IMG/VR virus record: IMGVR_UViG_3300013111_000388 | Span: 1-32,059 of that record | Direction: 5' to 3' (one strand) | Length of the DNA stretch: 32,059 nt | DNA from: a virus | Part shown: one piece after another, positions 1 through 32,059 of the stretch | Position numbering within the stretch: the stretch's first letter is position 1 | Layout: the number at the start of each line of letters is the position of its first letter | Notes under the pieces: generated by a model | The model's input: only the letters and a program-made list of their open reading frames with translations | What the model was told of the DNA's origin: nothing | Database searches by the model: none | Position numbers and translations under genes: made by a program

Positions 1-26
1 AACTGTTCAAACGTCTTCTGTGCCAT
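1..26 (-). CDS. 5' end of an unidentified gene, cut by the window edge
   Basis: An ATG at 26 (minus strand) opens a frame reading MAQKTFEQ before the window ends. It follows a purine-rich AAGG about 8 bases upstream and the TATAAT-containing element at 37-52. It is the next gene downstream of the tandem carrier-domain genes. Eight residues are too few to name a family. The start is supported by its spacing from the ribosome-binding site and by the shared upstream element. Confidence 0.55.
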
Positions 27-36
27 AAACTTAACC

Positions 37-52
37 TTCTATATTATAATTA
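37..52 (-). promoter_or_regulatory. Candidate promoter element, copy 1 of an exact 16-base repeat
   Basis: On the minus strand this reads TAATTATAATATAGAA and is followed directly by GGTTAAG and then the ATG at 26. The same 16 bases occur at 27732-27747, again followed (after five extra bases) by GGTTAAG and the phoH start. The TATAAT core lies about 17 bases before the start codon, the short spacing typical of T4-like late promoters, although the core is not the T4 consensus TATAAATA. No convincing -35 box is visible. Promoter function is an inference from position and repetition. Confidence 0.45.
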
Positions 53-91
53 ATCTCTTGTTGTTTTTTTGTATATCTTCAAATTGCTAGA

Positions 92-694
92 TCACCTACT
101 TTTCAGGGGTTTCACTATAGCGCCTTTAGCGCCGAACTTTTGTTTGGATTTGGGGCCCCCTTTCTTTGGTTTTGGTGGTTTTTTGGGATCTTCATAATTC
201 AATTCAGATGAGGACGTACCTTCGATTATGCCATAATTGTCCCCTATCATAATAACATCAACTACCCTGTCCTGTGCCATTAAACTAGTTTCTTGATCTT
301 CTACAAAAATCTCATATATAACTGGACACAACTCCTTTACTACGTTATTGGGATCAATAAAAGATGAAATCCCAGTGACGATCGCCCTATGCTCCACAAC
401 TATAATTGCTTCGTCACTGTCTTCAGATCTACGAAAATTGAGAGACCCAATGACGCCATCTCTGTGTGGTTCAGGTATTGCACTTGTTGGTAACTTTCTA
501 GAACTTATTATAATAGCAGGGTAACGTTTTCCTGCTGCATCTACAGTTCTGGATCTACTCATATGATCGATTGCTGCTTCGGTGTCGACAACAACATCTC
601 CCGACAGTGCAAGCACAGTCGAAGCCAAAACGAGCGTCCTCGACGTTTCATAAGATTGAAGTTTTCTTTTTAACTTTTCTAGTTCTTCACTCAT
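92..694 (-). CDS. Carrier-domain protein 1 (domain plus basic tail)
   Basis: This 200-residue protein is unidentified by name. Residues about 45-160 match the N-terminal domain of the two genes upstream, sharing the pattern PAIII...K, DSD, an H-A-I/C-V strand, a P.IYE strand and a final (D/N)YGI(I/V). The remaining 40 residues are a lysine/proline/glycine-rich tail (KKPPKPKKGG) with no catalytic domain. The tail matches the linker that joins the domain to an enzyme in the next gene. The ATG at 694 overlaps the upstream TGA (ATGA), so translation is probably coupled. A virion (baseplate or spike) role is inferred from the lytic domains on its paralogs. An OB-like beta fold is possible but not shown. 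Confidence 0.8.
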   Translation of the reverse strand: MSEELEKLKRKLQSYETSRTLVLASTVLALSGDVVVDTEAAIDHMSRSRTVDAAGKRYPAIIISSRKLPTSAIPEPHRDGVIGSLNFRRSEDSDEAIIVVEHRAIVTGISSFIDPNNVVKELCPVIYEIFVEDQETSLMAQDRVVDVIMIGDNYGIIEGTSSSELNYEDPKKPPKPKKGGPKSKQKFGAKGAIVKPLKSR

Positions 695-2001
695 ATCATT
701 ATCGCCTTTGTTATCAACTGTGATGACCCTTTTATAGAAGGATGTATGTGATCCATCATCTCGACTTGTGGCGTAGATCCAGCAAAACTAAATGTAGAAT
801 ACTTACTAGATATATGGTTATTGACCTCTGTAGTAAATCTACCATAATGGTCTATCTTGGATTGATTGTCGAAATCATTTTTAGTATTAACTTTTCTTGT
901 TTTACTTCCATTCCAAGGAAGGTTTACTAACATCACCCTGACCTCATATCCCGACTTTATTCCAAGAGCAACGATTGCATCAATATTCTTTTTTGCAAGA
1001 TCAGCAGTGAATGATGTATTTCTATTCTTTCCATAACCGCCTCTTGCATGCTTTCCCCAACCTGATTGACCAAGAGCATCGTTTGTCCCTGCTGATACTA
1101 TCATCACTTTTTTCTTTCCCGAAGTAGTTAGTGTCGTTTTCCCAAAATGTGCTTTAAGTCTTCGAAGTATCTGCGCTGTGGTGGCGCCCGAAAGAGCAAC
1201 GGAGGTTTTGCATTGGTAATATAAGTTCTTACCTCGACAGTGAGGGTAATTTATGATTCCTTGACCGACGGCGGCGATGGTCATTCCAGCGGCGATACTA
1301 TCCCCAACAATCAAAAATTCAGTTTCTTTGATGTCTGGTTTTTCTTTTATTGCATCTGCAAGGGATTTGCCAGGTGTTGTATTTTTTGGTGATGGTTTCG
1401 GTACACCCTTCGAGGCATCTTTTAATTTATTTGACTGCTTTTTTTTAAACTTGTCTTCCGTTTTGGGTTTGTCTTTTGGCTTAGGTGGTTTTTCCCCCTT
1501 AACATATGGCAGTCCAGATGCTTTTTGAGATCTTACTATTCCATAATTTGGTCCAAGCATTCGCACGACGCAACTTCTGTTAGTCTGCATGTCAGTACCA
1601 TCTTCCGATTCCCCAACTTCATATACGATTGTCAACATTTCAGCTGGTAATTTTGCGGGATTCACATGACTGCCCTGACCTGCGACGATGGCATAGTGCC
1701 TAGATAAAGTTATTGAGTTAGTTGTATCTGAGTCTTCATCTTTGGATACTATTCTCAAAGATGATAACACCTTATCGTGTGCTGGGGAAATTTGTGATAC
1801 GGAGATCTTTTCTGTTTTTATTATTATAGCAGGAGTAAACTCTTCACTGTACCCCACCACTCTTGATTTGGATAGGTGTGCGGCCGCAGTGCGAAGTCTA
1901 GACTCAAACGATTCGCCTGGTGTGTGTGATACCACGTCTTCGTCGAGTACCTGATTACCAGAACCTGCTTCTGTAAATAAGGAATATTTATCTTTACTCA
2001 T
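691..2001 (-). CDS. Carrier-domain protein 2 fused to an SGNH/GDSL hydrolase
   Basis: The 436-residue product has the shared domain at about 45-160, then a lysine/proline-rich linker (about 168-220), then an SGNH hydrolase at about 226-436. All SGNH blocks are visible: GDS with Ser235, Gly272 in SGATT, GTND with Asn307, and D417-x-x-H420 in DHIHPS. SGNH enzymes are serine esterases or acetyl hydrolases, often acting on acetylated polysaccharides. The substrate here is unknown. The start is the ATG at 2001, which overlaps the upstream TGA and has GGAG about 8 bases before it. A longer reading from 2064 lacks this support. The modular layout suggests a virion-borne enzyme acting on the cell envelope. 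Confidence 0.85.
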   Translation of the reverse strand: MSKDKYSLFTEAGSGNQVLDEDVVSHTPGESFESRLRTAAAHLSKSRVVGYSEEFTPAIIIKTEKISVSQISPAHDKVLSSLRIVSKDEDSDTTNSITLSRHYAIVAGQGSHVNPAKLPAEMLTIVYEVGESEDGTDMQTNRSCVVRMLGPNYGIVRSQKASGLPYVKGEKPPKPKDKPKTEDKFKKKQSNKLKDASKGVPKPSPKNTTPGKSLADAIKEKPDIKETEFLIVGDSIAAGMTIAAVGQGIINYPHCRGKNLYYQCKTSVALSGATTAQILRRLKAHFGKTTLTTSGKKKVMIVSAGTNDALGQSGWGKHARGGYGKNRNTSFTADLAKKNIDAIVALGIKSGYEVRVMLVNLPWNGSKTRKVNTKNDFDNQSKIDHYGRFTTEVNNHISSKYSTFSFAGSTPQVEMMDHIHPSIKGSSQLITKAIMI

Positions 2002-3401
2002 CTCTTGCGCTCCGCCCTCATAAATCCCGCTTTTTTGCCTGCGACATGAGTTTCTAGGCTCCAATCATTTGGTCCTAAAGTAATTGTCTGCCCCTTGGCG
2101 AACGGTATCGAGTAGGTATATCCGTCCTTACCCCTAAACCTATAGATATACCCTTCTTCCTTTACTTTTTTATTGTGGGCAGCTAAGACTTCCCTGAATT
2201 TCTTTAAGTTCTTAAGATAATTCTCCACTGTCTTTTTGGGGTTTCCTATAACTTTCCCTTTAATTGGACTATAGATTTTGGTGCCTTCGAGGGCGCCAAT
2301 ATCCAGTCCGCCGTGAGAAGTTCCTGCTGCCCTCTTTTGTCCAAATTCTGCAAAACCAGCTGGGGCGTACACGTTTCCACCTTTGCCTGAGTTTATGTAG
2401 TAATCCCATGCTTTACCCTTATTGAGTGGGTGTTTGTTGCATACTTTGGCCAGGTGTCTGCGGGGATTATACTTTTTCTGTTTGCGGCCGCGCCATCTTA
2501 CAACCTCGATATGAGTGTGAGGGAATTGATCCTTACCTTCCTTGTTCAAAGGGTCCATCATACCAGACCTGCCAACCATTCCTAAATAATCCCCAACCTC
2601 AACTTTGCCGTTTTCTAGAAGCGCTTCATTTACGGCTTGAAAATGAAAGAATTTAAGAATATAGTTATCAATAAGAGAGTCATTATTGCCAACACCCACG
2701 AGCGAGACCCTCACGCCAGCCGACCAAGAACTTCTGACACTATTGCCATACCCTGGAGCAAATCTAACCATATTATGTATAATGACATAAACTGCGATTG
2801 TGTGATTCAATTTTAAATCCTTAAATCCATTAGGTCCGTCTTCTGGTACTGGCACAACCACCAATTCGCCGCGAGGGTTGCGGTAAAACGCTGGTTTAGC
2901 TGGGGGTCGGTCGACTCCGAGTTCTATAGCACCAGACTTAATGTGAGAATCCACAATACCATAATCTGTCGACAACATTTGAACCCTAACTTCTCTAATG
3001 GTATTCTGATTGGTTGTAACATCCGTCGAAGAGTCTGTGAATTCATATATTACTGTAAATATCTCAGCAGGCATGGTAATTGCGTTTCGTCCTCCAGTAA
3101 GTCCCTCAACTGCACAATAATGCCTAATGACAGACATTGCAGTATCTGAATCGGTATCCACGGATTCTGGATTTATTAAATCCCGTGCCTTTTGGTGAGC
3201 GTCTGGGATTTGAGATATACTTATCTTTTGCGACTTCAATATCAAGGCACTCCTCGTATTCAGTAATGATTCCGTCTTTGCTGAAGCGTGTGAGTTTAGG
3301 GACTCAATATTATCCGTGATGTCGGTGCCGACTGCTTGGGTTTTTGAAGTGTCCAACGTTGTGTCGGTCATAGAATAGTGTAGATATTTTGATGATGTCA
3401 C
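1998..3401 (-). CDS. Carrier-domain protein 3 fused to a circularly permuted M23 peptidase
   Basis: The 467-residue product carries the shared domain at about 45-155, then a peptidase region. M23 (LytM-type) enzymes normally show HxxxD first, then a lone His, then HxH. Here the second half comes first: GYGN at 217-220, His253 in FFHF, a VGRSG turn and HTHIE (His295, His297). The first half follows: SHGGLDIGA (His363, Asp367) and GTKIYSPIKGKVIG. All five expected metal-binding and catalytic residues are present but rotated. Expected activity is peptidoglycan endopeptidase, probably virion-associated. The start is a GTG at 3401 with GGAGG 6 bases upstream. The ATG ten codons later is an alternative. 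Confidence 0.85.
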   Translation of the reverse strand: MTSSKYLHYSMTDTTLDTSKTQAVGTDITDNIESLNSHASAKTESLLNTRSALILKSQKISISQIPDAHQKARDLINPESVDTDSDTAMSVIRHYCAVEGLTGGRNAITMPAEIFTVIYEFTDSSTDVTTNQNTIREVRVQMLSTDYGIVDSHIKSGAIELGVDRPPAKPAFYRNPRGELVVVPVPEDGPNGFKDLKLNHTIAVYVIIHNMVRFAPGYGNSVRSSWSAGVRVSLVGVGNNDSLIDNYILKFFHFQAVNEALLENGKVEVGDYLGMVGRSGMMDPLNKEGKDQFPHTHIEVVRWRGRKQKKYNPRRHLAKVCNKHPLNKGKAWDYYINSGKGGNVYAPAGFAEFGQKRAAGTSHGGLDIGALEGTKIYSPIKGKVIGNPKKTVENYLKNLKKFREVLAAHNKKVKEEGYIYRFRGKDGYTYSIPFAKGQTITLGPNDWSLETHVAGKKAGFMRAERKR

Positions 3402-3402
3402 C

Positions 3403-3693
3403 CTAGTCCTCCGAAGAGTTTATCATCTCAAACAAGCTATCCTTTTCATCTTCGGAAATGGAGTTGTCGACCTTAGAACTCTTTTTGTGTTGTAGTGCTG
3501 CAATCTTAACTAACTGTTCATTTGACCTTTGAAGGGTTTCTAAATACTTTGCCGCCACCAGGCCAACTTCTCGATGGCGGTCGGTTGTCTCTTGCATGTA
3601 TTTCATCAGATTTGTCAACAAAACTTTCGTTGCGGCACGATCTTCGGTGACGTTTCTGGTTGCTTCTGATATTAATTCTTCAATCTCTTTCAT
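3403..3693 (-). CDS. Small helical protein of unknown function
   Basis: This 96-residue, charged protein is predicted by eye to be almost all helix, with heptad-like spacing across residues 20-70 and an acidic C-terminus (SEDEKDSLFEMINSSED). It sits between the late sigma factor and the carrier-domain genes, with its TAG directly before the GTG of the next gene. I do not recognise a family. Its place next to a gp55-like gene makes a transcription accessory role conceivable, but it does not resemble T4 gp33 and nothing in the sequence supports that directly. Confidence 0.75.
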   Translation of the reverse strand: MKEIEELISEATRNVTEDRAATKVLLTNLMKYMQETTDRHREVGLVAAKYLETLQRSNEQLVKIAALQHKKSSKVDNSISEDEKDSLFEMINSSED

Positions 3694-3705
3694 ACAATAA
3701 ATATG

Positions 3706-4410
3706 CTAAATTTGAAATTTATCACCCCGTTCATATTTGATCACAAAGTACTTATACCTTTCCCTCATCTTATTCAATGTATTTACTATCTGCTTTGTTT
3801 TGAGTCCAGTAATTTCTCTTAAATACAAATAGACCGCTTTTTTGTTTAAGATTTCTATATCCTCAACATTTTCTAAAAGTATCTTCACAGCAGACAATAC
3901 TTTCTTTTCATTATCCTTGGTGAAGAGGTTTGAACCTTGCCATCGATCAACCTCTAGTTTTAAATACCCCCAGAACTCGTACTTCTCTCGCCTATTGACA
4001 TAACCTTCATCGTTGTATATCAACCGTTCGTGCTGGTTTTCTTTGACGATCTCCTCATAAGCAACCTCTCTTTTTACTTTTGTGGAATTCTTCTTGAACT
4101 GGTGAATGAACCAATGCTTCGTAATTACGGAAAAATAAGAAAATGCTTTAGATCCTCTATTCGGGTCGTACTTGCTGAGAATAGTTGTTAACCAAACTTT
4201 ACAATCGTCTTTCAGGACATCTATGTTTGGTATGTTTGTGAAGTTATAAGTGTAGATGATCTTATCAACCATCTCACTAAAGGCGGGTTGTATATATTGT
4301 ACATACAGTTTTTCACGTTTATCTCTACTTTCAGTAGAACAATATTCGACTATTGCATCCTCGTGAACACTTGTAAAGTAATAATTTTTAGTCCTCTTCT
4401 TTCTCGGCAT
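3706..4410 (-). CDS. Late-transcription sigma factor, T4 gp55-like
   Basis: The 234-residue protein resembles the divergent sigma factors that T4-like marine phages use for late genes. The best sign is residues about 78-100, where YDPNRGSKAFSYFS is followed by ITKHWFIHQ. This corresponds to the sigma region-2 segment (compare the Y/FDP..G..F..Y....R pattern of sigma-70 proteins). The N-terminus is basic (MPRKKRTKNYY), and a long helical C-terminal part ends in KYFVIKYERGD. In T4, gp55 directs host RNA polymerase to the late promoter TATAAATA with gp33 and the sliding clamp. Neither partner is in this window. The gene overlaps the upstream one by 23 bases. Confidence 0.75.
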   Translation of the reverse strand: MPRKKRTKNYYFTSVHEDAIVEYCSTESRDKREKLYVQYIQPAFSEMVDKIIYTYNFTNIPNIDVLKDDCKVWLTTILSKYDPNRGSKAFSYFSVITKHWFIHQFKKNSTKVKREVAYEEIVKENQHERLIYNDEGYVNRREKYEFWGYLKLEVDRWQGSNLFTKDNEKKVLSAVKILLENVEDIEILNKKAVYLYLREITGLKTKQIVNTLNKMRERYKYFVIKYERGDKFQI

Positions 4411-4696
4411 CCCCTTCCTCTTCTGTTTCTATCTCTACCAGTGCCATAAGGTCACCGTACTCATCTAGAGAATCTAAAATTCCTTTCGAGTGATCAATCA
4501 AAGCTTGCAAAGTCTGATCTCCATAAAACATCTCTGCTTCGTGAATTTGTTCCACATGCATCCTGAATACACTAATCATCTCGTACACCGAGTCTATGTT
4601 AGATCCGACAATCAACATACGGCGGGCGAGTCGCGTAGCGTAGAATATCAACAACCCGTTCAATACTACTGAAAATAATAAAAACAACTCAATCAT
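4388..4696 (-). CDS. Small membrane-anchored protein of unknown function
   Basis: This is a 102-residue product. Residues 2-21 are strongly hydrophobic (IELFLLFSVVLNGLLIFYA) and read as one N-terminal membrane anchor, followed by RLARR, which would keep the rest in the cytoplasm. The remainder is helical, with a very acidic C-terminus (EIETEEEGDAEKEED). It overlaps both neighbours by a few bases in the block leading into the sigma factor gene. No enzymatic motif is visible. Confidence 0.75.
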   Translation of the reverse strand: MIELFLLFSVVLNGLLIFYATRLARRMLIVGSNIDSVYEMISVFRMHVEQIHEAEMFYGDQTLQALIDHSKGILDSLDEYGDLMALVEIETEEEGDAEKEED

Positions 4697-4949
4697 CTTT
4701 GTAAACCTTACTCTTTAAATTCTTCTTCTCTTTTTTGATTTCAGATTTTGCTTCCTCAATATGAGATTTAACAACGTCGCCAGCTTTTGCCTTAAACTTG
4801 TCCTTATCTACCTTCTGCCCTATATCGGACACAACCTTGATGATGTGATCGGATGAACATATCTCGCAGGATTCCTGCTCTTGATCCATCCTAAGAAAAG
4901 CGCTAAAATTCTCCTCACATTCTAAGCAAAGAAATTCATAAATCGGCAT
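4689..4949 (-). CDS. FmdB-type zinc-ribbon protein
   Basis: Read from the ATG at 4949, the 86-residue product begins MPIYEFLCLECEENF, the classic opening of the FmdB/CxxC_CxxC_SSSS regulatory family. A second pair follows (CEICSS), giving a four-cysteine zinc ribbon in the first 35 residues. The rest is a lysine/glutamate-rich helix. An upstream reading from 4985 would add 12 residues ahead of the family start and overlap the preceding gene. The chosen start leaves a 4-base gap and has GGAAG 10 bases upstream. Function in phages is unknown; DNA or protein binding is usual for such ribbons. A second member lies at 29224-29409. Confidence 0.75.
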   Translation of the reverse strand: MPIYEFLCLECEENFSAFLRMDQEQESCEICSSDHIIKVVSDIGQKVDKDKFKAKAGDVVKSHIEEAKSEIKKEKKNLKSKVYKDD

Positions 4950-4953
4950 TATA

Positions 4954-5160
4954 CTAATCGCTTCCAACTGTACTATTTGTTTCATTCACATCCATAAGAT
5001 GCGATGTATCAATAGTTGGAGGGTTTAATATAATAATCTCCTCGTTTTCACCCAACATTAAATCAAACCCCCTCAATACTGGGGTGATATCCGTTTGCTT
5101 CATTAGTGAGTCTTGTAGTGCCAACATAATTGCACCAAGTGCTTGATCAGATAATTTCAT
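4954..5160 (-). CDS. Small conserved-looking phage protein
   Basis: This 68-residue protein has an amphipathic first half (MKLSDQALGAIMLALQDSLM) followed by TDITPVLRGFDL and an acidic, hydrophobic stretch (ENEEIIILNPP). The style matches small proteins of unknown function that recur in marine T4-like phages. No catalytic motif is visible. Its ATG overlaps the TGA of the APS kinase gene, so it sits at the exact border between the glycan island and the phage core genes. Confidence 0.7.
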   Translation of the reverse strand: MKLSDQALGAIMLALQDSLMKQTDITPVLRGFDLMLGENEEIIILNPPTIDTSHLMDVNETNSTVGSD

Positions 5161-5699
5161 TTTTTTCCTCCTGTTTCTTCTAAAATAAAATTTACTAAAT
5201 TTTCTACCGACTGGTCAATAGTTTCCTTATTGGTGTCGATAATTAAATCTGCGTTCTTTGGTTCTTGGAATGGATCCGAAATGCCCGTAAAGTTCGGGAT
5301 ATGCTCAGGATCCGTTTTAGGTAAAAGTGCCTTTCTGTACAATCCTTTGGGATCTCTCTCAATTAAGGTTTCAATATCACACTTAACATAAACAATCCTA
5401 GACAGCGGGTTGTCAGACTTTACCTCTCTCCGTATATCATCATAAGGGTTTATTGCAGACATTACACAGACCACTTTGTTGCGGGACAAAACCTTCCCAA
5501 CAAACGAAAGTCTTCTGATATTAGTGTTCCTGTCCTCTTTTGAAAACCCAAGGTCCTTGCAGAGTCCCTCTCTATATTCGTCACCGTCGATAACCTCTAC
5601 ATTATAACCCATCTCTCTTAGGCGGGTTTGTGCTAAAAAAGTCATTGTAGACTTACCTGCGCCACTCATGCCTGTCATCTGTACAAAAATACCACTCAT
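5157..5699 (-). CDS. cysC: Adenylylsulfate (APS) kinase
   Basis: APS kinase phosphorylates adenylylsulfate with ATP to give PAPS, the sulfate donor for sulfotransferases. The 180 residues carry the family signature: P-loop GMSGAGKST (10-18), IDGD (37-40), KDLGFSKEDR (48-57) followed by NIRR, RDPKGLY (115-121) and NFTGISDPFQEP (136-147). In the usual SFISPY motif the phosphorylated Ser is replaced by Asn (SAINPY, Asn84). That Ser is not strictly needed in characterised enzymes, so activity is still plausible. It starts two bases after an adenylyltransferase-like gene and lies 2.1 kb from a sulfotransferase. CysC-like proteins in capsule loci can instead be CDP-amidate kinases (Campylobacter Cj1415 type), but the partners of that pathway are not visible here. 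Confidence 0.85.
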   Translation of the reverse strand: MSGIFVQMTGMSGAGKSTMTFLAQTRLREMGYNVEVIDGDEYREGLCKDLGFSKEDRNTNIRRLSFVGKVLSRNKVVCVMSAINPYDDIRREVKSDNPLSRIVYVKCDIETLIERDPKGLYRKALLPKTDPEHIPNFTGISDPFQEPKNADLIIDTNKETIDQSVENLVNFILEETGGKK

Positions 5700-5700
5700 A

Positions 5701-6102
5701 TTATTCTCCCAAATACCTTATTACTAAATCATGTATAGATGAGTCGACATTCTCACGCCAAGACTCATTGCTCTCTTTGATGTTGTTTCTAATTCCAGTA
5801 GCGGAAATAAACCCAATGTTCTGTGGAGGTACGTGCTCGTTAAGTTCATACCCAACTCCGCGTCCCCAATTGACACTTTCAATGTCTGGGATACAAACTA
5901 CCTCCACGTCCTGCTCACTGTATACTTTTTGTATCATTTCTACTGTCTGTTCTGTAGTAAAAGGATTCTTTTCATCGGGCGGGATATCCCTAACTGCGAT
6001 CAAGATTGGTTTACCCTCGCTTAGCTTCTGGTTGATTAACCACTTGTGTCCATTGTGAAATGGTTGCCACCTGCCAACAAACATTGCTCTCTTATTGATC
6101 AT
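5701..6102 (-). CDS. HxGH nucleotidyltransferase, adenylyl- or cytidylyl-transferring
   Basis: This 133-residue, single-domain protein has the nucleotidyltransferase hallmarks GRWQPFHNGH (10-19, with HNGH as the HxGH motif) and ISATGIR (99-105). It resembles the NMN adenylyltransferase and cytidylyltransferase-like superfamily, which also includes the catalytic fold of ATP sulfurylase. The stop codon is one base before the APS kinase start region, so the two are tightly coupled. It may supply APS or a nucleotide-linked substrate to that kinase, but family membership alone also allows NMN adenylyltransferase. It overlaps the upstream dehydrogenase by 11 bases. Confidence 0.75.
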   Translation of the reverse strand: MINKRAMFVGRWQPFHNGHKWLINQKLSEGKPILIAVRDIPPDEKNPFTTEQTVEMIQKVYSEQDVEVVCIPDIESVNWGRGVGYELNEHVPPQNIGFISATGIRNNIKESNESWRENVDSSIHDLVIRYLGE

Positions 6103-6961
6103 CCGAAATTGCCCTACCTTTTAGTTTTTCCCAATCCTTCTCTGGTCTTACATTTAAATTTGTCTTCCATGCGCCCTTCAACACCGCAAGGTCCAATCCG
6201 ATTGAATCCGCAAATGTCATAAACGCATTAATATCTTTAGGGAAACAAGACCCTCCGAAACCCATCTTACCATCTGGTCCTGGCACCTGTAAGTGTGAAT
6301 CACCTACACGTCCGTCCGATACAAAACCTCTGACGGCTTTTTCCCAATTAATCGTTCCTGTCTTCTCTGCCACCATATTCATCTCGTTCATAAAAGAAAC
6401 CTTGACGGCAAAAAACAAATTATTAAAATACTTTATCATCTCAGCTGTTTCATAATTCGTTGTTATGAAATTATTTCCAGCAAACCTCAAATTATACAAT
6501 TGCTTGACCTTATTAACTGACAAGTTTCGCTGTCCATCATCCAAGTCTGTCTCAAAACCCAATACGATTCTAGACTGGTTTAGAAAATCAAACCTAGCAT
6601 GCCGCTCAGTTAGAAACTCAGGATTAAAAACAATTTGCAAATTGGGATGCTTCCTCTTTAAACCCCTGGTTGTGCCTGGTACAACTGTTGACTTTAGCAC
6701 AAATACAGTCTTACTGCTTTGCTTCTTGCACACCTCAACTGCGTCGAATACGGACTCAACGATAGAGAGATCGATTGTACCATCACTTTTCATAGGGGTT
6801 GGAACAGATATAAACACAACATCCGTATCATTAACAACCTCCTCCAAAGTATTAAAAGACTTATCAGGATCTTTGTCAAAAATCTTTACCTCCATATATG
6901 GAATAAAAGCATGTGCGATTGCGTTTCCGACAAAACCGTTCCCAATAATACCTAACTTCAT
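6092..6961 (-). CDS. UDP-glucose/GDP-mannose dehydrogenase-like, C-terminal domain missing
   Basis: These enzymes oxidise the C6 alcohol of an NDP-sugar to a uronate in two NAD+-dependent steps. Visible motifs are the Rossmann loop GNGFVG (7-12), STVVPGTT (91-98), NPEFL (113-117), EMIKYFNN (174-181) and the catalytic Cys239 in GFGGSCFPKD. The protein ends at 289 residues, soon after the central domain, whereas typical members run about 390-450 with a third, UDP-binding domain. So it is either a compact phage form or a shortened gene with altered substrate use. It is ATGA-coupled to the epimerase upstream. Confidence 0.85.
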   Translation of the reverse strand: MKLGIIGNGFVGNAIAHAFIPYMEVKIFDKDPDKSFNTLEEVVNDTDVVFISVPTPMKSDGTIDLSIVESVFDAVEVCKKQSSKTVFVLKSTVVPGTTRGLKRKHPNLQIVFNPEFLTERHARFDFLNQSRIVLGFETDLDDGQRNLSVNKVKQLYNLRFAGNNFITTNYETAEMIKYFNNLFFAVKVSFMNEMNMVAEKTGTINWEKAVRGFVSDGRVGDSHLQVPGPDGKMGFGGSCFPKDINAFMTFADSIGLDLAVLKGAWKTNLNVRPEKDWEKLKGRAISDDQ

Positions 6962-7827
6962 GACAACTCCTCTTTCAAAGTCTTAAATACGGACTCTAGT
7001 CCCTTTCCCAATTTAACCTTGCTCTCCCATCCGTGTGATTTAAATTTTGACAAATTCGCTTTAGTCAACATTACATCACCTACTCGGGCATCAACATACT
7101 TAAACTCTTGCTCTGGAAAATATTGTAACACAATTTCTTTCATTTCATTCAAACTAATATTATCCCCAGACCCAATGTCATACCAGTGTCCCCACAAATC
7201 GTCCTTATCGATATTCTCAGCACAAAAAATGTTTGCAGAAACAATGTCGTCGACGTGGGTCATATCGCGACGCTGTTCTCCGTCACCCGTAATGAATGGT
7301 ACTTTACCTTCTTTGATATATTTTTTCCAATTACAAACAACTGTAGCATATTCACTATCAGCAACTTGATCATAAGAGTAAACATTAAAATACCTCAATG
7401 CAACAGTCTTCAACCCATACAATTCACTGTACAATAGAGTCTCCAATTCACCAACATATTTAGAAAGTGCATACGGACTAGCGGGACCATTACCATTCCC
7501 AACAACAGATGATGAACTGCTGTAGATTACAGGAATGCCCTCTCTTTTCGCCCAATGCAAGATATTAGTAGTCGAATTAATGTTATTATTCATAACCACC
7601 GTAGGATGCTTTACACTAAACGCAACTCTAGGAATTGCTGCAAAATGCACAACTACATCAATAGGGTTGTTTTGGTGGTTGATGTGTAATTCTTTTACCT
7701 TCTTTGATAGGTCAAACTCGCGATTCCCATTCATATCATACCCCACATAGGTATGTCCGAGTTCTTCCCACTTCTTAACGAAGTTTCCGCCGATGTATCC
7801 TTCGTGTCCCGTTACCAACGCTCTCAT
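6958..7827 (-). CDS. NAD-dependent sugar epimerase/dehydratase (extended SDR)
   Basis: This 289-residue extended short-chain dehydrogenase has TGHEGYIG (6-13) for NAD binding, HFAAIPRVAFSV (61-72), the catalytic Ser region SSSSSVVG and the Y119-x3-K123 pair (YALSK). RYFNVY and RRDMTHVDDIV further along are typical of UDP-glucose 4-epimerase-like members. It probably isomerises an NDP-hexose or NDP-uronate at C4. It lies directly upstream of the dehydrogenase, and the pair may make a galacturonate-type donor. It is ATGA-coupled at both ends. Confidence 0.85.
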   Translation of the reverse strand: MRALVTGHEGYIGGNFVKKWEELGHTYVGYDMNGNREFDLSKKVKELHINHQNNPIDVVVHFAAIPRVAFSVKHPTVVMNNNINSTTNILHWAKREGIPVIYSSSSSVVGNGNGPASPYALSKYVGELETLLYSELYGLKTVALRYFNVYSYDQVADSEYATVVCNWKKYIKEGKVPFITGDGEQRRDMTHVDDIVSANIFCAENIDKDDLWGHWYDIGSGDNISLNEMKEIVLQYFPEQEFKYVDARVGDVMLTKANLSKFKSHGWESKVKLGKGLESVFKTLKEELS

Positions 7828-8510
7828 TTGTATTTTAAATCCTTTAAGTGTTTCTCAAATTTTGGTAGTTCATGATCTGAACACAAATCCTTGTATGCCT
7901 CTGGGTCTTTTCCTATGGCACGGCCGTCGACCTTTCTCTTTCCATAATTTGTCTCGTTGCCTTTACCAGCGCGGCCTAACACTGAAACATTCCAATCAAA
8001 GACCCAATCCTCAACATAATCTGGATAGTCTTTAAAACTATGCTCTGATTCTAATCCAAACTTCTCTTCCATTTGGTGCTGGACTTTTTCGGGATCCGTT
8101 ACGAGATCTTCATATTTAACCTCAAGATCAATCAAGTTGCCAAACAGGACCTTGTTTCTTTGGTCCATGGACTCAATCCACCTCTTCGGTTTAACATAGT
8201 TCCCATCTGACAGGACAACATCTCTCCCATCTCTAACTACGTTTATAACTCTAATGTCTTCTTTTAGAATATCAGCTGCTTGAAATTGGAACTCTGGTAC
8301 CAACACGTTACTTAAAAGTGCTGGTGGGTGTCTCTTTCCTATTGTAAATCCGCTCTTGCTTTCATGCTTGACGAACTTGTCAAAGTCCATCTCATGACCG
8401 TCGAAACCCTCTTTGTAAATAACTTCCGTATCTTTAAATGCGTAACACATCCTCAAAAGTAATGTGGTGCCCGACTTCGCACATCCTGTAATAAAAATCT
8501 TCTTACTCAT
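7824..8510 (-). CDS. PAPS-dependent sulfotransferase
   Basis: Sulfotransferases move sulfate from PAPS to a hydroxyl or amine. The 228-residue protein has the 5'-phosphosulfate loop ITGCAKSGTTLLLRM (7-21) and the 3'-phosphate motif RVINVVRDGRDVVLS (87-101), which define the family. A C-terminal WxxDW-like aromatic segment is also present. The start is the ATG at 8510, which overlaps the upstream TAA (TAATG) and has GGGAG five bases before it. An in-frame ATG at 8522 would contain that ribosome-binding site. The nearby APS kinase would supply PAPS. With glycosyltransferases on both sides, a glycan acceptor is likely. Confidence 0.85.
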   Translation of the reverse strand: MSKKIFITGCAKSGTTLLLRMCYAFKDTEVIYKEGFDGHEMDFDKFVKHESKSGFTIGKRHPPALLSNVLVPEFQFQAADILKEDIRVINVVRDGRDVVLSDGNYVKPKRWIESMDQRNKVLFGNLIDLEVKYEDLVTDPEKVQHQMEEKFGLESEHSFKDYPDYVEDWVFDWNVSVLGRAGKGNETNYGKRKVDGRAIGKDPEAYKDLCSDHELPKFEKHLKDLKYK

Positions 8511-9133
8511 TATATCTCCCAAGTCTTATACTCTGGTTCTTTGGTTTTATTCGTATTGTGCATTCTATATCTATAGAACGGAATTCTTAAGTGATGAATT
8601 TTATACTCTTGTCCTAATCTTTTTCTCAATTCCTCTTCTTCTCTATGGCGCATCTTACCATTATATCCACCCATCTGTAAGAAGGGATCTCTACGATACA
8701 TTATACCACAAGATATGTTGTCTTGTTCTGCATATCTTCTCTCTAGTGTGTTCTCGAAGTTGTCTACCATGAGATAATCGCAAGACACGCAAAAGGCGTC
8801 ATGATTTGCTTCAAGGTAAGTCTTCATTATATAACACATATCTGAATTTACATAATCATCGGCATCCACTCTAATGAAGAATTGTCCTTTACTATTTTGG
8901 ACACCCACATTTGCAGCGACAGCAACACCACCGTTGGTCCCTGTACTTACAACCTTGACATCTTCTTTGAACGGTTGCAGTGCTGCAATTGAGCCATCAG
9001 TACTACAATCGTCGACGACAATAACTTCATGATTGACGTGAGATTGGTTTAAACAACTCCTCACAGCGCGAGAGATATATTTTTCATAATTATAATTTGT
9101 TATAATGACAGACACATCAGGATTAGAACTCAC
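8510..9133 (-). CDS. Family 2 glycosyltransferase
   Basis: This is a GT-A fold enzyme with PDVSVIITNYNYEKYI at the N-terminus, VVDDCSTD and the DxDD-type metal site VDADDY, the order typical of GT2. It transfers a sugar from a nucleotide donor; donor and acceptor are unknown. The product is short (207 residues) with no membrane segment. I chose the GTG at 9133 because GGAG lies seven bases upstream and it overlaps the NeuB-like gene by only 11 bases. An ATG at 9175 would add 14 residues ahead of the family start. Confidence 0.85.
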   Translation of the reverse strand: MSSNPDVSVIITNYNYEKYISRAVRSCLNQSHVNHEVIVVDDCSTDGSIAALQPFKEDVKVVSTGTNGGVAVAANVGVQNSKGQFFIRVDADDYVNSDMCYIMKTYLEANHDAFCVSCDYLMVDNFENTLERRYAEQDNISCGIMYRRDPFLQMGGYNGKMRHREEEELRKRLGQEYKIHHLRIPFYRYRMHNTNKTKEPEYKTWEI

Positions 9134-9836
9134 TGTTTTTCTCCATAATTTCAAATTGCTTAACAATGTTAACAAACTGTCTTAGGGAATCTTGGTCAAA
9201 AGATCCCAAATGTCCCCCCTCCAACTTGGTTTGAGAAAAGATATTATTAGAATAGTGCTTCTCAAGTATCGTAGCACCGCGAGAATGGGCGCGTAGCGCC
9301 GCGCCGATGCCAATTGTATGATCACTATACCCCGAATACCCAGGACGCTTAAAATGGGGCATTTTTGCCAATTTTTGATCGTCTAAATATGTAGGATATT
9401 TGGATACACAAAACAAATACTCCACCTGTTCACTGTGCCCGAAAGGAAAATCTGCGAAATCATGCATTCCAGTTGAAACAATTGTTGGTTTGCCGTCTGA
9501 CAATATCAATTCACAGAGGCGTGGATCCGACTTAGAAGTTCTGCTTGCAATCTTGTGTGTCTTTACACCCAAACTGTCTAACCACTCAAACCTCTCCTCA
9601 TCAAAGACAGACGCCATGAATTCAATTCCTATATTATCACAGTACTTTGCCAATGCATAAGCATCCTGAAAAGAGACGTCCCTATATTTCTTATTAGTTA
9701 CTCCCAACAACTTCTCAGAATCCATCAGTTGGACTTTCACAGCGTCGGCGCCACCTTGAAAAGCACTTAGAGACATTCTCTTCAGTTCATCCAATGAACC
9801 ATGATGTTGATTACAAAGATCAAGAATAATTTTCAC
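9123..9836 (-). CDS. neuB: NeuB-like nonulosonic (sialic-type) acid synthase, catalytic domain only
   Basis: NeuB enzymes condense phosphoenolpyruvate with an N-acetyl hexosamine to give a nine-carbon acid (sialic, legionaminic or pseudaminic). The TIM-barrel signature is clear: NQHHGSLDE near the N-terminus, GGADAVKVQ (28-36), KIAS (95-98), PTIVSTGM (117-124), CVSKYPT (143-149), GYSDHT (169-174) and EKHY (192-195). His173 and His194 correspond to the usual metal-binding histidines. The 237 residues cover the barrel, but the C-terminal SAF/antifreeze-like domain of typical 340-350-residue NeuB proteins is missing. The GTG start at 9836 has AAGGAG upstream. It sits among NeuA, deacetylase and formyltransferase genes. 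Confidence 0.85.
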   Translation of the reverse strand: MKIILDLCNQHHGSLDELKRMSLSAFQGGADAVKVQLMDSEKLLGVTNKKYRDVSFQDAYALAKYCDNIGIEFMASVFDEERFEWLDSLGVKTHKIASRTSKSDPRLCELILSDGKPTIVSTGMHDFADFPFGHSEQVEYLFCVSKYPTYLDDQKLAKMPHFKRPGYSGYSDHTIGIGAALRAHSRGATILEKHYSNNIFSQTKLEGGHLGSFDQDSLRQFVNIVKQFEIMEKNSEF

Positions 9837-10500
9837 TTTTAAATCTCCTTAAATTAATTTCAGCTCTTTCCACTATCTCAGGGTTCTTATCTTTATTTTG
9901 ATATAGGGTACCCTTAGATTCTAGTTTCTTCTTATTTATCTTGTTTGCAATTATATCATCTATGTTTTCAGATAGCAAGCGAAATCCCGTCTGACAAGAT
10001 TTATAAAACAAGGTATCTAAATTATCAAACCTATCTATGTCAATATTGTCGTCTGCCACTACACTACCTGCATCGATTGTATTGTCTATATAATGAAGCG
10101 TAGCGCCAATTAAGTCTGGTTTATTATCGTACATTGCCCACAAAGAACTATCAACACCCCTATAATGCTCAACCAACCCAGTGTGAATATTAACACATCC
10201 ATATTCAGGTAATTCAAATATTTCTTTTTTTAAAAGTGGGGCACCAAACACAAATCCGACTTTAGGATCCAACTTAGCAAGAGACTGTAGGACAAAATTA
10301 GAATGCAGCTGGTGCTTAGAGCACCTCAATATGTTGGTTCTGTGCAACAAAGACAAGTCAGAATTGAAATAATCCGCTTCCTCTTGAGTTATGTGACCCT
10401 TGTCGATCACCACAACAAGTGGTATTTCCACCCTTTCATAGAGCGTCTCCAAGAACTTCATATGTCTTGGGTGGTTTGATGTAATTGCAAAACAACTCAT
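9820..10500 (-). CDS. Sugar N-formyltransferase-like protein
   Basis: This 226-residue member of the methionyl-tRNA formyltransferase fold uses 10-formyl-THF to formylate an amine. The catalytic Asn-His-Asp set is visible: Asn104 and His106 in GCVNIHTG, and Asp143 in NTIDAGSV, with YRGVDSSLWAM and GATLHYID between them. There is no tRNA-binding C-terminal domain, as expected for sugar formyltransferases. Its place between the NeuB-like synthase and a PIG-L deacetylase suggests it formylates an amino sugar or a nonulosonate freed of its acetyl group. It overlaps both neighbours by a few bases. Confidence 0.85.
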   Translation of the reverse strand: MSCFAITSNHPRHMKFLETLYERVEIPLVVVIDKGHITQEEADYFNSDLSLLHRTNILRCSKHQLHSNFVLQSLAKLDPKVGFVFGAPLLKKEIFELPEYGCVNIHTGLVEHYRGVDSSLWAMYDNKPDLIGATLHYIDNTIDAGSVVADDNIDIDRFDNLDTLFYKSCQTGFRLLSENIDDIIANKINKKKLESKGTLYQNKDKNPEIVERAEINLRRFKSENYS

Positions 10501-11186
10501 AACTTGTACGGTAATTTCCCTAATCTCTTAAATGCTTCCGCTCGACGGTTGGGGGCAATACTGTAACCTCTAACTAAAGATATGCCATTAAGATACTGCT
10601 CTATGCCTGGTATTACACCTCTCTGAGATGTATAGACTGCCATGGCCTCACACTTTGTTATGTATTCCTTAGTTATATCTACAACAAAGTCTGGATTTTC
10701 AAAAGGATCCAATATCTCACACTGCAAGACCATATCCACTGTATGTGTTGGTCCCAATTCTTCCATGATGTTTTCTGTGGATTTCCAACAAGACTCTTCG
10801 ACGATATTCGATGTAATCCTGTGGTCTCTGTGTTTACATATATCGCTATGAGTTATGACAATATTTGGTCGAACTTGTCTAATCTTTTGTATGACTTTGT
10901 GAAACGTTTGTTTATCATTCCTTATCTCTTGACAAGGAAGTCCCAAAGTTGAAACTTCTTTTACTCCAAGAATATGACATGCATATGTTGCTTCTTTCAT
11001 TCTTACACTGGTTATGTCGTCTTGCAATCCAGATCCCTGTTCATAACCCGTTGCGCCGTCAGTCATAAAACAAACGTGCACCTTTGCGCGCTGTTTTGAC
11101 CATTTAGCAATCGTACCGCCACATCCAATCGTTTCGTCGTCCTGATGTGCGACGAAAACCAAAACCCTCTTTCCGCTCAATTCCAA
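10497..11186 (-). CDS. PIG-L/LmbE-family N-acetyl-sugar deacetylase
   Basis: The family hydrolyses N-acetyl groups from glucosamine-like sugars using zinc. The 229-residue product has AHQDDE (13-18, AHPDDE in most members) and a THSDICKHRDH segment (112-122). His14, Asp17 and His122 are the expected zinc ligands. The start appears to be TTG at 11186, with AAGGA seven bases upstream; no suitable ATG is near. Removal of acetyl here would create the free amine that the adjacent formyltransferase needs. The precise substrate is not readable from sequence. Confidence 0.85.
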   Translation of the reverse strand: MELSGKRVLVFVAHQDDETIGCGGTIAKWSKQRAKVHVCFMTDGATGYEQGSGLQDDITSVRMKEATYACHILGVKEVSTLGLPCQEIRNDKQTFHKVIQKIRQVRPNIVITHSDICKHRDHRITSNIVEESCWKSTENIMEELGPTHTVDMVLQCEILDPFENPDFVVDITKEYITKCEAMAVYTSQRGVIPGIEQYLNGISLVRGYSIAPNRRAEAFKRLGKLPYKL

Positions 11187-11743
11187 CGATCGTTCCTTCT
11201 CTTAATGAACTCTACATCATTCAAAGTATGTACATCGTGAATATCACAAACATATACTCCACACTTTGTACTTAAGTCTTTTTGAAAGACATATCCCCGC
11301 TTCATTATCCTAAATGCTGCGTTCTGCATTAAGTCAGGAGATACGCTTATTAATTCATTTCTATCATTCTCTATAAACGTCCTGATTGCGTCATCCAAAA
11401 CCTCTCCAGTTATCTCTGGTGAATTCGCCTGTAATGAAATGTAGATATTTGCTTCGGCGTCATTGTCTTCCATGTAAAGTACCGCGCTGCGGATTGCTTC
11501 CATCTTATAGACATGATCTTGCGACAGTTCTGGGTCTCTCCTATGCAGACTTGCTCCATACCTGGCAGCAACGGAAGAAACTTCTTTATCCTCTGTTGTG
11601 ACCCAAACATCCGTTATTAATTCACTTGCCTGCGCAGCCTTAATAGACCAAGCAAGCATAGGGTGTCCCCAGATTGGATAAATGTTTTTACGCGGCAATC
11701 TCTTGGATCCACCACGCGCAGGAATTATTGCTGTTATTTTCAT
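11177..11743 (-). CDS. neuA: CMP-nonulosonate (CMP-sialic acid) cytidylyltransferase
   Basis: This enzyme activates a nonulosonic acid with CTP to give the CMP-sugar donor. The N-terminal CTP-binding signature IPARGGSKRLPRKNI (7-21) is intact, followed by WSIKAA, DVWVTTEDKEVSSVAARYGA and the QANSPEI segment where many NeuA proteins have QPTSP. At 188 residues it is shorter than the common 220-230, with a brief C-terminus. It lies two genes upstream of the NeuB-like synthase, which makes the pathway assignment stronger than either gene alone. Legionaminate or pseudaminate could be the true substrate. Confidence 0.85.
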   Translation of the reverse strand: MKITAIIPARGGSKRLPRKNIYPIWGHPMLAWSIKAAQASELITDVWVTTEDKEVSSVAARYGASLHRRDPELSQDHVYKMEAIRSAVLYMEDNDAEANIYISLQANSPEITGEVLDDAIRTFIENDRNELISVSPDLMQNAAFRIMKRGYVFQKDLSTKCGVYVCDIHDVHTLNDVEFIKRRNDRWN

Positions 11744-11744
11744 A

Positions 11745-12773
11745 TTAAGATGTTAACACATCCAGGAGATTTTTACAAGAATTTTTGTGATCATACAACC
11801 ACTCGCGCTTACATTTCCTAAAAGAATCAGTATGATCACTGTCAACAAGCAATGTAATCATTTCTTCTAGTTTGCCTGTATTGAAAGATCTATCTAGTCC
11901 CTTCAAATTTAAACAGAAATCATAATCATACAGAAAATCATAAGTAACTCTGTGTTTTGACTTTCTCCCATGACGGACTTCTGGTTTTATATCGAAGTTT
12001 ATTAAAGGAACCTCATGCATCACACACTCCTCTATCGTCGTTGATCCAGAGTTCACCACCAAATCACAAACCTCTAACAATTCTTGTGTGGAGTGAGGGT
12101 ACCAGGATGCGTCAGAAAAGACCTTGTTTCCATTATCCAGCAAATCCTTTATAGTATTGTTATGTAAGGTGTCCTTGCCTCTCGTTTTCACAATCACCTG
12201 CCACCCTAACTCATTGAAGTTTTTTATGATATCGATCGGCATCTTATGGAGATCTCTAGACTTAGGCCACATAAACAGGACCTTCTTCTTGTTTGGGTCT
12301 AGAGAATATTTCTTTATTACGGTCTCGACATCTAATCGAACATCATACTTTGGAATGCCTGTAAAAAGATTCTTTTCAGACACTAGGTCATAAAACTTTG
12401 CTACATTCTCACTAGGCATAACAACATGGTCAACGATATCGATGTACTTCTGATAGGAGAGTGTATAATCCGTCTGGTAGCAAAGAGTTACCTTCTTTGC
12501 TTTTGTGTTCTTTTTTATAATATCAATGCCAGACTCTTCTGATGTAATTATAATACCCTCTGCATCAATAATTTTTCGTCCTTCTCTAATCTCTACGTTG
12601 AGTTGTTCGCAGGCAGATTTTAAAGATATCTCATGCAACAGAGGGCAGTTATACTTGTTTGAAGGAACAACATAAAATATAGATTTCATGCCTCGGGCGT
12701 TACCCTCTAGAACCAATGGAATAAAATATCTCAAATGAGTCATCTCTCTGAGAAAGAAATTAATTTCCTTCAT
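11745..12773 (-). CDS. GT-B-fold transferase-like protein
   Basis: The 342-residue protein reads as a two-Rossmann GT-B fold. Near residues 140-150 is FTGIPKYD, like the G.P..D hinge of CDP-glycerol glycerophosphotransferases. Near the C-terminal nucleotide site is NSGSTTIEECVMHEVPLINFD, the S(G/S)...E....VP pattern shared by UDP-GlcNAc 2-epimerases and several glycosyltransferases. The typical NeuC signatures are not evident, so a hydrolysing 2-epimerase supplying the NeuB pathway is possible but less likely. Being directly upstream of neuA, a transferase using the CMP-sugar is another reading. Confidence 0.6.
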   Translation of the reverse strand: MKEINFFLREMTHLRYFIPLVLEGNARGMKSIFYVVPSNKYNCPLLHEISLKSACEQLNVEIREGRKIIDAEGIIITSEESGIDIIKKNTKAKKVTLCYQTDYTLSYQKYIDIVDHVVMPSENVAKFYDLVSEKNLFTGIPKYDVRLDVETVIKKYSLDPNKKKVLFMWPKSRDLHKMPIDIIKNFNELGWQVIVKTRGKDTLHNNTIKDLLDNGNKVFSDASWYPHSTQELLEVCDLVVNSGSTTIEECVMHEVPLINFDIKPEVRHGRKSKHRVTYDFLYDYDFCLNLKGLDRSFNTGKLEEMITLLVDSDHTDSFRKCKREWLYDHKNSCKNLLDVLTS

Positions 12774-13020
12774 TTTGACGTAACTCCCTCAAATCCTTTC
12801 TTATTTCGTCCACATCTTTTTGAAGGTTCTTCAATTCAGCAGTCATCAGTCCTATTTGAATTGTTAAGTTCTTGTTCTTATTCTTCTTTGCTTCGTGTGC
12901 TACAATTTCTGTAGTGATTGCGTTTGATTCAGCTGTACCTTTCATGATCATAAAACCACTCAACACCAACAGCAATAGCAGCCCAATCGCTGCCAGGTCT
13001 ACAACTTTAGATAACTTCAT
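12760..13020 (-). CDS. Small membrane-anchored coiled-coil protein
   Basis: The 86-residue product has one hydrophobic segment at about 8-26 (DLAAIGLLLLLVLSGFMIM), then a lysine-rich stretch and a C-terminal helix with heptad spacing (about 55-82). The topology resembles spanin or holin-accessory-like and glycan-chain-regulator-like small proteins, but no family is recognisable. It lies inside the glycan island, overlapping the genes on both sides, so membrane tethering of glycan assembly is one guess. Confidence 0.65.
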   Translation of the reverse strand: MKLSKVVDLAAIGLLLLLVLSGFMIMKGTAESNAITTEIVAHEAKKNKNKNLTIQIGLMTAELKNLQKDVDEIRKDLRELRQNEGN

Positions 13021-13628
13021 TTTACACTCAAACTACAGAGCGTGTAAAACCTGCCCTTTATGCTATCTCTAAAAGTTATAATATTTTCAACACCAATATC
13101 CGCTCGGGACAGATCCTCAGAATGTACAATTTGATCATCGTGATTGTACTGTACATCATAATCCCCGTCATACAACTCTGGAAAGAATGGTAAAATGGTT
13201 TGACTGTTGTTCTTTTTGATGAACGTTTCCTTTCCGTTCATTAGAACTGGATTGCCTGTCATAAAATCAAAAATCACACTCGTGTTAGTTGAGGATATAT
13301 TCTTGAGATTCTTGAGAAGTTTCTCTCTGGAGTCACACAAGTATAAGACCCTCAAACCAAGAACAAGATCGTACCCACTTATTTCCCATTCTGAATGGAC
13401 ATCCCATTTCTTAGATCCTTCAAATTCCTCATTGTTGAGATCATAAAAATCGTGCTTCAAGTCATTGTTAACACCAGACATGATAGAGTCGTAAAGAAAC
13501 TTATCCTTTGCCATTCTTGGATGCTTCTGTCCCAACCAAGCAACAGTCGACCCAACGGGTAGTTCGTTTAAAATTTCACTAACAGTAGAGGTGTATCTTT
13601 CCGCTACCTCAAAATCGGTCATTCCCAT
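13017..13628 (-). CDS. Unassigned protein, possibly a divergent class I methyltransferase
   Basis: This 203-residue protein is not clearly recognisable. GSTVAWLGQKHP near the N-terminus could be a worn SAM-binding loop. ISGYDLVLGLRVLYLCDSREKLLKNL at about 103-130 resembles the post-motif strand and helix of class I methyltransferases, where D-L-V is followed by the acceptor-side segment. The start is the ATG at 13628, with AGGAG seven bases upstream; a TTG at 13634 is less likely. A TATAATAA element sits just upstream, so this gene may begin a transcription unit in the island. Confidence 0.6.
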   Translation of the reverse strand: MGMTDFEVAERYTSTVSEILNELPVGSTVAWLGQKHPRMAKDKFLYDSIMSGVNNDLKHDFYDLNNEEFEGSKKWDVHSEWEISGYDLVLGLRVLYLCDSREKLLKNLKNISSTNTSVIFDFMTGNPVLMNGKETFIKKNNSQTILPFFPELYDGDYDVQYNHDDQIVHSEDLSRADIGVENIITFRDSIKGRFYTLCSLSVK

Positions 13629-13644
13629 AAACAATCTCCTTTTT

Positions 13645-13652
13645 TATTATAA
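13645..13652 (-). promoter_or_regulatory. TATAATA-type element, weak promoter candidate
   Basis: The minus strand reads TATAATAA 16 bases before the ATG at 13628, directly followed by A-runs and AGGAG. It lies in one of the few real gaps of the island (13629-13754). The core matches the TATAATA part of the repeated elements at 37-52 and 27732-27747 but lacks their flanks. AT-rich DNA makes such matches common, so confidence is low. Confidence 0.25.
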
Positions 13653-13672
13653 GTCCAAGTTGCATGCCGCTT

Positions 13673-13750
13673 TCAACAGATATTACCTCCGACTTTTAAA
13701 TCAAATTTTTCAATAGATTGTTCTAAAAATAACTTTGTTGCAAAGTCCAC
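13673..13750 (-). pseudogene. 25-codon ORF or gene remnant in the gap between two glycan genes
   Basis: The 126-base gap at 13629-13754 contains a frame with a GTG at 13750, AGGGAG eight bases upstream, and protein-like text (FATKLFLEQSIEKFDLKVGG) before a TGA. It is either a very small gene or the tail end of a degraded one, left over from gene exchange in the island. No family can be named from 25 residues. Confidence 0.25.
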
Positions 13751-13754
13751 TTAT

Positions 13755-14546
13755 TTAACTCCCTTCACTACAATCTGAAATAATAGCACTACAAAGATCA
13801 TACCAGTCTTTATAATACACTTTCCCTTGTTTGTAATACTTGCCAAACATTTTCATCGTGCCTCGACCTAAATGTACATATATCACTTTATTTTTCTTGA
13901 GATTTAATGCTCTATCAAGTCCTGCTTTTACGCCCAAAGACCTCCAAGGTTCATCACATAAATCAATTAGTTGCTTGTTGTTAATTGTGTTTTCAAAACA
14001 AAATGTTTTTAGGTTCTCATCCCTACAGTAAACTGTTAAAATATCTCCAACATCCATATTTTTATCAAATTGTGGTTTTACACCCACCTTCTTCAATATT
14101 TCTGTTTTTACGAAAAGTCCTGCAACATGAATCGCAGAAACTTTATTTGGAAACAAGGAAGTTCCAACTATGCAATTACCCTCTTCGATTTTTAACAACG
14201 AATCAGTAAAAAATTCTTCACTAGTAACAATACAGTCATTGTGACACAAGAAGGTGTAATCAGACTGTATCTTATCCATAACAAACTCTATTGCAGAACA
14301 ATTTGCCCAAGATCCTTTATTGTTAGATGAATCCTCTCCCGTATCAGCACTAGGATTGTTGTACCATTCTATCTTGTCAGATAATGCTAAAATATCATCC
14401 TTATAAGAGGTTTCATATGAATTCTCAACAACGTGATATTTCAAAGTTAAGTTTTTTGGTTTATGCATTTCCATACTTTGTATTAAGCATGATACCAGCA
14501 TTTTGGATTTGTAAGACGGAACTATTACTTCAATTGAATGTGTCAT
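13755..14546 (-). CDS. Family 2-like glycosyltransferase
   Basis: The 263-residue protein begins with SIEVIVPSYKSKMLV, the GT2 nucleotide-binding opening, followed by a VVENS strand and CHNDCIV, where the acidic ND replaces the usual DxD. HVAGLFVKTEILKKVG fits the acceptor half of the fold. The start is the ATG at 14546, with GGAGAG six bases upstream; a frame extension to 14600 is unsupported. Its first 50 residues closely match the first 50 of the next gene upstream (for example VIVP-T/S-YKS and V/I-ENS...SYK), showing that the two share an ancestor there. Base composition looks more AT-rich than the flanking island. Confidence 0.8.
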   Translation of the reverse strand: MTHSIEVIVPSYKSKMLVSCLIQSMEMHKPKNLTLKYHVVENSYETSYKDDILALSDKIEWYNNPSADTGEDSSNNKGSWANCSAIEFVMDKIQSDYTFLCHNDCIVTSEEFFTDSLLKIEEGNCIVGTSLFPNKVSAIHVAGLFVKTEILKKVGVKPQFDKNMDVGDILTVYCRDENLKTFCFENTINNKQLIDLCDEPWRSLGVKAGLDRALNLKKNKVIYVHLGRGTMKMFGKYYKQGKVYYKDWYDLCSAIISDCSEGS

Positions 14547-15219
14547 AATACTCTCCAATGATAAACTTAGTACCCCTAGATATAGATTGCTTGCTTTCAT
14601 TTTCGTTATAATGTTTTCTTTTCATTACTCTAAAGTCAACACTAACTCTAGTCTGCCCAGTGGTGTTAGGTTTATTTCCGTGCAGCAAATTAGCACCATT
14701 CCACATATAAGCATCACCATAATCTGCTTCAAAAGGTGAAAAATCTTTTTTGTTAGGTTCGCTTTCTACCCACATAGTGTTAGTACCGAAAGCAACCGTA
14801 AATGGCACAAAAAAGTTAATTTCATGTTCTGAATGATTGTAGTCGATATCTCTATGCCAACCACCCACCGCAACGTTTCCTGGTGCGTGAACTCTAAAAG
14901 TTGGTACTCTCTGAAATATAAAATCATCTCCATTCATCAGTGGAGTAACAATCTCGCGAACAAAATTTCGATATACATTTACAAATTCCATATCTCCACT
15001 ATTAATGGGTTCATAAAATTTTTTATGATACCAAGTTTTGTTATCTTCTCCAATCTTGTGAAGTTCTTTGTATGACACATCCTTGGAATTTTCAATCAAA
15101 TGGAATGTCACTTCCATGCCAGCTGGACTAAAGTGCTCAAAACTCTTCACAAATGCTCTCGTTAAATTTCTTGATTTATATGTTGGAACTATAACCTCCA
15201 AGACATCAAGACTACTCAT
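14530..15219 (-). CDS. Chimera: glycosyltransferase N-terminus fused to a StrG-like Fe(II)/2-oxoglutarate oxygenase
   Basis: Residues 7-52 (LEVIVPTYKSRNLTR onward) match the start of the neighbouring GT2 protein. From about residue 66 the text changes to an oxygenase of the streptomycin-biosynthesis StrG/phytanoyl-dioxygenase type: FRVHAPGN, then WHRDIDYNH with H122-x-D124, ESEP, LLHGN with His180, and TRVSVDFRV with Arg191. This is the complete HxD...H...R iron/2-oxoglutarate site. The glycosyltransferase part is too short (about 65 residues) to be catalytic. The oxygenase may hydroxylate or oxidise a sugar. GGAGGG precedes the ATG, so the fusion is expressed as one protein. Confidence 0.8.
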   Translation of the reverse strand: MSSLDVLEVIVPTYKSRNLTRAFVKSFEHFSPAGMEVTFHLIENSKDVSYKELHKIGEDNKTWYHKKFYEPINSGDMEFVNVYRNFVREIVTPLMNGDDFIFQRVPTFRVHAPGNVAVGGWHRDIDYNHSEHEINFFVPFTVAFGTNTMWVESEPNKKDFSPFEADYGDAYMWNGANLLHGNKPNTTGQTRVSVDFRVMKRKHYNENESKQSISRGTKFIIGEYYDTFN

Positions 15220-15917
15220 AATAAACCCTCCAAAAAAACAAATTCTTTATTGTCACAATTATTTAAAAATTCAATAAGCGAATGAGACTTCTCTGAATCT
15301 AGGAAATTCCCGTCCCATTCGCACGCATGATACACTATACCACACTTCTCTTCGACTTTTAATGGTCTAAAGGGAGGATATTGATTAGAAAATGTACTAG
15401 GGTACATCTTCTCGGCACCGTCATATACCTTCATTGCATGCTCAACATCTGTTAGGGCAAAGGTGTGGAACCCCCTATCGCTTAAGCATTTAAAAGCATC
15501 AGGATTCATTCTCCAGGCTGGTGGTCTGAATATCTTCTTAAATTTAGAATCCAAACCAGACTTGGCAACCTCTTCAAACATCAAATCGATCTTGTCATTG
15601 GTTTCATCGTATGTCAAGTGTTGAAATTCATCGTTGTCTGACCTGCCTGGTATACCATGATAATATCCGTGATATCCTATTTCGTAATTTTTAGGATCTA
15701 AATCAGAAATCTCTTCACAAAAATCTGGGAAGTTTGATAAACTTAATGGCACCCTCGTTGCTGTGCCGTGCTTAATTGTACGCCAATAAGACACTGGTAT
15801 AAACAAAGATATCTTGACTTCTGGATGGGCTTGGATTAATTCTTCACAATTTTCCAAAACCCTTGTCGAAGAAAATGGGTGCGGACTTACATCATCTATA
15901 CTTATGTTGATTTTCAT
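15216..15917 (-). CDS. Polysaccharide deacetylase-like protein (NodB/DUF2334 type)
   Basis: This 233-residue (beta/alpha) barrel-like protein has the metal-site pattern of carbohydrate esterase 4 relatives: ISIDDVS (Asp8, Asp9), H83-x3-H87 in YHGYYHG and RPPAWRM (131-137). Members remove N- or O-acetyl groups from sugars. There is no signal peptide, so it should act in the cytoplasm on a precursor. With the PIG-L enzyme at 10497-11186 it is the second predicted deacetylase in the island. TAATG coupling links it to the glycosyltransferase upstream. Confidence 0.75.
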   Translation of the reverse strand: MKINISIDDVSPHPFSSTRVLENCEELIQAHPEVKISLFIPVSYWRTIKHGTATRVPLSLSNFPDFCEEISDLDPKNYEIGYHGYYHGIPGRSDNDEFQHLTYDETNDKIDLMFEEVAKSGLDSKFKKIFRPPAWRMNPDAFKCLSDRGFHTFALTDVEHAMKVYDGAEKMYPSTFSNQYPPFRPLKVEEKCGIVYHACEWDGNFLDSEKSHSLIEFLNNCDNKEFVFLEGLL

Positions 15918-16825
15918 TACACCCTCCTTATAATATCACAATATTGGTCGATGACCAGGTCGTTTGTATCCTTATATTTTAAGCAATCCTGCTTATAGTT
16001 CACATAATTATCCCTAACTTCCCTCAACGACTCAATCATATTAGAAAAATTTGTATATTCTTTACCGCCAAGGGCACAATACTCTGGAATGCTACCACCA
16101 GTATTCCTATAAACGACTGGCAATCCAACCGCTAAAGACTCAAGGACGTGATTTGCTCCCGCTTCTTCCTCAGACGCCGTTAAGTATATGTCATAGTTCG
16201 GCAAGTGAGATATGAGATTTACTGCGCCCATGGGTGGGAATTGGTTCGTGAAGGTGCACCCTCTCGGAACTTGTCCAATATAATGAAATTCGAACTCTCC
16301 CGTTTGTTGACATAGATCATCAAACTTCTTATACAAGTCAAACCCCTTCTTTGGGTTTGTAGACCAGTGATGCGTCACAATTCGAGGAACTTTCGGCAAC
16401 TCCACTCTCTCATTCCTATTTTCATAAAACTCCCTCATCGGGCAGTTATATATCACACTATGGTTTTCACCAGAGTAGTTGACATACTCCATCGCCCATT
16501 TGCTTGGGAATATAAAATAATCTGATTTATCTAAACACTGCCTAACCATGTGCGTCAGTTCGGGTTTTCCGTGCGTACCAACATCTCCGACTCTTTGTAT
16601 TATTTTTGTTTTTGGGAATAATTGCCTGTATGAATATAGGTGGTTTATGTTTTCCCCAAATGCATTAGGTCGTGGGTCGAAGCAGAATATTACATCTATA
16701 TTTTCTTGCAGCTGGTATACAACAGTATGGCCATCGTTCAAGAGTTTTTCCGACAACCTATTTACAGTCTTTGCGCCGCCGCCCCACGGTCCTTTTTTCG
16801 GTTGCCTGTTGATATAAACTTTCAT
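15917..16825 (-). CDS. Family 4-like GT-B glycosyltransferase
   Basis: The 302 residues show a glycine-rich acceptor-domain loop (GPWGGGAKTVNRLSEKL), a linker with NPKKGFDL and the donor-site motif ASEEEAGANHVLESLAVGLPVV followed by GGSIPEY. This is the E-x7-E pattern of GT4 retaining enzymes. Sugar specificity cannot be read. It lies between the deacetylase-like gene and GDP-mannose dehydratase, overlapping the latter by four bases, so a GDP-sugar donor is a reasonable guess. Confidence 0.85.
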   Translation of the reverse strand: MKVYINRQPKKGPWGGGAKTVNRLSEKLLNDGHTVVYQLQENIDVIFCFDPRPNAFGENINHLYSYRQLFPKTKIIQRVGDVGTHGKPELTHMVRQCLDKSDYFIFPSKWAMEYVNYSGENHSVIYNCPMREFYENRNERVELPKVPRIVTHHWSTNPKKGFDLYKKFDDLCQQTGEFEFHYIGQVPRGCTFTNQFPPMGAVNLISHLPNYDIYLTASEEEAGANHVLESLAVGLPVVYRNTGGSIPEYCALGGKEYTNFSNMIESLREVRDNYVNYKQDCLKYKDTNDLVIDQYCDIIRRV

Positions 16826-17784
16826 TTTAAAAGATTGATGTCGTTCGTTACCATTTTTTTCACCAACTCTTGAAAGTTGACTTTAGGTTTCCATCCAAGA
16901 TCTTGGGCAGCAAGAGAACTATTACCACGAAGAACGTCTACCTCGGCAGGTCTCATAAATCTTGGATCTTGCTTTATGTATCCTGACCAATCATCGATTC
17001 CGACGTGAGCGAAAGCGTGAGTTAAGAAGTCTTTAATAGAATGCGTTTCACCAGTTGCAATAACATAGTCGTTTGGACTATCTTGCTGTAACATTAACCA
17101 CATCGCTTCAACATAGTCTGGGGCATATCCCCAATCTCTCTTCGCTTCCAGATTTCCTAATGAAATGTGATCAGCAAGTCCCAAGTGTATCCTCGCTACG
17201 CCGTCTGATATTTTACGTGTTACAAACTCTACCCCTCTTCTTTCCGATTCGTGATTGAACAGGATACCAGAACATGCAAAAATGTCGTACGACTCTCTGT
17301 AGTTCTTTGTAATCCAATGTCCATATAACTTGGCAACTCCATAGGGAGATCGTGGGTAGAATGGCGTCGTCTCTTTAGCGGGGTTTTCTATCATTCTCCC
17401 AAACATCTCAGAAGAACTTGCTTGATAAAATTTCACTGGTTTGCCGTATTCACGAATTGCTTCCAACATCCTTAATACACCAAGACCAGTCACTTCGCTA
17501 GTATATTCTGGGGTGTTCCAACTCTCACCTACAAAGGATTGTGCTGCTAAATTATAAACCTCGTGAGGATCACTCTCCTTCAAGCATCGTACTAATGAAT
17601 TCTGATCCGTCATGTCTCCATTAACAAACGTTATCTTTCCCTCTAGGTGTTTTGTGTTTGTTCTATTCTTTGTGGAAGATCTGCGTTCAACGCCCCAGAC
17701 CTGATATCCCTTAGATAGAAGGAGATCTGCAAGGTGCGATCCATCCATTCCATTGATTCCTGTTATTAGTGCTCTACGAGACAT
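16822..17784 (-). CDS. gmd: GDP-mannose 4,6-dehydratase
   Basis: Gmd converts GDP-D-mannose to GDP-4-keto-6-deoxy-D-mannose, the branch point to fucose, rhamnose, perosamine and related sugars. The 320-residue SDR has TGINGMDGSHL (8-18), NLAAQSFVGESW, SSSEMFG, the YGVAK Tyr-Lys pair and NHESERRGVEFVTRKI, all diagnostic of GDP-mannose dehydratases. No GDP-fucose synthase or perosamine aminotransferase is visible here, so the keto intermediate must be finished by host enzymes or by genes outside the window. It overlaps the upstream glycosyltransferase by 11 bases. Confidence 0.92.
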   Translation of the reverse strand: MSRRALITGINGMDGSHLADLLLSKGYQVWGVERRSSTKNRTNTKHLEGKITFVNGDMTDQNSLVRCLKESDPHEVYNLAAQSFVGESWNTPEYTSEVTGLGVLRMLEAIREYGKPVKFYQASSSEMFGRMIENPAKETTPFYPRSPYGVAKLYGHWITKNYRESYDIFACSGILFNHESERRGVEFVTRKISDGVARIHLGLADHISLGNLEAKRDWGYAPDYVEAMWLMLQQDSPNDYVIATGETHSIKDFLTHAFAHVGIDDWSGYIKQDPRFMRPAEVDVLRGNSSLAAQDLGWKPKVNFQELVKKMVTNDINLLK

Positions 17785-18697
17785 CGTGAACCTCCTTAAA
17801 TATTTTTATATACTCTTTCTTGTGTTTAATGATATCATACTTTTTAACTTTATTAAAGTTATTCTCTACATCTTCTACTGTTGGCAAGTATGTGTTTTTC
17901 GTTATATCAAAGACACAATTCTCACACAAAACCTCTTCTGATAACCCCACAGGGTTAGATATCACTGGAACCTTCATTGCAGATGCTTCAAATAGCGCCT
18001 GTGGACCACCCTCATGGCGAGATGACACAACATATAGGTCACAGGCAGCGTACATCTTTTTAATGTCTTCTATGGGCGCAAGTTCGACATATTTGTAATC
18101 TATCCCAGCTGCTTGTAGTCTGTTTATTACGTATTGTCTGCGCCATCCCCCTAAAAGAACTAGCGTATCTTTATTTGCAATCTTCTCCACATAATCGCAA
18201 AAAAGGTCAGGGCCCTTTTCCAACTTCGGAGAAACCAAATCGCTGCCCTCCGTATCTCTCTGAAAAGACCCTATTACAAATCGATCTTTATCGATCTGAA
18301 GTTCGGATCTGCACTCCTGCTTATCCATAGGATTCCATAAACTCGAATTGAACCAATAACTTGCCACATTGACTGGTTTTTGAGTCAATTGCTTTACGAA
18401 GTGTTCGGTATGCTTATTTGGGACGTGGTATGCATCCACAAATGTGTCCCTGATTAAGAATTCGTTTAAGTTTTGTTTATTAAACTTTTCAGGCACAATG
18501 TGATGAATAGTACAAACAACCTTTTTCGACTCTAAGTATTGCCGAGGAATCCTGGCCCACTGCCAAGGAGCAACAATCCACAAAACATCACACTCAGCAA
18601 TATTTTCAGTAACCAAGTTTGGATTGTTCTCGTACCACTCCTTCCTTATCCTATCAACTATCCAGGATTCTTTTGGGTCGTTCAAATATACCTTCAC
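17774..18697 (-). CDS. Family 4-like GT-B glycosyltransferase
   Basis: The 307-residue protein has an N-terminal acceptor domain with IVAPWQWARIP and HHIVPEKF, and a donor domain containing SSRHEGGPQALFEASAMKVPVISNPVGLSEEV, a textbook GT4 E-x7-E motif. The start is a GTG at 18697 that overlaps the TGA of the methyltransferase upstream (GTGA). The donor is unknown. It precedes gmd in the transcript, consistent with use of a GDP-sugar. Confidence 0.85.
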   Translation of the reverse strand: MKVYLNDPKESWIVDRIRKEWYENNPNLVTENIAECDVLWIVAPWQWARIPRQYLESKKVVCTIHHIVPEKFNKQNLNEFLIRDTFVDAYHVPNKHTEHFVKQLTQKPVNVASYWFNSSLWNPMDKQECRSELQIDKDRFVIGSFQRDTEGSDLVSPKLEKGPDLFCDYVEKIANKDTLVLLGGWRRQYVINRLQAAGIDYKYVELAPIEDIKKMYAACDLYVVSSRHEGGPQALFEASAMKVPVISNPVGLSEEVLCENCVFDITKNTYLPTVEDVENNFNKVKKYDIIKHKKEYIKIFKEVHDVS

Positions 18698-19401
18698 TTT
18701 GTAACTACCACAATCCCAGTGTCAGTAACTTTCCTTTCTTGTTCAAACAAATGGCCATGAAAGCAAACAAGTTCAGACTTAAACGTTGGATTATCGGCAA
18801 GGATCTGGTTTACAACTTCCTTTACTGCAAACTTGGAAGGGTGATAGTCATCAAACAAAATCACGCCGCCATCTCTTACCATCTTATTTGCAACATTAAA
18901 GTCATTCATAATAACATTAACATCTGTATGGTTTCCATCAATAAACGCCAAATCAAACTCATCCTCCATTTCATCAATAAAAAATGGTACCTCTGATACG
19001 TGCTTGAATTTGATCTTTTCTTTTTCCTCAAATGGAATCAACTGGTATATATCCTCATTAGAGACAACGGCAGACCTGTATCCTATTGCTTCGTTCTTCT
19101 TTTGAAAGTGTGAAACAATATCGATCGTAATAATTTCTTCGATAGTCTCCTCCAGTGCAACCGAAAAACAAGCAGTTCCTCGACCAGTCCCGATTTCGAA
19201 AAATCGTTCTGCCTTGAGGTGATTTGCCACTGCTTTAACTAGAAAACACTGCTCTGCGCCGAAAGACATATCGCCCTCGTTCTTGTTTGGGTTAACTCTT
19301 GTTTTGGTAAAGTGACATATTGTAGAAAGTTTATTTAGATCATCTTTCCACTCGTAACCGATTTGCTTAAAGTAATCCTCAAGATTAGTTATCTTCATCA
19401 T
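18694..19401 (-). CDS. Class I SAM-dependent methyltransferase
   Basis: The 235 residues contain motif I FFEIGTGRGTACFSV, a motif II acidic end (ITIDIV), DLAFIDGNHTDVNVIMNDF and DGGVILFDDYHPS. These match the Methyltransf_24 / O-methyltransferase-like group found in polysaccharide and rhamnosyl gene clusters. It probably methylates a sugar or glycan end, which in some O-antigens caps chain growth. Two adjacent ATG codons (19401 and 19398) both fit the AGGAG upstream; the first overlaps the previous stop as ATGA. Confidence 0.85.
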   Translation of the reverse strand: MMKITNLEDYFKQIGYEWKDDLNKLSTICHFTKTRVNPNKNEGDMSFGAEQCFLVKAVANHLKAERFFEIGTGRGTACFSVALEETIEEIITIDIVSHFQKKNEAIGYRSAVVSNEDIYQLIPFEEKEKIKFKHVSEVPFFIDEMEDEFDLAFIDGNHTDVNVIMNDFNVANKMVRDGGVILFDDYHPSKFAVKEVVNQILADNPTFKSELVCFHGHLFEQERKVTDTGIVVVTK

Positions 19402-20282
19402 ATTTCTCCTAAAAATTTATTATATTGTGATGCGACATATGACATGTCTATATTCGTGTTGCATTCATTGTCTATCTTTCTTGTAAAATCTAATTGTGGA
19501 GGTTCATACAATTTCAATGGCCTGAAATCCCATTCTTCTTCCTCAATCAATGTTGCGCCGAGGGCAACCTCTCTTGTACCGCCTGTAGATGAACATATAA
19601 CTTTACACCCACATGCAACTGCATCAACAACAACGTTGGGACAGTGATCTAGAAATGCCAAATGAATAAAATAATCGCTCTTCTTGTATAACGAAATTAA
19701 AGTAGGTATATCCAAGTTCCCGACATAATAAACCCTGTCTTGAATTATCGGGTTGGAAACCTCACCTGCAACAATCAGACAGTCACGCTCCCCTGAATGT
19801 TCCAAGAAATACCTTATATTTTCTCCCAACCTCTTGTGAGGTCTCCAGCTGGATGCGCAAGACCATACCTTATCATAGTTATCAAATACAGAATGCTCTA
19901 GAGGTGCTACAGAATTAATAAACTCCAAGTCGGCACCATTTCTAATAACTTTATAATTGTTGTGATGTCCAAAGTATTCAAAACTCAATCTTTTATTGAA
20001 CTCAGTCTGAAATACTACTCCGTGTGCCTGGCGATATGTCTTCAATATCGGACTATTCTGAGAGACGTAATCAAAATCGCTATTAAAATATATTCCATCC
20101 AACCTCTGAAAGGTTGGGAGGGATGTTGGTCGCATCAAACTAATAAAAGATAGTTGTACATCAAACGGCATCGATTCTGAGAATGTGTCTCCTTGCTTTT
20201 TCATATATTTCTTAAGCTTGTTTGCGAAATGGTTTGGACCACTCGTAGATCCAACATTAACATTGTCTAAAAATATATTCAT
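19398..20282 (-). CDS. GT-B glycosyltransferase (family 4-like)
   Basis: The 294-residue product opens with a short Rossmann strand (MNIFLDNVNVGSTSGPNHFANKL). It continues with SSWRPHKRL, the linker motif of GT4 proteins, and ends in AFLDHCPNVVVDAVACGCKVICSSTGGTREV, in which Asp replaces the usual Glu residues of E-x7-E. Sugar and acceptor are unknown. It is four-base coupled to a GT2 gene upstream and the methyltransferase downstream. Confidence 0.8.
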   Translation of the reverse strand: MNIFLDNVNVGSTSGPNHFANKLKKYMKKQGDTFSESMPFDVQLSFISLMRPTSLPTFQRLDGIYFNSDFDYVSQNSPILKTYRQAHGVVFQTEFNKRLSFEYFGHHNNYKVIRNGADLEFINSVAPLEHSVFDNYDKVWSCASSWRPHKRLGENIRYFLEHSGERDCLIVAGEVSNPIIQDRVYYVGNLDIPTLISLYKKSDYFIHLAFLDHCPNVVVDAVACGCKVICSSTGGTREVALGATLIEEEEWDFRPLKLYEPPQLDFTRKIDNECNTNIDMSYVASQYNKFLGEI

Positions 20283-21016
20283 AGACTTTCTAACTTTTCA
20301 TACTGTGTTTTTTTGGATATGTGCGCCTCGATCCTCAATTGATCATACCTATGTACGCGGTCGACGGATATCGGATTGTGCCTATTGTAAATATAAAGAA
20401 TATCACTTATAAGTCTAACCCTGCCTTTTCCAGACATCTCAACCATAGGATACATCATAGCGCGATCGAACGTGCACTTATAAAAATACCCATCCAAATC
20501 AAGCAAGTCCTTCTTTTTTATCTTGCAAAATAATTCTTTTCTAAAAGTTCTCAAATGAGAGAATGACCAAGGAGCAGTTCTTATATTCTGGTTCCAGTAA
20601 TCGTCAGAGACACTTGGGGTTACAACCATATAGTTATCATTCTGAACATATGAACCAACAGTCATCCAGCAGTCTGGGTCTCTGTAGTGTTCGTCCAATT
20701 TATTTAAGACGGCAGTACCTGCAAGAGTATCATCACCATCCAAAGTAATGATTATGGTGCCATCTTTTGCTGCATGTATTTGCGTATAAAGATTATAGAG
20801 TGCCTTCATATTCTCTTCATTGGAGACAATCTTGAACTTCTTCTCTGATTTTGATAGTATATCTTTTGCTATTTCTAGCGTGTTGTCCGTAGAGCAATCA
20901 TCGACATAAACGATATCATAATTATCATATTCTTGTCGCAGGGCAGAATTTAAATTCTTTTCTACCCACTGTTCACAGTTGTATGCGGGTATAACTATAG
21001 TGAAATGACTCTTCAT
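20279..21016 (-). CDS. Family 2 glycosyltransferase
   Basis: The 245-residue protein has the GT2 order: FTIVIPAYNCEQWVEKNL, IVYVDDCSTDNT, LDGDDTLAG as the DxD metal site and a late W/H-rich acceptor segment (APWSFSHLRTF). There are no membrane helices, so it is a soluble or peripheral enzyme. It overlaps the bimodular glycosyltransferase upstream by four bases. Similar genes occur in many phage and bacterial surface-glycan loci. Confidence 0.88.
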   Translation of the reverse strand: MKSHFTIVIPAYNCEQWVEKNLNSALRQEYDNYDIVYVDDCSTDNTLEIAKDILSKSEKKFKIVSNEENMKALYNLYTQIHAAKDGTIIITLDGDDTLAGTAVLNKLDEHYRDPDCWMTVGSYVQNDNYMVVTPSVSDDYWNQNIRTAPWSFSHLRTFRKELFCKIKKKDLLDLDGYFYKCTFDRAMMYPMVEMSGKGRVRLISDILYIYNRHNPISVDRVHRYDQLRIEAHISKKTQYEKLESL

Positions 21017-23100
21017 GCAAAACTATTCTCCCAAAAGAAGGATGGTCTTGACTTGAGATATTCGACTATCTCTTCATATGTGCCGTCAAACCAACTTTCT
21101 TCATGATGTTGAACTTTGTCATTCATATCCAACTCACAATCCAGAAGTTTTGCCTCGATAACCATTCGTGGGCAAGTATCCAGACCAGTGGGCTTGAAGC
21201 ACAACCCTTTAGATTCTGCCATCTTTTCAAGGAATTGTTGATAAGGCAAGTTCCACAATACTTCGTAATCATATCCCTTATCTTTACAGTGTGACTCTGT
21301 TTCATTGAGTCCCTTCACCCAACTTCTGGATCCCAAGACGACCCATTTTTCATTCTTACTCTTTGCTCTATCTCGAACATGCTCGATGAATTCAAAGAAC
21401 CCATCATTGAAAAGAGAAGACAGAACAAACATATTCTTGTTAGTTATACCAGGAAGACTGTCCGTATGCATCTTCATCTGATTGTCTGACATGAAAAAGG
21501 CCGATGATGCGGCATTAACGAAATCCGTCATAACCTGTCCCTTTTCTGTGTTCTTGTAATCACATGAAGCGCCTTCTACCATCTCGTACAGGGCAGGGTT
21601 TCTATGTTTGCAATATTTATAATCGAATTCTACAAAAGTATAAGAAATTGAAGATGACGAGACCATCTTTAGCATTTCATTCGATGCATTGGCGACGTTG
21701 CCGAAGATCCATTTAGCGTCCTTATTGTTCTCTAAAAGAAATTCAGATAACTCAGATGTTCGAACCTTTACCACTTTGTCAGACTCACAAGTTTCTACAA
21801 GAGTCTCCAAACTCAATTCGGCGCCGCCGACATAATCTTCAACAAACATATCATTAACAAAAATAAATTCTGGTTTTGTTAACCACTTTTCTGGGATTAG
21901 AGTTTTTAGCATTTTATCCAAAATTTTGGGTAGTGCCAGTTCAGATCTTAGGTGTGCAGATAGTTGATCTGCCCAAGACTTGTACATTCCGTGATTAGAA
22001 TAAACCTTTCTAATTTTTATCTTAAAGTCTCTCTCGCTTGGATAACACCACATAGCTTCTGGGACAAGGATGTTGTCCCATACTGCTTCTTTTTGTATGT
22101 GCTTGAGTGAATAATCGACCTTTGCGAACAATGGTTTGTTTTTATTTTTTTTTGTCTTCTTATCTCTAGTAGGAGCATAAAGAAAATCCATGTGACCAGA
22201 CCACCCTGGAGCAACTACAGGTAGTCCATTGTACGCTGCTTCAAATAGCGGTAACCCAAACCCTTCGCCGTGGGTTGCTGATATGATTGCTTTAATTTTT
22301 GAATTGTTATAGATCGCATTGATCTCATCATCAGTCATCTCACCGTGAAGCAAATAGATGGAACACTTTCTTTCTCCAACATGCTTTAGTACTAGTTTTA
22401 ATTGCTCCAAACAAGATTCGCGGTCTGGAGTGGAGTTCTTGGAAAAGTTAGTCTTTACCACCAACCCTACCTCGTCATCCTTAAACTCACTTACGAACCA
22501 TCTAATTGTATCAATGAGGTTCTTTCTTATTCCCCATTGAGCAATACAAAGAAAATTAAACTCATCCTTCAAATCCAAATCAATGCTAGTGTTACGTCCT
22601 TCGCGAACTGGGTAACTCACCACCTCTACTGGTGCGCCGCATCCGACACGGACCTGTTGGTTCGTTTCCTTATTTTCACCATCATAAAAAGTATTTTCAA
22701 AGACCCATTTTGAGAAGTTACTAGGTACAATCAGTTTATCCATCTCGTACGACTTTTGAATCCATGCGGGTGCAACTTTCGTTGCTTCTATGCCAGCTGT
22801 CACACAAACAGCATATGGTGCCTTTCTGGAAAACTCACTTGGAATCCCAACATGAATATGTACATCAAAATTCTTCTGATCGTCGGGTAGAGATTGAAAT
22901 TTCGCAACCAGATTGTGGATCCACCGTGCTTCCTCTTCATTGTCCAACAACCACCCTGTGGCACCCCAATTTAGAGGATTCACATAAAGGTCTAAACTAT
23001 CACCTCTTGCTTTGAGGGATTCTAAGACCAACCTCGTGTGCACTCCATAACCAGACCTTGTGAGGGCTGGACCTTCGATTAATACTTTTATTCTACTCAT
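21013..23100 (-). CDS. Bimodular GT-B glycosyltransferase
   Basis: The 695-residue product holds a full GT4-like enzyme in residues 1 to about 400 (GPALTRSGYGVHTRL at the start, CIAQWGIRKNL as linker, and THGEGFGLPLFEAAYNGLPVV at the donor site). A second GT-B-like half covers about 410-695 (FVNDMFVEDYVGGAELSLETL and GLDTCPRMVIEAKLLDCEL). The second half has a less canonical donor motif and may be a partner domain or act on a different linkage. The start is the ATG at 23100, which overlaps the upstream TGA; an upstream in-frame ATG would add seven residues. Similar long two-part transferases are familiar from marine T4-like phages. Confidence 0.82.
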   Translation of the reverse strand: MSRIKVLIEGPALTRSGYGVHTRLVLESLKARGDSLDLYVNPLNWGATGWLLDNEEEARWIHNLVAKFQSLPDDQKNFDVHIHVGIPSEFSRKAPYAVCVTAGIEATKVAPAWIQKSYEMDKLIVPSNFSKWVFENTFYDGENKETNQQVRVGCGAPVEVVSYPVREGRNTSIDLDLKDEFNFLCIAQWGIRKNLIDTIRWFVSEFKDDEVGLVVKTNFSKNSTPDRESCLEQLKLVLKHVGERKCSIYLLHGEMTDDEINAIYNNSKIKAIISATHGEGFGLPLFEAAYNGLPVVAPGWSGHMDFLYAPTRDKKTKKNKNKPLFAKVDYSLKHIQKEAVWDNILVPEAMWCYPSERDFKIKIRKVYSNHGMYKSWADQLSAHLRSELALPKILDKMLKTLIPEKWLTKPEFIFVNDMFVEDYVGGAELSLETLVETCESDKVVKVRTSELSEFLLENNKDAKWIFGNVANASNEMLKMVSSSSISYTFVEFDYKYCKHRNPALYEMVEGASCDYKNTEKGQVMTDFVNAASSAFFMSDNQMKMHTDSLPGITNKNMFVLSSLFNDGFFEFIEHVRDRAKSKNEKWVVLGSRSWVKGLNETESHCKDKGYDYEVLWNLPYQQFLEKMAESKGLCFKPTGLDTCPRMVIEAKLLDCELDMNDKVQHHEESWFDGTYEEIVEYLKSRPSFFWENSFA

Positions 23101-24365
23101 AGGACTTTCTGTAAACTCCACTGCTTTCTATCCATCGTATCCCAAGATCCATGCTTCTTGTGAACACCCTCTAGAAGGTTTCCCCAACTAGAGACATATT
23201 TTTCCATGCTATAATTATCTATAACGTGCTGGCGACCCTTCTTGCCCATCTCCAGGCGATCTTTCTTGGTCATCTTAAACATTTTCACCATGGCATCTAC
23301 CAAGTCAGACCCTGATATTCTATCTTCATAGATCCAGGGAACCTCTTGAGACCCAATGATCGCCTTGGACGATGGTTCAATGCCGATACCAAACCAATCT
23401 TTTCCATTTGTTACTTGCTCCTGCAGTCCACCTGTCATATTAACAATTATCGGGGTTTCTGTGGCAAGGGATTCAAGCGTGGCCAGTCCAAAACCTTCAG
23501 CATCAGAAATATTGATTGTACAATCTACACTATTATAAAGCATCGACAATTGTTGAATTGATAGTTTCTGTGTCGACAACTTAAACTGATCGTCATCAAA
23601 CCCCAGTTTTTCCTTAATTGCATCCAAATCCTGCCCGTTTGGATCCTTTGGTTCCGTGTGCATGATCAAAGTTGCTTTATCTCTACCAACCTTATCAAGA
23701 AAATCATTAAACCAGAACATCAAAGAACCAGACTGCTTTCTTCTAGCGTTACGATTATTCCAAAAGAATGTGAATCTCTTATTTCCCTTGGAATCAATGC
23801 CGAGACCGTTTTCTTTTTTAAATGTCTTTATCAAGTCCGTGTCCTTAGTCTTGCTAAAAACAGTATCATTTACAGCGTGAGGCATGTGGTGACATTCTAC
23901 TTCTGGAGCTACAGTTCTTACAATATCATCTGTAACTTTACTGATTGTTGCAATGATATCATTTGATAAGTACCACTTTCTGTTAAATGTAGGATATGGC
24001 AAATTATCCCAAACATGGTAATAAACCAAAGGGGCGACAGATCTAACTTCATTGTCAATCTCCCACAGCCATCCCCAAAACCTTGGGTCCGTCATTATCC
24101 ACACTATATCTGGTTTTTGTGCCTTTAGAAGTGCTCGGACTTGCTCCTGTGTACCATACCCATCAACTGGGTATATGATCCAATCGTCTCCGTATTCTTC
24201 TGTTCTGATTGGTTTGTATTCAGGGTGGCGGATGGCACCGCCGAAGCAAACAAACTCGAATTTTCCAGTTTGTAAAAGTCCTTCTATCATATATCTTGTT
24301 TGCGTTCCCACTCCAGATGGAGCAAGCGGACTATCCGCTAAACAAAATACTTTTATTTTTTTCAT
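23097..24365 (-). CDS. Family 4 glycosyltransferase
   Basis: The 422-residue GT-B enzyme has an N-terminal loop DSPLAPSGVGTQTRYMIEGL, a linker segment TFFWNNRNARRK and the donor motif ISDAEGFGLATLESLATETPIIVNMTGGLQE. This matches GT4 retaining transferases. The ATG at 24365 is chosen over a TTG three bases earlier. It is the first glycan gene in transcript order, directly after the nuclease gene, so it marks the upstream border of the island. Confidence 0.88.
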   Translation of the reverse strand: MKKIKVFCLADSPLAPSGVGTQTRYMIEGLLQTGKFEFVCFGGAIRHPEYKPIRTEEYGDDWIIYPVDGYGTQEQVRALLKAQKPDIVWIMTDPRFWGWLWEIDNEVRSVAPLVYYHVWDNLPYPTFNRKWYLSNDIIATISKVTDDIVRTVAPEVECHHMPHAVNDTVFSKTKDTDLIKTFKKENGLGIDSKGNKRFTFFWNNRNARRKQSGSLMFWFNDFLDKVGRDKATLIMHTEPKDPNGQDLDAIKEKLGFDDDQFKLSTQKLSIQQLSMLYNSVDCTINISDAEGFGLATLESLATETPIIVNMTGGLQEQVTNGKDWFGIGIEPSSKAIIGSQEVPWIYEDRISGSDLVDAMVKMFKMTKKDRLEMGKKGRQHVIDNYSMEKYVSSWGNLLEGVHKKHGSWDTMDRKQWSLQKVL

Positions 24366-24368
24366 CAA

Positions 24369-25229
24369 TCACCTACAATGTTCTGTTTTATAAAATTCGC
24401 AGTATTTACACGACATTCTGTTCTTTATATCGACTCCAGATTCGATATTGTTGATCGCTTGTTCGAGTAACTTAAGAGCATTTTGCGTCTTTTTTTCACC
24501 ACTCGTCACACGAAAAATTTCAACCCTATCCTTCTTGGATGTACGCTTAAGAAGAGCGAAGTGAGTCTCTACGTCCTTTATATCAATATTATACTTCATA
24601 GAATAGAAATTTTTATATAAAGTTAATTGATAAGTCACTAATCTTTCCGACCTTTTCTTTGCATTCCATCCCCAGGAGCATGTTTTCCAATCAATTACGT
24701 GATGCTTCTGATCTGGTGTTTTTACGATCAAGTCAATGAATCCTTTGAACTTATAGTCAGTGTCAAAACTGTTTATTGGTTCGTAAATAGGTTCTTCTAC
24801 GGAAACAACTTCGTATTTTCCAAAATAATCAGTCAAGGCTGGAAGAATAAATTCGACGATATTGTCTCCCTGATCCCTCATGTCATTGACGAGTTTTTTA
24901 GTTAACTGGTGGGTTTTAGATATTTCAGTTAATTCACTTAAAAACTTTTTCTGAAACATTAATTTGGCAATTGCGACTTTAGAATTATCAACAACTAAAT
25001 TTTCGCAAACATGATGGAGGGCGGTACCAAAGGCAGTATATTCATTCCCCTGAAATTTTTTTATCTTGTCCAGGTAAATCAGTTTGTGCTTGTGACTGCA
25101 CTCCGCCCAAATCTTCATTTCCGAGTAGCTGATCTTCTTTAGTCGCCCTGGATCTGGTTGATTTTGCTCGGGTCGGTTTTGTCGACCTTGCTTTTCTTGG
25201 TTGTTTAGCACTTTTAACTGGTTTTTCAT
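24369..25229 (-). CDS. RecB/Cas4-like PD-(D/E)XK nuclease with probable Fe-S cluster
   Basis: The 286-residue protein has the RecB-family nuclease residues: FGTALHH (His71/His72), Asp166 in GFIDLIV, and Asp180 with Lys182 in VIDWKT, followed by a QLTLY helix. Cys44 (WAECSHKHK) and the C-terminal Cys274, Cys277 and Cys285 give the one-plus-three cysteine layout that holds a 4Fe-4S cluster in Cas4 and AddB. It probably degrades or trims DNA ends in phage replication or recombination. The best start (ATG at 25229 with AAGG) makes the gene overlap the upstream one by 188 bases in another frame. No cas genes or CRISPR array are nearby. Confidence 0.8.
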   Translation of the reverse strand: MKNQLKVLNNQEKQGRQNRPEQNQPDPGRLKKISYSEMKIWAECSHKHKLIYLDKIKKFQGNEYTAFGTALHHVCENLVVDNSKVAIAKLMFQKKFLSELTEISKTHQLTKKLVNDMRDQGDNIVEFILPALTDYFGKYEVVSVEEPIYEPINSFDTDYKFKGFIDLIVKTPDQKHHVIDWKTCSWGWNAKKRSERLVTYQLTLYKNFYSMKYNIDIKDVETHFALLKRTSKKDRVEIFRVTSGEKKTQNALKLLEQAINNIESGVDIKNRMSCKYCEFYKTEHCR

Positions 25230-25461
25230 TTTTAACCTTTCTCAAAATCCACGTAGAGGATAAAGTTGGATTCTTGCCCTCTGTACTACAGGCAGTCTCC
25301 GTCTCCACAACATAATCATTAAGATTATATCCGTTTTCTTTCACAATGTCAAGAATTTGTTCTGTCCTAACTGATACGTGTGGATCTCTCGCCTTTGCTC
25401 TGCCGTCAATGCTAACATTTACCATCAACCTTCCATTCTCTTCTTCAAAATTAACTTTCAT
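25042..25461 (-). CDS. Small protein with a basic low-complexity tail
   Basis: The 139-residue product has a compact first 75 residues (beta strands such as LMVNVSIDGRAK and VVETETACS...STWILRKV) and then a Lys/Arg/Ser/Thr-rich tail (KQPRKARSTKPTRAKSTRSR) ending in a polar Gln/Asp segment. No family is recognised. The tail suggests nucleic-acid binding. Its last 188 bases overlap the start of the nuclease gene in a different frame, which may itself explain the biased tail composition. Confidence 0.65.
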   Translation of the reverse strand: MKVNFEEENGRLMVNVSIDGRAKARDPHVSVRTEQILDIVKENGYNLNDYVVETETACSTEGKNPTLSSTWILRKVKNEKPVKSAKQPRKARSTKPTRAKSTRSRATKEDQLLGNEDLGGVQSQAQTDLPGQDKKISGE

Positions 25462-25463
25462 AA

Positions 25464-26126
25464 CTAACCTCCTGTTTCTAGTTTTTCTAATTTGTTGAAT
25501 AATATAGGACTGACCTTCTTTAGATACAGGTCTCTATGAAAAAAGTACGCCTCGAATCCGTTTGCAAAATATTCCCTTAAAGAAGTTGCACCATAAGGAC
25601 TGTAAAATATTCCCTGAGAAAGTGTCGTCATGGTAGGGTACCCGATCACCTGTGAAAAGTACATGTCCAACTCTGTGTCATACTCTGCGTTTTGCATCTT
25701 TTCTTTTGGTAGTGATATTCCAGATGTTTCGAATTCTTTCTGCAGTTGGGATCTCTTTTTTAAAAACTCCCTTTCTATCTCCATGTCAGAGTAAACAAAG
25801 TTCTTATACCTCTCTTCTACAGAGTGTCCTATTTCGTGTACTATATCATCCAATACACTTAAGTTATCCTCTTGACTGTTACTAGCATATATTGCACCGT
25901 CCATGTATGCGGCATTATATCCTTTCTTTTTTAAGAAATCGAATTCTCCAAATATAATGTAATCAATATCAGATAAAAAATGACTTGGAAGATTTTCTAA
26001 TGTTTCCTTAAGGTCCCCTGTCGACATATCAAAATCAATCGGATCTTTGATGACCACATTTATACCAGAAACAGTTAAAAAATTAGTTTCATTCAGTTTC
26101 GCTTTGCTTTTTAGATAACCCCGCAT
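25464..26126 (-). CDS. HEIGH zinc metalloprotease-like protein
   Basis: The 220-residue protein has DDIVHEIGHSVEERY, a canonical HExxH zinc-binding helix (His97, Glu98, His101). A downstream REYFANGFEAYFF helix holds Glu185 and Glu192, either of which may be the third ligand (gluzincin pattern). No signal peptide is present. Its target is unknown; inactivation of host proteins or virion maturation are options. I chose the ATG at 26126, which follows an AAGGAG run about 12 bases upstream. A start at 26153 lacks a ribosome-binding site. Confidence 0.72.
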   Translation of the reverse strand: MRGYLKSKAKLNETNFLTVSGINVVIKDPIDFDMSTGDLKETLENLPSHFLSDIDYIIFGEFDFLKKKGYNAAYMDGAIYASNSQEDNLSVLDDIVHEIGHSVEERYKNFVYSDMEIEREFLKKRSQLQKEFETSGISLPKEKMQNAEYDTELDMYFSQVIGYPTMTTLSQGIFYSPYGATSLREYFANGFEAYFFHRDLYLKKVSPILFNKLEKLETGG

Positions 26127-26385
26127 TATAAAGTCTTTCTCCTTCCTCCACATCTGCCAGTGCCTGTTGATAACCTCTGACCCAGTTTTCCTCAGAGATA
26201 CAAAGAACCAACTGTGGAAACTGCTCAGCTAAGACATCAATAATCATGCCTACAGTAACTTTCTCATCTTCTGGGTCTTTCTCATTGCCCACATAGTTGA
26301 TGATATAATCCTGCAACTCATTTCCGCCATCAACCTGATTGTCTAGCGTTGTAAGTTCTGCGCTTAAATCTTTTTCTATTTTCAT
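26089..26385 (-). CDS. Small acidic protein of unknown function
   Basis: This is a 98-residue acidic protein with helical segments (DELQ-like GGNELQDYIINYVG, VTVGMIIDVLAEQFP and ENWVRGYQQALADV). The ENW.RGYQQAL motif looks conserved in style, but no function can be given. It lies between phoH and the metalloprotease gene, overlapping the latter by 38 bases with the start chosen here. Confidence 0.7.
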   Translation of the reverse strand: MKIEKDLSAELTTLDNQVDGGNELQDYIINYVGNEKDPEDEKVTVGMIIDVLAEQFPQLVLCISEENWVRGYQQALADVEEGERLYNAGLSKKQSETE

Positions 26386-26392
26386 TTTATCC

Positions 26393-27718
26393 TCACAATA
26401 ATTTCGAAGCTAGTGTTGCGATCTGTGATCGCTCACCCTTAATAAGAGTGATGTGTCCAGAACTGTTCTGTTCTTTAAATCTATCTATTACATATGTAAG
26501 ACCATTTGTCGTTTCGTCAAGGTATACATTGTCTATTTGTTCAATATCTCCAGTTAAAACAATCTTGGTGCCCTCTCCCACTCGTGTCAGTACGGTCTTT
26601 ATCTCGTGCTTTGTCATGTTTTGTGCCTCATCAATAATGATAAACGCATTTGCTATTGAGCGACCTCGTATAAAAGTCATTGCCTCAATTTCGATCTTTC
26701 CTTCATCTATATACATGTCTAAAGTAATTTTATCATTACCCATAAGATTTTTTAAATTATCCTGTATCGGTGCTAACCAAGGCAGCATCTTCTCTTCCAT
26801 ACTACCTGGGAGGAAACCGATGTCTTTTCCGACTGGTTCGACTGGTTTTGTGACAATTACCCTAGAATAGTGTGAATCATTTGCAGTTGCTCCGAAGCAC
26901 TGTTGTAAACCAGCTGCTAGTGCTAATAGGGTTTTACCAGAACCCGCTTTTCCAATTATCGTAACCAGTGGAATATCGGGATTCATCAATAAATCCAACG
27001 CAAAGTTTTGCTCCTTGTTTTTCGGGCGTACGCCCCAGATTCCTTTTTTGTATGAATCAATCTTCTTTAATGGCCTCTCATAACTCAAGAATCTAACTAG
27101 CGCAGTCTTCTTGTCGTTTGAACTACTAATCAACATAACATACTGATTCGGTTCGACCTTGATCTCTTCTTCATCTAAATAAACTGCTTCGTCCTTATAT
27201 ACGGAATCGATAATTTGATCATCAACAAGATGTTCTGTAAGTCCTGTATACAGTCCTTCAATATCATCCACCACTTGATCATTCGAATAATCTTCACAAT
27301 CAATAGAGAGAGCATCACATTTGACTCTCATATTAATATCTCGTGATACAAGAATAACTTTTGATTTCTTATTATTCTCTTTAATGCTTAAAGCAGTGGC
27401 AATAATTTGGTTGTCTGGATTTTCTACATCCAGATCATCTGGGAGTTTGAAGGGGTCAAAACCTCTAACGAAAAGTTTGTTATCACCCTCTTCCTTTAAT
27501 TTCACGCCCTCAAACAGATTTCCCTGTGATCTGAGTTCGTCTAATTTCCTGATTGTGTTTCTTGCATGTACACCGACAGAATCTTGTCTTTTTTTGTGTT
27601 TGTCTATTTCATCTAAGACTTTTAATGGGATGGCAATGTCACCATCATCAAAATTTAGTAAGGAATTACTATCTGTTAAAAGTACGTTAGTATCTAGGAC
27701 GAATATCTTTTTGCTCAA
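26393..27718 (-). CDS. phoH: PhoH-family ATPase with N-terminal PIN domain
   Basis: This 441-residue PhoH2-type protein has a PIN ribonuclease-like domain at 1-145 (VLDTNVLL with Asp9, Glu37, and VSRDINMR with Asp127) and a PhoH P-loop ATPase at about 230-441. Walker A GKAGSGKT lies at 256-263, Walker B FIIIDEAQN at 359-367, followed by TGDIEQID. The family couples RNA unwinding to cleavage in bacteria. PhoH is a hallmark gene of marine phages, but its phage role is unsettled. The start is TTG at 27718, preceded by GAGG and by the repeated TATAAT element at 27732-27747. No ATG is available, because an in-frame stop lies just upstream. Confidence 0.93.
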   Translation of the reverse strand: MSKKIFVLDTNVLLTDSNSLLNFDDGDIAIPLKVLDEIDKHKKRQDSVGVHARNTIRKLDELRSQGNLFEGVKLKEEGDNKLFVRGFDPFKLPDDLDVENPDNQIIATALSIKENNKKSKVILVSRDINMRVKCDALSIDCEDYSNDQVVDDIEGLYTGLTEHLVDDQIIDSVYKDEAVYLDEEEIKVEPNQYVMLISSSNDKKTALVRFLSYERPLKKIDSYKKGIWGVRPKNKEQNFALDLLMNPDIPLVTIIGKAGSGKTLLALAAGLQQCFGATANDSHYSRVIVTKPVEPVGKDIGFLPGSMEEKMLPWLAPIQDNLKNLMGNDKITLDMYIDEGKIEIEAMTFIRGRSIANAFIIIDEAQNMTKHEIKTVLTRVGEGTKIVLTGDIEQIDNVYLDETTNGLTYVIDRFKEQNSSGHITLIKGERSQIATLASKLL

Positions 27719-27896
27719 TCTTAACCTCTTCTTCTATATTATAATTAGTTTCTGGGGTTATTTTTCTCCAATCAGTAAGTGTTTTAGAAAAAACTACCTT
27801 ACCTTCTTCTTGTGGGGTTGTTATGTTTTGGCAGACTGGTTGTTCAGCAACCTGTATACACAGCGTAGCTCCTACGAATATGATTGTCTCTAGCAC
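27687..27896 (-). CDS. Short leader-like ORF upstream of phoH
   Basis: This is a 69-codon frame with a GTG start at 27896 and a strong AGGAG six bases upstream. Residues 1-16 are hydrophobic (MLETIIFVGATLCIQV), possibly a short signal or anchor. The rest is polar, with an acidic-basic end (NIEEEVKIEQKD). It overlaps the phoH start by 32 bases. It is either a small membrane protein or a translated leader for phoH. The strong ribosome-binding site favours translation. Confidence 0.5.
   Translation of the reverse strand: MLETIIFVGATLCIQVAEQPVCQNITTPQEEGKVVFSKTLTDWRKITPETNYNIEEEVKIEQKDIRPRY
27732..27747 (-). promoter_or_regulatory. Candidate promoter element, copy 2 of the exact 16-base repeat
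   Basis: The minus strand reads TAATTATAATATAGAA, then GAAGA, then GGTTAAG and the phoH TTG start at 27718. It is identical over 16 bases to 37-52, and GGTTAAG is shared as well. It lies inside the 3' part of the short ORF 27687-27896, so the sequence has kept this element under coding constraint or the ORF is not translated to the end. Promoter function is inferred. Confidence 0.45.
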
Positions 27897-27954
27897 GACT
27901 TTCTCCTTTTAAAAAAATAAATGTTTATTCGATATACTTAGTATAGAGGATTTT

Positions 27955-28704
27955 ATGAAGACTATTAAAATTTTGTTTTTATTATTTTGTTTATCTTTTC
28001 TCAATTCGTGCATGGTATCGGTGCATTCTAACAGATTCCCAGTCGACTCTTTTGTCAAAGTTCACGCAAGAATGACCATCGAAGTGTGTGCTGATACTGA
28101 ATTAATGTCAGTTTGTGAAAAAAGTCACTTTTATTCGGTAGGATCTGGGTCTGTGGTTGGACACCGAAAAGGCAAGACCTATATACTTACAGCAGGTCAT
28201 GTTTGTCATGCAGATGTTGAAGGTCCCGTCAAAGCTATCGCTTCTTCAGTGTCGATGGCATTTAAAGTTCAAAACATAAAAAATGATTATTATAATGTAA
28301 AAGTCTTCAACATCTCGCCTGAGTTTGTTAATGGAAACGAACTAGACCTCTGCTTGCTTGAAAGTAACGGAATAATAGATATGCCTACATTAAACCTGTC
28401 CCTAACTGGTCCAAAGATTGGGGAAGAGGTTTACAACGTTGCTGCTCCGACTGGATTTTTCTATCCGCCAGCTGTCCCTTTGCTGTCTGGATATTATAGT
28501 GGTCCTTTAGGACAATACCATGATTTATTAACAATACCTGCGACTGGGGGTAGTTCTGGTTCTCCTGTTTTAAATAATCGAGGAGAATTAATTGGATTGA
28601 TCTTTGCGGCGAATGTAGATTTTCCTCAATTGGCGATTAGCATCAAATACGAGACACTACGGGACTACTTGCAAGAAAATTTATATCCTCAACCACCTCT
28701 CTAA
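27955..28704 (+). CDS. Trypsin-like serine protease, predicted lipoprotein
   Basis: This is the only plus-strand gene. The 249-residue product begins with a lipoprotein-type signal (KTIKILFLLFCLSFLNSC) with Cys19 as the lipidation site. The mature part is a chymotrypsin-fold protease: His82 in TAGHVC, Asp131 in NELDLCLLE and Ser201 in GGSSGSPVLN, in the right order and with usual spacing. It should sit on the outer face of a membrane of the infected cell. GAGGA lies four bases before the ATG. TATACT and TAGTATAGAGG just upstream resemble the minus-strand elements. Possible roles are superinfection exclusion or cleavage of surface proteins; both are inference. Confidence 0.88.
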   Translation: MKTIKILFLLFCLSFLNSCMVSVHSNRFPVDSFVKVHARMTIEVCADTELMSVCEKSHFYSVGSGSVVGHRKGKTYILTAGHVCHADVEGPVKAIASSVSMAFKVQNIKNDYYNVKVFNISPEFVNGNELDLCLLESNGIIDMPTLNLSLTGPKIGEEVYNVAAPTGFFYPPAVPLLSGYYSGPLGQYHDLLTIPATGGSSGSPVLNNRGELIGLIFAANVDFPQLAISIKYETLRDYLQENLYPQPPL

Positions 28705-28845
28705 CTTAACTTGTTGATGTTCGAGCATAATGGTTAATCTCTTTGCTAGCGCAATCTTATTACCATTCACTGCTTTGGCGATCTTCAATTCCAACTCTTC
28801 GATCTCAATTTTTAATTTTTGAATTCTATTATCGTACTTCTTCAT
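28681..28845 (-). CDS. 54-residue coiled-coil protein
   Basis: An ATG at 28845, with AGGAAG four bases upstream, opens a 54-codon frame eight bases after the AT-hook gene's stop. The product is a charged, continuous helix with leucine/isoleucine heptads (IQKLKIEIEELELKIAKAV) and a basic end (LERWLRI). It fills most of the gap at 28705-28853. Its last 24 bases overlap the 3' end of the convergent serine protease gene. No function is recognised. Confidence 0.6.
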   Translation of the reverse strand: MKKYDNRIQKLKIEIEELELKIAKAVNGNKIALAKRLTIMLEHQQVKLERWLRI

Positions 28846-28853
28846 TTTACTTC

Positions 28854-29234
28854 CTATAAAACATCAAAAACGATGTGAACCTTAAACAATAGGTTGATAC
28901 CATTTACACCTGATCCGACTTTAGAGAAGAAGTATACATCCTCAACCAAGGGGATTTCCTCCAACTTCCTTAAAAATTTCATACTGAGTTTATCTACTAT
29001 AATCTGATATATGTATTTGTTTGGATGAATCCTATTAACAGAATCCCAATCAATTTTGATACCAGATATCCCACTCAAATGATTCTTCAATAAAATCATC
29101 ACATGTTGTTCGCTAAGTTCCTGCTTTACAGGTTTCTTTCTTGGGCGTCCTCTTGGCCGAGCAGGCTTAGCATCTGCCTCGGGGGTCTTTCGTGGGCGAC
29201 CCCTTCTTCTCTTAGGTTTTTCCTCAGTAACCAT
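28854..29234 (-). CDS. AT-hook DNA-binding protein
   Basis: The 126-residue protein carries two AT-hook motifs at its N-terminus, KRRRGRPRKTP (about 8-18) and RPRGRPRKKP (about 27-36), each with the GRP core that inserts into the minor groove of AT-rich DNA. The remaining 90 residues look like a compact alpha/beta domain (IYQIIVDKLSMKFLRKLEEIP, NLLFKVHIVFDVL) that I cannot name. It may organise or regulate the AT-rich phage or host DNA. It overlaps the zinc-ribbon gene by 11 bases. Confidence 0.78.
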   Translation of the reverse strand: MVTEEKPKRRRGRPRKTPEADAKPARPRGRPRKKPVKQELSEQHVMILLKNHLSGISGIKIDWDSVNRIHPNKYIYQIIVDKLSMKFLRKLEEIPLVEDVYFFSKVGSGVNGINLLFKVHIVFDVL

Positions 29235-29409
29235 CCTTGTACCATCCTTTGCCCTTTAGTTTAAATGAAGTGTTGTTAACTTTCTTTTTATAAGACTTGG
29301 TAAAACACCTTGGGCATACTGTTTGTAAATATTTTTCAGAGTCGGAAAATGATAAGATTTCTTCTACTTCATACCCACATTTTTCACACTCATACAAATA
29401 TATTGGCAT
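29224..29409 (-). CDS. FmdB-type zinc-ribbon protein
   Basis: The 61-residue product starts MPIYLYECEKCGYEVEE and has a second CPRC pair (VCPRCFTKS), the four-cysteine ribbon of the FmdB family. It ends with FKLKGKGWYKDGY, also a common ending in that family. It overlaps the clpP-like stop by one base (TAATG) and the AT-hook gene by 11 bases. Together with 4689-4949 it is one of two members in the window. The phage role is unknown. Confidence 0.85.
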   Translation of the reverse strand: MPIYLYECEKCGYEVEEILSFSDSEKYLQTVCPRCFTKSYKKKVNNTSFKLKGKGWYKDGY

Positions 29410-30041
29410 TAGATTATCTCGTCTATTAATCCATATTCAAGGCACTTTTCTGCTTCCCACCACAGATCGTGTTGCAAAATATTCTCTAACACATCTTCTG
29501 GGATTCTTGTATGTTCTCTGTAGATCTTTTTAATCTTCTCCATCAGCATCTCAGAATTTTGCATGTCGTCTTTCATTGCTGCAAACTTACCCCACATAGC
29601 TCCTGACAGTTGGTGAATCAACATGCAAGCATTTCTATGCATATATCTCCTGTCTGCAACAACAGACATCAGCGTAGCGGCAGATGCAGCACAACCGTCT
29701 ATAATTGTATGCACTTCTGTCTTGGATGTCTTAATATGGTCCACGGCAGCAAGTCCAGCAAACACAGACCCACCATAACTATTAATATGGATCCTAATTG
29801 GGATATCAATTCCGTGCGATGCTTTCCTCATTGCCGAGGTCGTGTTTAATGTATCTATCGCTTTGTTCAGTTTTAATACTTTTGGTCTAGATACGCCAGA
29901 ATAAAAATAAATTTTATTATCCTGCATTTCTACAGAATTGTAGTCATCATTATTTGCATTAATCTTTTCGTTATGTGTGTCAAATATAGTTTTCTTTGGC
30001 GGGTCTTGCTTTTCAGCATCTCCCCAAAATTGGTCTCTCAT
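29409..30041 (-). CDS. ClpP-like serine protease
   Basis: The 210-residue product matches the ClpP/crotonase-fold protease pattern: INSYGGSVFAGLA (87-98), the nucleophile Ser120 in GCAASAA, His143 in MLIHQLSG and Asp192 in HDLWWEAEKCLEYGLID. Residues 1-40 are a polar N-terminal extension. ClpP assembles into barrel peptidases with Clp ATPases. In phages, ClpP-like proteins serve either in head maturation or in host protein turnover. Being next to a fibre gene does not decide which. AAGGAG sits six bases before the ATG. Confidence 0.87.
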   Translation of the reverse strand: MRDQFWGDAEKQDPPKKTIFDTHNEKINANNDDYNSVEMQDNKIYFYSGVSRPKVLKLNKAIDTLNTTSAMRKASHGIDIPIRIHINSYGGSVFAGLAAVDHIKTSKTEVHTIIDGCAASAATLMSVVADRRYMHRNACMLIHQLSGAMWGKFAAMKDDMQNSEMLMEKIKKIYREHTRIPEDVLENILQHDLWWEAEKCLEYGLIDEII

Positions 30042-30086
30042 GTTTTCTCCTTATAGGTTGAGTATATCACATGTAGGTTGTTTATT

Positions 30087-32059
30087 TTATCCACAATGAT
30101 AGGTGCAAGCAATTAATGCTTTTTTATAGGTTTGATTATCGTAGTCTACTGTTTCGGATATGCTGTCCCAGTCTATATTCTGTGTACACTTTGCTACTGT
30201 ATAATTATGCAATAAGTCATCATCCTGTAGTCCGCCATATCCAGGCACTTCGCTGGTTGTGATATAGTCTCCATTTTCTATATTTCCATATATGTTTGTA
30301 ACCCAAATCTTTCCCTCTCCTATCGAATTGCATTTGGATTTAAAATATCTAGAATTGTCTGAATATCTATGTGAATCCTTTTCATAATTATACGATCCAC
30401 TAGCATCGAACAGTTCAGTCCTTCTATCTGAAGGATGAAAACTTCCGCTAAAATATCTAAAATGTGCCATTCCTTTTTTAACTTTGTTTCCAGATAAAAC
30501 ACCATACACTTTTTTAGAATTCTTTTGAGATGATATTTTAATTATTGGTACACAATCGTCAATTCCAGTTACCCCTCTTTCTATACCAATTATACCAACA
30601 GATTCTACAATCATGCCTGATATGATTTCATCGTCCAAATTTGAAATGTCGGCGCTTCCAGAATACACACATATGTGTTGTCCCGTAAAGGTGTTTGAAA
30701 GATTACCGTCTCCATCAATATTAAATTCTTCATCGGCACCAGAGTCAGCGCCACCGCTGGCATTATCAAAACCTCTTAAGAAAAAGTCTTCTGCAGTGCC
30801 AGAACTGTCAGCAGTATCTTCATTAATGAGCAAATCTAAGAGGACGTGCTTTTTTGCATTTGCTGATACTGACTCAATTAAACAAACTGGTGTAGGACTT
30901 CCAAATGTACTAGTTGATGTATTTGTCACTGCAACATCATCTCTGACATGCAATTTACAATCTGGAGAAGTTGTGCCAATACCAACGTCGCCCGAGCTAT
31001 TAAAAGTAGCTATATCGTTACCACCTGCTTGAATATTTATATTATTAGTTGTAAATGCAATAAATGTATCAGTATCACCATTGTGATATATCTTATTGTT
31101 CACATAGAGTTGACCATTAACGTGCACATATCCATCGGGGTGTAATTCTATGTTATTATCAGCGTGAATTTCTAAATTTTCTGTACCGGCCGAGTCGGCT
31201 GCAATGTATGTGTTTGTAGAATCTGTATCGAAAGCAATCTTTGCTTGATTAACCAAAACAATATTTCCCATAGAGAGAAACGTCTGTCCAGATGCCAGGG
31301 TTGCTCCGCCGTTTAAATTGGTTATGCCGTCGACGGACAGTGCTTGATAAATTGTGCTGCCTGCTGCTGTAAAAAGTGCTGTATCTGTGGCGGCATTATT
31401 CAAAAGAGTGCTAATAACTAATTGTCCATCTTTAGTTGTGTCCGTATCTTCTTCCCAGGCTTGCGTTTTTGTTGCTCTCATGCTCGCGGCAGTGAGTTCA
31501 TTGTCGCCGTCGTCCTCAAGTTGAAACTTCATTCCAATAGCTCCAGCGGAAGTGTTGTCTTTGTTTATTAACTCTAGTGGATATTTCGCTGATCCATGAT
31601 TTTGAAATAGTCGAAGGCGATATTGTGCTCCATCAAAAGTTGCATATTGCGTAACGCCTGCGTATATCAAGATGTCATCATCAGGCATTAGTTTCAGATC
31701 ATCATCAGCGTGTATCTCTAGATCCTCCGTAGCGTCTGAGTTTGCTGCAATGTAGGTGTCTGTGCTGTCAAAAATAATTTTGTTTTGATCTAACAAATGA
31801 AACCCATTTTCTGTTATTCTTGCTATTTCTGTTGATGTAGTGTCATCATCTTCATCTGTTATAGCAACACCAAAAGAAAGATATCCTCCCTTATCGGTGG
31901 TAGCGTGATCCTCAGAGGCAAATCCAGCGACATAAGCAGAGGACTCTAATATAGAACTTGGTGGATTTCCGTCACCACTATCAAAACCAATACCGCCCAA
32001 CAAATCACCAGATTCCGTAGTTCCATCATTTCTGACTAATGATATCCCATTATCGCCAT
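30087..32059 (-). CDS. Tail-fibre-like structural protein, 5' end outside the window
   Basis: The frame is open from the stop at 30087 through the right edge, so at least 657 residues are encoded and the true start lies beyond 32059. A TTG at 32003 is internal, since coding text continues upstream (NGISLVRNDGTTESGD). The body repeats a fibre motif (TYIAANSDATEDLEIHADDDL and TYIAADSAGTENLEIHADNNI) and contains VGIGTTSPDCKLHV, typical of phage fibre beta-structure. The last 170 residues form a different domain with KIWVTNIYGNIENGDYITTS and PGYG, like C-terminal modules of marine phage fibres that may fold or self-cleave. It probably takes part in host recognition. Confidence 0.8.
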   Translation of the reverse strand, partial: GDNGISLVRNDGTTESGDLLGGIGFDSGDGNPPSSILESSAYVAGFASEDHATTDKGGYLSFGVAITDEDDDTTSTEIARITENGFHLLDQNKIIFDSTDTYIAANSDATEDLEIHADDDLKLMPDDDILIYAGVTQYATFDGAQYRLRLFQNHGSAKYPLELINKDNTSAGAIGMKFQLEDDGDNELTAASMRATKTQAWEEDTDTTKDGQLVISTLLNNAATDTALFTAAGSTIYQALSVDGITNLNGGATLASGQTFLSMGNIVLVNQAKIAFDTDSTNTYIAADSAGTENLEIHADNNIELHPDGYVHVNGQLYVNNKIYHNGDTDTFIAFTTNNINIQAGGNDIATFNSSGDVGIGTTSPDCKLHVRDDVAVTNTSTSTFGSPTPVCLIESVSANAKKHVLLDLLINEDTADSSGTAEDFFLRGFDNASGGADSGADEEFNIDGDGNLSNTFTGQHICVYSGSADISNLDDEIISGMIVESVGIIGIERGVTGIDDCVPIIKISSQKNSKKVYGVLSGNKVKKGMAHFRYFSGSFHPSDRRTELFDASGSYNYEKDSHRYSDNSRYFKSKCNSIGEGKIWVTNIYGNIENGDYITTSEVPGYGGLQDDDLLHNYTVAKCTQNIDWDSISETVDYDNQTYKKALIACTYHCG

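Follow-up and report, generated by a model that had tools for sequence, protein, structure and literature searches.

We consider P1, a protein of 467 residues that is probably a tail-associated peptidoglycan peptidase, with a catalytic domain circularly permuted from the M23B (LytM/lysostaphin) fold. Its open reading frame has a GTG start and lies on the minus strand at positions 1998..3401 of a viral contig (IMG/VR record IMGVR_UViG_3300013111_000388), the whole 32,059 nucleotides of which were analysed and are called the window here. From the N-terminus onward, with all parts on the minus strand, the protein contains a carrier domain (residues 1-165, 2907..3401), which is delimited by the alignment of P1 with its two paralogues P2 and P3 and is common to them; the second half of an M23 domain (residues 231-320, 2442..2711), located by profile matches and made of a strand, the lone His, a GDxxG motif, the HxH strand and the NP..L end; a linker of about 32 residues (321-352, 2346..2441), lying between the two profile matches and mostly at pLDDT below 50; the first half of the M23 domain (residues 353-388, 2238..2345), which reads FG..HGGLD..GTKIYSPIKGKVIG and matches positions 9-48 of our own M23 profile and 2-54 of the Pfam profile; and a helical tail of 79 residues (389-467, 2001..2237), with a predicted helix at 388-416 that is followed by residues without M23 signal.

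In M23 enzymes the zinc is held by the HxxxD motif and the second His of the HxH motif, and the first His of HxH acts on the water together with another His, some 30 residues upstream (PMC9662197). P1 has every zinc-ligand and catalytic residue expected of this family. The expected zinc ligands are His363 and Asp367 of HGGLD (363-367, 2301..2315) and His297 of HTHIE (295-299, 2505..2519); His295 is the expected catalytic residue of the latter motif, and His253 (2643..2645) is the lone catalytic His, in a column that has His in 33 of the 33 second-half rows of the alignment A6. These motifs stand exactly where the initial annotation, which had proposed a permutation, placed them. The order of the motifs in P1 is lone His, HxH and HxxxD, while the standard order is HxxxD, lone His and HxH. 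A hidden HxxxD before residue 210 would restore the standard order, and none is present: among the 15 His residues of P1, only His363 has an Asp at +4. By chance the motifs rarely meet, as 8 out of 200,000 shuffles of residues 170-467 held PHxHxE and HxGxD together in either order. Some details of P1 are its own. The spacing from His253 to His295 is 42 residues, with an insertion near 281-292, and the aromatic residue ahead of HxxxD is Phe353, the Tyr being absent from its usual place. The old C-terminus is the segment NPRRHL (312-317), the Pro of which is common to 31 of the 33 alignment rows. His452 was considered as a second lone His and dropped, there being no profile signal in 389-467.

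The permutation is read most directly from the profile matches. The Pfam profile PF01551 matches the whole P1 as two stretches at 27.4 bits (E 3.8e-6), just short of the cut-off of 28.7. When the two halves are scanned apart, the N-terminal one matches profile 21-90 (14.5 bits) and the C-terminal one matches 2-54 (18.7 bits), so that the two profile stretches overlap at 21-54. Our own profile, built from 63 non-redundant standard viral M23 domains, gives two disjoint pieces in reversed order: profile 64-117 at residues 246-313 and profile 9-48 at residues 353-388. The real P1 scores 32.8 bits with this profile, and 500 shuffles of residues 171-467 reach 7.4 at most; each half alone scores about 20 bits, a value that none of 300 shuffles reaches. 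When the profile is doubled in tandem, residues 247-388 are matched as one domain (profile 65-170 of 244, 30.8 bits), and exchanging the halves of P1 by script splits this doubled-profile match into two pieces. With the single profile the swapped protein leaves the halves unmerged, as two pieces parted by the tail and the N-terminal lead. Each M23 element is thus present once in P1, in a rotated order that a circular profile matches continuously.

The halves were also put back into the standard order. Three re-joined constructs score 29.6, 30.8 and 33.2 bits with Pfam (native 27.4; cut-off 28.7), each given as two stretches still. In a tblastn search of 50,697 phage records, the re-joined query of 149 residues matches 40 records (best E 7e-4), and in 28 of them the match covers at least 80% of its length; the native-order query of 176 residues, which contains 27 linker residues absent from the re-joined one, matches 15 records (best E 2), none with such coverage. 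A phmmer search of solved structures with the whole P1 finds no significant match, and the single row at E <=1 is an M23 peptidase. Conversely, 14 of the 63 viral M23 domains were re-cut at the loop of P1 and their halves joined in swapped order; P1 aligns with these over the full length, and His253, His295, His297, His363 and Asp367 are invariant in the alignment. Taken together, the reversed profile order, the doubled-profile match, the gain on re-joining and the re-cut alignment support well the permutation that the initial annotation had claimed, and at the level of sequence we regard the evidence for a circular permutant as strong.

Could the two halves be the remnants of two M23 domains, each of which has lost one half, with no active site shared between them? 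Tandem standard M23 domains occur naturally (in G657), and the linker in P1 is long. The halves that remain are complementary, all five active-site residues are retained, and the lost halves have left no signal behind: residues 176-246 and 389-467 carry no M23 signal, as 26 and 78 of 300 shuffles, respectively, reach their scores, and therefore neither lost half remains. Residues 200-217, considered as the leftover strand of a first copy, were dropped on the same lack of profile signal in 176-246. Both cores are, moreover, predicted with confidence, and the pTM reaches 0.63 in the model of residues 205-392 though 59 of its 188 residues are below a pLDDT of 50. We therefore consider such a decayed tandem unlikely.

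The predictions were made with the alignments A6 and A7 of M23 half domains, having 33 second-half rows with 120 extra residues and 40 first-half rows. Short second-half fragments were misplaced by MAFFT on the wrong half, and those with 120 extra downstream residues, which were placed correctly, were used; the motif columns were verified in both alignments. Since the alignments are assembled from M23 half domains, with the extra residues as noise, the models are not independent of the permutation hypothesis. The model of residues 170-467 has a mean pLDDT of 59 and a pTM of 0.50, with regional means of 89 (250-279), 81-86 (290-319) and 78, 91 and 74 (360-389). The shorter model has a mean pLDDT of 65, with regional means of 83-89 (245-274), 75-88 (295-324) and 87 (365-384). 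Its pTM of 0.63, reached despite much disorder, suggests a definite arrangement of the cores with respect to one another. Foldseek finds no match for the P1 models in the PDB and BFVD at E 1e-3. In second looks at the PDB with VIA-align, M23 peptidases, as judged from the titles, make up 13 of 19 and 10 of 11 rows listed, with Z of 3.7-4.6 and 3.5-4.7, where Z below 8 is weak according to the note of the tool; the matches cover residues 170-349 of P1 at most, which is the N-terminal half only. The weight of this result lies in nearly all leading rows being one family, M23, despite the weak Z. In these superpositions, low-confidence residues of P1 from about 200-205 align just ahead of the second-half strands, and the range of lysostaphin that is matched begins at 296-299, which lies after its HxxxD motif. 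On this placement, the residues near 200-205 may be the leftover of the strand beside the break, in a region (176-246) with no profile signal. The predicted structure agrees with the permutation, and we do not take it as decisive.

A related arrangement is a domain swap, in which the second half of one chain would pair with the first half of another, with the active site between subunits and the order of the motifs still rotated. Trimeric tail hub proteins such as T4 gp5 give a precedent, and a linker of about 32 residues permits either arrangement. As a consistent single unit is already obtained when the monomer is predicted, and as nothing specifically indicates an exchange, we hold the swap to be quite unlikely.

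The next question is whether the rotated order exists in other proteins. Viral M23 loci were gathered with the pattern GPHLHFEV, giving at least 120 loci, and among those listed there are 119 in-frame occurrences of the motif: 110 have HxxxD upstream, in the standard order, 8 are cut by the sequence end, 1 has a variant first motif and none is rotated. An earlier count over 80 of those loci and 12 others has 84 of 91 in the standard order and none rotated. A scan of the viral contigs (viral_contigs) with PHTHIEV gives 13 stretches, of which 3 are from the phage of P1, 3 are standard-order M23 (L089, L095, L100) and 7 are short or unrelated frames, with no other rotated M23 among them. Scanning genome_contigs for the rotated motif pair in GC-rich codons gives 8 stretches, all standard-order M23. 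A profile of the re-cut domains, run on two phyla (398 and 395 genomes) at E 1e-21, a threshold far too strict for a divergent permutant such as P1, and with 12 candidates per genome scored among the matches listed, matches 0 and 2 genomes and no permutant; the two matched genomes have a tandem of two standard domains (G657) and a standard single domain (G664). A second protein with the motif order of P1, which the initial annotation had suggested looking for, was not met in the sequences searched.

We turn our attention to the locus. P1 is the first of three tandem genes on the minus strand (window 92-3401) that have a common N-terminal domain and differ behind it, with a permuted M23 domain in P1, a GDSL-like esterase domain in P2 and nothing but a short tail in P3. 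The gene of P2 (691..2001), the ATG of which overlaps the stop of P1, has the esterase domain at residues 232-425 (PF13472, 34.5 bits, cut-off 32.9), and that of P3 (92..694), assigned from the alignment of the three proteins, has no Pfam match. On the other side, a gene of 96 aa (3403..3693, minus strand) separates P1 from a late sigma-factor-like gene (3706..4410, minus strand; PHROGs late sigma transcription factor, E 9.2e-5), which serves as the synteny anchor. With the sigma-factor gene as query we find 50 related loci (52-100% identity), and every one of the 50 has, 280-341 bases past the sigma match, the start of an open frame of 269-1277 aa. The proteins at this position include 44 distinct ones, in which Pfam (E 0.01) finds Amidase_2 (6 proteins), VanY (4), phage tail lysozyme (3), M23 (2, P1 and L045), M74 (2), DUF2272 (2) and three M15 models (1 each), and at least half of the 44 have no match at this threshold. 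The N-terminal domain of P1 is related to that of L038-L041 and L043, and most of the other loci are comparable to P1 by position only. A profile from the N-terminal domain of L038-L041 matches P3 (E 4e-11), P1 (4e-6), P2 (5e-6) and L043 (4e-13); each of these relatives has a single carrier-type domain on its stretch, versus three in the phage of P1. The first long gene after the sigma factor in L035-L084 is in itself a natural series of lysin domain replacement.

Downstream in G001 there are a gene of 672 aa, a gene of 2800 aa and a homologue of the baseplate wedge. This wedge homologue and the wall-hydrolase domains found at the same position in relatives are the context of a tail lysin, and because of them the natural reading of the gene order is that P1 is a tail-entry enzyme, which would be present in the virion. 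A relative that is 76% identical by the wedge gene (L028) has a contig that ends before the position of P1, and there is no match on that contig; among three phage records whose wedge protein is related, none yields an M23 match at E 10. After P3 comes the 672-aa gene (L001, 6671-8689), which has no Pfam or PHROGs match; its GRDRPAG..SGYG..IDI is similar by eye to genes at about the same place in L040 and L045.

The LytM-like domain of P1 could be catalytically silent and serve only in binding or regulation, as some bacterial LytM factors do, and Phe353 stands where many M23 domains have a Tyr ahead of HxxxD. Standard viral M23 domains can also have a Phe at that place, P1 keeps the lone His and both motifs intact, and other genes at this genomic position carry catalytic hydrolase domains, so a silent domain appears improbable.

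Three further IMG/VR contigs encode an identical P1 (100% over 467 residues), and the stretches fetched from them are 100% identical to the window over 6,696 and 6,685 bases and 99.94% over 12,410 bases; all four records are nearly identical and count as one lineage. It is very improbable that parts of different genes were joined in the wrong order by the assembly, even allowing that the four records represent one lineage, since P1 is intact in the three other contigs with long near-identical flanks (99.94-100% over 6.7-12.4 kb), the frame is open, and relatives keep the order of the genes on the side of the sigma factor. Beyond the three contigs, no relative of P1 is found in viral_contigs with the whole protein, the core or the N-domain alignment as queries, nor in the phage collection (E 0.1) or genome_contigs, by scans that are seeded by exact peptide words and that distant relatives escape.

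Elsewhere in the window there are several genes of separate interest. An APS kinase gene (5157-5699, 147.6 bits) and a sulfotransferase gene (7824-8522, 39.9 bits) lie among sugar-nucleotide genes and could possibly form a sulfation route for a glycan. At 9123-11743 the genes for NeuB, a formyl transferase, a PIG-L deacetylase and a cytidylyltransferase follow in a row, which we take to resemble a pathway for nonulosonic (sialic-type) acids. A gene at 25464-26153 on the minus strand has a HEIGH motif and metallopeptidase family matches that are all below cut-off, and its product is possibly a zincin-like protease. At 27955-28704, a gene for a trypsin-like serine protease (PF13365, 55.1 bits) is on the plus strand, opposite to its neighbours.

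Returning to the permuted domain, the new ends of P1 fall between the strand that ends GKVIG and the next one (between positions 48 and 64 of the profile), and the old C-terminus (NPRRHL) is connected through the linker to the old N-terminus (FG..HGGLD). In a related phage, L045 (8955-10400) has an M23 domain of standard order, with HYGID at 262 and HVHFE at 418; in its profile match, about 70 residues (286 to 356) intervene at 47/44, in the same loop where the new ends of P1 are. This loop is therefore expandable. By eye, the extra residues of L045 look partly helical. As the shared carrier domain precedes the permuted domain, and as the loop that holds the new ends is enlarged in a relative, it is plausible that the new termini re-seat the carrier domain. 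Loops outside the span from HxxxD to HxH form part of the M23 groove (PMC9662197); the linker of P1 joins exactly these two loop regions, which gives rise to the idea of a strap.

Combining this information, a mechanism can be proposed. The two halves would fold together, with His363, Asp367 and His297 holding the zinc and with His295 and His253 activating the water as in LytM, and the enzyme would sit in the tail baseplate and cut cross-links of the wall at entry. The linker, which joins the loops on either side of the substrate groove, may strap over it. The permutant would have arisen from a tandem duplicate of an M23 domain that lost its two outer halves. The natural tandem of standard domains in G657 is encoded on the minus strand of L231 (G657:C71:2500-9000), as a protein of 679 aa with two complete standard M23 domains behind an HExxH region; its genome is of the phylum of G006, and a permutant can arise through an intermediate of this kind. 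For another superfamily, duplication intermediates of a permutation have been described (PMC12419801). The full proposal, which we hold tentatively, at somewhat less than even odds, is that P1 is a natural, putatively active M23 permutant that came from a tandem duplication in a tail locus with freely replaced hydrolase domains, with a linker that straps the groove loops and new ends that seat the carrier on another face of the enzyme.

M23 is a common fold of wall peptidases, and annotation profiles have its motif order built in. A permuted member scores 27.4 bits against a Pfam cut-off of 28.7, and others may therefore be overlooked. If the permutation is true, P1 shows where the M23 fold tolerates new ends, which bears on the mounting of enzymes in phage tails and on the joining of lysins to other domains, and the series of loci with different wall hydrolases beside one sigma factor makes domain turnover open to study. 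No permuted M23 is described in the literature searched, which misses most subscription papers and bioRxiv preprints, in agreement with the initial annotation, which knew of none; the M23 review, in the part of its text that was available (PMC9662197), does not mention permutation (no word starts with 'permut'). Among peptidoglycan peptidases a precedent is given by the permuted NlpC/P60 families (YaeF/poxvirus G6R, LRAT-like), which like P1 have a peptidoglycan-peptidase-type fold in permuted form; they differ in being an unrelated fold of cysteine enzymes, in which the permutation swaps the Cys and the His (PMC6403190).

The tail-associated lysozyme gp5 of T4, which is described in PMC4576200, is a wall-degrading enzyme of the particle, and the gene of P1 is likewise near a baseplate wedge gene; gp5 differs from P1 in having a lysozyme domain, not a peptidase (PMC7650644). 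An OB fold and a beta-helix are further features of gp5. Another counterpart is L045, with an M23 catalytic domain at the same position after the sigma factor; unlike P1, it has the standard motif order, the extra loop residues and an N-terminal domain without detectable relation to that of P1. With the M23B peptidases (LytM, lysostaphin; PF01551), P1 has in common, as far as its sequence tells, the zinc and catalytic motifs, the flanking strands, the NP..L end and the expected role as a wall peptidase. It differs from them in its rotated halves, in the old ends joined by a linker, in the new ends in the loop after GKVIG and in a Pfam score below the cut-off. The departure of P1 from the standard M23 is a change of order within a known fold.
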